The notes under the pieces: model-generated
What the model saw: the letters and a program-made list of their open reading frames with translations, nothing else
Told to the model about the DNA's origin: nothing
The model's database searches: none
Shown here: piece after piece, positions 1 through 64,000 of the stretch
Numbering within the stretch: position 1 is the first letter of the stretch
Layout of the letters: each line of letters opens with the position of its first letter
Position numbers and translations under genes: made by a program
Origin: Dyella acidisoli
GTDB lineage: Bacteria > Pseudomonadota > Gammaproteobacteria > Xanthomonadales > Rhodanobacteraceae
NCBI RefSeq assembly: GCF_030160295.1
Contig: NZ_BSOB01000018.1
Location: forward strand, 62,446 to 126,445
Direction: 5' to 3'
DNA: 64,000 bases

Positions 1-185
1 TTCAGACCGTCGGTGGAGCCGAGGGCGATCGTACGCACCACGCCGTCACCCAGTACCTGCTGGACTTCCAGCGTGATCTGCGTGCCGTCGATCTTCAGTG
101 CGTCATACACCTGCGGCACCTGATCGCGTGCGAACTCGACGTCGATAACCGCGCCGATGATCTGTACAACTTTACCCTGGCTCAT
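1..185 (-). CDS. atpD: ATP synthase F1 subunit beta, N-terminal part (runs off the window)
   Basis: The first 61 codons are present. The reading begins [18 protein letters not shown], the standard N-terminal beta barrel of the catalytic F1 beta subunit, and the rest lies beyond base 1. It is the last atp gene visible, downstream of atpG in the usual order. The ATG at 183-185 is preceded on the minus strand by a purine-rich stretch (AAAGATCC). Confidence 0.93.
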
Positions 186-261
186 GGATGTGCTCCGGAT
201 GGATCTTTAAGGTCTGTTTTACTGCCAAAGCGCCGCCTGGGCGTCGCTCTTAGTGAAGAGT

Positions 262-309
262 GCGGCCATGGAAGGCCGCTTTTTGATCTTCGCGATCATG
301 GATGATCGC
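262..309 (-). other. Two tandem hairpins between atpG and atpD
   Basis: GCGGCC-ATGGAA-GGCCGC lies at 262-279 and a perfect 18-base palindrome, GCGATCATGGATGATCGC, at 292-309. The second begins two bases after the atpG stop codon. Both sit between two co-transcribed genes. The only T-run follows the first hairpin on the plus strand, so neither looks like a terminator for the operon. A role in mRNA processing or stability is an inference. Confidence 0.6.
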
Positions 310-311
310 AC

Positions 312-1211
312 TCATACAGCCGCTGCGCCGCCTACGATTTCGGAAATTTCCTGCGTAATCGCAGCCTGGCGCGCCTTGTTGTAGCTCAGCGTCAGCTCGG
401 CGATGACCTTACTGGCGTTATCGGACGCGGACTTCATTGCCACCATGCGGGCCGCATGTTCACTGGCGAGGTTTTCCAGCACCGCCTGATACGCCACCGA
501 CTCGACATAACGGCCGAGCACGTGCTCGAGCACTGCAGCTGCGTCGGGTTCGTAGATGTAATCCCAGTCGTGCGACTGCTCCAGCGCTACACCGGCAATG
601 TGCTGCGCTTCCAGTTCCGCAGCAACCGTCGGCAATGGCAGCAATGCATCAACCGACGGTTTCTGCGTCATGGTGTTGACGAAGTCGTTATAAGCGAGGA
701 AGACACGGTCCAGCTTGCCTTCCGTGTATGCATCCAGCACGACCTTGATCACGCCGATCAAGTGCTCGACTTTCGGACGCTCGCCCAGATGGGTGGCGCT
801 GCCGATCAGGTTCACGCCCTTGATGCGGCGGAAGAACTGCACGGCCTTCTGGCCGATCGCGACCACATCAACCTGAACACCCTTGTCCTGCCACTCGCGG
901 ATAGCAGGCAGCAGGCGGCGGAACAGGTTGGAGTTGAGGCCGCCGCAAAGGCCGCGGTCGGTGGTCACAACCACATACGCTACGCGAGCGACGTCAGCAC
1001 GCTCGACCAGGAACGGATGCTTCAATTCCGTGCTGGCCTGCGCGACGTGCGCAATCACCTTGCGCATGGCACGCGCGTAGGGACGCGAGGCCTTCATCAG
1101 GTCTTGCGCTTTGCGAATCTTGGAGGCCGAGACCATTTCGAGCGCGCGCGTCACTTTGCGCATGTTCTGCGTGCTCTTGATCTTGGTTTTAATTTCGCGT
1201 CCGCTTGCCAC
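312..1211 (-). CDS. atpG: ATP synthase F1 subunit gamma
   Basis: Central rotor stalk of F1, coupling proton flow in Fo to the catalytic sites of alpha/beta. The protein is 299 residues, close to the family length of about 290. The conserved N-terminal coiled-coil helix starts [16 protein letters not shown], and the C-terminal helix carries the family block around residues 258-290 (MKSASDNA... [11 protein letters not shown]). It lies between atpA and atpD in the standard operon order, 95 bases after atpA. Confidence 0.97.
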
Positions 1212-1306
1212 GTTTGCCTCAACCTGTGGGGTCTATGCCGATTCGGCCGGATGGCCGACGTGCGGGGCAGTCATCCACAACGGACGACTGCACACCCTTT
1301 CATTGC

Positions 1307-2857
<1,551 letters not shown>

Positions 2858-2915
2858 GGTCGTTATCCTTGGGTTTGCGCCGCGCTAGCGGCACCCGGTG
2901 ATTTTTGAAATCTGT

Positions 2916-3452
2916 TTAGTGCGTAAGCGCATTGGCCAGGCGCTGAAGGCGACCGCGTGCAGAGCCGTCGATCACCTCGCTTCCGGTATCGATCACTACA
3001 CCTGCCAGCAGCGAAGGATCAACCTGAGTTTCCAGTTCGATCTCGCGCTTGAAGCGGCGCTTGAGCGATGCCTTGAGCTGTTCGGTCTGCGCGGCTTCCA
3101 GAGCCATGGCGCTGGTGACTTTCACCAAGAGCTGCGACTCGGATTCGCGTTTGTAGGTCTCATAGAGCGCGCCGACTTCCGGCAGCAACGTCATGCGACG
3201 CTTTTCGGCTAGCTCCCCGAGGAATTTGCCGAATGCGCTGTCAGCTTTGTTGCCGTTAGGCAGATGCAATGCAACCAGTTGATCCGGCTGCACGCGCGGA
3301 TTGGTGCTCAACGCAGCCACACGCGGGTCTTTCGCCACTTCCGCGGCGAAAGCCAGCGCCTGTGACCAGGCGGCGAGAGTGCCTTCCGCCTGCGCCAGCT
3401 CGAAAGCGGCGCGGGCGTAAGGGCGGGCGAGTGTGATTGCCTGGGCCGCCAT
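2916..3452 (-). CDS. atpH: ATP synthase F1 subunit delta
   Basis: Connector of the peripheral stalk (OSCP-type), joining the b dimer to the top of F1. The protein is 178 residues, as in E. coli (177). It starts MAAQAITLARPYARAAFELA, and the C-terminal signature includes LEAQVDPSLLAGV-like residues (here LETQVDPSLLAGVVID). It is separated from atpF by only three bases, so the two are almost certainly co-translated. Confidence 0.96.
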   Translation of the reverse strand: MAAQAITLARPYARAAFELAQAEGTLAAWSQALAFAAEVAKDPRVAALSTNPRVQPDQLVALHLPNGNKADSAFGKFLGELAEKRRMTLLPEVGALYETYKRESESQLLVKVTSAMALEAAQTEQLKASLKRRFKREIELETQVDPSLLAGVVIDTGSEVIDGSARGRLQRLANALTH

Positions 3453-3455
3453 CGA

Positions 3456-3926
3456 TCAGATCTCGGTTGCGAGCTGGTCGAGCAGCGCCTTGTGCGCCGC
3501 CGCGTCGATTTCACGCTGCACGATCTTCGAGGCGCCCTGCACCGCCAGCGCACCAACGCGCTCGCGCAGGTCCTCACGTGCGCGCTGCGCCATCGAAGCA
3601 ATGTCGTCCTGCGCCGCCGCCTTCAGGCGGTTGATCTCCGCCACGGCATCGGTGCGGGCCTTGTCCAGAATCTGGTTGGCCTGCTGCTGCGCACGATCAA
3701 TGATCTCGGTCGCCTGCTGGCGAGCCTGCTTCACCTCGGCGGCGGCCTTGTTGTCGGCCTCACGCAATTCGGCATGCGCGCGCTCGGCGGCATTGAGACC
3801 TTCGGCAATCTTCAACTGCCGCTCTTCGATGGCCTTGGTGAGATGCGGCCACACGAAGTGCACGCAGAACCAGATCAGGATGGCGAATGAGATCATTTCG
3901 CCGATCAGAGTGGCATTGAATTCCAT
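3456..3926 (-). CDS. atpF: ATP synthase Fo subunit b
   Basis: Peripheral stalk subunit of Fo. The protein is 156 residues (E. coli 156), with one N-terminal membrane helix (residues about 5-27, [20 protein letters not shown]) and then a long charged helix rich in Ala, Glu, Arg and Lys, as expected for the dimeric right-handed coiled coil. It is the fourth gene of the operon. Two strong hairpins separate it from atpE upstream. Confidence 0.96.
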
Positions 3927-3958
3927 CGCTACGTTACCTGTACGTACGGGTTATTGCG

Positions 3959-4008
3959 GACACGGGCGCCGTGCGCCCGTGTCGAGCTGGCGGCGCAGAA
4001 GCGCCGCC
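3959..4008 (-). other. Tandem strong hairpins between atpE and atpF
   Basis: GACACGGGCGC-CGT-GCGCCCGTGTC (3959-3983) is a perfect 11-bp stem, and GGCGGCGC-AGAA-GCGCCGCC (3989-4008) is a perfect 8-bp stem. Neither is followed by a T-run in the direction of transcription, so they are unlikely to be intrinsic terminators. Their place just 3' of atpE, whose product is needed in many copies per complex, fits an mRNA-stabilising or processing element. That role is inferred. Confidence 0.65.
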
Positions 4009-4014
4009 CTCGGA

Positions 4015-4326
<312 letters not shown>

Positions 4327-4345
4327 CTAACGAAAGTGAACGAAA

Positions 4346-5155
<810 letters not shown>

Positions 5156-5521
5156 TTAACCCTTAAATCTGAACGCCAGCAGATTAACCGCGTACGCTAC
5201 CGCCAGCCCCGTAATGGCAGCCAGCGGCGGCAATTTCCATTGAAACATGATCGCGATCATCCCCCCGATGATCACCATCCATTTCAGGATCATGCCCGTC
5301 AGCAGCCGCCCAAGCGCCATACCGGCGCCGCTCACCTGGCTGAACATCCTCACCGAAAGCAACGCGGTACCTGCCGCTGCGATCGTCGCCCCAGCTGCTG
5401 CCGCTATCGCTTCGCGAAGCCCGAAGGTCGCGAAAACGAGGCCCACAATGACCGCCGCGAATAGCTGCCATAGCAGCAATCGCAGAGCAAGGTGTCGACC
5501 GGAAGCAAGACTGTTGAGCAC
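5156..5521 (-). CDS. atpI: ATP synthase assembly/accessory protein AtpI
   Basis: A 121-residue small membrane protein with about four hydrophobic helices, at the first position of the atp operon where AtpI is normally found. AtpI-family proteins assist assembly of the c ring and possibly Mg2+ handling. Identification rests on position, size and topology, since this family is poorly conserved in sequence. Transcription of the operon probably begins in the 5522-5650 interval, but I could not fix a promoter there. Confidence 0.85.
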   Translation of the reverse strand: MLNSLASGRHLALRLLLWQLFAAVIVGLVFATFGLREAIAAAAGATIAAAGTALLSVRMFSQVSGAGMALGRLLTGMILKWMVIIGGMIAIMFQWKLPPLAAITGLAVAYAVNLLAFRFKG

Positions 5522-5654
5522 GTGAGGTTCCCGCGGTGTAGCAAGGCATCAAACCCGCCACGGGTCACGATCCAATCTAAAAAAGTATATCAGTGCAGCT
5601 TTTGAGCCAGCAAGCCAAAGCAATGCGGCACGCAGTCTCGGGGGGCTTTTCGGA

Positions 5655-5686
5655 CAAGAAAAAGGCCGGACTCAACGAGTCCGGCC
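5655..5686 (-). terminator. Intrinsic terminator of the phasin gene
   Basis: A perfect 10-bp stem GGCCGGACTC-AAC-GAGTCCGGCC (5664-5686) is followed on the minus strand by a T-rich tract (5657-5663). It sits 40 bases downstream of the phasin stop codon and upstream of atpI. Confidence 0.92.
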
Positions 5687-5728
5687 CAAGAGCATATCGC
5701 AAGGGGAGTCGCGATATGCGAGAGGGTA

Positions 5729-6121
5729 TTACTTGGCGGCAGCAGCTTTCTTGATGGCGGCAACCGGGGCAGCCACGGCTTCGTTGGCAGCCTTCTGCTG
5801 CTCCTGGAGCAGCGCATTGAGGGATTCGGCCGTCTTCTGGGCCACGGCGATCACGTCCTTGGTCACGGCGACGGCACCTTCAGCCTGCTCACGGGTCAGC
5901 GAAGCGCCCTTTTCCCACAGGCCGCGCAGAGCGTCGACGTCGCGCACTTCAACCGCCTGAGCGATGAAATCGGCCGTAACCTGGGCTTGCTTTTCGAGCG
6001 CAGCGAGCTGCAGTTCGGCAACCTGCTCCAGACCCTTGATGGTCAGGGCGTGTGCCTTGAACGCATTGTCGGACAGCTGCTTGGCGTAAGCGAAGATCTG
6101 GGTGTTCAGTTGCTGAGTCAT
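5729..6121 (-). CDS. Phasin family protein
   Basis: A 130-residue, Ala/Glu/Lys-rich, almost wholly helical protein of the phasin_2 type, beginning MTQQLNTQIFAYAKQLSDNA. Phasins coat polyhydroxyalkanoate granules, but in this group many organisms carry phasin-like proteins without a PHA synthase, and none is seen in this window. I use the ATG at 6119-6121 because GAGGGA lies about 7 bases upstream. An in-frame ATG at 6160 overlaps the promoter -10 region and is unlikely to be used. Monocistronic, with its own promoter and terminator. Confidence 0.85.
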   Translation of the reverse strand: MTQQLNTQIFAYAKQLSDNAFKAHALTIKGLEQVAELQLAALEKQAQVTADFIAQAVEVRDVDALRGLWEKGASLTREQAEGAVAVTKDVIAVAQKTAESLNALLQEQQKAANEAVAAPVAAIKKAAAAK

Positions 6122-6160
6122 GGCTTTGTCCCTCGCGGGGGATTTAGGAGAGTGGAACAA

Positions 6161-6189
6161 AGCCTAACAGGGTGTTTTGTGCAGTGCAA
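6161..6189 (-). promoter_or_regulatory. Sigma-70 promoter of the phasin gene
   Basis: On the minus strand, TTGCAC (-35, 6184-6189) and TAGGCT (-10, 6161-6166) are separated by 17 bases, about 40 bases upstream of the phasin ATG at 6121. Both hexamers are good matches to the consensus. Confidence 0.65.
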
Positions 6190-6275
6190 TATCTTTTTTT
6201 CTATTAGATCGATCTGTCACAAAAAATTCAACGAACGTAGGGAGTTAGTGACGGAACTGTGAATTTTGCGTTGCG

Positions 6276-6644
6276 TCAAAAACTATCCCGGCTGCAGCTG
6301 GCGCCCGACGTACAGGTCTCGTGCACCACCACCTTGTCCAGTCCCGACAGGGTCGGTTCCAAACGCTTCCAGATCCAGCGCGCCAACATCTCACTAGTGG
6401 GATTTTCCAGGCCCTCAATGTCGTTGAGGTAATGATGATCAAGCTGCTCGTACAAGGGCGCGAACGCCGCCTTGACGTCGGCAAAGTCCATCACCCAACC
6501 CAGTTGCGGGTCGGGCTCGCCACGTAAGTGGATTTCGATGCGGAAGGAATGGCCGTGCAAGCGCGCGCATTTGTGCCCGGCAGGCACATTGGGCAAACGA
6601 TGCGCGGCTTCGATCTGGAAAACTTTGAAGATATGCATGGCCAC
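6276..6644 (-). CDS. queD: 6-carboxy-5,6,7,8-tetrahydropterin synthase (QueD/PTPS family)
   Basis: Converts dihydroneopterin triphosphate to 6-carboxytetrahydropterin in queuosine biosynthesis. The protein is 122 residues, the family length. Zinc-binding histidines are seen in EAAHRLP (His15) and RLHGHSF (His30, His32). The catalytic Cys is in [10 protein letters not shown] (Cys26), and the family signature LDHHYLND is at residues 68-75. The C-terminal VVHETCTSG block is present. It lies 33 bases after zwf but encodes an unrelated step. Start could be Met1 or Met3. Confidence 0.93.
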
Positions 6645-6677
6645 TATTCTACTCGTGCGGCCATGGTTGGCTCGTTC

Positions 6678-8117
6678 TCAAACTTCGCCGTTGCGCGCGA
6701 TCGACCGCCACACATGCCCTGCATCGAGTAGACGCTTCTGAGTTGCCGGGCCATCGGAACCGGCAGCGTAGAAGTCTGGCGCTCCGCTTTGCCACGCTTC
6801 CTGTACAGGTGTGAGCAAACGCCATGCCCATTCCACTTCATCGAAACGCAGGAAATGCGTGCGATCTCCGTCGATGGCGTCGGTCAGCAATTGTTCGTAC
6901 GCCGAAAACTCGCGATCGACCGAGTTGGCGTAAGGCGCGGTGAGCACCACGGGCCGGCCCGCCAATTCCAAACCGGGTCGCTTGGCCGTCACCAGCAGAT
7001 CCATCTGCTCTGTCGGCCGGATGCGGAAGATCATCCAGTTATTGCCCGCATGCACAGCCTTGGGCAACGCGCCAGGCACTTCGCGGAACTGCACGGCGAT
7101 TTCCGAATAGTTGCTGGCCAACCGCTTGCCGCTACGCAGATAGAACGGCACGCCACGCCAACGCCAATTGTCGATTTCCAGACGTAGTGCGGCGAACGTT
7201 TCGGTGCATGAACCGCGCACAATGCCTGGTTCATTGCGATAACCCGGCACTTTCTTCCGCCCCATTTGGCCGGCGCGATATTGACCGCGCACAGCATGCG
7301 CATCCACTGTCTCTGACGTGATTGGCACGACCGAACGCAACACTTCTACTTTGTGATTGCGCAGCACTTCGGGATCCCATTCCGCCAGCGGCGCCATTGC
7401 TGTGAGGCTGAACAACTGCATGAGATGGTTCTGCAGCATGTCGCGCAACGCGCCGGCCTTGTCGTAATACGCCGCGCGCTTTTCTACACCCAAAGTTTCA
7501 GCGTAGGTAATCTGCACCTGCGCGATGTGTTGCGCATTCCAGATCGGCTCGATGAAACGATTGGCGAAGCGGAACACCATCAGGTTCTGCGTGGTTTCCT
7601 TGCCAAGGAAATGATCGATGCGCAGGATCTGCTCTTCTTTCCAATGCGCATGCATGTCCTGACGCAACGCCTGCGCCGAAGCGAGATCAGTGCCAAACGG
7701 CTTCTCCACAACCAAACGGCGCCAGCCATTGCGTGGCGGCTTGGCAAAGCCTGCTTCGCCCAGCGCCTTGGCCGCCACACCGAACAACGGCGGCGGTAAC
7801 GCGAGATAAAACAAGGTCGCCGGGCTCAGCTTGTCCTTGAGTGCAAGCAGGTGGTCCGCATGCAATTCGCCGCCCACGTAATCAAGCTGGCGGCGGAAGC
7901 GATTCCATTGCGCCGGCGTGTAATCCGGCGCGAAGGATTGCAGCGCTTTCTGGATGTGCCGCTCGAAATACTCGCGGCTCCACGGCTCCATCGCGTAACC
8001 GACGATGCGCAGATCCCGCGTCAAACCCAGCGTATGCAGACGATAGAGCGCCGGCATCAGCAGACGCTTGGTGAGATCGCCGCTTGCGCCCAGGATAACC
8101 AGCGTGGTGGCCGCCAT
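6678..8117 (-). CDS. zwf: Glucose-6-phosphate 1-dehydrogenase
   Basis: Oxidises glucose 6-phosphate to 6-phosphogluconolactone, the entry into the oxidative pentose-phosphate and Entner-Doudoroff routes. The protein is 479 residues, the usual length. The dinucleotide fold GASGDLTKRLL is at residues 10-20, EKPFG at 138-142, and the active-site signature RIDHFLGKE at 166-174. It is the last gene of the tal-pgi-gnd-zwf operon and starts 3 bases after the gnd stop. Confidence 0.97.
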   Translation of the reverse strand: MAATTLVILGASGDLTKRLLMPALYRLHTLGLTRDLRIVGYAMEPWSREYFERHIQKALQSFAPDYTPAQWNRFRRQLDYVGGELHADHLLALKDKLSPATLFYLALPPPLFGVAAKALGEAGFAKPPRNGWRRLVVEKPFGTDLASAQALRQDMHAHWKEEQILRIDHFLGKETTQNLMVFRFANRFIEPIWNAQHIAQVQITYAETLGVEKRAAYYDKAGALRDMLQNHLMQLFSLTAMAPLAEWDPEVLRNHKVEVLRSVVPITSETVDAHAVRGQYRAGQMGRKKVPGYRNEPGIVRGSCTETFAALRLEIDNWRWRGVPFYLRSGKRLASNYSEIAVQFREVPGALPKAVHAGNNWMIFRIRPTEQMDLLVTAKRPGLELAGRPVVLTAPYANSVDREFSAYEQLLTDAIDGDRTHFLRFDEVEWAWRLLTPVQEAWQSGAPDFYAAGSDGPATQKRLLDAGHVWRSIARNGEV

Positions 8118-8120
8118 GGC

Positions 8121-9185
8121 TTAGCCCTTGTTGCCGGGTTTTACTTCCTGATGTCCGCCGAAGGAATGGCGCATCGCCGACATCACCTTGTTCGCGTACA
8201 GATCGTTGCCCTGCGAAGTGAAGCGACCGAACAACGCTGCAGTGAGCACCGGCACCGGTACGCCTTCATCGATCGCCGCTTGCGCAGTCCAGCGGCCTTC
8301 GCCGGAATCAGAAACGCGGCCGGTGTATTCCGCCAGGCCCGGATCGCGTGCCATTTCGTTAGCGGTGAGATCGAGCAGCCACGAACCGACCACGCTGCCG
8401 CGACGCCACAGTTCAACGATGTCGGCGACGGGAAAGTCGTATTGGTACAACTCAGGACGCTCCAGCGGTGCGGTCTCGGCGTCGGCCGTGCGCTTCTGCT
8501 TGCCGGCGTTCGCGTTCTTCAGCACGTTGAGGCCCTCGGCATACGCAGCCATCAAACCGTATTCGATGCCGTTGTGGACCATCTTCACGAAATGCCCTGC
8601 GCCACTTGGGCCGCAATAGAGATAACCCCTTTCCGCCGGCAGCGGGTCACCACTACGGCTCTCACTGCGCGGTGCGGCATCAACGCCTGGAGCCAGCGCA
8701 GCGAACGCGGGCTCGAGGCGCTTATAGGCAAGCTCGGGACCGCCGATCATCTGGCAATACCCGCGTTCACGCCCCCACACGCCGCCACTCACACCAACGT
8801 CCACATACATCACTTGGTGTTTGGCCAGTGCTTCGGCACGGCGCAAGTCTTCCACGTAATGCGAGTTGCCGCCGTCGATCACCGTGTCTCCCGCGTTGAG
8901 CAGCGGCACGAGCTGATCGAGCACCACATCCACCACGGCAGTGGGCAGCATCAACCATACCGCGCGCGGACCTTCAAGCTTGGCGACGAGATCCTGGATG
9001 GATTCCGCCGTGGTTGCGCCATAACCCGCTGCTTCGCGACGTGCTTCGACGTGTGTGTCGAACACCACGCAATCGATGCCCGCTTCCAGCATGCGGCGCA
9101 CCATGTTCAAGCCCATGCGCCCAAGCCCGACGAAACCAAGCTGCAATGTCTGTGCTTTCCCGGCACTCATGTTTTGTTCTCCCAA
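8121..9185 (-). CDS. gnd: 6-phosphogluconate dehydrogenase, decarboxylating (short type)
   Basis: Converts 6-phosphogluconate to ribulose 5-phosphate. The protein is 354 residues, shorter than the 470-residue E. coli enzyme and typical of the short GnD/YqeC-like class. An N-terminal Rossmann motif GFVGLGRMG is followed by [23 protein letters not shown], and the catalytic Lys/Asn block [16 protein letters not shown]. It overlaps the 3' end of the upstream fusion gene by 19 bases. MGEQNM is the first start, and Met6 is an alternative. Confidence 0.95.
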
Positions 9186-11482
9186 GCACGAAATCCACCG
9201 GCGAATGCGTTGTGGTTGTCGCCGCGCCGCACACCGTCAGGCAACTCATCAAGATGACGCACGTTGCCACCGCCAAGCACGACGTAATCCGGCTCCAATG
9301 CGGCCCGCAATTGCTCGATCACATCGAACACATGCGCATGCCATTTCTTCTTACCGAATTTCTTGAGCCCGCGTGCGCCCACGTAATCTTCGAACGTACC
9401 CTTCTTGTAAGGGAGATGCGCCAACTCCATCGGCTCGACGATCCCATCGACGATGAACGCCGAACCCAGCCCCGTACCCAGGCCAAGGAACAGCATGCGT
9501 CCACCTTCGTAGCTACCGAGCGCCTGCATCGCTGCGTCATTGATGATTTTCACCGGGCAACCGAACGCGCCAGCGAAATCGAAACCCACCCAACCCTTGC
9601 CCAGGTTGTAGGGCTCGCGCGCGATGCGCTCATGCAGCACAGGGCCGGGATAGCCGATGGTGACCGCCTCGTATTTCCAACTGCGGATGGCCGGGCGCAA
9701 TTGCTTGACCATGTCCGCCGGCGTCAGCGTGCGGCTGGACTTGATTTCCACCTCACGTTTGTTGCCGGTGATCATCGCCTTGACGTGACTGCCGCCCACG
9801 TCGATCACCAGCACTTTGCGCTGTGCCGCCAATGCCGGCGCCGCACCACCTTCTTCCGTCTTGCGGCGCGCCTTGCGATACCAAGTAATCGCCGCGTTGG
9901 TGGCGCTGTCGTGATGGAGCTGCTTGCGCGGGGATTCGATTTCATCCACCACACGTAGCGCGAGTTGCTTGCCGAGCTCAACGCCCCATTGATCGAACGG
10001 ATTGATGTCCCAGATGGCCGCCTGGGTGAACACGATGTGTTCGTAGAGCGCGATCAGCGCACCTAGAGTGTGCGGTGTAAGACGATCAGCAAGCAGCAAG
10101 CTGGAAGGACGATTGCCCTCGAACACGCGATGCGGCGCGAGGTTTTCATCGATACCTTCGGCCCGCACTTGCTCCAACGTCTTGCCCATGGCCAATGCTT
10201 CGGCCTGCGCGATCATGTTGGCCAGCAGCAGATCGTGATGACGTCCGTATGGATTAAGCGACTGCCCGAAGCCGACGAAGTCGCAAGGAATCAGCCGAGT
10301 GCCCTGATGGATAAGCTGGTAGAACGAATGCTGCCCATTCGTGCCCGGCTCGCCCCAATACACAGGGCCGGTGGCGTAATCGACATGCGCGCCTTCGACG
10401 GTGACGTGCTTGCCGTTCGACTCCATCGTGAGCTGCTGCAAGTACGCCGGGAAGCGCTTCAGATACTGCTCGTACGGAAGCACTGCTTGCGTTTCCGCAC
10501 CGAAGAAATCGGTGTACCACACGCCCAGCAAGCCCATGATCACCGGCAGGTTGCGTTCCAGCGGTGCGGTGCGGAAGTGCTCGTCCATCGCATGGAAACC
10601 GGCGAGCATGTCGGCAAACCCATCCGGTCCGATTGCGATCATGGTGGACAGGCCGATGGACGAATCCATCGAATAACGACCGCCCACCCAATCCCAGAAG
10701 CCGTACATCTGCTCAGTGGAAATGCCGAATTCTTCCACCGCCTTCGCGTTGGTGGACAGCGCAACGAAGTGCTTGGCCACGGCGCTCTTGTCGCCGCCTG
10801 CCGCCTTCATCAACCAATCGCGCGCACTGTGCGCGTTGGTCATGGTTTCCAGCGTGGTGAACGTCTTGGAGGCAACGATAAACAGCGTTTCCTCCGGCCG
10901 CAGGTCATGCACCGCCTCGGCGAAATCGGTGTAGTCCACGTTGGAGACAAAACGCAACGTGAGCTTGCGATCGCTGTAATGACGCAGTGCTTCGTACGCC
11001 ATCACCGGCCCGAGATCGGAGCCACCGATGCCGACGTTAACGATGTTGCGGATCGGTCGCCCGGTAAAACCCAGCCAGCGTCCTTCGCGAATCGACGTGG
11101 CGAACTCGCCCATGCGCTTGAGCACCGCATGGACTTCCGGCACCACGTTTACGCCGTCGACTTTGATCGTCTTGCGCGCAGGTGTACGCAACGCAACGTG
11201 CAAGGCGGCACGTTGCTCGGTGGTATTGACCTTTTCACCCGCGAACATGGCATCACGTCGCGTTTCCAATCCGCAATCGCGCGCCAGCGCAAACAGATGC
11301 TGCAACGTCTGATCGTTGATGCGATGCCGGGCGTAATCGAGGCGCCAGCCCGCGGCGTCAGCGCGGTAACGCTCCGCACGGCCGGGATCGGCCGCGAACA
11401 TGTCGCGTAGATGCTGCGTTGCCAGTTCTTGTTGATGCGCTTCCAGCGCGTGCCACGTCGCCCTCTCGCGCAAGGCGCTCAT
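9167..11482 (-). CDS. pgi: Bifunctional glucose-6-phosphate isomerase / ROK-family glucokinase-like fusion
   Basis: One uninterrupted 771-residue frame holds two enzymes. Residues 1 to about 540 are a complete phosphoglucose isomerase: GIGGSDLGP (151-159), SKTF (205-208), [18 protein letters not shown] with Glu378 and His385, Lys505 in ELGKQLA, and the normal PGI end HDSATNAAI. After a linker of about 15 residues, 556-771 is a ROK-type sugar kinase with phosphate loop DVGGSHVK (561-568), YPGP (611-614), catalytic Asp649 in [18 protein letters not shown] (667 onward) and GGGN (737-740). The ROK zinc motif (CxCGxxGCxE) is absent, as in polyphosphate/ATP glucokinases, which it resembles most. 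The product would phosphorylate glucose and isomerise the glucose 6-phosphate. Kinase substrate is inferred. It overlaps tal by 4 bases (ATGA) and gnd by 19. Confidence 0.93.
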
Positions 11483-12552
11483 GCAGCCGCCCCCATGCGC
11501 TCGCTCACGGTATCGACCAGTTCACGCCAGGATTTCACGAACGCATCGGCGCCCTCCTTCTGCAGCACCTGGGCGAGCGGCTCCACTTGGATGCCGTGCG
11601 CTTCGAACTGGGCGAGCGTGCCAGCAACGGTCGGATCATCCAGCGCCATCAAGCGCTCCGCCTTGCCGTGATCGGCGAATGCAAGCAGCGTCTTCTCCGG
11701 CATGGTGTTGACGGTGAGCGGCGCGATCAGGTTTTCGATGTAGAGCACGTCGCTGGCATTGGGATCCTTGGTGCCCGTGCTGGCCCACAGTAGGCGCTGC
11801 ACGCGTGCACCGGCGTTCTGCAAGCGCTGCACGCGTGGCGAATTGATCAGTGCGCGATATTTGGCATAGATCTGCGAGCACACCGCAAAACCGAGCTTGT
11901 TGTGCAGTTCGGCCGGCACCTTGTCTACCACTTTCACGTCCCAGCGGCTGATGAATACCGATGCGACGGATGCAACGTCCAGATCCAGCCCCGCGGCGTG
12001 ACGCCGCTCCAAACCGCGCAGCCACGCATCGGCAGCGGCCTGATACTGCTCGGGCGAGAACAACAGCGTGACGTTGATCGGAATACCGCGGAAGATCAGT
12101 TCCTCAATCGCGGGAATTCCGGCCGGTGTGCCTGGCACCTTGATGAATAGGTTATGCACGGCCGCTTGCTTATGCAGCGCCACCGCCTGTTCGATCGTGT
12201 TTTGCGTGTCGTCCGCCAACAGCGGCGATACTTCCAGCGACACCCAGCCATCCACGCCGTGCGTGTGCTGATACACGGGCTCGAAGATCGCTGCCGCGCG
12301 GCGCAGATCATCGATGGCCAAACCGAAGAACACCGCTTCCGGATCAGTATGGCCGCCCGCACGGATGGAAGCGTCATAGTCCTTGCCGGCCTTGATCGCC
12401 TGGGCAAAGATTGTCGGGTTGGAGGTGAGGCCGGTCACCGCTTTCTGCTCGCGGTAACCGAGCAAGGTGCCGTCACCCAGCATGCCGCGGGTGATGTTGT
12501 CCAACCACAGACTCTGGCCGAGCCCATGGAGCGTGCGGGTCGGTTGTTCCAT
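11479..12552 (-). CDS. tal: Transaldolase
   Basis: Transfers a dihydroxyacetone unit from sedoheptulose 7-phosphate to glyceraldehyde 3-phosphate in the non-oxidative pentose-phosphate pathway. The protein is 357 residues, the longer TAL class often linked to pgi and gnd. LTSNPTIF is at residues 42-49, and the Schiff-base lysine is probably Lys138 in [15 protein letters not shown]. First gene of the operon; its ATGA stop overlaps the start of the pgi fusion. Confidence 0.95.
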
Positions 12553-12725
12553 TGCAGTACTCCTTCATGAAATGAGGCGGATATTCGATCGGGCCAAGCG
12601 CCGAGATGTTGCAACGAGGCCGCGAGTCCGCCCGGCAGGGTAGCAAGACAGATGTCACGGCCTGATGACCGTTACGACTATACGCCTGAACGCCGCGCGC
12701 CCGGTACCCGCCGCAGAGGCGGTTG

Positions 12726-13319
12726 CTAGGTGATTTCCTGCCAGCGATAGAACTTCCGGTGCGCCATAGCGAGCATGTCGAGATCTTCCTTGGTATCACC
12801 GTAGGCGTAGATGATTGGAAAGTGCTCAGGCACGCACAGTTCGCGCACGCGCCGGGATTTTTCTGCATTGACGCACTGCGAACCAAGGAAGCGTCCGCTG
12901 AGCAGACCCTTCTCGACATGCAGTCGTGAACAGATCAGATCAAGGCCGTGCTGCTTGCACCACGGCGAAAGATAGACATCCAACGCGCCGGACACGACCA
13001 GTACCTTGTCACCCTGCGACCGATGCCAGCGAATTCGCGCCAACGCAGTCGGCCGCACGGTCGCGGGCAGGATTTCTTCGGCGAAGCGTTGGCCTGCACG
13101 TCCCAACTCATCGGCATGCAGACCACGAAAGCCGAAATGCACGACCCTTGCGCGAATCTCGCTGCCAGAGAGCAGACCAAGCCGATAGCCAGCGACCAGC
13201 GGCGCAAAAAATGGAGCGCCCAGCACCCGACGACGACGCGGAGCAGCGAACCGAATGAAAGCGCCGAAGGTTTCCCTGCTGGTGATCGTTCCATCGAAAT
13301 CGAACAGGGCAAGATTCAT
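12726..13319 (-). CDS. HAD-superfamily hydrolase, subfamily IB (phosphoserine-phosphatase-like)
   Basis: A 197-residue haloacid-dehalogenase phosphatase. Motif I is FDFDGTIT (residues 6-13), motif II is VVSGALDVYLSPW (about 107), a Lys lies in NAEKSRR (about 150), and motif III is YGDTKEDLDML (about 172). Subfamily IB members act on phosphoserine, phosphatidylglycerophosphate or other small phosphomonoesters; the substrate cannot be told from sequence. It lies 173 bases upstream of tal on the same strand, which may or may not be one transcript. Confidence 0.85.
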   Translation of the reverse strand: MNLALFDFDGTITSRETFGAFIRFAAPRRRRVLGAPFFAPLVAGYRLGLLSGSEIRARVVHFGFRGLHADELGRAGQRFAEEILPATVRPTALARIRWHRSQGDKVLVVSGALDVYLSPWCKQHGLDLICSRLHVEKGLLSGRFLGSQCVNAEKSRRVRELCVPEHFPIIYAYGDTKEDLDMLAMAHRKFYRWQEIT

Positions 13320-13386
13320 GCGCGAATTCTTCCTTGAAGAAAAGAAAGCACAAGATACTCGACTCGATACGAGAGGTGTCCTAAGT

Positions 13387-13530
13387 GAGCCCCTCTCCCT
13401 CCGGGACAGGGTGCCAAGAGGCAGGTGAGGGTTCGATCGAAGCGCGATGCTGATTTCTCGCGCAAGTCTTCATCATCACGCGCTGATCGTACCCTCACCC
13501 CAACCCCTCTCCCAAAGGGAGAGGGGCTTA
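13387..13530. repeat. Extragenic palindromic element, CTCTCCC family, copy A
   Basis: Two outer arms (13387-13432 and 13491-13530), each containing CCTCTCCC...GGGAGAGG-type palindromes and GTGAGGG, lie in opposite orientation around a spacer. The spacer matches copy B (39043-39175) when reverse-complemented. It sits 17 bases downstream of the thiolase stop codon. Structure resembles a REPIN/MITE-like non-autonomous element. Confidence 0.8.
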
Positions 13531-13546
13531 TACATGCAGCTCAACA

Positions 13547-14728
13547 TTAAAGCGCCTCCAACGCCAACGCGATGCCCTGTCCACCACCGATGCACAAAGT
13601 CACCACACCGCGACGCAATCCTTCGCGCCGCATGGCATACAGCAGTCGGGTGGTGAGAATGGCCCCCGTTGCACCGATAGGATGCCCGTGAGCCACTGCG
13701 CCGCCTTCGACGTTGACACGCTCTTCGTCCAGGCCAAGTTCGCGCGCAACGATGATGGCGATGGCCGCATACGCTTCATTGATTTCGAAACGCTCGACAT
13801 CGCCCACGCTCCAGCCTGCTCGCTGCACAGCAAGCTTCACTGCCGAGATGGGAGCGATGCCGAACATACCGGGCTCCACTGCAGTAACGGCGAAACCTGC
13901 CAAGCGAGCCAAAGGTACAAGCCCGCGCGCCTGCGCCGCTTCACGATCAGCGACGACCATCGCGGCTGCGCCGCTGTTCAAACCAGGGGCGTTGCCGGCC
14001 GTGATGGATCCGTTATCGCGAAAAGCCGGCTTCAAGCGCGCCAGCCCTTCAAATGTCGTGTCCGAGCGAGGCGCTTCGTCGCGAGCGAAAATATCAGTGC
14101 CTTTGCGTCCTGGAACGTCGACGGGCACGATTTCCGGTTCAAAACGCCCAGCATCGCGCGCAGCAACAAAGCGCTGCTGCGAACGCAATGCCCATCGATC
14201 CTGCGCCTCACGATCTACTCGCTGCTGCGCGACCAGGTCTTCTGTGTGCCAGCCGGAATGCTTCTGCGAAAACGCATCGTGCAAGCCATCCAGCAACATG
14301 CTGTCGTAGATCTGTGCATGGCCCATGCGATATCCCCAGCGTCCATTGCTCACGAAGTAAGGCGCGCGATCCATGTTCTCCATGCCGCCAGCGAGAAAAA
14401 TGTTGCCCGCTCCTGTCAGGACCTCCTGCGCAGCGGAAACGATCGCCTGCGCGCCGGAACCGCACACGCGGTTTACCGTCATGGCCGGCACCGATACATC
14501 AAGTCCTCCGTGGATGGCGGCTTGCCGCGCGGGATTCATACCACTTCCGGCCTGCACCACTTGCCCCATCACCACGCCATCGATGGCATCTGGCGTCAAA
14601 CCGGAACGCGCCATCACCTCGTGGATAACTGTTGCGCCCAACGATGTCGCCGGCACGTCGCGCAGGGCGCCATTGAAGCCGCCGATGGCCGTGCGAACGG
14701 GATGGCAAAGCACGATTTCACGTTGCAT
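13547..14728 (-). CDS. Acetyl-CoA C-acetyltransferase (thiolase)
   Basis: A 393-residue type II thiolase that condenses or cleaves acetyl-CoA/acetoacetyl-CoA, or a related 3-ketoacyl-CoA. The nucleophile Cys89 is in TVNRVCGSGAQAI. The C-terminal catalytic block GGAVAHGHPIGATG (His) and the CIGGGQG Cys are both present. Start at 14728 is chosen because AGGAGA lies 7 bases upstream; the open frame extends 29 codons further without support. It follows the efflux operon on the same strand but is functionally unrelated. With the phasin gene it hints at hydroxyalkanoate metabolism, though no PHA synthase is in view. Confidence 0.93.
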   Translation of the reverse strand: MQREIVLCHPVRTAIGGFNGALRDVPATSLGATVIHEVMARSGLTPDAIDGVVMGQVVQAGSGMNPARQAAIHGGLDVSVPAMTVNRVCGSGAQAIVSAAQEVLTGAGNIFLAGGMENMDRAPYFVSNGRWGYRMGHAQIYDSMLLDGLHDAFSQKHSGWHTEDLVAQQRVDREAQDRWALRSQQRFVAARDAGRFEPEIVPVDVPGRKGTDIFARDEAPRSDTTFEGLARLKPAFRDNGSITAGNAPGLNSGAAAMVVADREAAQARGLVPLARLAGFAVTAVEPGMFGIAPISAVKLAVQRAGWSVGDVERFEINEAYAAIAIIVARELGLDEERVNVEGGAVAHGHPIGATGAILTTRLLYAMRREGLRRGVVTLCIGGGQGIALALEAL

Positions 14729-14757
14729 GAAATGTCTCCTGTGGGAAATATCTGTCG

Positions 14758-16251
14758 TTACGGCGATGCTTGTTTTACCGCGACGGCGACACGCGCATCC
14801 ATGGCCGGCGTCCAACCGCCACCGAGTGCACGAAACGTTGCGACAGCAGCCCGCGCATCGTCGGCATGTACGCGCGCCAATTGGTCGCGCGAGCCGAGCA
14901 GCTGACGATCTTCATCCAGCACTTCGAGCAAGCTGACGGCACCGCCTTTGTATGCATCTTCAGCAGCTGCGCGTGCACGTTCGTGCGCGGCCACTTCCTG
15001 GGTCAACTCGTCGTGCTGACGTTCCAACTCGCTCAGCATGACGATGGCGTTCTCGACATCTTCCGTTGCACGCAACATCGATTGCCGATACGTCGCCAGT
15101 GCCTCAGCATTCGCGCCGTTGGCCTGCGCCACCTCGGCGTCAACACGACCGAAATCGAACAATCGCCAATGCAAGCCAAGCACGGCTTGCGGCTGGAATG
15201 CTTTGGCGGAGAACAGCTCACCGCTGCGCAGTGTCTCGAAACCGAGCAGCGCGCCTAGCGAAACCTTGGGGTAATACTCGGCCGTCGCTTCACCGATACG
15301 CGCGCTGGAGGCGGCCAACTTGCGCTCGGCCGCCATGACATCCGGACGTCGACGCAAAAGCATGGCCGGGCCGCCGTCGGCGTCGATCGAGGGCACCGTG
15401 AAGGTCTGCGCACTGTTGAGCGCTTCGTTTCGATACGTGCCAGGCGTGGCGCCCATCAAAACGTCCAGGCGGTTGAGTTGCTGCTCCAGTTCGATCTGCA
15501 ACGGCGGCAAGGTGGCGCGCGCCTGCATCACGAGCGCCTCCGCTTGCGCCTCCTCACGCGACGTGGCCAGGCCGCCGGCAAGACGCAGACGCACTAGATC
15601 CAGCAATCGGTTTTCGGTTTCCACTTGTTGCTGCGCCAAAGCGAGACGCATCTGCGCACCACGAGCGTGGAAATACGCATCAGCCGCTTCGGCCGCGAGC
15701 GAGATGCGCACACCAACGCCAGCATCCTCCGCAGCCTGCGCTTCGGCGGCGGCAGCTTCTACACCACGATGCAGGCCACCGGCCAGATCCAGCTCCCAAC
15801 TCGCGCCTGCACCGATCGTCTCTAACGTCTGATCACGGTGATAACCAGGGAGTGCGCTGGCTATTTCACCCAGCGGCCCGTCCACCGATTGATGTTGGCG
15901 TACGGCCTGTGCATCGAGATTGCCTTGTGGCAGCAGCTGAGCGCCGGCTTCGCGTGCCGCCGCACGAGCTTGATCCACGCGCGCCATGGCAGCAGCAAGA
16001 TCGAGGTTCTGCGCCGTAACGCGTTCGATGATGCGAGTAAGTTCCGGATCGTCGAATCCGGTCCACCAACTGTCCAGCGAAGGTGGGGACGAAGGCGCAA
16101 CGCGTTGCACCAGTCGATGTTGCCCCAGGTATTGCTCGTTCGTTTGCGGCGTCGGCTTGGTGTAATCCGGCCCGGCCATGCAGCCTGCAAGCCACGCCGC
16201 GATCACGACGATCAAGGTGGCGCGCGATAAGTAGCAAAAGGAAGTAGACAT
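14758..16251 (-). CDS. Outer-membrane efflux lipoprotein (NodT/OprM family)
   Basis: A 497-residue TolC-like channel. The signal peptide ends in a lipobox (AAWLAGC), so the mature protein is a lipoprotein anchored at about Cys22. Two repeats of the OEP fold cover residues about 60-260 and 270-480. It starts 8 bases after the EmrB-like gene, with a weak ribosome site, and is the last component of the tripartite pump. An upstream open extension to 16473 lies inside the MFS gene and is not credible. Confidence 0.92.
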   Translation of the reverse strand: MSTSFCYLSRATLIVVIAAWLAGCMAGPDYTKPTPQTNEQYLGQHRLVQRVAPSSPPSLDSWWTGFDDPELTRIIERVTAQNLDLAAAMARVDQARAAAREAGAQLLPQGNLDAQAVRQHQSVDGPLGEIASALPGYHRDQTLETIGAGASWELDLAGGLHRGVEAAAAEAQAAEDAGVGVRISLAAEAADAYFHARGAQMRLALAQQQVETENRLLDLVRLRLAGGLATSREEAQAEALVMQARATLPPLQIELEQQLNRLDVLMGATPGTYRNEALNSAQTFTVPSIDADGGPAMLLRRRPDVMAAERKLAASSARIGEATAEYYPKVSLGALLGFETLRSGELFSAKAFQPQAVLGLHWRLFDFGRVDAEVAQANGANAEALATYRQSMLRATEDVENAIVMLSELERQHDELTQEVAAHERARAAAEDAYKGGAVSLLEVLDEDRQLLGSRDQLARVHADDARAAVATFRALGGGWTPAMDARVAVAVKQASP

Positions 16252-16259
16252 GGGATTCT

Positions 16260-17837
16260 TCAGTGCGCATCGGCCGAAGGGGTGGGAGGAGGCGCGACCT
16301 TGCGCATCAATGGCACCATCGCCGTGGCGATCACGAAACACACGCCAATGGCGAAGAACGCATCGGCATAAGAGAGCGTCTGTGCTTCGCGAAACGCGAG
16401 CCGCCATAGCTGCTGCAGCTGTCCGTCGGCATCGCCCACGTCGGCCAAATGATTTCCGGCCTGCGCAAGCCATTGGTTCATCGTTTCATTGGTGGCGTTG
16501 AGATGCTCGGCCAGCCGATAGAAATGCAGATTCGTGCGATCGTTGAGGATGGTGGCGCAGACGGCAATGCCGATCGCACCGCCGAGATTGCGCATCAGGT
16601 TGAACAATCCGGAGGCGAGCTTGAGGCGCGCAGGCGGCAGCCCGCCGAGTGTCAGCGTGACCACTGGTGGCACCGCCAGTTGCTGTGCCATGCCGCGCAA
16701 TGCCTGCGGCAAAAGCAACTGATGTGCGCCCCAGTCATGCGTGATCGGCGTGAATTCCCACATTGATACCGCAAACAATGCCATGCCCACCATCAGGATC
16801 CAGCGCAAATCGAAACGCTGCGCGAGTACGGCATACAAGGGAATGCTCAGGATTTGAAAGATGCCCGTGGAGAACACCGCCTGGCCGATCTGCAACGCGC
16901 TATAGCCTTCCACCCGCCCAAGGAACAGCGGCGTGAGGTAGATGGTCGAGAACAGGCCGATGCCGGTTACGAAGGAAAACAAACTGCCCAGCGCGAAGTT
17001 ACGATCGCCCAGCGCACGCAGATCCACCAGTGGATGCGCGTAGATCAGGCTGCGGATGATGAATGCGATACCGCAAATGCCCGAAAGCCATGCCGTCGTC
17101 GTGATCGTGCTGTCGGAAAACCAGTTCCAACGCGGACCTTCTTCCAGCGTGTATTCCAGGCAGCCAAGGAATACCGCGAGCAGCACCATGCCCGGATAGT
17201 CGGCACGACGCAGCAGCGAAAGGTCCGGCGCATCGATATTCACCAGCATCGGCACGACGAACGTGACGAACAAGCCGGGCACGAGATTGATGAAGAACAG
17301 CCAGTGCCAGGACCAGTGATCGGTGATCCAGCCGCCCAGAGTGGGGCCAAACGTTGGAGCGAGTGACGCCAGCGCGCCGATGGTCGCAGCCGCCACCACG
17401 CGTTGTTTGCCAGAGAAAAATACGAACGCCGTGGTGAACACCATCGGGATCATCGAGCCACCGAGAAAACCCTGCAGTGCGCGGAACACGATCATGCTCT
17501 GGATATCCCAGGCGCCACCGCACAGCAGACTCGTCAACGTGAATCCCGCTGCCGAGGCGGCAAACAGCCAACGCGTCGAAAACACGCGCGACAACCACCC
17601 CGACAACGGAATCACCACGATCTCGGCGATGAGATAGCTGGTCTGCACCCATGCCGTTTCATCCACGCCCGCGGACAGGCCGCCACCGATGTCGCGCAGC
17701 GACGCCGATACGATCTGAATGTCGAGCAAGGCGATGAACATGCCCACGCACATACTGGCAAAGGCAATCACCTTCTGAGCATTGGCAAGGCTGGCTGGAT
17801 CGATCGGCCCGGCCATCGCGGCGGCGCGGACGTTCAT
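16260..17837 (-). CDS. DHA2-family drug:H+ antiporter (EmrB/QacA type)
   Basis: A 525-residue MFS protein with about 14 membrane helices, typical of the DHA2 family. Features seen are WVQTSYLIAEIVVIPLSGWL in helix 2/loop and PTFGPTLGGWITDHWSWHW in helix 5 (motif C region). It should export hydrophobic drugs through the adjacent EmrA-like adaptor and outer-membrane channel. It overlaps the adaptor gene by 4 bases (ATGA). Confidence 0.95.
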   Translation of the reverse strand: MNVRAAAMAGPIDPASLANAQKVIAFASMCVGMFIALLDIQIVSASLRDIGGGLSAGVDETAWVQTSYLIAEIVVIPLSGWLSRVFSTRWLFAASAAGFTLTSLLCGGAWDIQSMIVFRALQGFLGGSMIPMVFTTAFVFFSGKQRVVAAATIGALASLAPTFGPTLGGWITDHWSWHWLFFINLVPGLFVTFVVPMLVNIDAPDLSLLRRADYPGMVLLAVFLGCLEYTLEEGPRWNWFSDSTITTTAWLSGICGIAFIIRSLIYAHPLVDLRALGDRNFALGSLFSFVTGIGLFSTIYLTPLFLGRVEGYSALQIGQAVFSTGIFQILSIPLYAVLAQRFDLRWILMVGMALFAVSMWEFTPITHDWGAHQLLLPQALRGMAQQLAVPPVVTLTLGGLPPARLKLASGLFNLMRNLGGAIGIAVCATILNDRTNLHFYRLAEHLNATNETMNQWLAQAGNHLADVGDADGQLQQLWRLAFREAQTLSYADAFFAIGVCFVIATAMVPLMRKVAPPPTPSADAH

Positions 17838-18946
17838 AGCGTGCTAGTGCGTGACGATGCGCGCGTATCGACTTCAGCGGTTACGGAAAGACCTGGGCGC
17901 AGCAGGCCGAGTGCGTCGTCCTGCTTGTTCAGCGCGACGCGTACGGGCACCCGCTGCACGATCTTGGTGAAGTTGCCTGTAGCATTTTCAGGCGGCAGTA
18001 CGCTGAACTCGGCGCCGGTAGCGGGAGCTAGGCTGATCACGGAACCATGGAAGGTACGGCCTGGCAACACGTCGGCATGAATCGCCACCGATTGCCCCGG
18101 CTGCATGCGCGCCAGCTGGTCTTCCTTGAAGTTCGCGTCCACCCACAGGCCATGCGCGGGCACCACGGATAGCAGTTGCGTACCGGCAGCGGCAAAAGCG
18201 CCTACACGAGCACGCCGATTGCCGATCACGCCGTCTACAGGTGCGCGTAATTCGGTGTAGCTCACGTTCAATGCGGCGAGGTCACGTTCCGCTTTGGCTT
18301 GCTCCAGCGCTGCGCGCGCCTGCTGTTTTTGCGACGCAATCACGTCGAGCTGACGCTGTGCAGCCGTTAACGCGGCCTGGGCTTTATCCGCGTTCGCGCG
18401 CGCCGTCTTGTCGACCGCATCCGCGCGTTGTGCACTTTCCACGGATACCGCCGAACGCCCGGCCAACTCCCGGTAGCGCACTTCGTCATCACGGGCACGC
18501 GTTGCTTCGGCATTGGCGGCCGCGATGCCTGCCTTGGCTTCGTTGATGACAGCCTCTTGTAGATGCTCCGTTGCATCGAGATTCGCCAACAAAGCCTGCT
18601 GCGCAGCCACGGCGCTTTCGGCTTTTGCCAGTGTGGCGCGGTAATCGCGATCGTCGATCTTTACCAGTACATCGCCAGCACGCACCCGCTGGTTGTCGGT
18701 GACGTTTAACACGGTGATGTAGCCCGATACCTTGGGGCCGATCACTGTGATGTCGCCGCCTACGTAGGCATCATCGGTGTCCTGCAGGAATCGCCCGGTG
18801 ACCCACCAGTGGATGCAGTAGACGATACCGAGCAGCAGCGCGACACCGGCAGCGATGCGTAACGCATGTTTGCGCTTGCTCCTTGGTGGTGCGACGTCGG
18901 CATCGTCGGGAATATCGAGTCGCTTAACGGCCGTAGCGGTGTTCAT
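17834..18946 (-). CDS. HlyD/EmrA-family membrane fusion protein
   Basis: A 370-residue periplasmic adaptor. A cytoplasmic N-terminus is followed by one membrane helix (residues about 30-48), a lipoyl/barrel half (DDAYVGGDITVIGPKVSGYI), a long alpha-hairpin (about 95-200, Ala/Arg-rich coiled coil), the second lipoyl half, and a beta-barrel. ATG at 18944-18946 is 4 bases downstream of the hxlR stop, so it is in the same operon. The longer open frame to 19060 overlaps hxlR and is rejected. Confidence 0.94.
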   Translation of the reverse strand: MNTATAVKRLDIPDDADVAPPRSKRKHALRIAAGVALLLGIVYCIHWWVTGRFLQDTDDAYVGGDITVIGPKVSGYITVLNVTDNQRVRAGDVLVKIDDRDYRATLAKAESAVAAQQALLANLDATEHLQEAVINEAKAGIAAANAEATRARDDEVRYRELAGRSAVSVESAQRADAVDKTARANADKAQAALTAAQRQLDVIASQKQQARAALEQAKAERDLAALNVSYTELRAPVDGVIGNRRARVGAFAAAGTQLLSVVPAHGLWVDANFKEDQLARMQPGQSVAIHADVLPGRTFHGSVISLAPATGAEFSVLPPENATGNFTKIVQRVPVRVALNKQDDALGLLRPGLSVTAEVDTRASSRTSTL

Positions 18947-18950
18947 GGCG

Positions 18951-19487
18951 CTATTCCGATCGCGGCGATGTGGAAGACGAAGCCGAGCGTTCCTGCGCGC
19001 GTTTGCGCAGATTGGCGTCGGCGCGTGCCCGCATGCGCGCATCGGCGGCAGGGCCGGCATGCATGGCGTGATGCTTGCGATCGATCAGGTCGCCCGTCTT
19101 CGCGTCGACCATTACCGGCTCGACCGCGTCGCCAGTGCGTTCATCGATCAATTGCATGGCCGGCCCTTCCGGCGCGAAGTGGCGGTTGCCCCAGGCCATC
19201 AGTGCCAGCAGCACAGGGCGAAAATCGCGTCCGCGCGGTGTCAGCACGTATTCGTAGCGAGGCGGTTTCTCGCTGTAGCGACGGCGCTCCAGCAGGCCGG
19301 CATCGGTCAGTGCGCGCAGCCGGCGCGTCAGCATGTTCGGCGCAATGCCGAGGCTGTCCTGAAATTCATCGAAACGCGTTGCGCCAAGAAAGGCGTCGCG
19401 CAGGATCAGGATGCTCCACCACTCGCCGACGCGCTCGAGACTTCGCGCAATCGGGCAGTGCATATCGCCAAAACTGGTTCGTTGCAT
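18951..19487 (-). CDS. HxlR-family winged-helix transcriptional regulator
   Basis: A 178-residue protein with the HxlR domain at residues about 8-110: CPIARSLERVGEWWSILILRD, then RFDEFQDSLGIAPNMLTRRL and the wing PPRYEYVLTPRG. The last 60 residues are a charged extension not needed for the fold. It is the first gene of the efflux operon and probably represses it; two copies of AGTAACTA in its own promoter are the likely operator. One Cys (Cys11) lies at the position that senses oxidants or electrophiles in some family members. Confidence 0.92.
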   Translation of the reverse strand: MQRTSFGDMHCPIARSLERVGEWWSILILRDAFLGATRFDEFQDSLGIAPNMLTRRLRALTDAGLLERRRYSEKPPRYEYVLTPRGRDFRPVLLALMAWGNRHFAPEGPAMQLIDERTGDAVEPVMVDAKTGDLIDRKHHAMHAGPAADARMRARADANLRKRAQERSASSSTSPRSE

Positions 19488-19534
19488 GGCACTTCACTAC
19501 TCAAGCCTTATGGCCTGGGTGCGTATGGTGCGCC

Positions 19535-19565
19535 AGTAACTATCATTATGCAAGTAACTACTCAA
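19535..19565 (-). promoter_or_regulatory. Promoter and operator of the hxlR-efflux operon
   Basis: On the minus strand TTGAGT (19560-19565) and TAGTTA (19537-19542) are 17 bases apart, a plausible sigma-70 promoter. TAGTTACT occurs twice (19535-19542 and 19553-19560) with an 18-base repeat interval, overlapping both promoter hexamers. This is the expected arrangement for autorepression by the adjacent HxlR protein. Confidence 0.65.
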
Positions 19566-19728
19566 AAGAAATCTGCCGCTGCGGTTGCAGCCATGCTGGA
19601 CAGCAGAAAGCGGCGCGAGACTTCGAGATACCAGTGCACCGGAATACGGCGCTCAACCATTTGGTTTTAAAGTCATTTAATACAGGTCGCGCCCCGGAGC
19701 CACCCCAGACAGATCACGCTACCGACAA

Positions 19729-19758
19729 TAAAAAGCCCGCAGGGGGAACCTGCGGGCT
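19729..19758 (-). terminator. Intrinsic terminator
   Basis: AGCCCGCAGG (19734-19743) pairs with CCTGCGGGCT (19749-19758). On the minus strand the stem is followed by TTTTTATTG. It would end a minus-strand transcript coming from the 19932-20216 gene. The rest of the 19488-19931 interval shows only the hxlR control region and no credible gene. Confidence 0.85.
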
Positions 19759-19931
19759 TCGGGTCATCCATCTTTACGTTGCTTAGCGGGGAGGGGAGGC
19801 CCGGCTAAACGGTGGGACTGATGTCTCTCGACATGGAATAACTATACCAATCGGTTTGTTAATAGGGTGTAACTTGATTTCAGGGCGCCAGCGCCTCGCG
19901 AGGGCAGTCCCGGGGCCATCCAGACGACGAA

Positions 19932-20216
19932 TTAGGACTGCGAATCGTCGGCTTGGGCGTCTACATCGCTCGACTCAGCCTCGCCCTCACCCTCGGCCTT
20001 CTTCTTCGCGACCAATGATTCGAGCGCGCCTGCGCCTTCGAAGCCAGCCACGGCGGCGGCAGCCTCCGTCAGCAACCCCGCGTTCGGATCAAGCTTCTTG
20101 GCTCCTTCGACAGCAGCCACTGCGCCCGCAACTTCAACCGCGAGTACGGTCAAAAGGTTGAAGCGGTGAACCGCGAGGTTGTTTATGCACTTCGACCTGG
20201 AATTTCGGAGGGCCAA
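19932..20216 (-). CDS. Hypothetical protein, Ala-rich
   Basis: A 94-residue frame. Residues 20-70 are Ala/Val/Gly/Glu-rich and probably helical; the tail (EGEGEAESSDVDAQADDSQ) is acidic. Base composition up to about 20150 is high-GC like the core chromosome, and then it falls. The first 20 residues overlap the next plus-strand gene head-on and may not be genuine. A good terminator lies downstream, which supports a real transcript. I do not recognise it; it may be a core gene cut at its 5' end by the island. Confidence 0.45.
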   Translation of the reverse strand: MALRNSRSKCINNLAVHRFNLLTVLAVEVAGAVAAVEGAKKLDPNAGLLTEAAAAVAGFEGAGALESLVAKKKAEGEGEAESSDVDAQADDSQS

Positions 20217-20711
20217 ATACCGTCAGAGCAAGTACTAGAGTCTCTGCTCAATGCAACTGCTCGTCGCCATAAGGTTGGCCGCGACGACATTTACAAGCCG
20301 AAGCAAATCGCAGAGGAGCTCATAAAGGAAATAATGGACTCCAGCTTTATATCTTCGGACACCAAGCAAAGGTACTGCGAGACTTTGGCTCATCTCGTTA
20401 GTCCGCCGCGCGCAGCTACCGACGTGCACAGCAAGAATATTGATCTAAAAGTTGCAGAAAATGATTACCGCAGTCGCATGGCCTCGCGAATGAGCGCCAT
20501 CTTGGGACTAACTGCAGCCATGGTCACAATGATGAGCGTTTTCTTGAAATTCGTGAGCAGACCTTCTTTGCCACTCTTTGGCAACGCGTTTGAAGTCTTC
20601 GTCCCCATGCACCTTCGTCTGCTCTACCTCAACTTCCCACATCGTTCGTCTCCCGTTCCTAACGAAAGATTACAAGCAAAAAATCCGCCGGGGCGGCCAA
20701 ACATTTCTTAG
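20166..20711 (+). CDS. Hypothetical protein with one membrane segment (island)
   Basis: A 181-residue frame with a GTG start. Residues 1-105 look like a soluble, charged helical domain (EELIKEIMDSSFISSDTKQ). Residues about 112-127 (ILGLTAAMVTMMSVFL) form a membrane helix. The last 50 residues are Pro/Arg/Ser-rich and unlike the rest. Another frame in the same stretch ends in a more protein-like tail (20634-20748, ...SAVESNPASIKP), so a frameshift near 20560-20630 is possible. Not recognised. Confidence 0.45.
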   Translation: MNREVVYALRPGISEGQIPSEQVLESLLNATARRHKVGRDDIYKPKQIAEELIKEIMDSSFISSDTKQRYCETLAHLVSPPRAATDVHSKNIDLKVAENDYRSRMASRMSAILGLTAAMVTMMSVFLKFVSRPSLPLFGNAFEVFVPMHLRLLYLNFPHRSSPVPNERLQAKNPPGRPNIS

Positions 20712-21080
20712 CGCCGTTGAATCTAACCCAGCCAGCATAAAGCCCTAAATCTTTGCAGTTGTTGTTGTTTATGTTACGACCTCAACAATGCGCCTAAAAA
20801 AAGGCATATCGAGCGCTCGAGATAAACAACAAACTTGGTTTCGGAGCGCACGCACACTGCGGAATCCGGGGTGTCGGGGACCCCGCCCTATATACCCCCA
20901 TAGGAAGGACCCGTAAGATTTCATAGAGTTAGCCTATGGAGGCTGCTTTCAGCACAGAGCGGACATAACGCCGCCCTAGTGTTGCCCTTGCTACGCCACT
21001 CGATCATGGTCCAATTTTCGCAGCGTCACTGATAATGCATTTGCAACGACGTGACCCGAATTCCGTACAAGGATGCCGCA
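20712..21080. other. Non-coding interval in the island
   Basis: No credible gene is seen. It holds an imperfect palindrome around ATCGAGCGCTCGAGAT (20806-20823), a GC-rich hairpin (GGGGACCCC, 20876-20884), and a degenerate copy of the GAGCGGAC-type motif (20941-20964) that recurs before other cargo genes at 21663 and 23276. Confidence 0.5.
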
Positions 21081-21611
21081 GTGAGACAGATAGCAGTGGG
21101 GTTACTCGTATTGGCGCTCGAAGCTGGAAGCTTCCCCATTTATGGATCTGAACACCGAGTAGACGCTGCATCTAATTTCAATACGACACTTGGTGCCGTC
21201 ACGATGGCTTGCACCCATGGAAGTATGCAAATTTGGTTCGATTGGGATTCTGAGATAGGGCCAACAGGGCGTTATAGGCGCCATTTATTCTTACCCGGCG
21301 GCCACCTGGGTAGCACACACGTGCTTCTTCCAGTGCTTCGCGGCAATAAGCGCACCGGCTTGCTTAATGATGATATGCAGGCGAAGGAACTCATCGCTCG
21401 AATGCTTCAAGAGCTTGATCGCCAATATTTTTCGGTACAGGTATATCCCCAGCGACGGGGCGACACGTCGTGGAAAGAGCAGTGGTTTGACTATGCAAAG
21501 TTCGAGGCCGCAGCCAGCATGGCGGCCAAAGAGTGTCACTGGAGCCTTCGGAGACCCACTCACTCGACTCTGCGCATGGTCGATCCCGGTGCACCTTTCG
21601 ATGGTGGGTAA
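21081..21611 (+). CDS. Hypothetical exported protein (island cargo)
   Basis: A 176-residue protein with a GTG start at 21081, chosen because AAGGA lies 7 bases upstream and the resulting N-terminus (MRQIAVGLLVLALEAG) is a signal-peptide-like helix. The mature part has two Cys (ACTHG and KECHW) that could form a disulfide, and alternating hydrophobic/charged strands (QIWFDWDSEIG). The layout, one strand-borne Cys and a final C-x-W, is weakly like T6SS-associated TagO/VasI proteins, but I would not name it so. Not recognised. Confidence 0.6.
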   Translation: MRQIAVGLLVLALEAGSFPIYGSEHRVDAASNFNTTLGAVTMACTHGSMQIWFDWDSEIGPTGRYRRHLFLPGGHLGSTHVLLPVLRGNKRTGLLNDDMQAKELIARMLQELDRQYFSVQVYPQRRGDTSWKEQWFDYAKFEAAASMAAKECHWSLRRPTHSTLRMVDPGAPFDGG

Positions 21612-21662
21612 TACGCTAAAGGAAGGATTGAGATAGCTCAGCCCGGCTCCTCGGAAGCGAGA

Positions 21663-21688
21663 CGTCCGATTCCGAGCCAAAGCGGACG
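21663..21688 (+). repeat. 26-base repeat with inverted ends, copy 1
   Basis: CGTCCG and CGGACG flank a 14-base centre (ATTCCGAGCCAAAG). A second copy at 23276-23301 differs at 3 of 26 positions. It lies between two cargo genes, about 30 bases before the start of the 482-residue protein gene. Confidence 0.7.
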
Positions 21689-21717
21689 CCAATTGAATCT
21701 GGTCTTACGGAGCGCGT

Positions 21718-23166
21718 GTGAATTGGATGGCAAGTTCGTTATTGAGATTTTTGCTTATATTTCTTGTGATAAGCGGGGTGCCTACAGTGCAAGCGGGCGA
21801 CGCCCCACCGGCTTGTGCGGTGGACTATGTTGCATCGGACCACGGCAGAGTCATCCCATCTAAGGTTACGGGTATACCCGGGGCAAGACTGACGCTCTAT
21901 AGGATCCATCCCGACAATCTCAAAATTGGCTATCTGCAAAACGCAGATGCCAAGGCAGACGCGGCATATCTGTTGACAGGTGACAAGGTCCAGCAAGTGG
22001 AAACTTGCGACGGCTACGCCTTCGTACGCTTCGACGGACCGCACCGTGTATCTACCGGCTGGGTCGAAAGCGATCGGCTTGCACCACAGGGCGAGCCTTA
22101 TCAGCTCACCCCCCCAAATACAGAGGCACTTTGCCAAGCTGCGGCCGAGATCATGAACCATGGCGGCAGTTTTCCAGCCATTCCTCAGCGCTCACTCGAT
22201 AAAGTCTTTGCCAGCAAGAACGGCTATTCTGATTATGGGCAACGCGGGCAGGCGATGACGCGCTTGAAGGTGGGTGATCGCGTTTTTGCCTCTATCGATG
22301 TCAATGACGGTGGTAGTTGCTCGTCCACATATCAAGACATTTGGAGCGCAGATCTATCCCAAAAACTTTCACCAAAGACCAGGCAGTACGACGATCCGGC
22401 GTACAACCTTTCGGAAGGTCGTGATGAGACATGGGTCGAGATCCTTGGTAAGCCTGTTTTGCTGGGGAATGGGCCGGGATCTGATGTGTTTTATATCTCG
22501 ACGCTAGACGATGGCGGAAACATTCATACGGCCTGCAAAGGTTCACTACAACCTTTGACATCCAAGCGTCTTGTTTCATCAAGTGACAATAAGGTCTGCG
22601 CCGCGATCACGCGTGGTGAAGAGAAGCAGGCGGCCATGGGAGAGCCAACCGGGGATAGCTGGATCACACTATCCTCACCGCTTAAAGGTCTAAAGCGCAT
22701 CGGAAAATCTGGCAACGACGTATTTGTATACGAGGATGGCAACCCGAGCACAATCACTTACAAAGCCCTCAATTCCGGCTCGATTGATCTAAACAATGAT
22801 GGAAAGCCAGTGCGTATTGCGCTCGTCGCCTATGAAAATTCGTCGGGTGCAGGTTGCGGCAGCGGAGTGCATCTTGAGGCCCCGGTATTGATCGATAAAG
22901 ACGATCACATCGATCCAAGCGAGCCGGTAAACGATGCGATATTCAAACGAATTGGCGGCCCTTTGTACGAACAAGAAGCTTTTCCGACGGGCAGCATGAG
23001 GGCCGGGTTTGTGATAGTGGCCGGCAAGCACTATTTGGAAACGACCTGGAATTCGGGTGAGCAACAGATATGGAGCCTTTCCGACAATAAGGCCATGAAG
23101 CTTTGCTCACTGCAGACGCTGCATTACGTCGTAATTCCGAATGACGACGTGGGTACAGTTAACTAG
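21718..23166 (+). CDS. Hypothetical secreted protein with SH3-like N-terminal domain (island cargo)
   Basis: A 482-residue protein with a clear signal peptide (residues 1-26, cleavage after TVQA). Residues about 90-125 (GDKVQQVETCDGYAFVRF ... GWVESDRL) look like a bacterial SH3 domain, often used to bind peptidoglycan or other proteins. The rest is beta-rich with several Cys and a Ca-binding-like DLNNDGKP at about 361. GTG start has GGAG 5 bases upstream; ATG three codons later is an alternative. Not recognised beyond this. It lies in an unrelated-to-core cargo block. Confidence 0.7.
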   Translation: MNWMASSLLRFLLIFLVISGVPTVQAGDAPPACAVDYVASDHGRVIPSKVTGIPGARLTLYRIHPDNLKIGYLQNADAKADAAYLLTGDKVQQVETCDGYAFVRFDGPHRVSTGWVESDRLAPQGEPYQLTPPNTEALCQAAAEIMNHGGSFPAIPQRSLDKVFASKNGYSDYGQRGQAMTRLKVGDRVFASIDVNDGGSCSSTYQDIWSADLSQKLSPKTRQYDDPAYNLSEGRDETWVEILGKPVLLGNGPGSDVFYISTLDDGGNIHTACKGSLQPLTSKRLVSSSDNKVCAAITRGEEKQAAMGEPTGDSWITLSSPLKGLKRIGKSGNDVFVYEDGNPSTITYKALNSGSIDLNNDGKPVRIALVAYENSSGAGCGSGVHLEAPVLIDKDDHIDPSEPVNDAIFKRIGGPLYEQEAFPTGSMRAGFVIVAGKHYLETTWNSGEQQIWSLSDNKAMKLCSLQTLHYVVIPNDDVGTVN

Positions 23167-23275
23167 CTATCTTGGAAAAAAATCGGAGCATGACCGCTGG
23201 ACGTTCTCTCCGTTTTTCCCTATGCGCTCGATCTCGGTACGCTGAGACGAACATTGGGCGAACATTGCGTGGAAC

Positions 23276-23301
23276 CGTCCGACTCCGACCCAAAGCGGAT
23301 G
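23276..23301 (+). repeat. 26-base repeat with inverted ends, copy 2
   Basis: Second copy of the repeat at 21663-21688 (3 mismatches). It ends 7 bases before the start of the small membrane protein gene at 23309. Confidence 0.7.
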
Positions 23302-23308
23302 ACTTTTT

Positions 23309-23524
23309 ATGCAGAAGGAATTGGAATCGATGCCTATTAGATGGATGCTTAAGGTCGCTTTTGCAGCCAATGCTATGGCTTTTATGCTTCTGCTATGTCT
23401 GTTCTTGATCGTTCTCTTTGCCAGAGGACCCGAATCGGCAGATCGTGTCTGGACCGACTGCCCGTATTACTTGATCGTTTGGCCCATTTCGATTGTTGTA
23501 TGTGTGAAGTTTCTAAGGAGATAG
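23309..23524 (+). CDS. Small two-helix membrane protein (island cargo)
   Basis: A 71-residue protein with two hydrophobic segments (residues about 14-38, FAANAMAFMLLLCLFLIVLF, and about 52-67, YYLIVWPISIVVCVKFL) joined by a short polar loop. ATG at 23309; an in-frame ATG at residue 8 (MPIRWMLK) is an alternative start. No family recognised. It follows the large exported protein in the same direction and may function with it. Confidence 0.5.
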   Translation: MQKELESMPIRWMLKVAFAANAMAFMLLLCLFLIVLFARGPESADRVWTDCPYYLIVWPISIVVCVKFLRR

Positions 23525-23643
23525 AGCTTCCGAAATTGAGTGCGCTTGCCGCTCGCTTGCGCGACCTTATCGCGATGCGTTTAAACGCATCGCAGGACTC
23601 CCGGGATCGACGCCAGGCGCAGACAGCGTGAGCTGCGGATAAC

Positions 23644-23758
23644 TTGCGACGGTTACGGTTACAGTAGGTTATGGCTTTTCCGTAAGGTTCCCTACAAATA
23701 TTTTTTTGACCTCTAGTAGGAATGCCGTATCCTGCCGTAACCGTAACCGCTACGGCAA
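23644..23758. other. Origin-like inverted repeat beside the primase block
   Basis: The left arm (23644-23668) contains GGTTACGGTTAC, and the right arm (23731-23758) contains GTAACCGTAACC; the outer bases TTGC/GCAA also pair. Between them lies an inner CCTAC/GTAGG pair and an AT-rich stretch (about 23694-23708). P4-type primases start replication at repeated sites near their gene, so this is a candidate origin. It could also be a regulatory site. Confidence 0.45.
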
Positions 23759-23818
23759 TCAGTTGGACAACAAAAAGCCACCTCAATGGGCGGCTTCGTT
23801 GCGACAGCCCTACTCCGC

Positions 23819-24292
23819 TCAGCAGCCGAACTGCTCGACCATCTGGCGGTCAGCGTTTATAGCCGGCCCCATGAACGGCCGAGCATGGGGCCAATGAGCC
23901 GGTTTCATCATCAGATACCGGCCACGCGCAACCTTCGCGCGCTCATCGAGCCATCGCCTTTCTATGGCGAACTGCACGCTACAAGACATAGGAATACGCC
24001 GAATGGGAACACCGACCATCAGTAGCGCAGCGATCATCGCACCGTTGCAGATATAACCGAATTGATGGCTTTCAGCAGTGTGCTTCAGTCCGTAGCTGTT
24101 ACGCATGCGTGCCATCGCCTTGCTTGTCTGAACGCCTTCGAGAAAACGGAGCGCCGCCGCAACCTGCGAATGGAAATTGTTTTCAAGGTCGGAGCGCCAC
24201 TCTGCGAACTCCGCGTCAGTTACGCGCGACGTACGGATTCCATTGGCAGACAGGTCAGGGGTTTTCTTTAGTACTTCTGTGAATGTGAGCAT
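23819..24292 (-). CDS. Conserved-type hypothetical protein of P4-like elements
   Basis: A 157-residue protein with a charged N-terminal half and a block SYGLKHTAESHQFGYICNGAMIAALLMVGVP (residues about 66-96). This recalls small proteins often encoded next to primases in integrated elements. It lies 64 bases downstream of the primase gene on the same strand and is probably co-transcribed. Function is unknown. Confidence 0.65.
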   Translation of the reverse strand: MLTFTEVLKKTPDLSANGIRTSRVTDAEFAEWRSDLENNFHSQVAAALRFLEGVQTSKAMARMRNSYGLKHTAESHQFGYICNGAMIAALLMVGVPIRRIPMSCSVQFAIERRWLDERAKVARGRYLMMKPAHWPHARPFMGPAINADRQMVEQFGC

Positions 24293-24356
24293 GTTGTTTT
24301 GATTCTCGGAAATTTGTCATGCCCGCCAGGGTGCACGCCCCGACGGCTCAATAGGG

Positions 24357-26680
24357 TCAGAGAGGGCTGCCACCATCATCGTCGGCGCCTGCAAGCACTT
24401 CTAGTGCAGTGGCGCTCTGATTGAACTCACGCGCACGCACTGCTTCGGCAGCAATCTCGACGGGAGCGGCATGCTGCCAACGCTCGACGTTGCGAAGAAT
24501 CCAGCATTTCGACGCCTTGTGGCGAACCTTCACAACACGCCCGCCTCCGTACTGAAGCGCGCCAGCTTCATTCAGCGCGCGACGCATGGCGGGAGTAATC
24601 GAAGCGTTATCGGCGCCATCGCACAGGACTTCGGCGGCATCGGCGCCGGTAATGATGTCCACGGGCCAGCGACCTACAAGCTCTCCGGTACTCTGCTGGA
24701 TCATGGACCGAGACGCGGCGAGCGCAGCGCGCTTTGCCTCATTCATCGGCGGACGCTCGCCCGGGTTGAACGCGCGTATATCACGCTCGCGCAGCCATGC
24801 ACCTATGGCATTGATGAACTCGACGTCATCTAACAACGCATAGAGTTTGGCGTACGTCTCCGGTGAACGAGGAGCAGCGTTATGGCGTACCACGCGCCAG
24901 CGGCGGTCCGTATCCTTCATCGGCAACGCGTTTTCGTAATTCGAAAACACCAGCCAGCGGCAGGAATTGTGTTCTTTGAATTGGCGACCGAACTTTGGAT
25001 TAATCGCTCGCTCCTCAGCGTTAATGATGGCGTTAAGCCGGTTCGCATGGCGGAACTGGTTGTCCCCCCCCCCACCTTCCTGTACTTCGTCAACCATCGC
25101 CAGCACGCGCCCGGCCAGCGTGCCGTTAAATTGGCTTTCCAATAGCGCCGGCAAATCCACGTTCGGCGCCACGTATCCGCGCCACACACGCGACAGGACC
25201 GACGCCATCCAGTTACGACCCGTGCCAGTATTCTTGGCGATGTGCAGCCAACCGTAATGCGGGAGTACGCCGGGTTTTTGCTCGATATGCGCCAGCCAAT
25301 CAAGAAACACCTCGCGTTCGGTAACGTCTTCGAACAGGTATGTGACATGATCGAGGAACGGCGTCACGTCTGCTAATGACGGTCGGCGCTCAATCGGGCG
25401 CCAGGCATTGAGCGCGGTGCCTCCGTCAGGGTCGCAGCAGAATTCAGCGGCGCCAGCGTGAAATGTTCGTGTCTCCACGGTTTTTCTGCCCTTATGCCTT
25501 TTCCACACCACCGCTGTCGGAATGCTCCGCATAGGGTTGTCTTCGCGCGCGCTTACACAGCTTGCTGTCAGGTCGCAAAACTCATTGAAGGTCAGGACTG
25601 CTTGGGGGCGGCTTACGCGGCCCACTTGGCTGCCCGCCGTAATCCAGACGCAGTCGTCCAACATGTCAGTCAGACTCATACGCGGCGGAGTAACGTATTG
25701 CGCGTCGTCTTGAAGGCGGGCGTTTTGCTCTTTCTGCTGTCGTCGCCGCGCTTCGTCGCGCCCAGCGTTAGCCGACTCCGCTGGCAGGACCAACGCCGCA
25801 CGGACCGCATCCACGCCATGCTGTGCCGCATAGTCGTTCCAATCCTGCCCGATGGTAGGCGGCATGATCCATGGCAAGCCCGTGGCTTCGGCGGCCCTCT
25901 GACCTGTGCCGCTTTCGTCGTTGTCGGCGGCCACTCCTATTAGCTGTCCACGTAATAGCTCAGCGACAGGCTTTAAGCCACCAGCGTCGAACGCAACAAC
26001 AACTGGCCGCCCGGTTGCCTCTTGCACGCTGGCGCCGGTGGCATAACCTTCAACCAGCCATGCAGGGCCATCTCCGCCAAAGCGATAGAAGCAACCGCGT
26101 TTCTCGCCGCCAGCCAGATAGAACTTGGCGCCGTCATAGGTGATCCGTTGCAGGCTCACCAGTTCACCGCCCGCATTGTTGAGTGGAATCAGCAAATCGC
26201 CAGCGCGAACACGATTACGTCGGTGCGCGCCACGCGCAGCCCGTGCGACTGTACGCGCTTGCGCTGAAGATAGGGGTGGCTGGTAGCCGTGTCTGCGACT
26301 TCCCATGCCGCGCGGGCATGTTCCGCTGCCTCGGCGCGGCAATGTTTTTCTGCGCGCTCACGCTCAACGCGTGCCATTTCCACCCGGCGCTTCTGCTCCG
26401 CGCGCTCACCAGGTGTTAACTCAGAATCTCGTTTCGAGCACCAGTTATGCGACTCACCTGTTTTCCAGTTACCAAACATACCGGCTGGTATGCCATCGCC
26501 ATGCAGGACTGCCCAGCCGTTTTTACTGTCCTTGCTATCACCTTCGACGCGGAAGCGGATCAGTTCACCGTTAGGTATCAAGTCCTCACGCGTAAATTCC
26601 GGAACAATGCCGGCCGCGTGCATGGCCGCTTCAAACTGGCGTGTTACTTCGGCGCCGACGTGATTCTGCCGGACGCTCAC
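24357..26680 (-). pseudogene. P4-type primase/helicase (TOPRIM + D5-like NTPase), frame-shifted
   Basis: The N-terminal 160 codons read in one frame (26189-26680) and the remainder in another (24357 to about 26240). The switch lies near 26205-26235, after HPYLQRKRVQSHGLRVAR and before NRVRAGDLLIPLNN. The second part has a TOPRIM-like segment (WLVEGYATG, then AADNDESGTG) and an SF3/D5-like NTPase (KNTGTGRNWM, then LAMVDEVQEG). The protein would unwind and prime the element's origin. GTG at 26680 overlaps the stop of the AlpA-like gene (GTGA). Either a broken gene, a sequencing error or, less likely, programmed frameshifting; there is no slippery heptamer at the join. Confidence 0.8.
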
Positions 26681-26877
26681 GCCGCAATCTCCGTTGCCTG
26701 TGATTCGGCGAATGCAACCACATCGGCATATCGCCAGCGCGTACACCCAGGGGAGAGGTGAATAGCCTTCGGTGCCTTATTCAACTGGCACCAGTTCCAC
26801 CATGTGCTGCGGGAGATCGACAAGATTCGCGCCGCTTCATTGGCGCTTACATACTGGGGAGTTACTTTTGATTGCAT
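26677..26877 (-). CDS. AlpA-like small DNA-binding protein
   Basis: A 66-residue winged-helix/MerR-type protein if started at ATG 26877 (the frame extends 21 codons further). YVSANEAARILSISRSTWWNWCQ is the helix-turn-helix, and SPGCTRWRYADVVAFAES is the typical AlpA/excisionase end. Such proteins act as excisionase or activator of integrase/primase in P4-like elements. Its stop overlaps the primase GTG start. Confidence 0.8.
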   Translation of the reverse strand: MQSKVTPQYVSANEAARILSISRSTWWNWCQLNKAPKAIHLSPGCTRWRYADVVAFAESQATEIAA

Positions 26878-26953
26878 GCGGGTTAGACCTATCCGTCTTG
26901 GTTTGGACAACCCGAATACTGAATATCGAAAAGAAAGCACGCTTAGCGTACTT

Positions 26954-27424
26954 TCATTTTTTTAATCCCCCCCCCTCCTTCAGTGCCTTCCGGATTGTTG
27001 GCGCTGAAAGTTCAAATTTTCGGGCCAGTTTGCTGACAAGATCCCGATCAGAAGCCCCATTCTTTACAAATTTCCGAGCCTCGTCACAAATCTTGTCACT
27101 GCGACCCTGCGCGCTTTTCTTCCGTTGGATGGCGGTCTTCTTTCCGCCTTCCGACTGCATCGCAAGCAGCGCTTTCTTTCTATCCTTTTGTTCGATCTTC
27201 GAGACAAGAGTGATTAGCGTTAGGCCGTCCATTGGCTTGAGGGACTTCACTTCCCGAAGCGTCGCATTGCGCCGGAGCATGTCGAGAAATTGATCAGCAT
27301 GCTTCTCCATCTCTCTCCAACGAAGGGCAGGCTCTGACATCTTTTTAATCGCGTCGCCTATCGAGGATTTAAACGCTGCTCCGATAACCGGCTTTATAGA
27401 TGATTTGATGCTCAACTTCGTCAT
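26954..27424 (-). CDS. Hypothetical protein, possible regulator (island)
   Basis: A 156-residue basic protein. The central part is helical and charged (WREMEKHADQFLDMLRR). The C-terminal segment, RDLVSKLARKFELSAPTIRKALKEG, reads like a helix-turn-helix. A run of nine G encodes part of the tail (EGGGLKK). It lies between integrase and AlpA-like genes and may control them. Family not recognised. Confidence 0.6.
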   Translation of the reverse strand: MTKLSIKSSIKPVIGAAFKSSIGDAIKKMSEPALRWREMEKHADQFLDMLRRNATLREVKSLKPMDGLTLITLVSKIEQKDRKKALLAMQSEGGKKTAIQRKKSAQGRSDKICDEARKFVKNGASDRDLVSKLARKFELSAPTIRKALKEGGGLKK

Positions 27425-27481
27425 GCCCTTACCTAGTCGTCCCAGACTGGATCTTTCTGGAAATTACAAATACACGCGCAC

Positions 27482-28726
27482 TCAACTCCGCTGATTCTTG
27501 AATGCGATCACCTGTCCGCCCACACGCAGGCCATCCAAATAGTCTGCCCACGCTTGCATGATCTTTCGTCGCTCTGGAAGATGTTGGGCCTTGTTGTAGA
27601 CCCCCGCGACGCCCGGCTCCTTATGCGATAGCTGACGCTCCAGGGCTTCGGCACTCCATCCCATCTCGCCTAGCAGCGTGCGTGCCATGTGGCGAAAACC
27701 GTGTCCGGTAATGATGCCCTTGTAGCCTAGGTGGGCCAGTGCGGCGTTCACTGCACCGTCTGACATATGCCGCTTTGGATCGCGCGCACCGGGGAATAGG
27801 TAGCGTCCATGTCCAGTAAGCGGGTGCAATTCGCGCAGTATTTCCAACGCCTGACGTGACAACGGCACAACATGCGAAGGAGTTTGCGGATTTTCCTTAG
27901 CGGCCTTTTTCAGTTTGCGATTTACAGGTGGCACCGTATAGCTAGGGTTTTCGCTCTCAAGGTCAAAGTGCACCCATTCCGCCATGCGAATTTCACCCGG
28001 GCGACAAAACCATAGTGGCGCCAGCTTCAACGCACACTGCACAGAAAAGGTGCCAGTGAATCCCTCGATAGCGCGCATCAACTCACCGACTTGTGCTGGG
28101 TCCGTAATCGTCGGATGGTTTTTCGGCTGACGAGCCGGCAGCGTGTCGCGCAGGTCCGCAGCCGGATCGCGGCTGGCTCGTTCGGTCGCGACTTCAAATC
28201 GGAACACGCGGCTTAGTTGATGTCGTAGCCGATGCGATTGCTCGATGTGACTTTGCTTCACCAGGTGCATTAGCAGCGGACGAATTTCCGCCACTCCGAT
28301 ATTCGCAACAGGCAGCGCGCCAATTCGCGGGAAGGCATGGTTCTCTAAACGGTCACGCTCTTTCGCAAATTGGCCCGGAGTCCATTCGGGTTGCTTCACC
28401 GCCAGCCATTCACGCGCGACCACTTCGAAACTGTTCGCTGCACGGTCGGCGCCGGCCGCCTTCTCGGCTTTGCGCTGTTGACCAGGATCAGCACCAGCCG
28501 CCAGAAGTTTTCGCGCGGCATCACGTCGATTTCGTGCATCGGAAAGGCTGGTGTCTGGGTAAGTACCCTGCGATAGGCGTTTCTCCTTGCCCCCAAATCG
28601 GTACTTCAACCGCCACCACTTGCCCCCTGAAGGGGAAATTTCGAGATACATGCCCCCGCCATCGAACAGGCGCTGGGTCTTTTCGGCTGGCTTGGCCTTG
28701 CGTATAGCAGTGTCAGAAAGTGCCAT
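27482..28726 (-). CDS. P4-type tyrosine integrase
   Basis: A 414-residue site-specific recombinase. It begins with the standard MALSDTAIRKAKP of P4/CP4-57 integrases (DUF4102 arm-binding domain), then a core-binding domain, and the catalytic domain. Catalytic residues seen are Arg in FCRPGEIRMAEW, HGFRHMART (His-x-x-Arg), QLSHKE, and the nucleophile Tyr in VAGVYNKA. I take ATG 28726 as start; the frame is open 29 codons further. The gene lies 155 bases from the 3' end of tRNA-Met, the expected attachment target. Confidence 0.93.
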   Translation of the reverse strand: MALSDTAIRKAKPAEKTQRLFDGGGMYLEISPSGGKWWRLKYRFGGKEKRLSQGTYPDTSLSDARNRRDAARKLLAAGADPGQQRKAEKAAGADRAANSFEVVAREWLAVKQPEWTPGQFAKERDRLENHAFPRIGALPVANIGVAEIRPLLMHLVKQSHIEQSHRLRHQLSRVFRFEVATERASRDPAADLRDTLPARQPKNHPTITDPAQVGELMRAIEGFTGTFSVQCALKLAPLWFCRPGEIRMAEWVHFDLESENPSYTVPPVNRKLKKAAKENPQTPSHVVPLSRQALEILRELHPLTGHGRYLFPGARDPKRHMSDGAVNAALAHLGYKGIITGHGFRHMARTLLGEMGWSAEALERQLSHKEPGVAGVYNKAQHLPERRKIMQAWADYLDGLRVGGQVIAFKNQRS

Positions 28727-28881
28727 GTGGGGGCAACTGCTTTGGGGATCGGTATACAGGCCCCCAATGTTGCCCCCGGATATCAATGGACCAGATGGGG
28801 CTGGACCGGACAAAGAATTCCCCGAAACCCTTGGTATTGCTGAATCCTCAGGGCTTTATCGGACGGACTTGGATGCGTATA

Positions 28882-28958
28882 TGGTGGCTATGGGTGGACT
28901 CGAACCACCGACCCCAGCATTATGAGTGCTGTGCTCTAACCGGCTGAGCTACATAGCC
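28882..28958 (-). tRNA. tRNA-Met (CAU), elongator type
   Basis: A 77-base cloverleaf on the minus strand with acceptor GGCTATG/CATAGCC, discriminator A, encoded CCA, anticodon loop CTCATAAT (anticodon CAU) and T-loop GGTTCGAGTCC. The acceptor stem agrees with elongator tRNA-Met more than with the CAU-bearing isoleucine tRNA. The integrase gene faces its 3' end. Confidence 0.93.
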
Positions 28959-29143
28959 AAGGGGTGCGCCGTCCGGGATCCGGAGCGGACTTCGTTCAGG
29001 CGGGGCGCGGCAGTTTAATCGGGCTGCCCTTGCGGTTCAAGTGGTTGGCTTGCTCCCGCTTCGTAGGCTGTGGTTGAATCGATCCAGGGTCGCGAGCGCT
29101 GACGTCTCTGCCAGATTGCAGCGACAGGCCCCGAGGAGGCTGG

Positions 29144-29686
29144 ATGATCGACGCAGATGGCTACCGTCCGAATGTTGGCATTGTGCTGCTAAACGCAGAC
29201 GGCCGGCTGTTCTGGGCGCGCCGCGTCCATCGGGACGGCTGGCAGTTTCCCCAGGGCGGCATGCGCAGCGACGAAACCCCGCTGGAGGCCATGTACCGGG
29301 AGCTGGAAGAAGAAACCGGCCTGATGCCCCAGCATGTCGAAGTGCTCGCCAGCACCCGTGGCTGGCTGCGCTACAAGCTACCCAATCGCTATATCCGCCA
29401 TCATCAGCATCCCACCTGCATAGGCCAGAAGCAGGTGTGGTTTCTGCTGAAGCTGGTCGGAGCCGAAGACGCCCTGCGCCTGGATGCCTGCGACAAGCCC
29501 GAATTCGATCTCTGGCGCTGGGTGGATTTCTGGTACCCCGCTGCCCACGTGGTGAATTTCAAACGCGACGTCTACCACCGCGCCCTGCGCCACTTCGCGC
29601 CGCTGGTGGAAAACATGTTGTGCATCCAACTGGGACCGCAACCACAGCTGCATAGCCGTCCCGGGCGAGGCCGTCGAGCCGCCTGA
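29144..29686 (+). CDS. rppH: RNA 5'-pyrophosphohydrolase
   Basis: A 180-residue Nudix hydrolase that removes pyrophosphate from the 5' end of mRNA and so triggers RNase E decay. The N-terminus is [17 protein letters not shown], the RppH hallmark. The Nudix box [23 protein letters not shown] fits G-x5-E-x7-REUxEExGU, at residues about 38-60. GAGGAGG-like sequence lies about 9 bases upstream. The usual length is 160-180. Confidence 0.96.
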
Positions 29687-29707
29687 TCCGGGCGCTTAAC
29701 GAACTCT

Positions 29708-29738
29708 AGTTGACAATCATTCGCATTCGCGTTGAAAT
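29708..29738 (+). promoter_or_regulatory. Promoter with Fur-box-like site upstream of bfd
   Basis: TTGACA (29710-29715) and TGAAAT (29733-29738) are 17 bases apart. The spacer carries ACAATCATTCGCATTC, a reasonable match to the Fur box (GATAATGATAATCATTATC). Iron repression of bfd is known in this family. Confidence 0.55.
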
Positions 29739-29745
29739 GCGCGGC

Positions 29746-29946
29746 ATGTACATATGCCTGTGCAACGCCGTTACCGATCACGACATCCGCCGCGCGGCCG
29801 CCGACGGCGTGCGCAGCTTCGCCGAGTTACAGGCGCGCACCGGCTGCTCCGATTGCTGCGGCTGCTGCGAAACCGAAGCCCGCTCCACACTGGACAAGGC
29901 TATCGAGCAAGTCACGCTGGATTTGCCGATCTTCGTCGCGGCCTGA
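29746..29946 (+). CDS. bfd: Bacterioferritin-associated ferredoxin
   Basis: A 66-residue [2Fe-2S] protein that delivers electrons to bacterioferritin to release stored iron. Cys ligands are seen in MYICLCNAVTD (Cys4, Cys6) and TGCSDCCGC (Cys at about 35 and 38). ATG at 29746 is chosen by homology; the open frame begins at 29710 in the promoter. The start lies only about 8 bases after the -10 element, so the mRNA may be leaderless or nearly so. It stands upstream of bfr. Confidence 0.93.
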   Translation: MYICLCNAVTDHDIRRAAADGVRSFAELQARTGCSDCCGCCETEARSTLDKAIEQVTLDLPIFVAA

Positions 29947-29968
29947 TCGGACAACATCTTTTGCCTTA

Positions 29969-29997
29969 AACGCCATCGCCTCGTGCGATGGCGTTTT
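29969..29997 (+). terminator. Intrinsic terminator after bfd
   Basis: AACGCCATCG (29969-29978) pairs with CGATGGCGTT (29986-29995), followed by TTTTGCTTTT. It separates the bfd transcript from bfr. Confidence 0.85.
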
Positions 29998-30007
29998 GCT
30001 TTTCCGG

Positions 30008-30025
30008 CAAATCATTCTCATTGCC
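30008..30025 (+). promoter_or_regulatory. Fur-box-like site upstream of bfr
   Basis: CAAATCATTCTCATTGCC resembles half of a Fur box (AATCATTCTCATT). TATAGT at 30047-30052 is a possible -10. The ATG of bfr is at 30083, with GGAG 8 bases upstream. Confidence 0.45.
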
Positions 30026-30082
30026 CCATCGCTTCGCGCAGAACCGTATAGTTCCGCATCACCCTAGTTCCGGAGAACAGCC

Positions 30083-30553
30083 ATGAAAGGCGACGCCAAG
30101 GTCATCGAGTTCCTCAACAAGGTGCTCTACAACGAACTGACCGCGATCAATCAGTATTTCCTGCATTTCCGCATGTACAAGAACTGGGGTTACGGCGAAC
30201 TCGCCGAGCACGAGTACAAGGAATCGATTGACGAGATGAAGCATGCGGACCGTCTGATCGAGCGCATCCTGTTCCTGGAAGGTCTGCCCAATCTGCAGCA
30301 CTTGGGCAAATTGCGCATTGGCGAAAACGTGCTCGAGTGCATTCAGTGCGATCTCGATCTGGAGCTGGCTGCCGTGCAGGATCTGCGGGCTGGCATCGCG
30401 CATAGTGAAGGCGTGGCCGATTATGTGAGCCGCGACCTGTTCAAGGAAATTCTGTGTGCTGAAGAAGAGCACATCGACTGGCTGGAAACGCAGCTCAGCT
30501 TGGTCAAGGACATCGGCGCAGAACGTTATCTGCAGTCGAAGATGGAAAGCTGA
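30083..30553 (+). CDS. bfr: Bacterioferritin
   Basis: A 156-residue 24-mer iron-storage protein. It begins [26 protein letters not shown]; Glu18 and Tyr/His residues of the ferroxidase centre are present, and Met52 of [17 protein letters not shown] is the haem ligand. The second diiron half is [11 protein letters not shown]. It lies 136 bases downstream of bfd, its redox partner. The 222 bases after it contain a stem (CGAATCGAGC/GCTTGATTCG, 30584-30611) with no T-run and no gene. Confidence 0.96.
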
Positions 30554-30775
30554 ACACGCACGGCAACGCATTGCCGCCTTCGGCGAATCGAGCGCTTGCG
30601 TGCTTGATTCGCAACAGGCCATGCCGGCCTGCGATGACAGAGTAGAAAGCGAGTACGTTAAGAACCTATTCGCTTGGCAGCAGGCAAGGCGATCTGCAGC
30701 ACAAAGTGCCCTGCGCTTCCTTGACGGTCTCGTCACGGACCAGCTATATCCAGCGTTTTGCCGGAAGGGCCTTGC

Positions 30776-31540
30776 ATGGCTTCCCGTCCACCACCGCGCT
30801 ACGTCGTACGTCCGCACGACGCTGCCAGTCAGCGTCGCAGAATGCTGTGGCTCTGCCTCGCGTGGGTGGGTAGCCTGCTTTTGGTGGCCATCATTACTGC
30901 GTTGCTGAGCGGTGTGTGGAAAAGCGTGGGACCGAGTCTGTCGGATCGGCGAACGTTGCGCACGCTCACCGCGGAAAACGAAAAGCTCAAGCAGGATGTG
31001 GCAAACCTGCAGCGTTCGCAGCAAGTGAGCGACGTTGCCAATCAATCATTGCGCAAGACCATTACGCAACGCGATGAAGAAATCAGCGGCCTGCGCGCCG
31101 ATCTTGGCTTTTACTCGCGACTGGTCGGCGGTGACGCACAACGCGAAGGCATGAAGGTGCAGGAAGTGTCTCTGCAGCCAGTGCCACATTCACCCGCGGC
31201 GTGGAACCTCACCGTCAGCCTCACGCAGAACGTCAAGCGCAACGACGATACCAGCGGCACCACCACGGTCAGCGTGGAAGGCCTGCGCAACAACAAAGTT
31301 GTGCAGCTTGATTGGTCCGCGCTCGGTGATGCCGCCGAAAAGAACGGTATTCCGTTCCGCTTTCGCTACTTTCAGCAATTGCACACCACCATCGCGCTGC
31401 CCGCCGATTTCCGGCCAACGCGATTGCATGTCACGGTCACGCCGGAAAATGGAGAACCGGTCAGCCGCGCCGTCGCCTGGAACGACGCCCTCTCCAGCCC
31501 AGTCACGATCACCCAAGGGGAATCCGATGCTCAGCCGTAA
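30776..31540 (+). CDS. Single-pass membrane coiled-coil protein (DUF6776-like)
   Basis: A 254-residue protein if started at ATG 30776, which has GGAAGGG 6 bases upstream. One membrane helix (about residues 23-44, MLWLCLAWVGSLLLVAIITALL) is followed by a coiled coil (about 60-110, TAENEKLKQDVANLQRS) and then a beta-rich periplasmic domain. In Xanthomonad-type genomes such genes stand just before a bactofilin, as here: the two reading frames overlap by 14 bases. A role in cell shape or envelope organisation with bactofilin is inferred. Confidence 0.75.
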   Translation: MASRPPPRYVVRPHDAASQRRRMLWLCLAWVGSLLLVAIITALLSGVWKSVGPSLSDRRTLRTLTAENEKLKQDVANLQRSQQVSDVANQSLRKTITQRDEEISGLRADLGFYSRLVGGDAQREGMKVQEVSLQPVPHSPAAWNLTVSLTQNVKRNDDTSGTTTVSVEGLRNNKVVQLDWSALGDAAEKNGIPFRFRYFQQLHTTIALPADFRPTRLHVTVTPENGEPVSRAVAWNDALSSPVTITQGESDAQP

Positions 31541-31958
31541 ACGCAATGAACCCAGCGCCTCCTCATCCCGGCATGCCGAGACCAGCCTGATTTCGCAAGG
31601 CACGATCATTCGCGGCGACGTGCGCTTCACCGGCACGCTGCACGTGGAAGGTCGCATCGAGGGCGCGGTGCTGGGTGAAGGCGCCCATGCGGTGTTCACA
31701 CTGAGCGAGCACGGCCAGGTGCAGGGCGAAGTGCGCGTACCGCACGCCATGATCAACGGCCAGGTCACCGGCGACATCTACGCCAGTGTGCGGCTGGAAC
31801 TGGCCCCGCTGGCCCGCGTGACTGGCGACGTTCGCTACAGCTCGCTGGAGATGGCGGCCGGCTCACAGGTGAACGGCCGCATCGCGCACCAGGGCGATGA
31901 TCACGTACAGCGCGAGCTGCCCGCACCAGAAGTGCGCGCCGAAGCGGCAACCGCCTGA
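31527..31958 (+). CDS. Bactofilin
   Basis: A 143-residue polymer-forming cytoskeletal protein. A short polar N-terminus ([14 protein letters not shown]) is followed by the right-handed beta-helix repeat of bactofilins: [25 protein letters not shown] ... [20 protein letters not shown]. Bactofilins polymerise without nucleotide and help set cell shape or position cell-wall enzymes. The ATG lies inside the preceding gene with AAGGGG 5 bases upstream, so translation is probably coupled. Confidence 0.92.
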
Positions 31959-31999
31959 ATCCCGCGGCACAGCTGCCCGGATCATGGACTCAAGCTGAT

Positions 32000-32407
32000 A
32001 TGCTTGAGTCCGCAGTGTCTGAGCCCAATATCCGCGCTATGGAAACCATCGTAGCCATCCCCGACTATCGCCAAGCCGGCGCGCCCCTCATTTTTACTGA
32101 GGCCGCCGCGCGCAAGGTGCACGAACTGATCCAGGAAGAAGGTAACCCCGATCTCAAGCTGCGCGTGTACATCAGCGGCGGCGGCTGCTCGGGCTTCCAG
32201 TACGGTTTCACCTTCGACGAAACCCGTGCGGAAGACGATTTTGCACTGGACCGTGAAGGTGTAACCCTGCTGGTAGATCCGCTCTCCCTGCAGTACCTCA
32301 CCGGCGCCGAGATCGACTACACCGAGAGCCTGAGCGGTTCGCAGTTCGTCATCCGCAACCCGAACGCAAAGACCACCTGCGGCTGCGGCTCCTCGTTTTC
32401 CACGTGA
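32000..32407 (+). CDS. erpA: Iron-sulfur cluster insertion protein (A-type)
   Basis: A 135-residue A-type Fe-S carrier. Cluster-binding cysteines are seen in [12 protein letters not shown] and in the C-terminal TCGCGSSFS. These proteins transfer [2Fe-2S] or [4Fe-4S] clusters to targets such as IspG/H. The first 13 residues may be extra: Met14 (METIVAIP, 32039) is also a good start. Not next to other isc genes, which favours ErpA over IscA. Confidence 0.9.
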
Positions 32408-32423
32408 GTACTGGCCTGTCCGG

Positions 32424-33377
32424 ATGATTGCGACGAAGCTCAACACATTCGCCGGACTCAGCCTGATTCTCGACCGCGTTTCCGAACAGCGCGACGCCAT
32501 CGAGTGGGTGACAGCCAAAGCCGGCTCGCCCGATGCACGCTATCTGCTGCTGGATGCCCAGGGCGACGCCTTTCTGCACCGGGGAGAAGAGTCCTTGCGC
32601 TGGCTCGATGCCAGCGAACGCGAGCGGCTGCTTGCCCACGCATCCTGGAGCTTGCTCGGCATCGCTGACGGGCAGCCGCATTTCATGCTGCTGCTCGACG
32701 AGAGCGATGACATCGCTGCGCTGGAGGAAACCTTCAACGCCCGGCGCGCGGGCTTGCGCGAAGCGGGCTTGCTCCTGGCCTCGGACGAAGCCGGCCTGTT
32801 CGCTTACGCCAAGGGGCTTGCGCATTGGCAGCGCGAAACGCGCTTCTGCGCGCGCTGCGGTGCGCCGCTGCAATTGGTTTCCTCCGGGCACCGCGCGCAC
32901 TGCACCAATCCGGCTTGCGGTCGTCTGCACTTTCCGCGCACGGACGCAGCCATCATCGTCATCGTCGAATACCAGGGCGCCTGCCTGCTCGGACGCCAGG
33001 CTGGCTGGCCACCTGGGCGCTATTCCACCCTGGCCGGCTTCATCGAGCCGGGTGAAGCACTGGAAGATGCGGTACGGCGCGAAGTCGCCGAAGAAGCCGG
33101 CGTGCTCGTAGGCGATGTGCACTATCACTCCTCGCAACCCTGGCCGATGCCGGCCTCGTTGATGGTGGGTTTCACCGCCACCGCGCTTTCGCCCACGATC
33201 CGACTCCGCGATGGCGAACTGGAAGACGCGCGCTGGTTTACGCCGCAGCAGATCATCGACGGATTGGCAGATGGCAGCTTGAAACCACCCACGCCACTCT
33301 CCGTGTCGTATCAGTTGCTGTCGCATTGGCTGCAGCAGCGTGCAGGGTTGGATCTGGACGCGCTAAGCACGCGTTGA
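32424..33377 (+). CDS. nudC: NAD(H) pyrophosphatase / de-NADding enzyme
   Basis: A 317-residue Nudix enzyme that splits NADH to NMNH and AMP and removes NAD caps from RNA. It has a four-Cys zinc site (CARCGAPL and CTNPACGR), the Nudix box GFIEPGEALEDAVRREVAEEAGV, and the NudC-specific SQPWPMPASLMVGF. The gene starts 17 bases after erpA and may be co-transcribed. Confidence 0.95.
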   Translation: MIATKLNTFAGLSLILDRVSEQRDAIEWVTAKAGSPDARYLLLDAQGDAFLHRGEESLRWLDASERERLLAHASWSLLGIADGQPHFMLLLDESDDIAALEETFNARRAGLREAGLLLASDEAGLFAYAKGLAHWQRETRFCARCGAPLQLVSSGHRAHCTNPACGRLHFPRTDAAIIVIVEYQGACLLGRQAGWPPGRYSTLAGFIEPGEALEDAVRREVAEEAGVLVGDVHYHSSQPWPMPASLMVGFTATALSPTIRLRDGELEDARWFTPQQIIDGLADGSLKPPTPLSVSYQLLSHWLQQRAGLDLDALSTR

Positions 33378-33449
33378 TACCTGCCGCAGGTTCGTGAACG
33401 GGCCGCACCACTCGCATACAATTGCAGCCATTCGAGGGAGTCCGTTTTC

Positions 33450-34319
33450 ATGGCCATTCGCCTGCTTGCCGCGCTCATCGCTCTGGGACTGCTGCATCTG
33501 CAGCCGCAGCTTGCATGCTGGCGTGGAGACGCCGGATTCCGACGCTGGGTGAATCAGCTGGCCGATACCAGCGGCGTGGGTCGCGTAGCGCTGGCGATAT
33601 TGCTGCCGGTGGTGCTCTGCATCGTAGTGATCTGGGTCTTGCACCGGTTGCCACTGACAGATCTGCTGCTACTCGTGTTTGCGCTGGTCGTCCTGCTGTT
33701 CTCGTTCGGCCCACATGCATTTGAAGCCGACATGGAAGCGATTCTCAAAGCGCCCGACCAAAGTGCCCGCGAAACCGCCGCACAAGCCCTGTCAGACGAC
33801 GGCGAGACCGTGGCGTGGCGAACTGCGGATCTGGGCGAAGCCACCGCCTATGCCGCATTGCGTCGCCGCTTCGCCGTGTTGTTCTGGTTCTTCGTGCTCG
33901 GCCCGGTCGGCGCCCTGCTCTATCGCCTCGCGCGACAACTCGGCCATGACACGTCACTGGCACTGGATTCCGGCGCCCGTGCGAATGCGCGTTATTTTGC
34001 CAACGCCTTGGATTGGCTGCCGGCGCAGCTGATGGTGTTCACGCTGGCGCTGGTGGGTCATTGGGATGCGGTGATCGGCGCGTGGCGACGTTGGCATCAA
34101 CAGGCAGCCCCGAACAGCTGGTATCTGTCCAATCCGGATTTTCTGGGTGCCGCCGCGCGCGCAGACGTGCTGACGGATATCGAAGGGGGCGATGGCTACA
34201 TCGAAGAGCGCACCGACGCACTGCACGAGCTGCGCCGATTGCGCGATGCGTTGCTGCGCGCATTGTTGGCCTGGTTGAGCGTGGTGGCGCTGATGGTGAT
34301 GGGAAGCTGGCTGCACTGA
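33450..34319 (+). CDS. AmpE/CobD-like membrane protein
   Basis: A 289-residue protein with about four membrane helices (N-terminal about 1-20, 47-85, 142-160, 265-285). A family-like segment, ANARYFANALDWLPAQLMVFTLALVGHWDAVIGAWRRW, is at residues about 170-215. This matches AmpE-type regulators, linked to beta-lactamase signalling and peptidoglycan recycling, though no ampD is adjacent. Confidence in the specific role is moderate. GGGAG lies upstream of the ATG. Confidence 0.65.
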   Translation: MAIRLLAALIALGLLHLQPQLACWRGDAGFRRWVNQLADTSGVGRVALAILLPVVLCIVVIWVLHRLPLTDLLLLVFALVVLLFSFGPHAFEADMEAILKAPDQSARETAAQALSDDGETVAWRTADLGEATAYAALRRRFAVLFWFFVLGPVGALLYRLARQLGHDTSLALDSGARANARYFANALDWLPAQLMVFTLALVGHWDAVIGAWRRWHQQAAPNSWYLSNPDFLGAAARADVLTDIEGGDGYIEERTDALHELRRLRDALLRALLAWLSVVALMVMGSWLH

Positions 34320-34376
34320 TCCCCATCTACACGGCCGTCATTCCCGCTTTTGCAAGAATGACGATCGAGGGGATCA
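34317..34376. other. Nested palindrome spanning a convergent gene junction
   Basis: TGATCCCC (34317-34324) pairs with GGGGATCA (34369-34376), and inside it CGTCATTC (34336-34343) pairs with GAATGACG (34356-34363). The outer arms contain the stop codons of both convergent genes. It can act as a bidirectional structural end, though without a good T-run. The inner arms resemble the GTCATTCC-type repeat at 59508 and 63453. Confidence 0.6.
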
Positions 34377-36248
34377 CGCCATATCGCCGCGCAACTCTTG
34401 CACGCGCGCTTCCAAAACTCCCGCGCTGACCTCTTCTGGCGGCCGCGCCGCATCCACTACCAATTCGACGCGTGCCCGAAAGCGACGCGGCAATCGCGCA
34501 CGTCCAAGCATCGAATCGCGCCTGCTCCACACGCTGCCCCACAAACCTCGCAGGGCCATCGGTACGACCGGCACCGGACGCCTGGCCAGAATCTTGTCCA
34601 CGCCAGAGCGGAATGGCGCGATGTTGCCATCCTTGGTCAACCCGCCTTCCGGAAAAATGCACACTACCTCGCCATCCGCCAAGGCGGCATCCACTTCGTC
34701 CAACGCGCGCTGCAGCACCGCAGGATCTTCTTTCTGTCCCGCGATCGGAATTGCCTTCGCTGTCTTGAACACGAAGTGCAGCAGCGGGACGTTGAAGATT
34801 TTGTAATACATCACGAAGCGTGCAGGGCGACGCAAGTTCGCCATCAGGATCAACGGATCCATGAAACTCACGTGATTGCACACCAGCAATGCCGGTCCTT
34901 CTTCCGGCAGGTTGCGCATGCCATCCACGCGAATGCGGTACAACGAATTCACCAACACCCACGTGATGAAGCGCATCAGGAATTCGGGCACCAGCGTAAA
35001 GATGTACGCCGCCACCACCACATTAAGCAACGCTGCGATCAGGAAGATCTGCGCTGCGCTGAACCCCAACCTCTCCATCGCCAGCCCGAAGCAGGACGCG
35101 ATTACGATCAGCAAAGCATTGAGGATGTTGTTGCCCGCAATCACGCGCGACAGGCGATCACGCGGAGCACGCGATTGCACAAAAGCGAACAGCGGCACCA
35201 CATAAAAGCCGGCAAACACGCCGATCAAGGTGAGATCCAGCACGATGCGCCAGCTTCCCGCCGTGTGCAGAAAGGCCAGCCAGTCCAGGCCTCGTTCGGC
35301 TGCTGCGCCAGAGCGCGCCAGGAACAAATCGATGCCGAACGCCGTCAATCCAAAGGCACCCAGTGGTACCAGGCCGATTTCTACACGCTTGCCTGACATT
35401 TTTTCGCACATCAGCGAGCCAATGCCGGTACCGATCGAAAACAAAGTGAGCACGAGCGTATTCACCGTGCCATCGCCGCCCAGGTTGATGCGCGTGTAGA
35501 GCGGTAGCTGGGCAACCAGCACGGTGCCAAAAAACCAAAACCAGGAAATGCCGAGTACCGCGTTGAACACCGCGTGATCTTCACGCGTAATGCGCAAGAC
35601 ACGCGCGGTTTCGGTGAACGGATTCCAGTTGAACTTGAGGTCCGGTGCAGTAGCCGGCGCTGGTGGAATCAGCCGGCTGGCGAAATAGCCGACTACGGCA
35701 ATGCCGATCGTCAGCGCCGCGGAAAAATGCGGGCCCACCCCTGCGATCAGCATCAGCATGTTGCCTGTCGTCATGCCGATCAGGATCGCCATCTGCGTGC
35801 CCATTTCCACCAACCCATTGCCGCCCACCAATTCGCTGGACTTCAAGGCCTGCGGCAAGATCGCGTATTTGATGGGGCCGAACACGGTCGAGTGGATCCC
35901 CATCATGAAAAGCACAATCAACAACAGCGGCAAGTGATGGGTAATGAAACCGTAGGCCGCCAACACCATGGCGGTGATCTCGAACAGCTTTACGTAACGG
36001 ATGATGCGTGTCTTCTCGAATTTCTCCGCCAATTGACCAGCCGTGGCGGAAAACAGGAAGAACGGCAAGATGAAAAGCGCTGGCGCGAGGTTCGTGTACA
36101 GACCCACGTCGCGATCCGACAAACCCATCTGAAAGGCCGCCAGCATCACCATGGCGTTGCGGAATGCGCTGTCGTTAAACGCACCCAGCGCCTGGGTCCA
36201 GAAAAACGGGGCGAAGCGTCGACTGCCTAGCAGGGCGAACTGGCTCAT
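34374..36248 (-). CDS. MFS transporter fused to PlsC-type acyltransferase (LplT-Aas-like)
   Basis: A 624-residue fusion. Residues 1 to about 410 form a 12-helix MFS transporter of the LplT type (RRFAPFFWTQALGAFNDSAFRNAM). Residues about 425-610 form a 1-acylglycerol-3-phosphate acyltransferase with NHVSFMDPLIL (H-x4-D) and FPEGGLT. The pair is expected to bring lysophospholipids back across the inner membrane and re-acylate them. Unlike E. coli Aas there is no acyl-ACP synthetase domain, so the acyl donor is probably acyl-ACP or acyl-CoA made elsewhere. ATG 36248 is chosen; an 85-codon upstream extension is not credible. Confidence 0.9.
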   Translation of the reverse strand: MSQFALLGSRRFAPFFWTQALGAFNDSAFRNAMVMLAAFQMGLSDRDVGLYTNLAPALFILPFFLFSATAGQLAEKFEKTRIIRYVKLFEITAMVLAAYGFITHHLPLLLIVLFMMGIHSTVFGPIKYAILPQALKSSELVGGNGLVEMGTQMAILIGMTTGNMLMLIAGVGPHFSAALTIGIAVVGYFASRLIPPAPATAPDLKFNWNPFTETARVLRITREDHAVFNAVLGISWFWFFGTVLVAQLPLYTRINLGGDGTVNTLVLTLFSIGTGIGSLMCEKMSGKRVEIGLVPLGAFGLTAFGIDLFLARSGAAAERGLDWLAFLHTAGSWRIVLDLTLIGVFAGFYVVPLFAFVQSRAPRDRLSRVIAGNNILNALLIVIASCFGLAMERLGFSAAQIFLIAALLNVVVAAYIFTLVPEFLMRFITWVLVNSLYRIRVDGMRNLPEEGPALLVCNHVSFMDPLILMANLRRPARFVMYYKIFNVPLLHFVFKTAKAIPIAGQKEDPAVLQRALDEVDAALADGEVVCIFPEGGLTKDGNIAPFRSGVDKILARRPVPVVPMALRGLWGSVWSRRDSMLGRARLPRRFRARVELVVDAARPPEEVSAGVLEARVQELRGDMA

Positions 36249-36327
36249 GCGAATCCTTGGCAAGCGGAACGCCACTAGCGTAACGTGAAAACCGATCCGA
36301 TCACGAGCGGTGCTCCGTGCCAAAGCC

Positions 36328-36687
36328 ATGTATGTGTCTCTAGCCGATGCCGTATTAGCCGTGCACTTAGGCTTTATTCTGTTCGCCTGCCTCGGCGCGC
36401 TGCTTGCGTTGAAGTGGCGCCGGGTTCTCTGGCTGCAGATACCGGCGGCAGCATGGGGCATATATGTCGAAGCGAGCGGAACGATTTGCCCGCTCACGTC
36501 CATCGAAAATTATTTTCGCGTGCGTGCCGGTCATGCCGCATACGAAGGCGATTGTCTCGGGCACTACCTCACCGCGACCATTTACCCTGATGGCCTGACC
36601 AGGAACATCCAGTTCGCCCTGGGTGCATTAGTACTGATCTTGAATCTCTCCGTGTATGCCTGGCTGCTGCACAAGCGTCGCACCTGA
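36328..36687 (+). CDS. DUF2784 family membrane protein
   Basis: A 119-residue protein with about three membrane helices and the family blocks ADAVLAVHLGFILFAC, PLTSIENYFR and GDCLGHYLTATIYP. DUF2784 proteins are small integral membrane proteins of unknown role. Start at ATG 36328 (MYVSLADAV); an ATG 6 codons earlier is possible. It diverges from the transporter-acyltransferase gene. Confidence 0.85.
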   Translation: MYVSLADAVLAVHLGFILFACLGALLALKWRRVLWLQIPAAAWGIYVEASGTICPLTSIENYFRVRAGHAAYEGDCLGHYLTATIYPDGLTRNIQFALGALVLILNLSVYAWLLHKRRT

Positions 36688-36732
36688 GCATGGCGTATGC
36701 TCCGCGCTGGATAGGTCATCAACAAGCGCGCC

Positions 36733-37152
36733 ATGCTGATCGCCGGAAGCTGCCATTGCGGGAATATCACCTACACGCTCGACTGGTCACCCGATCCCAC
36801 GGAAATTCCTGCGCGCGCCTGCACGTGTACGTTTTGCTCTAAGCATGGCGGTGTATGGACGTCCTATCCGGCGGGCTCATTGAAGGTCAAAGTGAAGGAC
36901 GTACAGCTCGTGTCGCGCTATGCGTTCGGAACAGAAACAGCTGATTTCTACGTCTGCAAGCAATGTGGCGTGGCGCCCTTGGTCACCAGCTTGATCGACG
37001 AAAGGCTGTATGCCGTGGTGAACGTGAATACGTTCGAGAACGTAGATGCCTCCCTACTGCGCCGATCCTCTTCGACCCTTGATGGTGAGAATACGGATGA
37101 CCGGCTGGCCAGACGCAAGCGGAATTGGATCGCGGACGTGACGTTCGTGTAG
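36733..37152 (+). CDS. GFA-family zinc protein (glutathione-dependent formaldehyde-activating-like)
   Basis: A 139-residue Mss4-like fold protein. Cys pairs are SCHCGN (Cys7, Cys9), CTCTFC (30, 32, 35) and VCKQCG (about 75 and 78), the two zinc sites of the GFA fold. The formaldehyde role has been questioned for many members, so substrate is unknown. The stop codon TAG is supplied by the start of the palindromic repeat at 37149. A second GFA gene follows. Confidence 0.88.
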   Translation: MLIAGSCHCGNITYTLDWSPDPTEIPARACTCTFCSKHGGVWTSYPAGSLKVKVKDVQLVSRYAFGTETADFYVCKQCGVAPLVTSLIDERLYAVVNVNTFENVDASLLRRSSSTLDGENTDDRLARRKRNWIADVTFV

Positions 37153-37220
37153 GTTGGGGTGCAAACCCCAACATTGTCATTTCCGGCACATAAAGATGAG
37201 GGGTTTGCACCCCAACCTGC
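37149..37220. repeat. Extragenic palindromic element, GTAGGTTGGG family, paired copy
   Basis: GTAGGTTGGGGTGCAAACCC (37149-37168) is itself palindromic, TTGGGGT-GCAA-ACCCCAA. It is followed about 35 bases later by its inverted partner GGGTTTGCACCCCAACCTGC (37201-37220). A single copy of the motif is at 52196. Confidence 0.75.
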
Positions 37221-37231
37221 GGAGAAAGCGC

Positions 37232-37633
37232 ATGATCACCGGCGGATGTCTGTGTGGCGCCGTGCGCTACGAATCGGATGGCATCGCATTGTTCAGCGTG
37301 CTGTGACATTGCCGCGATTGCCAACGAAGCTCCGGCAGCGGACACGTACCGGTCATGGGCGTGTCGAAGTCGACGTTTCGAGTAACGGGCGAAACACGCG
37401 CTCATGCCATCATGGGTAGCAGCCAGCTGAAAACGGCTCGTCACTTCTGCCCTACCTGCGGCAGCTTGTTGTTCGGCACACCGGAGGTGATACCGGACAT
37501 GGTGAGCATTTATGTAGGCAGCCTGGACGATCCCAGTGTTTTTCAGCCGGAATGCTCGCTGTTCACGTGCAATCGCTATCACTGGGATACATCAGGCTCA
37601 CAACTGCCCGGCTACGAAACGATGTCCGACTGA
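37232..37633 (+). pseudogene. Second GFA-family gene with in-frame TGA at a conserved Cys
   Basis: One frame from ATG 37232 (GGAG 7 bases upstream) to the stop at 37631-37633, interrupted only by TGA at 37304-37306 (codon 25). In the family that position is the first Cys of the CxCxxC zinc site: here the reading is F-S-V-L-(TGA)-H-C-R-D-C. All other Cys (GGCLCG, and FCPTCGS about codon 72) are kept, and no other damage is seen. Most simply a recent nonsense mutation of TGC or TGT. Selenocysteine is a less likely alternative. Confidence 0.8.
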
Positions 37634-37658
37634 CATTGCTGACAGTCTCGCTGCGTTA

Positions 37659-38939
37659 TCACCGATGCAGTGCGCGATGGGCGATGTCCTTGCGGCAGAA
37701 CGCACCATCGAAGTGAATTTTCTTGACGCTTTCGTAAGCACGTTCGCGTGCGGCCGCGATGTCTTTGCCGAGCGCGCAAACAGTCAGCACACGACCGCCA
37801 GCGGTAATGACGCGGCCTTGCGCGTCGAGCTTGGTGCCGGCGTGAAACACTTTGGCCTCCGCACCGAAATCCGCATCCAGACCTTCGATCACATCGCCGG
37901 TTTTCACCTTCGCCGGATAGCCACCGGCCGCCATCACCACGCCGATGGAAGGGCGCGTATCCCACTGCACATGGGTGTGGTGCAGTTGGCCATCCAGTGC
38001 AGCTTCGATCAGATCGACGAAGTCAGATTTTAGGCGCAGCATGATCGGCTGCGTTTCCGGATCGCCGAAACGCACGTTGAATTCGATGACTTTCGGCGTG
38101 CCGTGCTTGTCGATCATCAGGCCGGCATAGAGGAAGCCGATGAACGGTGCGCCTTCGGCGGCCATGCCGCGCAGCGTCGGCTCGATCACTTCCTTGAGGA
38201 TGCGCTTCTCCACTTCAGGCGTAACAACCGGCGCGGGTGAATAAGCGCCCATGCCACCGGTATTCGGGCCAAGGTCGTTGTCGTCGCGGCGCTTATGGTC
38301 CTGACTGCTCGCCATCGGTAGCGCGTTGGAACCGTCGCTCATCACGATGTAGCTGGCTTCTTCGCCTTCGAGGAATTCCTCGATCACCACGCGCGAGGAT
38401 GCATCGCCGAACGCGTGCGCACCGAGCATATCGTGCAAGGCGAGCTCGGCATCGCTCAACGTAAGCGCGACGACGACGCCCTTGCCCGCCGCAAGTCCAT
38501 CGGCCTTGATCACGATCGGCGCACCATGCTCGCGCACATAAGCCAGCGCTTTATTGAGCTCCGTAAATACCGCGTAGCGCGCGGTGGGAATGTTGTGGCG
38601 GAGCAGGAAATCTTTGGCGAAGGCTTTGGAGCCTTCCAGCTGAGCAGCGATCGCGCGCGGCCCGAAGATGCGCATGCCTGCGGCGCGGAATTTGTCTACG
38701 ACACCGGCCACCAGCGGCACTTCGGGACCGACCACGGTCAGTTCCACTTTCTCGGCTTTGGCGAGTTTCAGCAGGCCTTCGATGTCGGTCACCGCCACAT
38801 CGGCATTGCGCACACCGTGCTCGCGTGCCGTGCCGGCATTGCCGGGGGCCACGATCACTTCACTCACGCGCCGCGATTGCTTGAGTTTCCACGCCAGCGC
38901 GTGTTCGCGGCCGCCGTTGCCGATCACCAGAACTTTCAT
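37659..38939 (-). CDS. purD: Phosphoribosylamine-glycine ligase (GARS)
   Basis: A 426-residue ATP-grasp enzyme, second step of purine synthesis. It starts MKVLVIGNGGREHALAWKL. The ATP-grasp core is seen as VIKADGLAAGKGVVVA, and the signature is RFGDPETQPIMLRL. Usual length is 420-430. It is the only pur gene in the window. Confidence 0.97.
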   Translation of the reverse strand: MKVLVIGNGGREHALAWKLKQSRRVSEVIVAPGNAGTAREHGVRNADVAVTDIEGLLKLAKAEKVELTVVGPEVPLVAGVVDKFRAAGMRIFGPRAIAAQLEGSKAFAKDFLLRHNIPTARYAVFTELNKALAYVREHGAPIVIKADGLAAGKGVVVALTLSDAELALHDMLGAHAFGDASSRVVIEEFLEGEEASYIVMSDGSNALPMASSQDHKRRDDNDLGPNTGGMGAYSPAPVVTPEVEKRILKEVIEPTLRGMAAEGAPFIGFLYAGLMIDKHGTPKVIEFNVRFGDPETQPIMLRLKSDFVDLIEAALDGQLHHTHVQWDTRPSIGVVMAAGGYPAKVKTGDVIEGLDADFGAEAKVFHAGTKLDAQGRVITAGGRVLTVCALGKDIAAARERAYESVKKIHFDGAFCRKDIAHRALHR

Positions 38940-39042
38940 GCCTGCTCCAACTGCTTAACAAGGAACGCCGCTGCGTGGCGCAGCGCGCATTGTAGTGGCT
39001 GTTCGAGGGATTGCCCGCTCGCTTCAGCCTCGCGTGAAATAG

Positions 39043-39175
39043 CCCCTCTCCCCTCGGGAGAGAGGCTGGGGTGAGGGTACGATCAGCGCGCGATGGCCAA
39101 GACTTGCGCAAGAAACCCGCATGTCGCTTCGCCCGAACCCTCACCCCCGGCCCTCTCCCGAAGGGAGAGAGGAGA
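39043..39175. repeat. Extragenic palindromic element, CTCTCCC family, copy B
   Basis: Outer palindromes at 39043-39077 and 39138-39175. By hand alignment, the intervening 74 bases match the spacer of copy A (13387-13530), read on the other strand, at about 63 positions. It fills most of the gap between purD and the AMP-ligase gene and ends 3 bases past the latter's stop. Confidence 0.85.
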
Positions 39176-39178
39176 AAA

Positions 39179-40555
39179 CTAGGCGTGCAGCAAATCCAAC
39201 AACGCCGCGCGCGGCAGCTTGCCGGTTTCGTTGCGCGGCAAACGCTCCACTAGGCGTAGGGGACGCGGCAGGAAGACCGGATCGATCGAGGCACGCAGCG
39301 CGTCGAGGATGACATGCTCATCGAGCGTCGGCGCCACCACCATCGCCCCGATGCGCCGCACGCCGATGGCATCGGCATCGTTCAACTGGAACACCACGCC
39401 ATCTTCCACGCCGGGGATGCTCAACAGGCGGCGGGTGAGATCGCCCAGCGATGCACGCTTGCCGGCGATCTCCAGCAAGTCGGCATGGCGTCCGCACAGT
39501 TCGAAGGTGCGGCCTTCGTCATGCATGGTGATGATGTCGGCCAGCACGGCAGGGGCATCGAGCTGCGGCGCTTCGATTTGCGTGCCGTCCGGCTGCGGAT
39601 GCAGATGAACGCCGTGATAAAGCGACCAGCGGCTTTCCACCGTGACGCGGCGCGACGCGAACGCGCAGGTCTCCGTGGAGCCGAAAACTTCCAGCAGCGG
39701 CGCGTGGAAAACCTGTTCGGCCTGCACCGCCAGCTCCGGCGGCATCGGCGCAGTGGCCGACAGCATCGCAGCCAGAGGCGGCAGTTGCACGCTCGATGCG
39801 ACGAGCGCGCGTAAGTGCACTGGCGTAGTGACCAGCACGCGGGGCGCCGGCATGGTTTCCAAGGCAGCTGCGATATCGGCCGGAAAGAATGGCCGGCCAG
39901 AGTGCACCTGCACCTCGCCCAAGAGCGGCAGCAGGATCGACATTTCCATGCCGTAGATATGCTGTGGCGGAACCGTCGCCACTACCGAGAAACGCTCGCC
40001 TACCACGTGATGCAGCATGCGCAAATTTCCGGCCGTGCTGGCATGTAGGCCGCGCCAGGATTTGGCGTTCGAACGCGGCGCACCGGTGGAACCGGAGGTG
40101 TAGCCCACTGCCACGGTCTGCAGCGCGGGAATGACTGGCCATGCCAGGTCATCGGACACGGATTCGTTGACCGGTAAGGGCGGCAGCACATGGAAACGCT
40201 GCGGAGAGGGATGCAATGGGCGATCGCCCACCGCATGACAGCCCGGATGCGCCGCCATGACTTCTTCCACCGCCTGCGGCGCGCGCGAGGGTGGCAGCAG
40301 GTTGGCCTGGCCGCGCAGCGCGATGGCGCAAAACGCGACGAGGAAGGCGTAGCGGTCTTCGCACAGGTTCACTGCCGCAGAGGCTTCCGGCAATTGCGCA
40401 GCAACGCGTGCGACATGCGCGACGAATTGCGCGGCGCTGACCGCCTGGCCATCGTGCATCGCCACGATGCGACGCGGATCGTCCATCTTCAACAGCGGCA
40501 GCAGACGTTCCGCTTCATCGCGTTGATAGGTGTCGTAGACGATCGCCACGCACAA
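39179..40555 (-). CDS. AMP-dependent acyl/aryl ligase family protein
   Basis: A 458-residue adenylate-forming enzyme, shorter than typical acyl-CoA synthetases (about 520-560). Core motifs are YTSGSTGAPRS (A3, with Arg-Ser where Lys is common), FGSTETCAF (A5), ELCGRHADLLEIAGKR (A8) and RNETGKLPRA (A10, catalytic Lys). It could load an aryl or acyl substrate, for example in an aryl-polyene (xanthomonadin-type) pathway, but no pigment genes lie nearby. Start uncertain: the frame opens with GTG at 40555, and Met24 (MDDPRR) is possible. Confidence 0.82.
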   Translation of the reverse strand: MCVAIVYDTYQRDEAERLLPLLKMDDPRRIVAMHDGQAVSAAQFVAHVARVAAQLPEASAAVNLCEDRYAFLVAFCAIALRGQANLLPPSRAPQAVEEVMAAHPGCHAVGDRPLHPSPQRFHVLPPLPVNESVSDDLAWPVIPALQTVAVGYTSGSTGAPRSNAKSWRGLHASTAGNLRMLHHVVGERFSVVATVPPQHIYGMEMSILLPLLGEVQVHSGRPFFPADIAAALETMPAPRVLVTTPVHLRALVASSVQLPPLAAMLSATAPMPPELAVQAEQVFHAPLLEVFGSTETCAFASRRVTVESRWSLYHGVHLHPQPDGTQIEAPQLDAPAVLADIITMHDEGRTFELCGRHADLLEIAGKRASLGDLTRRLLSIPGVEDGVVFQLNDADAIGVRRIGAMVVAPTLDEHVILDALRASIDPVFLPRPLRLVERLPRNETGKLPRAALLDLLHA

Positions 40556-40690
40556 ACTCCCGGTTGCCAGCCATGCAAGATCCCAACCCGGCCAGATCGG
40601 TCGGTGCTGCCGGTGTCCGGGATTTGCCCCTCATCCTCACGCAGACGGCTGAATCGGCGCCCACCGCGCCGCAGCCTCGTTCTGCGGGAT

Positions 40691-41263
40691 TCAGGTTCGA
40701 ATGATAGCGCCTGTCAATGCGTCCCGGATGGTGGTGGGCTGGGCCGCGCCGCCCAATGGGGCATCGACCACGCCATCCAGCGCGTCTCCGAAATAGGTAT
40801 CGAGCGTGGCCAGATCACGCGCAGGAGGGTGGCCATGAGGGTTGGCGCTGGTGGACACCAAGGCACCACCGAAGGCGCGACACAGCGCGGCGGCTGGCTC
40901 ATGTGCGGTGACCCGCAGGGCAATGCCCTCATGCGCGCCAGCCACCCATTCCGGTACCTCAGCGCTACGCGGGAACACCCAGGTAAACGGCCCCGGCCAG
41001 CTCGCCCGCACTTGCGCCAGCACGCCCGCAGGGACTTTGGCCAAGTCCACGTAGTGGGTGATCTGTGCGAAGTCGGCGGCGATCAGCAGCACGCCTTGTG
41101 TAGCCGGGCGCTGCTTCAGTTCGAAGATGCGCTCGAAAGCGGCGCGATTGTGCGGATCGCAGCCGAGGCCGAAGACGGCTTCGGTGGGATAGGCGATGAC
41201 GCTGCCTGCGCGCAGGGCGGCAGCAGCGTCTTGGAGTTGGGTGAGGGTGTAGTGCTTGGGCAT
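40691..41263 (-). CDS. tsaC: Threonylcarbamoyl-AMP synthase (Sua5/YrdC family)
   Basis: A 190-residue enzyme of the tRNA t6A modification pathway. N-terminal MPKHYTLTQLQDAAAALRAGSVIAYPTEAVFGLGCDP is a typical TsaC start; ISTSAN-like (LVSTSANPHG) is at about residue 147. ATG 41263 is chosen because the frame upstream is translated repeat sequence. It follows topA in a conserved arrangement. Confidence 0.93.
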   Translation of the reverse strand: MPKHYTLTQLQDAAAALRAGSVIAYPTEAVFGLGCDPHNRAAFERIFELKQRPATQGVLLIAADFAQITHYVDLAKVPAGVLAQVRASWPGPFTWVFPRSAEVPEWVAGAHEGIALRVTAHEPAAALCRAFGGALVSTSANPHGHPPARDLATLDTYFGDALDGVVDAPLGGAAQPTTIRDALTGAIIRT

Positions 41264-41274
41264 GCGGCTTTGCT

Positions 41275-41414
41275 TCCTCTCCCCTCCGGGGAGAGGACCG
41301 AGGTGAGGGGTCAAGACTTGCCTCGGACTTCGTTTGAAACCAAAACACACTGCTGCCAGCTATGGTGCGAGGTCGGCCCCTCACCCCAACCCTCTCCCCA
41401 AGGGGGAGAGGGAA
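41275..41414. repeat. Extragenic palindromic element, CTCTCCC family, copy C
   Basis: CTCTCCCCTCCGGGGAGAG (41278-41296) and CCTCTCCCCAAGGGGGAGAGG (41391-41411) lie at opposite ends with GGTGAGG and CCTCACC inside. The spacer differs from A and B. It fills the topA-tsaC junction and ends 11 bases before the tsaC start. Confidence 0.8.
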
Positions 41415-41429
41415 CAGATCACGCGAGGT

Positions 41430-43901
41430 TTAGGCCTCAGCCTTCTTACTCGCCGCTTTCTTGGCTGTTGTCTTTTTGGCGGCTGTTTTCTTGGTAGCGG
41501 TTTTCTTCGCAGCCGCCTTTTTGGTTGCCGTCTTCTTGGCCGCAGCCTTCTTCGTAGCCGGTGCAGCTTTCTTCGTGGCCGTTTTTTTGCCAAAGCGCCC
41601 CTTCTTCACCGGAGCCGCGGCCAGCAATTCCAGGCACTGCGTTTCGGTCAGGGTCTTTGGATCCTGGTCCTTGGGAATCCGTGCGTTCTTGTTGCCGTCG
41701 GTGATGTAGGGACCGTAACGGCCGTTGAGCACTTGCACGCCGTTGCCGAAATCCTGGATGACGCGGTTGGCAAGTAGCTCGAGTTTTTCCTGCACGATCT
41801 GCAGCGCGCGCGGCAGCTCGATGGTGTAGGGATCATCTTCCGCCTTGAGCGAGGCATAGGTGCTGCCCTGCTTTACGAATGGCCCAAAGCGACCGACGCC
41901 CACGCTGACCTCGTCGCCGTTTTCGGCATGCCCGAGCTTGCGTGGAAGCTTGAATAGTTCCAGCGCGTCTTCCAGCGTGATGGTGTGCATGCTCTGACCG
42001 GGGCGCAGCGAGGCGAACTGAAGTTTTTCGTCCGTGTCCTTGTCGCCGATCTGCGCGTACGGTCCGTAGCGACCCAAACGCACGGATACCGGCTTGTTGC
42101 TCTTTGGATCAATACCGAGTTCACGCGCGCCGGTGGCTTCGCTGCGGTCGACCGATTCGGTTTTTTCTTCCACCTGCTGCTTGAACGGCTCCCAGAAGCG
42201 CCTCATCAGCGGCACCCAGGCTTCTTCGCCGCGGCTTACTGCGTCGAGTTCGTCTTCGAGCCGAGCGGTGAAGTCGTAATCGACGTATTGCGTGAAATGC
42301 TGGGTGAGGAATTTGCTCACCGCACGGCCCACATCGGTGGGACGGAAGCGGCGGTTGTCCAGAAATACGTATTCGCGGTTCTGCAACACCTGGATGATGC
42401 TAGCGTAGGTGGACGGACGGCCGATGCCGTATTCCTCCAGCGCCTTCACCAGGCTCGCTTCGGAATAGCGCGGCGGCGGCTCGGTGAAGTGCTGGTCGGC
42501 AAGGATGTCTTGCAGCGGCACCTGCTCGCCTTTGGTGAGCCTTGGCAGGCGGCGGCCTTCATCGTCATCCTCGGCCGTGCGTTGGTCGCGCCCCTCTTCG
42601 TACACCGCCAGGAAGCCTGGATCGATCACCGTAGTGCCCGTCGCGCGGAACGCAGCGTCGCCGCCCTTGACGTGCTTGACATCGAAATCCGCCGACACCG
42701 TGTTCAAGGTGGCGTGGATCATCTGGCAGGCCACAGTGCGCTTCCAGATCAGTTCGTAGAGCTTGCGCTGATCGTCGTTGAGGAACGCTGCAACTTCGCG
42801 CGGCGTGCGCATCGCGGAGGTCGGACGGATCGCCTCGTGCGCTTCCTGAGCGTTCTTCGACTTGGTGCGGTACACCTGCGGGTGATCGGGCACGGCCTTG
42901 CTGCCGAAGTCACGCGCGATCAGCTGACGCAGTTCGCCCACCGCTTCACCGGACAGCGCCGTAGAGTCGGTACGCATGTAGGTGATCAGACCGACGTTGC
43001 CTTCGCTGCCCAGGCTTACGCCTTCGTACAGGCCCTGCGCGATCTTCATCGTGCGGGTGGTGCCGAAGCCAAGCTTGCGCGCGGCTTCCTGCTGCAGTGT
43101 GGAAGTAGTGAACGGCGGCGCCGGGCGGCGCTTGCGTTCCTTGCTGCCAACCTCGCTGACGGTAAGGTGGCCGCGCGCGGCTTCCTTCAGCGCCGCGCGC
43201 GCGGCCATCGCATCGGCCTCATTGGTGAGGTCGAACTGTTCGAACTTCTTGCCGTGCAGCTTGGTGAGGCGCGCGCTGAAGTCGCCGTCGGCGTGCTTGA
43301 GCTGGGCTTCGATGGTCCAGTACTCGCGCGCCACGAAGGCTTCGATTTCTTCTTCGCGCTCCACGATCATGCGCAGCGCCGGGCTCTGTACGCGGCCAGC
43401 GGACAAGCCGCGCTGCACCTTGCGCCACAGCACCGGCGACAGATTGAAGCCCACCAGGTAATCCAGTGCTCGGCGTGCCTGCTGCGCATCCACCATCTCG
43501 AGCGAGAGCTCGCGCGGCTCGGCTACCGCGGCCTTGATCGCGCGCGGCGTGATTTCGGAGAACACCACGCGATGCAACTTCTTGCCGTCGGTGAGGCCGC
43601 GCTCCTTGAGGATCTCGCTGATGTGCCAGCTGATCGCCTCCCCTTCGCGATCCAAGTCGGTCGCCAGATAAATGTCGTCGGCGGCCTTGGCAGCTTTGGC
43701 GATGGCATCAACGTGTTTCTCGTTGCGCTCGATCACCTCGTACTTCATGGCGAAGTCGTGCTCGGTATCGACCGCGCCCTCTTTGGGCAGCAGATCGCGC
43801 ACATGGCCGTAGGAGGCCAGGACCTGGAAGTCCTTGCCGAGGTATTTGTTGATCGTCTTGGCCTTGGCCGGCGACTCGACGATGAGCAGGTTCTTTGCCA
43901 T
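41430..43901 (-). CDS. topA: DNA topoisomerase I
   Basis: An 823-residue type IA topoisomerase that relaxes negative supercoils. N-terminal TOPRIM (LLIVESPAKAKTINKYLG, then ATDLDREGEAISWH), and active-site Tyr in GLITYMRTDSTAL (about residue 312). The C-terminal part has three GRxGP repeats (RLGRYGPYAQ, GRFGPFVKQ, GRYGPYITDG) in place of zinc ribbons. The last 60 or so residues form a Lys/Ala/Thr-rich tail of repeated KKTATKKA units, like histone H1, probably for DNA binding. Confidence 0.97.
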   Translation of the reverse strand: MAKNLLIVESPAKAKTINKYLGKDFQVLASYGHVRDLLPKEGAVDTEHDFAMKYEVIERNEKHVDAIAKAAKAADDIYLATDLDREGEAISWHISEILKERGLTDGKKLHRVVFSEITPRAIKAAVAEPRELSLEMVDAQQARRALDYLVGFNLSPVLWRKVQRGLSAGRVQSPALRMIVEREEEIEAFVAREYWTIEAQLKHADGDFSARLTKLHGKKFEQFDLTNEADAMAARAALKEAARGHLTVSEVGSKERKRRPAPPFTTSTLQQEAARKLGFGTTRTMKIAQGLYEGVSLGSEGNVGLITYMRTDSTALSGEAVGELRQLIARDFGSKAVPDHPQVYRTKSKNAQEAHEAIRPTSAMRTPREVAAFLNDDQRKLYELIWKRTVACQMIHATLNTVSADFDVKHVKGGDAAFRATGTTVIDPGFLAVYEEGRDQRTAEDDDEGRRLPRLTKGEQVPLQDILADQHFTEPPPRYSEASLVKALEEYGIGRPSTYASIIQVLQNREYVFLDNRRFRPTDVGRAVSKFLTQHFTQYVDYDFTARLEDELDAVSRGEEAWVPLMRRFWEPFKQQVEEKTESVDRSEATGARELGIDPKSNKPVSVRLGRYGPYAQIGDKDTDEKLQFASLRPGQSMHTITLEDALELFKLPRKLGHAENGDEVSVGVGRFGPFVKQGSTYASLKAEDDPYTIELPRALQIVQEKLELLANRVIQDFGNGVQVLNGRYGPYITDGNKNARIPKDQDPKTLTETQCLELLAAAPVKKGRFGKKTATKKAAPATKKAAAKKTATKKAAAKKTATKKTAAKKTTAKKAASKKAEA

Positions 43902-43928
43902 GTGGCTTGGGGTTCCGGAAGTCCATAC

Positions 43929-43949
43929 GCGGCCATCCTGAATGGCCGC
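43929..43949. other. Hairpin in the topA upstream region
   Basis: GCGGCCAT-CCTGA-ATGGCCGC is an 8-bp perfect stem followed on the plus strand by CCTTTTAT. It lies 28 bases upstream of the topA ATG, between topA and dprA. A supercoiling- or RNA-level control role is possible but not shown. Its stem resembles the one at 262-279. Confidence 0.45.
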
Positions 43950-44024
43950 CCTTTTATAGTTGGAAGCACGCCGGCTTAACGGCTGTCAAGCTGGCGCGCG
44001 TGAAATCGAGGTCTAGCGCGCCTT

Positions 44025-45173
44025 TCAGACGCCCGGCAACCGCTGGTACCGCCCTCCCGGCAACCCCTCCACGCAACCCTCCAGCTCAAGCATCAGCAGC
44101 ATGGAAGACAGCTCGGCGGCGCCTTGCCCGGTGCGCGCCGAAAGCTCATCCAGAGCGATGGGATCGTACCCGAGCACGTCCATTAACCGCTGGTATTGCG
44201 GATCGTCACGCCAGACGCCAGACGCCGGTCGAGCGCGTTCGGTAGATGCTTCGGCAGGCGACCACTCCAGGCGCAGGGCCAATTCGGCCCCAAGCGCCCG
44301 CGCAGCAGGAACCAGGGTTTCAGCGACTTCCGAAGCGCTCTCGACCAGCCGCACACCATCCCGGATCAGGCGGTGGCAGCCGCGGGCGAGAGGATTATGG
44401 ATGGAACCGGGCACGGCGAATACCTCCCGGCCCTGCTCCCCAGCCAGCCGCGCAGTGATCAGCGAACCCGACTGCAGCCCCGCCTCGATCACCAGCGTAC
44501 CCAGCGAGAGCCCCGCGATGATGCGGTTGCGCCGCGGAAAGTGATCGGCCCGTGCCGCCGTACCCGGCGGAAACTCGCTAACTAGCACGCCCTGCGCCGT
44601 AACGCGCGCAGACAGCTCGCGATGCTTGCGCGGATAGACCAGGTCCGGCCCGGTGCCGATCACGGCGATGGTGGGTTGGTCAGCCTCCAGCGCCGCTTCG
44701 TGCGCCGCGCCATCGATGCCGTCGGCCAAGCCGCTGGTAACCACGAACCCGGCCAACGCCAGGTAGCGTGCGAAGGCGCGTGCGGTGTTCTTACCCGCCA
44801 CGCTGGCGCTACGCGCGCCCACAATCGCCACCTGAGGGCGTAGCAGCAGGCTGGCATCACCGGCCGCGAACAGCGCAACAGGCGGCTGTGGGATGGTTTC
44901 CAGCTGCGGTGGGAAATCCGCCTCGGTATAGCGCAGCAACCGATGTCCCGGTTTGCTCAGCCAAGCAAGATCAGCAGCGATGCGCGCTTCATCGGGTTGC
45001 TCCAGCCACGCCTGTGCTTCGACATCCAGCATGGAGGTCCGGCGCCGAAGTTCTTGTACCACCTTGCCGATGCATCCGTCCTTAGCTGCCAGGCGCTCAC
45101 GCAGCCCGCCCGGCCCCAATCCTGGCGTGCGCAAGGCAATCAACCAGTCGCGCAGTTCCGCTTGCTCATTCAT
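44025..45173 (-). CDS. dprA: DNA-processing protein DprA (Smf)
   Basis: A 382-residue protein that loads RecA onto incoming single-stranded DNA during natural transformation. A SAM-like N-terminal domain is followed by the Rossmann-like core: GARSASVAGKNTARAFARYLA, SGLADGIDGAAHEAAL, GTGPDLVYPRKHREL and FPPGTAARADHFPRRNRIIAGLS. A winged-helix tail follows (about 310-375). The usual smg gene between dprA and topA is absent here. Confidence 0.95.
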   Translation of the reverse strand: MNEQAELRDWLIALRTPGLGPGGLRERLAAKDGCIGKVVQELRRRTSMLDVEAQAWLEQPDEARIAADLAWLSKPGHRLLRYTEADFPPQLETIPQPPVALFAAGDASLLLRPQVAIVGARSASVAGKNTARAFARYLALAGFVVTSGLADGIDGAAHEAALEADQPTIAVIGTGPDLVYPRKHRELSARVTAQGVLVSEFPPGTAARADHFPRRNRIIAGLSLGTLVIEAGLQSGSLITARLAGEQGREVFAVPGSIHNPLARGCHRLIRDGVRLVESASEVAETLVPAARALGAELALRLEWSPAEASTERARPASGVWRDDPQYQRLMDVLGYDPIALDELSARTGQGAAELSSMLLMLELEGCVEGLPGGRYQRLPGV

Positions 45174-45201
45174 GGCGCGAGTCTACGCGAGCCCGGAAAC
45201 G

Positions 45202-45230
45202 ACGACGGCGCGGATTGACCGCGCCGTCGT
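45202..45230 (-). terminator. Strong hairpin between the LysM gene and dprA
   Basis: ACGACGGCGCGG (45202-45213) pairs with CCGCGCCGTCGT (45219-45230), a perfect 12-bp stem with loop ATTGA. On the minus strand the following T-run is weak (GTTTCC), so it may attenuate rather than stop transcription from the LysM gene into dprA. Confidence 0.5.
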
Positions 45231-45256
45231 GTGAGCTTTTATCGGAAATGCTGGCT

Positions 45257-46405
45257 TTATTCCGGTGTCCTGATCCGTGCGCCCTTCTGCACCGGCTTCA
45301 GGCCGTCCATCACCAGGCCATAGCTCACGCGATCGAAGGTGCGGAAGATCATCACATGACCGACGTACTCGTCGGGCAGCTTCACGAACTTGTGGTCGTA
45401 GCGAGTCCAACTGCTGTGAGCTACGTCATCAGGTACTTTCTCGCCCGGCTGCCACAACGAGAAGGTCGTGCCGTTGTCGACACCGTCCTTCGAACCCACG
45501 GACAGCACCACCACATCGTACGGACCCACCTGATTCAGACGCTCCTGCGCGTAGGCAATCACGCGGCCGTTGTCCGGCAGGCTCTTGGGCGGATGCGGGT
45601 AGTAGAACGGATCGTAGGGATTGTCGTCGATCGGCATCAGGCGATCGCCAGCGCGGATTTCCATGAGCGAGTTCAGCAGCAGCAGCGTGGACGGATCACC
45701 GCCGCGCAGCACTTCAGCCTCGCCGATCACGGCGACTTCCATCGCCAGCGTCTTGCCGCGGAACGTATGGTTGGGCGTGACATTGCCGAGATCGGTAGCC
45801 CATTCCTCGTTCCATGGCGTCTCCTGGGTGGCGACATCGGAATCGGCTACGTTGGCCGCCATTTCATCGCTTTGCTGGGATTCGTCGCCGCCGTAAGTGC
45901 GGAACACGTGGGTGGGACGCACGATCGCCCAGCGCTGGCCAGGTTGCGCATTGAGGTTACGCACATAGATGTTGCGACCCGGCGTACCGGTGAGCCCGGC
46001 TTCTTCGAAGCCCATCACGTACGGCGCATGCTTGACCTCGTCCGGATCGACTACGCGGGTGTCTTTCAGGAATGGCTTGAGCTTATCGAGCGGCACCGCC
46101 GGAATGGCTTCGCCTTCGCGATGCGCGGTTGGCTCCAGACGCAGCGATGGGCCGCCATTGACGAAGGACAGATCCAGCACGTCGCCCGGATAGATCAGGT
46201 GTGGATTGCGCACCTGCGGGTTGGCCTGCCAGATTTCCGGCCAAAGCCAGGGCTTGGACAGGAAACGTGCGGAGATGCTCCACAGCGTATCGCCGCGACG
46301 CACGGTGTAGTTATCAGGGTGGTCGGTGCGAAGCTGTGCTCCGGCCGCATAGACGGCCACGGTGACCAGCATACCGGCCAGCAGCCCGATGGACTTTCTG
46401 ATCAT
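45257..46405 (-). CDS. LysM-domain exported protein
   Basis: A 382-residue protein with a signal peptide (residues about 1-23, IGLLAGMLVTVAVYAAGA). One LysM peptidoglycan-binding domain, YTVRRGDTLWSISARFL...NPHLIYPGDVL, is at residues 33-78. The rest is a beta-rich region of unknown role. Genes of this kind sit divergent from def in many Xanthomonad relatives, as here. It probably stays bound to the cell wall. Confidence 0.88.
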   Translation of the reverse strand: MIRKSIGLLAGMLVTVAVYAAGAQLRTDHPDNYTVRRGDTLWSISARFLSKPWLWPEIWQANPQVRNPHLIYPGDVLDLSFVNGGPSLRLEPTAHREGEAIPAVPLDKLKPFLKDTRVVDPDEVKHAPYVMGFEEAGLTGTPGRNIYVRNLNAQPGQRWAIVRPTHVFRTYGGDESQQSDEMAANVADSDVATQETPWNEEWATDLGNVTPNHTFRGKTLAMEVAVIGEAEVLRGGDPSTLLLLNSLMEIRAGDRLMPIDDNPYDPFYYPHPPKSLPDNGRVIAYAQERLNQVGPYDVVVLSVGSKDGVDNGTTFSLWQPGEKVPDDVAHSSWTRYDHKFVKLPDEYVGHVMIFRTFDRVSYGLVMDGLKPVQKGARIRTPE

Positions 46406-46594
46406 AAACGGGATTCCCCCTCCCCCTGCGCTCGGGCGAGTGTAGCCGAACCGTTAACCCAAGCAACACGTGTTAGTTGGCAAATTCGTGCGCCGACAGC
46501 ACGTTGAAGCACGTACAATACCCATATTCTAGACCGCGGCCGGGGTGGCTTTTTACCAATTCGCCCGCATTTCCGGCGTCCGAGGTACCTATCC

Positions 46595-47104
46595 ATGTCT
46601 GTCCTGACCATTCTTGAGTTCCCTGACCCGCGCCTGCGCACCAAGGCCGCACCGGTGACCGAGTTCGACGCCGCATTGAAGCAGTTCGTCGATGACATGT
46701 TCGAGACGATGTACGCCGCCAACGGCGTAGGCCTGGCCGCCACCCAAGTGAACGTGCACAAGCGCGTACTGGTAGCGGACATGAGCGAGGAGAGCAACCA
46801 GCCGCTGGCCCTGATCAACCCGGAGATCCTGGAAAAGGAAGGCTCGCAGGTGTATCAGGAAGGCTGCCTGTCCTTTCCCGGCATCTTTGCCGACGTCACC
46901 CGCGCATTGAAGGTGAAAGTGCGCGCGCAGGACGTCGAAGGCAAAACCATTGAACTCGAAGTGGAAGGCCCGCTGGCCGTGTGCATCCAACATGAGATGG
47001 ATCATCTGGCTGGCAAAGTGTTCGTCGATTACCTGTCACCGCTGAAGCGCTCGATCCTGCTCAAGCGCATGGAGAAACAGCGCAAGCAGGCTGCGAGCGC
47101 GTGA
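46595..47104 (+). CDS. def: Peptide deformylase
   Basis: A 169-residue metallohydrolase that removes the formyl group from nascent proteins. Motifs I-III are [17 protein letters not shown] and [10 protein letters not shown] (Cys and two His bind Fe/Zn). First gene of def-fmt-rsmB; its stop overlaps the fmt start (GTGA, 47101). The promoter must lie in 46406-46594, shared with the divergent LysM gene. Confidence 0.97.
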
Positions 47105-48033
47105 GTTTGCGGATCGTTTTTGCCGGAACCCCGGAATTTTCCGTCCCCTGCCTTGAAGCCTGCCGCACCAGTGGTGCGCAGGTCGTGGCTGTCTATACGC
47201 AACCCGATCGGCCCGCCGGGCGCGGACGCAAGCTCACGCCCAGTCCGGTGAAGCAGGCGGCGCTGGCTGCTGATATTCCGGTCGAACAACCTGAAACGCT
47301 GAAGACCGCCGAAGCACGCGCCACGCTGGAAGCGTATCGGCCCGATCTGATGGTGGTGGTCGCGTACGGTTTGATTCTTTCGCGCAAAGTGCTGGCCATT
47401 CCGTCACTCGGCTGTTGGAACGTGCATGCAAGCCTGCTGCCGCGCTGGCGCGGTGCTGCTCCCATTCAAAGGGCGATTCTCGCGGGTGATACAGAAAGCG
47501 GTGTCGATCTGATGCAAATGGAAGCAGGCCTCGATACCGGCCCCGTGTTGCTCGAACGCCGCACGCCGATCACGCGCGAAGATACGGGCGGCTCGCTGCA
47601 CGACCGTCTTTCTTTGCTCGGCGCCGATGTGCTCGCCGAGGGTTTACGGCGCACGCTCGCGGGTGAAACCCTCAACGCCACACCGCAGTCCGAACACGGT
47701 GTGGTGTATGCACACAAGCTGGAAAAAGCCGAAGCGCGCCTCGATTTTTCGCGCGCTGCCATGGCGCTCGAACGCCAAGTGCGCGCCTTCGATCCCTGGC
47801 CAGTAGCCGAGGGCGACATTGCCGGCGAAAACGTGCGCATCTGGGCCGCGCACGCCATTGATCAGCATCACAATGCAACACCAGGCAAGGTGATGGCTGC
47901 GCAGCGCGATGGCATCGATATCGCCTGTGGTGAAGACGTGCTGCGCATCACTTCTCTGCAGCGCGCCGGCGGCAAGCGCATTACTGCAGCCGACTATCTC
48001 AACGCCCGCCCCGAACTGCGCAGCGCGCGATGA
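47101..48033 (+). CDS. fmt: Methionyl-tRNA formyltransferase
   Basis: A 310-residue enzyme that formylates initiator Met-tRNA. Starts with GTG inside the def stop ([20 protein letters not shown]). Active-site block [21 protein letters not shown] is at about residue 105 and DTGPVL at about 145. The C-terminal tRNA-binding domain is complete. It overlaps rsmB by 4 bases. Confidence 0.97.
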
Positions 48034-49325
48034 ACGATACGCGTGCTCTCGCCGCGCAGGCGCTGGCGGATATCGCGCTGCGTGGCGTATCGCTGCGCGA
48101 GGCCTTGGATCAGCGCGCGCCGAAACTGCGCGATCCGCGCGACCGTGCCTTGCTAACAGCACTGTTGAACGACGGTGCGCGCTGGTGGCTTCGCTTCGAC
48201 GCCGCACTCGACCACTTGCTCGACAAGCCACTGCGCCGCAAAGAACCGGACGTACACGCGCTGCTGGTGCTGGGTCTGGTGCAGTTGGAAATTCTGGAAT
48301 TGCGGGACTACGCCGCTGTGGCCGCCACGGTGGAAGCCGTGCGCGCCTTGAATCGTCCACGCCTGTCCGGATTGGTGAACGCCGTATTGCGCCGCTGGCA
48401 GCGCGAACGCACCACGCTTATCACCGAATTGGATGCACATGCGCAGTCCCGCTACGCGATGCCACCATGGCTGGCGAAAGCCATCGCATCTGATTGGCCC
48501 GCGCAAGCCGATGCCGTGCTTGCCGACAGCAATCGCGAACCCCCACTGATGCTGCGCGCGAACCGTCGACGCGTATCGCGCGATGCGCTGGTCGAACAGC
48601 TTCGCGCCGGCGGCTACACCGTCGATGCACATCCCTGGCTCAGTGACGGCATCGTGCTGCCGCACAGCAGTGACGTCACCCGCATGCCGGGTTTCACACA
48701 GGGCCTGTTCGCCGTGCAGGATGGCGCCGCGCAAATTTCGGCAGATCTGCTCGACCTGCGCGATAAGCAGCGCGTGCTGGATGCCTGCGCCGCGCCGGGT
48801 GGCAAAGCTTGTCATGTGCTGGAGCGCGCGGATGTTGCGCTTACTGCGGTGGAGTTTGATGACGCGCGCGCCGCGCGCATTCGCCAGAACTTGGAGCGGC
48901 TTGGTTTGCAGGCGGATCTGCACATCGGCGATGCCGGCGATCCTTCCACGTGGTGGGACGGCAAGCCCTTTGATCGCATTCTGATCGACGCGCCCTGCTC
49001 CGCCACCGGCGTGCTGCGCCGTCGCCCGGATGTACGGTTACACCGCCGCGCCAGCGACATCGATGCGCTGGTCGCGCAGCAGCGGCGCATCCTGGACGCG
49101 CTATGGCCGCTGCTCGCACCAGGCGGGCGTCTTGTCTATGTGACGTGCTCGCTGCTGCGTGCCGAAAACGAGGCGGTCATCGAGCACTTCCTGTCGGCAC
49201 AAAACGATGCGCGCGTCATCGCCGTGCAACTGCCGGCGGGGCAAGCTGCCACCGTCGGCTGGCAAATCCTGCCCGGCAATGATGATCTCGACGGCATGTA
49301 CTATGCCGTGCTTGAACGCCGCTGA
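48030..49325 (+). CDS. rsmB: 16S rRNA m5C967 methyltransferase
   Basis: A 431-residue NOP2/Sun-family methyltransferase. An N-terminal NusB-like domain (residues 1-140) precedes the SAM domain with [15 protein letters not shown] (motif I), [15 protein letters not shown] (motif IV, Cys) and [12 protein letters not shown] (motif VI, catalytic Cys). The gene overlaps fmt by 4 bases (ATGA). Confidence 0.96.
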
Positions 49326-49351
49326 CCTTCACCCTCGCGAGTCGTTCCTCC

Positions 49352-49542
49352 CGCTCCCCTCCGGAGAGAGGGTTGGGGTGAGGGGCCAATCTTGCGGCGA
49401 ACTTCCATCGAGTTCTCACTAAGTCTTTCTAAAGCACTGCGGAAATCATGGGATCTATGGCAAGCGCGCCCCCTCGCCCCACCCTTTTCTCCTTGGGGAA
49501 AGGGAAAGATAAGGATGTTCTCCCCGGAGGGGAGAGGGAGCA
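49352..49542. repeat. Extragenic palindromic element, CTCTCCC family, copy D, reaching into a CDS
   Basis: The left palindrome CTCCCCTCCGGAGAGAGGG is at 49354-49372, and right-hand copies with CTCGCCCCACCC (49471-49482) and CTCCCCGGAGGGGAG (49521-49535). The start codon of the next gene (49448) lies in the spacer, and the right arms are read as its residues of about 8-33. Confidence 0.75.
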
Positions 49543-51250
49543 GATTTCAGAACGCCGAAACTTTTGGCTCCTCGCCATCTTCGCCATCCTGATCCTCGGC
49601 ATCGGCATCGGCCTGCGCAATCCCTGGCCATCCGACGAACCACGCTACACGCTCGCCGCTAAACAGATGGTGGAAAGCGGCGACTGGTTGTTCCCACATC
49701 GCGGCGTGGAGTTGTATGCGGACAAGCCACCCATGCTGATGTGGCTGGAAGCGGCCAGCTTCGAGCTGGTACGCAACTGGCGCATTGCTTTCATGCTGCC
49801 CTCGTTCCTCGCCGCGCTGGGGACGCTGTGGCTGATCTACGATCTGGGCGCGCGATTGTGGAACCGCAAGATCGGCCGATACGCAGCCATCGGTGCACTG
49901 ATGTGTATCCAGTTCGTGTTTCAGGCCAAACGCGCGCAGATCGATCCGCTGGTGGTGTTCTTCATCACCGCGGCCAACTGGGGTTTGCTGCGCCATCTGC
50001 TGTGTGGACCGAACTGGCGGCTGTACTGGTTTGGCTGCTTTTGCGCCGGCCTGGGCGTGATCACCAAGGGCGTGGGCTTTCTTGCCCTGCTCATGCTGCT
50101 GCCTTACGCGTGGGCAGCCATTCGCCGCTGGAACAGCATTGCCACCATCGATAACGGCGCATGGTGGCGCTGGTCGCTGGGATTGATTGCCACGCTTGCA
50201 GCCATCGCCCTCTGGCTGATCCCGATGTTGCTCGCCGCACGCGCTCACACTGGCGATCCCACCTATACGGCGTACGTCGGCAACATCCTGCTCAAGCAAA
50301 CCGCACATCGTTACGCGAACGCCTGGCATCACATCCATGGACCACTCTTCTATTTGCCGTTGATGATCTACAACTGGCTGCCGCTGTCGCTCACCTATCC
50401 CGGCACCTTGCCGCGCTGGTGGCAGTCACTCAAGGCCAAAGATGCTCGCGTGTTGCTACCGCTTGGCTGGATCGTGCTGGTGCTCCTGTTCTTCAGCGCA
50501 TCGGGCGGCAAGCGCGACGTGTACATTCTGCCGATCGTGCCGATGCTTGCACTGATTACTGCGCCGTATCTCGAAGAGATGCTCGCCAAGCGTTGGTTGC
50601 GCACACTCGGCGCGATCTTCCTGCTGTTGATAGGCGGATGCATGCTGGGGCTTGGCGTTTATGCACTCAGCGCACATCCGGCCTTCGCCACCAAGCTGGC
50701 CTACGATCGCGGCTTCGAAGGTCCGGCCGATAGCCTGTGGTGGATGTGCATCATCATCGGCGCTGCGCAGTGGCTGGCGCTGGCAATCTTCCGCCTGCGT
50801 CGCGTGCACTACGCCATCGCGGGCGGCATGCTTGCATTGTGGATCGTGTGGGGCGTGTGGGCGTATCCGCTGCTCAACGACAGCAGTTCGTCCGCGGGAT
50901 TGATGAATCGCGTCGCTGCACATCTCGGCACTCAAGATGAAATCGGCCTCATCGACTGGAAAGAACAGAACATGCTGATGCTCGACCGCCATGCCATGGA
51001 TTTCGGTTTCAGCGCACCCACCTCGCAGCAATTCACGCGCGGTGTGCAATGGCAGTCGACCTCGCCGGCCACGCGCTGGCTGTTCGTGCAAGAGCCGGCG
51101 ATGGGTAACTGCGTGGATCGCAGCAAGGCCATCGACGTCGGCCACGCGAATCGGCGCGACTGGTGGCTATTTAAGGCCGATGCTGTTGTACCCGGCTGCG
51201 TGCCGAAGAATTCAGACGAAGTGCCGGAGCCGGAAGATGCCGCATCGTGA
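49448..51250 (+). CDS. ArnT/PMT-like membrane glycosyltransferase
   Basis: A 600-residue GT-C enzyme with about 12 membrane helices. The catalytic loop follows the first helix, NPWPSDEPRYTLAAKQMVES (Asp-Glu). Like ArnT, it should move a sugar from an undecaprenyl carrier to a periplasmic acceptor such as lipid A or core glycan. The first 33 residues (GSMASAPPRPTLFSLGKGK ...) are translated repeat sequence and unlike any transferase; the authentic fold begins about residue 36 (RRNFWLLAIFAILILG). No better ATG/GTG lies between. It overlaps the next gene by 14 bases. Confidence 0.87.
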   Translation: MGSMASAPPRPTLFSLGKGKDKDVLPGGEREQISERRNFWLLAIFAILILGIGIGLRNPWPSDEPRYTLAAKQMVESGDWLFPHRGVELYADKPPMLMWLEAASFELVRNWRIAFMLPSFLAALGTLWLIYDLGARLWNRKIGRYAAIGALMCIQFVFQAKRAQIDPLVVFFITAANWGLLRHLLCGPNWRLYWFGCFCAGLGVITKGVGFLALLMLLPYAWAAIRRWNSIATIDNGAWWRWSLGLIATLAAIALWLIPMLLAARAHTGDPTYTAYVGNILLKQTAHRYANAWHHIHGPLFYLPLMIYNWLPLSLTYPGTLPRWWQSLKAKDARVLLPLGWIVLVLLFFSASGGKRDVYILPIVPMLALITAPYLEEMLAKRWLRTLGAIFLLLIGGCMLGLGVYALSAHPAFATKLAYDRGFEGPADSLWWMCIIIGAAQWLALAIFRLRRVHYAIAGGMLALWIVWGVWAYPLLNDSSSSAGLMNRVAAHLGTQDEIGLIDWKEQNMLMLDRHAMDFGFSAPTSQQFTRGVQWQSTSPATRWLFVQEPAMGNCVDRSKAIDVGHANRRDWWLFKADAVVPGCVPKNSDEVPEPEDAAS

Positions 51251-52199
51251 TCGTTGCCAACTGATTGCGCGCGACAACAACGCCGGCCTCAGCCGCGATC
51301 TCCCGCTGTTGGCCGATGCGCTGCAACGCGCAGGATGCTCCACGCAAATCACCGGCCTGCCGCATCGTGGCCGTTTTGCGGAATGGCTGACGCGCATCAA
51401 GCTCGCCCGCCAATCGCCCGCCTTCGACGTGAATGTGATGCTGGAACGCATCCGTCCGGAATTTATGCGTGCCGCAAAACGCAACGTGCTGATTCCAAAT
51501 CCGGAATATTTCCGGCCGCAAGACAAAGCGGCACTGCCGCTGATGGATGTGGTGTGGGTGAAGACGCGGCATGCGGAACGATTGTTCCAGACACTTGGCG
51601 CAACCACGCGCTATATCGGCTTCACCAGCGCTGATCGTTACGACGCGGGCGTTGAGCGCAAGCAGGCGTTCTTCCACGGGCCTGGACGCAGCGGCAACAA
51701 GGGCACGCAAGCTTTGCTGGCGTTATGGCGCAAGCATCCAGAATGGCCGATGCTCACCGTGGCGTGGCGGCGCAAGCGCGTGGAGATCGAAGCGCTACCT
51801 GCGAATGTCACGCTGATCCGTGACCATCTGAGCGATGCTGATTACCGCCGTTTGCAGAACGAACATCGCTTTCACCTCTGCCCCTCGCAAACCGAAGGGT
51901 TCGGCCATTATCTCGTCGAAGCCATGAGCTGCCGCGCCGTGGTGGTAACACTCGATGCCGAGCCGATGAATGAGCTGGTGACGCCCGAACGTGGCGTGCT
52001 TGTGCCTGCGCAAGCGATCGGGACACAGGATCTGGCGACCTGTTACGGCTTTGCAGAAGCGGCGATGGAGACGGCGATCGAGCGCTGCCTGGGTATGGAA
52101 GCAGCGACGATCGAGCACATAGGTGAAGCCGCACGGGCATGGTATGAAAACAACCACGCCGGCTTCTCTCTGCGCTTGCTCAGCGCGCTACATCCGTAG
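51237..52199 (+). CDS. Glycosyltransferase, GT-B fold (GT4-like)
   Basis: A 320-residue protein; ATG 51237 lies in the end of the ArnT-like gene with GGAG upstream. It has a GT-B C-terminal donor site, HLCPSQTEGFGHYLVEAMSCRAVVVTLDAEPMNELV (about residues 216-251), with the E-x7-E pattern of retaining GT4-type enzymes. Substrate unknown; probably adds a sugar to the envelope glycan. Its stop codon TAG is formed by a repeat motif that begins at 52196. Confidence 0.82.
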   Translation: MPHRDRCQLIARDNNAGLSRDLPLLADALQRAGCSTQITGLPHRGRFAEWLTRIKLARQSPAFDVNVMLERIRPEFMRAAKRNVLIPNPEYFRPQDKAALPLMDVVWVKTRHAERLFQTLGATTRYIGFTSADRYDAGVERKQAFFHGPGRSGNKGTQALLALWRKHPEWPMLTVAWRRKRVEIEALPANVTLIRDHLSDADYRRLQNEHRFHLCPSQTEGFGHYLVEAMSCRAVVVTLDAEPMNELVTPERGVLVPAQAIGTQDLATCYGFAEAAMETAIERCLGMEAATIEHIGEAARAWYENNHAGFSLRLLSALHP

Positions 52200-52213
52200 G
52201 TTGGGCTGCAAAC
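52196..52213. repeat. Extragenic palindromic element, GTAGGTTGGG family, single copy
   Basis: GTAGGTTGGGCTGCAAAC matches the left arm of the paired element at 37149 except for one base. The TAG of GTAGG serves as the stop codon of the preceding glycosyltransferase gene. Confidence 0.6.
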
Positions 52214-52217
52214 TACG

Positions 52218-53048
52218 TCAGCTCTCGGCAAATTCCGCCAAATGCCGGTCGATACCTAATTCGCAGCGCACAAGACGCTGCTCGATACTTGCCTGCAACA
52301 GCTTGTTGTTGGGCAGACTCAGATCGTTCACGTCGTCCTGTGCACGCGTTCGGTGCTCCAGATGCATCGCCAGCGCGCACCACTTCAACGCGCGACGCCG
52401 CAATCCGGCATTTTCTAGTCGCACCACCAGCTCACGATCTTCTGCGCCATAACCTTCCATGCGTTCGTCGAAACCGTTGACACGCAGCAGATCTTCGCGC
52501 CAGAAACTCATGTTGCAACTCATCACGCGACCGCCGCTGCGCGAACGCGCTTTTCGCCGCGCGAGAACCGGCGCACGGAAGGCGTAAAGCCGCTTGGTGC
52601 CGTCGAATTCGTGGAAGTTGGCTTTCACCCACGGCGCATACACGGGCTTGCTGCCTGCCAGCAAACGCTGGCTTTCTTCATAGTTGGCCTTCAGCCGCCC
52701 ACCTTGCAGGAAATAGCCCTGCTCGGCCAGCATCAGATGATCGGCGATGAAGTACGGGTGGATCAGCATGTCACCGTCGAGCAACACGATGTAATCGCCT
52801 TTGCTCGCCGCGATGCCACGGTTGCGCGCACGCGCGGCACGGAACCCCAGATCTTCCTGCCAGATGTGCTTCAAAGGCACCGGAAAACGCTCGCGCGCCT
52901 TGGCGATCACGGCCGCGGTATCCGGGCCAGATCCGTCATCGGCAATCAGCACCTCATCCGGCAAACGCGTTTGCGCAGCGACGCTTTCCAGCACGCGCAC
53001 CAAAGCTGTCGGCCAGTTGTAGGTGATGATGATCAGCGAGACCTTCAT
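52218..53048 (-). CDS. Glycosyltransferase family 2 (GT-A), paralogue a
   Basis: A 276-residue inverting GT2 enzyme: MKVSLIIITYNWPTALVRVLES, ADDGSGPDT, DxD-type LLDGDMLIHP, and MSFWREDLLRVNGFDERMEGYG with ED as candidate base. It is clearly related to the protein at 54244-55143 (shared SFWREDL/NG, SLPNNKLL or ELPNNKLL, MHLEHR or LHLEHK). ATG 53048 lies inside the end of the ligase-like gene (4-base overlap). Donor and acceptor unknown. Confidence 0.88.
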   Translation of the reverse strand: MKVSLIIITYNWPTALVRVLESVAAQTRLPDEVLIADDGSGPDTAAVIAKARERFPVPLKHIWQEDLGFRAARARNRGIAASKGDYIVLLDGDMLIHPYFIADHLMLAEQGYFLQGGRLKANYEESQRLLAGSKPVYAPWVKANFHEFDGTKRLYAFRAPVLARRKARSRSGGRVMSCNMSFWREDLLRVNGFDERMEGYGAEDRELVVRLENAGLRRRALKWCALAMHLEHRTRAQDDVNDLSLPNNKLLQASIEQRLVRCELGIDRHLAEFAES

Positions 53049-54247
53049 ACCTTGCGTTGCCGGCCCAACATGGTGCTGAGCGCCAACGGCAGCCACGTGA
53101 TCAACCAGCCGGGCCGCGGGCTGTCGAGCAAATGCGGGAGATCGAATTCCACCGCGACCGTGCCGAACACCCACAGGCCGAACACAGCCAAACCGAGCGT
53201 TTCGTACCGGGCGCGCCAAGCGCGCCAACCCAACACCAGCCAGATGCCCGCCCACAGCAGTACCGCGGGCAAGCCCATTTCGATCGCGAGCTGCGCGAAC
53301 ATGTTGTGCGCATGGTCGAGCGTTTCGTCGCCGGCTTGGATGGCGAACGAAGTACCCTGCCCCAATCCAAGCAACGGATGCTGCAGGAACAGCTCCAGCG
53401 ACTTGGCGAAGATCTGCGGCCGCAGCGACCAGCCGCGTTCCATCAAAACCTCGTAACCCAGCCCCACACCGAGCGCGCCCAGCAGGCAGATCGCGCCGGC
53501 ATACAGCCAGGCACGCCGGTCGCCTCGGCACAGGATCATCGCCACTAGCGCCACGAACAGCGCTGCCCACGCGCTGCGCGTGAAGGTGAGCAGCACGAAC
53601 AGAGCCAGCATGCTGATCGCCATCCACTTGGCGACGATCCAGCTCCAGCCCTCGAACCGCCACGGCCACAGCCAGATCAGCGCCGCGCCCATGCCCGCCG
53701 CCGCAAGATTGGGATTGGCCATCACGCCAATGCCGGTCAGACGTCCGTCGGTGGGCGGATGCAGCGCAAAATCCACCATATTGAGCACCGCCGCCGCCGC
53801 CAGCACAAAGCTGCAGCCGACCAACAACCATCGCGTGCGTGGTTCGTTGTCACCGAACACCCATTGGCTTGCGATCAGGAACAGCAGCACGCTGAGGTTG
53901 CGCGCAGCTTCATCACCGCGATGCGGCGCATGACTCCATGACAGCGAGATCCAGCCCCAGGCCAGCAATGCGATGACCCATGGCATCAACGGCAGCCTGC
54001 AGAATTCGAGCAGGCGCCGCGGGTGCATGGCAATCAGCACGATCGCCGGCAACCACATCGTCAGCGCCAGCACGGTCTGGTACGCCTTGCTGGGATTGTA
54101 GGAAACACCGCCGGGCATCACCGCCATGCCTATGATCAGCCACGCCATGCCTACGATCAGCAGACGCCGGATCCATCCGGTGGTGGTGGTATCGCGCTGT
54201 TCCGTCCATGCTTCCAGCCACACCGAGTTGCGCAGCGGTGCCGTCAT
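53045..54247 (-). CDS. O-antigen ligase/polymerase-like membrane protein (Wzy/WaaL class)
   Basis: A 400-residue protein with about 10-12 membrane helices. The large periplasmic loop and the block FLQHPLLGLGQGTSFAIQAGDETLDHAHNMFAQLAIEMGLP (about residues 285-326) hold the GxG and His-x-H features of the Wzy_C/O-antigen ligase family. It should join a polysaccharide to lipid A-core or polymerise it. It overlaps both flanking GT2 genes by 4 bases each. Confidence 0.87.
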   Translation of the reverse strand: MTAPLRNSVWLEAWTEQRDTTTTGWIRRLLIVGMAWLIIGMAVMPGGVSYNPSKAYQTVLALTMWLPAIVLIAMHPRRLLEFCRLPLMPWVIALLAWGWISLSWSHAPHRGDEAARNLSVLLFLIASQWVFGDNEPRTRWLLVGCSFVLAAAAVLNMVDFALHPPTDGRLTGIGVMANPNLAAAGMGAALIWLWPWRFEGWSWIVAKWMAISMLALFVLLTFTRSAWAALFVALVAMILCRGDRRAWLYAGAICLLGALGVGLGYEVLMERGWSLRPQIFAKSLELFLQHPLLGLGQGTSFAIQAGDETLDHAHNMFAQLAIEMGLPAVLLWAGIWLVLGWRAWRARYETLGLAVFGLWVFGTVAVEFDLPHLLDSPRPGWLITWLPLALSTMLGRQRKV

Positions 54248-55143
54248 GCGTGCTGGCTCCGCGGCGCGCGCAGATCGATGGCGGGCGATTGCACGAAATC
54301 CGCCAGATGAGCATCCAGACCTAACTCACTGCGCACGAGATGCTGTTCCTTGCTTGCGAACAAAAGCTTGTTATTGGGTAATTCGGGATCGGCCGGATCC
54401 TGCGACGACACGGATTTGTGCTCCAGATGCAGCGCCAGTGCGGCGAACTTGATCTGCGAACGACGCAGCCCCGCGTTGCGCAAGCGGATGTCGATCTCCA
54501 GATCCTCGCTGCCGTAACCGTGCATACGCTCGTCGTAACCGTTGACCCGCACCAGGTCCTCGCGCCAGAAGCTCACGTTGCATCCCATCGGATGGCCGGT
54601 GGAACGCGACTTGATCTTCGCCAGCCACGGCAACCGCAAGGTGTGGTGACGACGGCCGAAGTGCCAGGTGCCGCGGTCTTTCTCGTCGCGATAATACGCA
54701 TCAACGAACCAGCCGAATTGTGGTTTACCGCCATTGAGCAGGCGCGACGTTTCCGCCACCGTGGTGCGAATGCGCGTGCCCTGCAGGAACCGCCCCCGCT
54801 GGGCCAGGCTCAGGTGATCTTCCACAAAATGCGGGTGCGCCAGCATGTCGCCGTCGAGCTGGATGATGTACTCACTGCGCGCGGCGGCGATGGCGCGATT
54901 GAGAATGCGCGCTTTGCGAAAACCTTCATCTTCCTGCCATACATGCTTCAGCGGCACGGGGAACGTCTTGGCGATCTCGCGCAGCAGCTCGGTGGTGTCT
55001 TCACGCGAGCCGTCGTCGGCGACGATCACTTCATCCGGCAGGCGGCTTTGCCCGGCCAAGCTGCGCAGCGAGAGGGCCAGCGCCTCCTTCCAGTTATAGG
55101 TGGAGACCATGACGGTAACGCTGGCCACGGCTGATTTGGGCAT
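54244..55143 (-). CDS. Glycosyltransferase family 2 (GT-A), paralogue b
   Basis: A 299-residue GT2 enzyme: VTVMVSTYNWKEALALSLRSL, ADDGSREDT, IQLDGDMLAHP and SFWREDLVRVNGYDERMHGYGSEDLE. It is the first gene of a three-gene minus-strand operon (GT2b, ligase, GT2a). The promoter lies in the 55144-55369 gap shared with the divergent GT2c gene; I could not fix it. Confidence 0.88.
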   Translation of the reverse strand: MPKSAVASVTVMVSTYNWKEALALSLRSLAGQSRLPDEVIVADDGSREDTTELLREIAKTFPVPLKHVWQEDEGFRKARILNRAIAAARSEYIIQLDGDMLAHPHFVEDHLSLAQRGRFLQGTRIRTTVAETSRLLNGGKPQFGWFVDAYYRDEKDRGTWHFGRRHHTLRLPWLAKIKSRSTGHPMGCNVSFWREDLVRVNGYDERMHGYGSEDLEIDIRLRNAGLRRSQIKFAALALHLEHKSVSSQDPADPELPNNKLLFASKEQHLVRSELGLDAHLADFVQSPAIDLRAPRSQHA

Positions 55144-55369
55144 GACGATCCAGGGGTTTCCAAATAACGCCGATGCATCATTTCGCCATGCAGACCGGCA
55201 AGTTTCGAGTGCACGGCAGGCCAGATTTGGACTGCCGGTGGGGTGGCGCGCATCTTAACGTACCCGGCCACACCGGAACGGAATGTGTCCGGAACGTTTG
55301 AAAGTCGCAGGCCGTGATCCCGCGCACGTCCTTGCTCTGATCCCTGCGGATGCCCGCTAGAATGCGCCG

Positions 55370-56188
55370 ATGGCTTCTCCTCTACCGCTCACGCTCGTTG
55401 TGATCACCCGCAACGAGTCGCAAAAAATCGCGCGCTGCCTGGACAGCGTGCCCTTCGCCGCCGAAAAGTTGGTGGTGGATAGCGGCAGCACCGACGACAC
55501 CGTGGCGATTGCCCGCGCCCATGGCGCGCGCGTGGCGCATCAGGATTGGCTGGGCTTCGGCCCGCAACGCAACTTCGCCGCCACACAATGCAGCCATCCG
55601 TGGATTCTGGCGCTGGATGCGGACGAATACCTCACGCCCGATCTGGCGGAGGAGCTGCAGCGGCGCCTACCCGAATTGATGGCCAGCGACACGGCCGCGG
55701 TGATCCTGCGCCGGCACCTCATCTATATGGGCAAACAGATGCGCTGGTACCGCCCGGCGGTGGGCGAAAAGATGGCGCGCCTGTACCACCGCGATCGCGC
55801 TCGCTGGAGCGACGTGCGCGTGCACGAATCGCTGCAATTCAAAGGCGCATCGGTCACCTTTCACGCGCCATTCCTGCACGACAACAACCCCAGCCTGGTG
55901 GAGAAGCAGCTCAAGGTGCTGCTGTATGCCGAGCTGAAGTGCCGCGACTGGCTGGACAAGAACAAGCCCGCGCGAATGTGGCAGACACCGTTTGTGTTTG
56001 CGTTGGCGTTCTTCAAGGATTACGTGCTGCGCCTGGGGTTCCTCGACGGCTGGCGCGGCTATGCGATCGCGCAGACCGCTGCCAGCTACGCCGCATATAA
56101 ACGCATGCGTTACTACGAAATGCGCCTGAACCCTGCTTCCCGCGATACCGCTGCAGCTGCATTGACGCGCAGCGGCCTGGATCACTGA
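55370..56188 (+). CDS. Glycosyltransferase family 2 (WaaE/KdtX-like)
   Basis: A 272-residue GT2 enzyme of the type that adds beta-1,4-glucose to LPS inner core: LTLVVITRNESQKIARCLDSVPFA, VVDSGSTDDT, LALDADEYLTPDL and HESLQFKG. It ends with an amphipathic membrane-associated segment (about 205-240). It is followed after one base by the next gene and is divergent from the ligase operon. Confidence 0.9.
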   Translation: MASPLPLTLVVITRNESQKIARCLDSVPFAAEKLVVDSGSTDDTVAIARAHGARVAHQDWLGFGPQRNFAATQCSHPWILALDADEYLTPDLAEELQRRLPELMASDTAAVILRRHLIYMGKQMRWYRPAVGEKMARLYHRDRARWSDVRVHESLQFKGASVTFHAPFLHDNNPSLVEKQLKVLLYAELKCRDWLDKNKPARMWQTPFVFALAFFKDYVLRLGFLDGWRGYAIAQTAASYAAYKRMRYYEMRLNPASRDTAAAALTRSGLDH

Positions 56189-56189
56189 C

Positions 56190-57215
56190 ATGCCCAAGCA
56201 CTACCTGCTCTATGGATCGGAACGCTACGCGCTGGCCATCCTGCGCCCGCTGCAGGAAGCGATTCGCGCGCGCGGTGACGAAACCGCGTGGTTCTTCGAC
56301 GGCCCTGGTGCGGAGGATCTGCTCGAAGGCGAGCGCCTGCTCAGCGTGCGGGAAGTACGCAAATGGAAGCCGATCGCGGTGATCACGCCCGGTAATCACC
56401 TGCCGCATTTCTTTCCAGGCGTGAAGGTGGAAGTGTTCCATGGCTTCAACGCTGGCAAGCCGAGGCATGTGTATATCCGCGGCTTCTTCGATCTGTATTG
56501 CACCACTGGTCCGCGCGATACCGCGCAATTCGGCGCGTTGGCGCAAAAGCTCGGGCATTTCGCTGTAACCGAAACCGGCTGGCCCAAGCTCGATCCCTTC
56601 TTGAAGGAGATCGCCGGACCGTTGCCGCCCGTGCGCACGCCGCCGGTGATTCTCTATCACTCCACCTTCTCGCCTTCATGGAGCGCGGCGGAAACCTTGT
56701 ACGAGGAAGTGAAGCGCCTTTCGCGCGATGGCCGCTGGCGCTGGATCGTATCCTTCCATCCTAAGATGAGTCCCGACACGGTGGCCAAGTACAAGGCGCT
56801 GCAGAACGAGCACCTTACTTTCGCCGAGAACGACAACGTCCTCGAGCTGTTCCCGCAGGTCGACGTGATGTGTTCGGATACGTCGTCGGCGCTGAGCGAA
56901 TTTCTGCTTACCGGCAAGCCGGTGGTGACGTTCAAGAATCGCGTGCCGGGTCCGCAGCTGATCGATATCGACGATCCCTTGCAATTCGAGCCGGCCGTCA
57001 CGCGTGCGCTATCGCGCCCACCGGAACTGATGCAGGCCATCAAACAGTTCGGCGAAGCGATTCATCCCTATCACGATGGCCGCTCCAGCGAACGCGTGCT
57101 GGATGCGATCGATGCGTTCATCGCCGCAGGTGGGCGCAATCGCAAGCCGAAGCCGGGCAATTGGTGGCGTAAGCTGAAGTTGCGCAAACGCATCGGATAT
57201 TGGGGTCCGGCGTAG
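56190..57215 (+). CDS. CDP-glycerol glycerophosphotransferase-like protein
   Basis: A 341-residue GT-B protein of the Glyphos_transf family. Recognised blocks are VEVFHGFNAGKPRHV, ILYHSTFSPSWSAAETLYEEV, IVSFHPKMSPDTV (His-Pro) and MCSDTSSALSEFLLTGKPVVTF (the donor site SDTSSAxSEF). In Gram-positives such enzymes build teichoic acid; in Gram-negatives they add glycerol phosphate or related groups to glycans or core. The tail is very basic (RNRKPKPGNWWRKLKLRKR). Donor is inferred. Confidence 0.85.
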   Translation: MPKHYLLYGSERYALAILRPLQEAIRARGDETAWFFDGPGAEDLLEGERLLSVREVRKWKPIAVITPGNHLPHFFPGVKVEVFHGFNAGKPRHVYIRGFFDLYCTTGPRDTAQFGALAQKLGHFAVTETGWPKLDPFLKEIAGPLPPVRTPPVILYHSTFSPSWSAAETLYEEVKRLSRDGRWRWIVSFHPKMSPDTVAKYKALQNEHLTFAENDNVLELFPQVDVMCSDTSSALSEFLLTGKPVVTFKNRVPGPQLIDIDDPLQFEPAVTRALSRPPELMQAIKQFGEAIHPYHDGRSSERVLDAIDAFIAAGGRNRKPKPGNWWRKLKLRKRIGYWGPA

Positions 57216-57231
57216 TTCCAGCTTGCCGATA

Positions 57232-57330
57232 TCTGCCCCCCCTCCCCTGCTTGGCAGGGGAGGGCTGGGGTGGGGTTGCATGAGCTTGCGGTGTTGGTTC
57301 GATTCATTGCGAGGTTGCTTCACCCCACCA
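57232..57330. repeat. Extragenic palindromic element, CTCTCCC-like family, copy E (variant)
   Basis: CCCTCCCCTGCTTGGCAGGGGAGGG (57240-57264) is a longer stem variant followed by GGTGGGG; CACCCCACCACC follows at about 57321. It fills the gap between the glycerophosphotransferase-like gene and the second ArnT-like gene. Confidence 0.6.
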
Positions 57331-57423
57331 CCAACCTCCAAGACAAACGGTGGCACACACGAATAAGGGCCGATAAAGCCGAACCGGCTAGAATCCCGCC
57401 AACTCCAAGAAAAACACCCAACC

Positions 57424-59157
57424 GTGCAGACTGCCACCAACTATCGCCGCTTCGAAGTCTTGCGCAGCCTGTGGCCCTGGCTGCCACTGTGGACCGTGGT
57501 GGCACTGGTGGCGATTTTCTCGCATGGACCGATGCCGCTGTTCTCCACGCGCACGCTGGCCGTCGCCTGGGAGATGTGGCGCGAACACACCTGGTTGGTG
57601 CCGCACATCAACGGCGAATCCTATAGCGAGAAAGTGCCGTTGTTGTTCTGGCTGATCCACGCCGGATGGTTCGTGTTTGGCGTGAACGATGTGTGGCCAC
57701 GCGTGCTGGAAGTGATTTTCGGCTGCGTGCAACTGGTGCAGTTGTCGTTGCTTGCACGCCGGCTGTTCCCCGACCGTCCGTGGGTGGCGAAGGCCGCGCC
57801 GTGGATGTTGCTGGCCTTGTCGTATGCATTCCTGTTCGGCCTGCAGGTCATGTACGAAGTGCTGCTGGCCAATTGCGTGCTTGGCGCATTGCTGTGCCTT
57901 ACGCCTACGCTGCGCCGGGCGGAGCCGCGCTGGTTGCTGTTTGGTTTGCTGATTGGCGCCGGCCTGCTCACGAAAGGGCCGGTGATGCTGTTGCACGTCG
58001 TGTTTCCGTGGCTGCTCGGCCCGTTGTGGAATGACTGGGCGCGCGAGCATCGCGCGCGCTGGTACGGACGCGGCGTGCTGGCCATGCTGCTTGGTTTTGC
58101 CTTGTTGGTGGCCTGGGCGATTCCCGCAGGTTTCGCCGGCGGCGACGCTTATCGGCATCGGCTGTTCTTCACCCAGACCGCCGGACGCGTAGTGAATGGC
58201 ACGCAGCAGGCGCAATCACTGCAGAGCCATCCGCACTGGTTCGGCTGGTATCTGGTGTGGCTGCCCATGTTGCTGTTCCCATTCACCGCATGGCCGCGTG
58301 CATGGGTGGCCGTGGGCAGTTTGCGCAAACCGCTTGAAGGCGGGCTGCGTTTCGCACTGTGCTGGTTGTTGCCGTCATTCCTGCTGTTCTCGGTGATCAG
58401 CGGCAAGCAGTGGTACTACCTGCTTCCGGAATTCGGCGGCTGGATGCTGTTGCTGGCCGGCGCCATTGCAGTGCTGCGCGAGCGGAACTCAACGCTGGCC
58501 GAGAACTACTGGCTAGGCAGTTGGGTGCTTGGCGTGGGCAGCATCGTCTTCGCGGGGCTGCTGTTCGCGCTGCCGTATCTGACGTTCGGCCACGCGTTCC
58601 GCAACGAATGGATCGAAGGCGCATCACCCTACAGCCGCACCTTCAGCGTGGCATTCCTGCTACTCGGCTGCCTGCTGCTGGTACGTGGGCGCGGCGAAAT
58701 GCGGCGCGTGGCGGTAACCGGATTGCTTGGCTCGCTCGCACTCAACACGTTGTTCACGCTGACGCTGTGGCACAAATACGATCTCAGCCCTACGACTGCG
58801 CTGATTTCTGCAGCGGAAGCCGATCATCATCCGATCGCCTTCGAGGGCAACTACGAAGGCCAGTTCCATTTTGCAGGAAGGCTGACTCAGCCGATCACGG
58901 AACTGCGCGATGGATTGGCCTTGCAGGCGTTCGCCAAGGATCATCCGGACGGCTTGATCATTACTCACCCCGACAACCTCGATGCCTCGGCATCGCGTTA
59001 TGCCTTGCTGGCGCAGCCTTTCCGCTCGGCGTGGATCGTAGTGTGGTCGGCACCAACGATTGCAGCGTTGCGCGCGGGCCACACGCCGCCGGAACCCCTG
59101 CAGCCGACGCGTATTTTCCCCGCGCCCGTTCCTTCACCACTCACGCCTCAGTCGTGA
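57424..59157 (+). CDS. ArnT/PMT-like membrane glycosyltransferase (second copy)
   Basis: A 577-residue GT-C enzyme with about 11 membrane helices. The catalytic loop is less canonical than in the first copy: LAVAWEMWREHTWLVPHINGESYSEKVPLLFWLIHAG, where ArnT has an Asp-Glu pair, and YSEKVPLLFW corresponds to the usual Y-x-DKPP. It begins with GTG at 57424; the stop overlaps the next start (GTGA). Substrate unknown; probably acts on a polyprenyl-linked sugar in envelope glycan assembly. Confidence 0.85.
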   Translation: MQTATNYRRFEVLRSLWPWLPLWTVVALVAIFSHGPMPLFSTRTLAVAWEMWREHTWLVPHINGESYSEKVPLLFWLIHAGWFVFGVNDVWPRVLEVIFGCVQLVQLSLLARRLFPDRPWVAKAAPWMLLALSYAFLFGLQVMYEVLLANCVLGALLCLTPTLRRAEPRWLLFGLLIGAGLLTKGPVMLLHVVFPWLLGPLWNDWAREHRARWYGRGVLAMLLGFALLVAWAIPAGFAGGDAYRHRLFFTQTAGRVVNGTQQAQSLQSHPHWFGWYLVWLPMLLFPFTAWPRAWVAVGSLRKPLEGGLRFALCWLLPSFLLFSVISGKQWYYLLPEFGGWMLLLAGAIAVLRERNSTLAENYWLGSWVLGVGSIVFAGLLFALPYLTFGHAFRNEWIEGASPYSRTFSVAFLLLGCLLLVRGRGEMRRVAVTGLLGSLALNTLFTLTLWHKYDLSPTTALISAAEADHHPIAFEGNYEGQFHFAGRLTQPITELRDGLALQAFAKDHPDGLIITHPDNLDASASRYALLAQPFRSAWIVVWSAPTIAALRAGHTPPEPLQPTRIFPAPVPSPLTPQS

Positions 59158-59483
59158 ACACCACCCTGATCGATAGCTTGCGTGCGCAATGCGGTGGCCC
59201 TCGCGATGGGGCGTTGCTGCGATTTTCGCTGGGCAATGCACTGCTCAATACAGGCGATCACGTCGCGGCCATCGAAGAGTTACGCCACGCGGTCACGTTC
59301 GATGCCAATTATTCGGCAGCGTGGAAGCTGCTCGGCAAAGCTTACCTTACCGCCCACGATGAAGTGGGTGCCGCTGATGCATGGCGGCAAGGCATCGCAG
59401 CGGCGCAACAGCGAGGGGACAAGCAGGCGGAGAAAGAGATGACTGTATTTCTGCGCCGTATCAGCCAAAAAGGCGAAGGCTAG
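59154..59483 (+). CDS. Small TPR-type protein
   Basis: A 109-residue protein starting with GTG inside the preceding stop (GTGA), so translation is coupled. GALLRFSLGNALLNTGDHVAAIEELRHAVTFDANYSAAWKLLGKAYLTAHDEVGAADAWRQGI reads as two tetratricopeptide repeats (residues about 18-82). It may assemble or regulate the membrane transferase encoded just upstream. Not further recognised. Confidence 0.8.
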   Translation: MNTTLIDSLRAQCGGPRDGALLRFSLGNALLNTGDHVAAIEELRHAVTFDANYSAAWKLLGKAYLTAHDEVGAADAWRQGIAAAQQRGDKQAEKEMTVFLRRISQKGEG

Positions 59484-59507
59484 CCGGCAGCTTGTCATCG
59501 CCTCAGC

Positions 59508-59626
59508 GTCATTCCGGCGAAGGCCGGAGTCCAGTTAAAACACGTCGTGCGGAGCACTCAACACCATCGAATATCGTGTCCTTCGGACGCGTATTTGACT
59601 GGATTCCGGCCTTCGCCGGAATGACG
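59508..59626. repeat. REPIN-like element, GTCATTCCGG family, paired copy
   Basis: CGTCATTCCGGCGAAGGCCG (59508-59527) and the inverted CGGCCTTCGCCGGAATGACG (59607-59626) flank a spacer holding CACGTCGTGCGGAGCAC. The element at 63453 shares the left arm and the spacer start. It lies between the TPR gene and the LpxL-like gene, which converge on it. Confidence 0.8.
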
Positions 59627-59680
59627 GTGAGGTACAACCAGCCCTATGTCGGGTACAAGCAACGACTCGAATAATCGCCA

Positions 59681-60610
59681 TCAATACGGACTCGGCCGGT
59701 TATCCGCCGAATACCGCTTGTAATGCCATTGATACTGCGCAAATGCGAGATCCACGCAGCTCTCCACCCCGCGATTGAGCGCCGCGCACGCACGCGGCAG
59801 TTCCGCATCATCCAAACCTTCCGGCGCGGGCTGGAAGTGGATGCGATAACCCTCGCCACGCGGCAGCCGCTCCGCAAATGCAAACAACACCGTGGCACCC
59901 GTGCGCGCTGCAAGCCGCGGCAACAACACCATCGTCATCGCCTCACGACCGAAGAACGGCGCAAACTCGCCCTCCCCAGCGCGCGGCTTCTGGTCCGGCA
60001 AGATGCCCACCGTGCCGCCTGCCGCCAACCGCTTGTACAACGTGCGCACGCCGGCGCCTTCCGCACGCACCTGCTCCGGTGCCAGCGCACCACGCACCTT
60101 GCGCAGTAGCGCTTCTACCGCGGCGATGCGCGGCGGGCGATAGAGGATGGCCATCGGCGTCTTGCGGCACAGCCAATAATTGAGCAGCTCCCAGCAGCCC
60201 AGATGCGGCGCCGCGATGATCACGCCCTTGCCGGAAGCAAGCGCTGCGTCAAACAGCGCTTCACCACGCACCTCCCTCACCAGATCGAGCGCACGCTCCG
60301 CACCCGAGCCCCAGATCTTCACGATTTCGGTGATCGACTTGCCACCCTCGATCATCGCCTCGCGCACCAGTTTGGCCTGTGCGCGCTCGTCGAGTTCCGG
60401 CTTCACGATGCTCAGATTCACCGCCGTGTAGCGCGCCATCTTCCCGCCACGCCGCAGCGCCAGGCGCCCGAGCAGCGCGCCGCATCCCTGCAGCCAGCGC
60501 AACGGCAGCAGGCCGAACAGGCGCAGCAGCAGATAGATGAGATAGATGTCGGGACGCATTGAGAGAGGCGTGTGACGTGAGGACGCGTAAGGGTAAAGGG
60601 CGAGAGACAT
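59681..60610 (-). CDS. LpxL/LpxM-like lipid A acyltransferase
   Basis: A 309-residue (or 292 if Met18 is used) membrane-bound acyltransferase. One N-terminal membrane helix ([16 protein letters not shown]) precedes the active-site motif [10 protein letters not shown] (H-x4-E). [23 protein letters not shown] is the family block with DQ. It adds a secondary acyl chain to lipid A or a similar glycolipid. It ends the glycan region and is convergent with the TPR gene. Confidence 0.92.
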
Positions 60611-60822
60611 TTGAGCGAATGCTTCATGTTCGCCGCGATCCGCCCCCTATATGCAGCAAGCACCACCCTCAAGCATCAGCACACCCTGCCGTTGACCCCT
60701 CAACGGCAACCGCTTTCCCCTGTTACAGGAACTCACCTCACAGCCACCCGCCCATCGCCTCTTTACCCGACGACTACCGCCCTGCAGAGTTACCGCATCC
60801 TTCCGTGCCTCTCCTCTCATCC

Positions 60823-61263
60823 ATGATCGCCCTTATCCAGCGCGTGCTCTCCGCCCGCGTCGACGTCGACAATGAAACCGTAGGCGCCATCGGCCCCGGC
60901 CTGCTGGCATTGGTGGCCGTAGAGCCGGACGACGGCGAAGCGCAAACCAAACGCATGCTGGAACGGCTGCTCGGCTACCGCGTGTTCTCCGACGACGCCG
61001 GCAAAATGAACCGCTCGCTAACTGATACTGCCGGCGGCCTGTTGCTGGTAAGCCAGTTCACGCTCGCCGCCGACACACGCTCCGGCATGCGCCCAAGCTT
61101 CACCAGCGCCGCTTCGCCCGAGCACGGTCGAACCTGGTTCGAACGATTGGTGGAACTGGCGCACGCCACGCATCCAAGGGTGGAAATTGGGCGCTTCGGC
61201 GCCCATATGCAGGTTCATCTGGTCAACGATGGCCCTGTCACCTTTTGGCTTGAGGTGCGTTAG
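60823..61263 (+). CDS. dtd: D-aminoacyl-tRNA deacylase
   Basis: A 146-residue enzyme that clears D-amino acids (and Gly on tRNA-Ala) from tRNA. It starts [24 protein letters not shown]. The active-site Ser/Gln block [19 protein letters not shown] is at residues about 75-93, and [11 protein letters not shown] (usual NxGPVT) at the C-terminus. ATG 60823 is chosen; the frame is open 88 codons upstream without support. It is 163 bases upstream of rpoD. Confidence 0.96.
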
Positions 61264-61369
61264 GTGACCCGAGCAACGAGCAAGCCTACGAACGCTGTCA
61301 CTCCCCTGGAAACCCGCGATTTGGCGCGATTTTTGCGTGCCGATGACAGCGAATTTTTCACTTGAAAAC

Positions 61370-61398
61370 TGGTCAAAAAAGCATCACATCGTTATACT
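61370..61398 (+). promoter_or_regulatory. Sigma-70 promoter of rpoD
   Basis: TGGTCA (61370-61375) and TATACT (61393-61398) are separated by 17 bases, about 29 bases before the chosen ATG at 61427. The -10 match is strong. Confidence 0.6.
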
Positions 61399-61426
61399 GA
61401 TTGGTTCCTATCCCGCGGCGGACGGT

Positions 61427-63289
61427 ATGAATAACAAAGCCCACGAGCAACAGTCGGAAATCAAAGCGCTTATCTCCAAAGGTTTGGAGCAGGGCTATCT
61501 GACTTACGCCGAAATCAACGATCACCTTCCTGACGACATTGTCGATCCGGAGCAGATCGAAGACATCATGGCGGTGCTCAAGGGCGTCGGCATCGACGTG
61601 CACGATGCCGCCCCCGATGCCGACCCGCTCGCCGACAACGCCCCCGGCGTCGCCACCGACGACGAAACCGCCGCTGAAGAAGCGGTGGCGTTGCTCTCTG
61701 CCGTCGACTCCGAGGTAGGCCGCACCACCGACCCCGTGCGCATGTACATGCGCGAAATGGGCACGGTCGAGCTGCTCACCCGCGAAGGCGAAATCGCCAT
61801 CGCCAAGCGCATCGAAGAAGGCCTCACCCAGGTACAGACCGCGCTGGCCAGCTTCCCGCTGACCATCGAACTGTTGCTTGAGGAATACGACCAGCATCTG
61901 GACGGCAAGCGCCGCCTCAGCGAAATCCTGGCCGGCTTCGCCGACCTGGAGCAGGCCGCCGACGCCGCCCTGGCCGAAGCAGAACTGGCTGAAGCCGAAA
62001 ACGATGCCGACGTGGAAGAGGACGAAGAGGAAGCCGCTGGCGACGGTGAAGACGAAGAAGCCGGCCCGAGCGGTCCCGATCCGGAAGAAGTGAAGCGCCG
62101 CATGGAACTGCTGCGTGACCACTACGGCAAGTTCCAGAAGGCCGCCGCCAAGGCCACCGACATCGAAGACAAGAAGGTGACCAAGCTGCGCGACCAGATG
62201 GCCGAGGAGTTCCTCAAGCTCAAACTCCCGTCCGCGCTGATCGACAGCTTCGTACGCCGCTTGCGCGAAGTGGTCGGCCACATCCGCCATCACGAGCGCG
62301 TGCTGATGGACGTCTTCGTCAAGCACGTGAAGATGCCCAAGGCTGAATTCCTGAAAGCCTTCCCCAGCAACGAGGGCAACCTCGCCTGGGCGGAAGAGCT
62401 CGGCCGCAAGCGCCAGAAGTGGTCGCCAAACATCAAGCAATATCGCGAACAGATCGACGCCGAGCAGCAGAAGCTGCTGGACATCGAGAAGAAGCTGTTC
62501 CTGCCGCTGACCGACATCAAGGAAATCAACCGCAGCATGTCGGTGGGCGAAGCCAAGGCTCGCCGCGCCAAGAAGGAAATGGTGGAGGCCAACCTGCGCC
62601 TGGTGATCTCCATCGCCAAGAAGTACACCAACCGCGGCCTGCAGTTCCTCGACCTGATCCAGGAAGGCAACATCGGCCTGATGAAAGCGGTGGACAAATT
62701 CGAATACCGCCGCGGCTACAAGTTCTCCACGTACGCCACGTGGTGGATTCGCCAGGCCATCACCCGCTCGATCGCCGACCAGGCACGCACCATCCGTATT
62801 CCGGTGCACATGATCGAAACGATCAACAAGCTAAACCGCATCTCGCGCCAGATGCTGCAGCAGTTCGGCCGCGAGCCCACGCCGGAAGAGCTGTCCAAGG
62901 AAATGGACATGCCAGAGGACAAGATCCGCAAGGTGCTGAAGATCGCCAAGGAACCGATCTCGATGGAAACCCCCATCGGCGACGACGAAGATTCGCATCT
63001 GGGCGACTTCATCGAAGACACCAACGCCAGCTCGCCGATCGATTCGGCTACCGAAACCGGCCTGGTGGAAACTGTGCGCGACGTGCTCGCCGGCCTCACC
63101 CCGCGCGAAGCGAAGGTGCTGCGCATGCGCTTCGGCATCGACATGAACACCGACCACACCCTGGAAGAAGTCGGCAAGCAGTTCGACGTCACCCGCGAGC
63201 GCATCCGCCAGATCGAAGCCAAGGCACTGCGCAAGCTGCGTCACCCGAGCCGCTCGGAACAGCTGCGTTCGTTCCTCGATATCGATTGA
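61427..63289 (+). CDS. rpoD: RNA polymerase sigma factor RpoD (sigma-70)
   Basis: A 620-residue primary sigma factor. Region 1.1 is at residues 1-80 ([23 protein letters not shown]), region 1.2 at about 100-130 ([21 protein letters not shown]), a very acidic non-conserved stretch at about 190-225 ([17 protein letters not shown]), regions 2.1-2.4 from about 375 ([37 protein letters not shown]), 3.0-3.2, and region 4 with the [27 protein letters not shown]. Start 61427 follows the promoter; the open frame extends to 61337. Confidence 0.97.
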
Positions 63290-63314
63290 GCCAAACGTTA
63301 GTCGTTACAGCAAA

Positions 63315-63343
63315 AGCCCCGCGAATGCGGGGCTTTTTCTTTA
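63315..63343 (+). terminator. Intrinsic terminator of rpoD
   Basis: AGCCCCGC (63315-63322) pairs with GCGGGGCT (63327-63334), loop GAAT, then TTTTTCTTT. It lies 25 bases after the rpoD stop. Confidence 0.93.
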
Positions 63344-63383
63344 CCCCCTCTCCCCTCCGGGGAGAGGGCTGGGGTGAGGGGCC
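63344..63383. repeat. Extragenic palindromic element, CTCTCCC family, copy F (half element)
   Basis: CCCTCTCCCCTCCGGGGAGAGGG (63346-63368) is followed by CTGGGGTGAGGG. Only one arm is present. The downstream sequence (to about 63425) partly resembles the copy C spacer (CTTCG..., ACCAAAAC). Confidence 0.8.
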
Positions 63384-63452
63384 ATCCTCGCCCGAAATCA
63401 CTTCGAAGCCGGACACCAAAACAACCTGAGCGCACATTTACCCAACACGCGC

Positions 63453-63555
63453 CGTCATCCCGGCGCAGGCCGGGATCCAGTCAGGCACGTCGTGCGAAGC
63501 ACACAACATAAAAAAATCTCGCTTCACCACCAACTCGCATCGACTGGATTCCGAC
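63453..63555. repeat. REPIN-like element, GTCATTCCGG family, degenerate copy
   Basis: CGTCATCCCGGCGCAGGCCG begins at 63453, GCACGTCGTGCGAAGCAC follows at 63485, and a truncated inverted arm GACTGGATTCC is at 63542-63552. It matches the order of the complete element at 59508-59626. No gene is seen in the 63290-63608 interval. Confidence 0.65.
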
Positions 63556-63608
63556 CTAAAACAACCATCCAACTGAATCGCCGATCAGGAACAACTTACC
63601 TGAGCGCC

Positions 63609-63980
63609 TCAGTGCACATCATAGAAAAACTGCTCCTGCACAACCTTGTCGCCCTTGACGTGATACACGCAGATCTCGCGCATATCCGCCCTGCCACGTC
63701 CTTTCATCGTGACATCCAGATGCATCGCCACGCTGAACCAGCCATCCGCGATCACCGGATCGCTGACTTCATTCTTGTGGATCTTCTCCAAGCTGTCCTG
63801 GAACTGATGTCCCTTCTCCAGAATCGCCTTCAATCCCTTCGCGTTCCCCATCGGGCCACTCGCCATCTCCTGCGGCTCGATGCTGATCGCATCCTTCGCA
63901 TAAAGCTCGTTCTGCGCCTGCTCGTACTTACCCTCGCGGCACAGCGCCACCAACCGCTTCGCAACCGTTTCAGTGCTCAT
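63609..63980 (-). CDS. SnoaL/NTF2-like protein
   Basis: A 123-residue small alpha+beta barrel protein. An N-terminal helix (TVAKRLVALCREGKYEQAQNELYAKDAISIEP) is followed by the strands of the NTF2-like fold (WFSVAMHLDVTMKGRG, REICVYHVKGDKVVQEQFFYDVH). Such proteins range from ketosteroid-isomerase-like enzymes to ligand-binding proteins; no catalytic Asp/His pair can be assigned with confidence. GGAGG is present about 6 bases upstream of the ATG at 63980. Confidence 0.82.
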   Translation of the reverse strand: MSTETVAKRLVALCREGKYEQAQNELYAKDAISIEPQEMASGPMGNAKGLKAILEKGHQFQDSLEKIHKNEVSDPVIADGWFSVAMHLDVTMKGRGRADMREICVYHVKGDKVVQEQFFYDVH

Positions 63981-64000
63981 GGTTCCACCTCCGCGTAAAA

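Follow-up and report, generated by a model that had tools for sequence, protein, structure and literature searches.

The locus described here raises a simple question: what does a kinase of the ROK family do when it is joined, in a single polypeptide, to phosphoglucose isomerase (PGI), in the middle of a row of pentose-phosphate genes? The fusion is found in a window of Dyella acidisoli DNA (the whole stretch that was analysed, 64,000 nucleotides). Judging from sequence comparisons, we consider it quite probable that it is a bifunctional enzyme, in which a dedicated glucokinase is fused to PGI and feeds the pentose-phosphate branch point.

The fusion gene and its place in the gene row

The fusion gene (9167..11482, minus strand), defined from its open reading frame and from profile matches, codes for 771 amino acids; a reading-frame check shows that it runs from ATG to TGA with no internal stop. 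Profile matches place the PGI half at about residues 1–545 (9848..11482, minus strand). The whole Pfam profile of PGI, PF00342 (1–486 of 486), matches residues 49–532 with 710 bits, and the NCBIfam model NF001211 matches residues 4–539 with 826.7 bits, for a cut-off of 492. Residues E354, H385 and K505, which by homology we take to be the catalytic Glu, His and Lys of PGI, are invariant in the 18 fusion rows that were aligned. The fusion is the only match to PF00342 in the host genome.

A linker of variable length and letters (about residues 541–554; 9821..9862, minus strand) leads to the ROK kinase half (residues 556–771, 216 amino acids; 9170..9817, minus strand), which was delimited by a profile match, a structural model and an alignment. 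The Pfam ROK profile PF00480 matches residues 559–681 with 30.9 bits (gathering cut-off 22.9). Despite this partial match the kinase half is complete, since positions 2–220 of a 222-residue query align in phmmer with positions 2–221 of the 226-residue protein 3LM2 (272 bits), that is, over practically its whole length. The intact frame, the PGI score and the alignment with 3LM2 bear out the first-pass annotation of the locus, which had read one frame of 771 codons as a complete PGI followed by a ROK kinase. A structural model of the whole fusion, built from 13 aligned rows, is too poor (pLDDT 49.3, pTM 0.38) to place the two halves.

The start of the fusion gene overlaps by 4 bases (ATGA) with tal, which encodes transaldolase (11479..12552, minus strand). 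At the other end, the stop codon of the fusion is overlapped by 4 bases by the ATG at 9170 of gnd, coding for a 6-phosphogluconate dehydrogenase of the NAD/NADP type gnd_rel (8121..9170, minus strand); this start is an inferred choice, the frame being readable from a TTG at 9185. The gene zwf, for glucose-6-phosphate dehydrogenase (6678..8117, minus strand), starts 3 bases past the end of gnd (8121). The row tal / pgi-ROK / gnd / zwf is tightly packed, and the fusion does lie within a pentose-phosphate gene row, as had been proposed from the letters. A promoter scan of positions 6200–13600 gave 0 sites, against 2.3 in shuffled sequences, and a terminator scan of the same region gave 8, against 6.6 by chance. 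The next gene groups downstream (13547–19060 of the window, minus strand) consist of a thiolase gene, then genes for an outer-membrane efflux protein, an MFS transporter and a HlyD-type protein, the last three making up an efflux-pump set.

The kinase half and its relatives

Relatives of the kinase were collected by scanning the genome contigs of 84,980 species; at least 552 were confirmed, and the best 80 were kept. These 80 are spread over Pseudomonadota, Acidobacteriota, Verrucomicrobiota, Planctomycetota and other phyla, and many of them come from metagenome bins, which may be mislabelled. Three loci in which the kinase gene lies beside zwf or gnd (L060, L080 and L081) come from bins labelled as Thermoplasmata archaea, which reflects either horizontal transfer or mis-binning.

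The D, GG and K of the first phosphate loop (DxGG..xxK), the Asn–Asp pair and the Glu of the ExxH motif are invariant in the 88 aligned kinases, and the His of ExxH is present in 87 of them. A pattern search found the ROK zinc motif, CxCGxxGCxE, in none of the 88 rows. This agrees with the first-pass annotation, which had taken the absence of the motif as a sign of a glucokinase using polyphosphate or ATP; however, the absence alone does not reveal the donor. Some branches of the ROK family lack this motif.

Modelled with AlphaFold2 (pLDDT 93.3), the kinase half matches many ROK kinases with Z scores of at least 20 and hence has a ROK kinase fold. Its closest structure is 3LM2 (Z 33.7, 216 residues aligned, 55–56% identity), a "putative kinase" of Agrobacterium tumefaciens C58 which belongs to the same family and has the same length as the kinase half, but which is a stand-alone protein of 226 residues, whose structure comes without an assigned function; a search by its code found no paper on this structure. 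The second is 1WOQ, a polyphosphate/ATP glucomannokinase (Z 23.7), then comes the fructokinase 3LM9, 1.5 lower (Z 22.2), and N-acetylmannosamine kinases are also among the neighbours. A profile search of structures gives 346.8 bits for 3LM2, 55.1 bits for 1WOQ and then 35.7 bits for N-acetylmannosamine kinase.

The nearest characterised relative of the kinase half, 1WOQ, uses both polyphosphate and ATP. The two have in common the ROK fold, a full-length profile match and an aligned Lys in the first loop, but they are only 22% identical and the kinase half is about 35 residues shorter. Glucokinases that are strictly polyphosphate-using, such as All1371, are described in a passage of PMC4252912. 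The first-loop Lys, which aligns with position 25 of 1WOQ, is no proof of polyphosphate use, since the N-acetylmannosamine kinase 5NCK has it too; the active-site letters alone appear to separate neither glucose from fructose nor ATP from polyphosphate.

The model that matches the most rows is that of polyphosphate–glucose phosphotransferase, NF045942 (88 of 88, best E value 1.2e-21), and the ATP-dependent glucokinase model matches 85 of them. What had been annotated as a complete ROK kinase is indeed complete, but it is a short form (216 amino acids), whose score with NF045942, 68.8 bits, is far from the curated cut-off of 250; five members of the family score 55–69 bits with this model. The score with TIGR00744, the ROK glucokinase model of the GlcA type, is 26.2 bits for a cut-off of 260.35. 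On these scores, we consider that the kinase is a branch of its own, a short ROK family which, among the models tested, appears nearest to polyphosphate glucokinases.

Gene neighbourhoods and the probable substrate of the kinase

The neighbourhoods of the best 80 of the at least 552 relatives were examined in fetched stretches of up to 5 kb on each side. The kinase gene is separate in 65 of these loci; the fused layouts are PGI-ROK (12 loci), ROK-PGI (2) and ROK-GND (1). At least one of tal, pgi, gnd and zwf is present in the fetched stretch of 60 of the 80 relatives, and near 45 of the 65 separate kinase genes (tal 21, pgi 19, gnd 34, zwf 36). When pgi is found near a stand-alone kinase gene, the latter comes directly before it in 18 loci out of 19. 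The fetched stretches of 20 of the 65 stand-alone loci, 10 of which have full 5-kb flanks, contain none of these four genes. Other recurrent neighbours code for a 6-phosphogluconolactonase/glucosamine-isomerase family protein, transketolase and MGH1-like glycoside hydrolases; no Pfam match was found for three neighbour representatives, and there is no polyphosphate kinase among the 20 recurrent neighbour clusters (one representative of each, single-locus neighbours being left out).

The commonest other neighbour, in 20 of the 80 loci, is a GH15 gene of the glucan 1,4-alpha-glucosidase type, which occurs near the kinase in 14 of the 65 separate loci, in 5 of the 12 PGI-ROK loci and in the ROK-GND locus. 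The GH15 protein carries a glucodextranase N domain; of four members scored with TIGR01535 (glucan 1,4-alpha-glucosidase), two exceed its cut-off and two are below it. Its N-termini, as judged by eye and with several starts mis-set, have no signal peptide, which would place the enzyme in the cytosol.

The kinase is also present in 60 plasmid records, five loci of which were opened. The order GH15-gnd-zwf-ROK was found in four of them, from Pantoea stewartii, P. agglomerans, Agrobacterium vitis and Martelella, while the plasmid locus of Deinococcus gobiensis has zwf-ROK-GH15; in all five, the kinase is labelled just "ROK family protein". The kinases of the GH15-gnd-zwf-ROK sets belong to the same family as the Dyella kinase half (about 55–58% identity) and the sets share gnd and zwf with the Dyella row, but the kinase is not fused, GH15 heads the row, and the 6 kb displayed on each flank contain neither pgi nor tal. 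In the plasmid sets, glucan would be cleaved to glucose, and glucose 6-phosphate and 6-phosphogluconate are what Zwf and Gnd require; the kinase fits the conversion of glucose to glucose 6-phosphate, a step that would otherwise be unfilled. The lactonase step is likewise not encoded, but it is not one that a ROK kinase would catalyse; the lactone also opens spontaneously. Taken on its own, the plasmid set (L167, L168, L169 and L170) is a compact candidate mobile module leading from glucan to pentose phosphates.

The context of the kinase suggests a glucokinase through which glucose enters the pentose-phosphate pathway. The position directly before pgi and the proximity of zwf, gnd and GH15 are strong arguments in favor of the glucokinase reading of the first-pass annotation, although the cut-offs of the glucokinase families are not reached. 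In the mechanism that we propose, the C-terminal ROK domain would make glucose 6-phosphate from free glucose, and the PGI at the N-terminus would interconvert it with fructose 6-phosphate; both products would then be drawn into the pentose-phosphate pathway by Zwf, Gnd and Tal, whose genes stand in the same row. In many phyla, the members of the kinase family would act as the separate glucokinase of a tal/pgi/gnd/zwf row, and the GH15 glucoamylase-type enzyme that is often encoded alongside would supply the glucose. The proposal provides a testable function for a widespread family whose solved structure is that of a "putative kinase".

The host genome contains five PF02685 glucokinase matches, two ROK matches besides the fusion, and no match to GH15. 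Considering the five PF02685 matches and the absence of GH15, the need for a further glucokinase in this host is not evident, and the fusion would not be the sole route of glucose phosphorylation, given the five PF02685 and two other ROK matches.

It may also be, although we put this forward as a tentative and rather doubtful extension, that this small ROK family, spread by horizontal transfer, provides the hidden glucokinase of a route that leads in the cytosol from glucan to pentose phosphates, possibly using polyphosphate, and that its fusions to GND and, in either order, to PGI serve to convert the beta-glucose released by GH15 to beta-glucose 6-phosphate and to pass this on to PGI and Zwf without loss. 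GH15 enzymes invert, Zwf prefers the beta anomer, and PGI can anomerise.

The kinase half could instead be a fructokinase (or a mannokinase); PGI would then convert its product, fructose 6-phosphate, and so supply Zwf and Gnd with glucose 6-phosphate. Fructose 6-phosphate is a substrate of PGI and of transaldolase too, and 3LM9, a ROK fructokinase, is structurally close, as described above. We nevertheless find this improbable: the recurrent GH15 neighbour calls for glucose, as do the GH15-gnd-zwf-ROK plasmid sets, which have no pgi in the 6 kb displayed on each flank, and the fructokinase model PRK09557 matches only 10 of the 88 rows, against all of them for the polyphosphate–glucose model and 85 for the ATP-dependent glucokinase model. 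It is less probable still that the kinase half supplies Gnd by acting on gluconate, as a gluconate kinase. In one relative (L074) the fusion partner is GND, and gnd is a neighbour in 34 of the 65 stand-alone loci, but zwf is equally frequent (36 of 65), and this hypothesis leaves unexplained the two kinds of fusion to PGI and the adjacency to pgi; known gluconate kinases have other folds. We give equally little credit to the idea that the ROK half has ceased to be a kinase and become a glucose-sensing regulatory domain of PGI. ROK domains also act in sugar-sensing repressors, 5F7Q and others being among the structural neighbours of the model, but there is no DNA-binding domain here, and the letters of the loop, the Asn–Asp pair and the Glu are invariant in every one of the 88 rows.

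Distribution and origin of the fusion

Returning to the glucokinase–PGI fusion that we favor, its occurrence in related genomes bears on whether it is a genuine gene. The first-pass annotation had suggested looking for the same two-domain architecture in other genomes and confirming that the linker is read through, and it regarded separate genes as the rule in close relatives as counting against its reading. Full-length matches (1–770 or 1–771), with no stop, were found in 14 of the 15 other genomes of the genus, in open frames of at least 783 amino acids, and also in G037, G027 and G039, one genome each from three further genera of the family. In the fifteenth genome of the genus (G008), the fusion is in two overlapping pieces, each reaching the end of a contig. 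The length and letters of the linker differ between genomes, yet both flanks remain in frame, so that the fusion is not due to a sequencing error in a single genome. Among named records, those from Dyella are nearest, the kinase of D. choica being 89% identical.

That two separate genes have been joined by chance read-through or by an assembly error is hardly credible when the same open frame is seen in all these genomes and is kept while the linker varies, even though pgi and the kinase gene are separate and adjacent outside the fused clade and the second codon of the kinase is GTG in 18 of 26 fusion loci. The 60 bases 5' of the kinase contain no in-frame ATG, GTG or TTG in 21 of these 26 loci; a second, internal start that would give an extra, short kinase product seems unlikely.

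In a sample of the family, the kinase was matched with more than 300 bits in 31 of 233 genomes, and 29 of these 31 strong matches are in open frames of at least 735 amino acids; the frame of G008 (344 amino acids) is cut by contig ends and that of G450 has 402 amino acids. Five further genomes have weak kinase matches (135–150 bits). Genera in which the fusion is found also contain genomes that lack it (G048 and G036, versus G027 and G501), and its distribution in the family is patchy. In a sample of the class, 4 of 273 genomes besides our own have a match above 300 bits, one of which (G119) is fused. In a sample of the phylum, 11 of 398 genomes, our own included, have the kinase at an E value of 1e-50 or better, and the other 10 all carry it unfused, in frames of 226–264 amino acids. 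Separate genes are thus not seen in close relatives as far as the genus is concerned, but they are the rule outside it.

In a tree of the 88 kinases, which is quick, midpoint-rooted and leaves 37 of its 84 inner branches open, the PGI-ROK fusions form one clade (17 rows, SH-aLRT 86), the ROK-PGI fusions another (2 rows, 99), and ROK-GND is a single row. The layouts require 3 changes on this tree, and none of 200 label shuffles gave a number as low. The fusions differ in order and partner and, on that ground alone, they result from separate joining events. A clean reverse fusion, ROK-PGI, of 776 amino acids is seen in a bin labelled Rokuibacteriota (L110:270-2600), and it is the only clean one, the other ROK-PGI frame (L121) having a garbled junction and broken neighbours. 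In L074 (4989-6719), the kinase is fused before 6-phosphogluconate dehydrogenase in a frame of 576 amino acids, after which come zwf and a gene for a GH15 protein.

The fusion of PGI with another enzyme of the same pathway has a precedent in the bifunctional transaldolase/PGI, NF007080, and the tal half of this model scores the host tal well. In Dyella, on the contrary, tal overlaps the fusion as a gene of its own and the partner of PGI is the kinase; the fusion scores 66.7 bits with this model, against 712. Neither a PGI–kinase fusion nor a function of the kinase family was reported in the open-access literature that we searched. The parts of the fusion are of known kinds and their combination appears new within this literature, in keeping with the first-pass annotation, which was aware of tal-pgi fusions and of no PGI–kinase fusion. 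What is gained by the fusion may be co-expression at a constant 1:1 ratio, or channelling. The enzymes of the first two steps of glucose breakdown would be fused, with PGI leading in one clade and the kinase in another, forming a natural two-step cascade that is also a candidate component for sugar chemistry in cell-free systems.

Last, we note that two loci in other genomes of the same bacterial family (L042:8173-9884 and L043:2204-3915) encode a more distant ROK kinase, with 35–36% identity; its gene has zwf and pgi nearby and, in the former, overlaps gnd by 4 bases.
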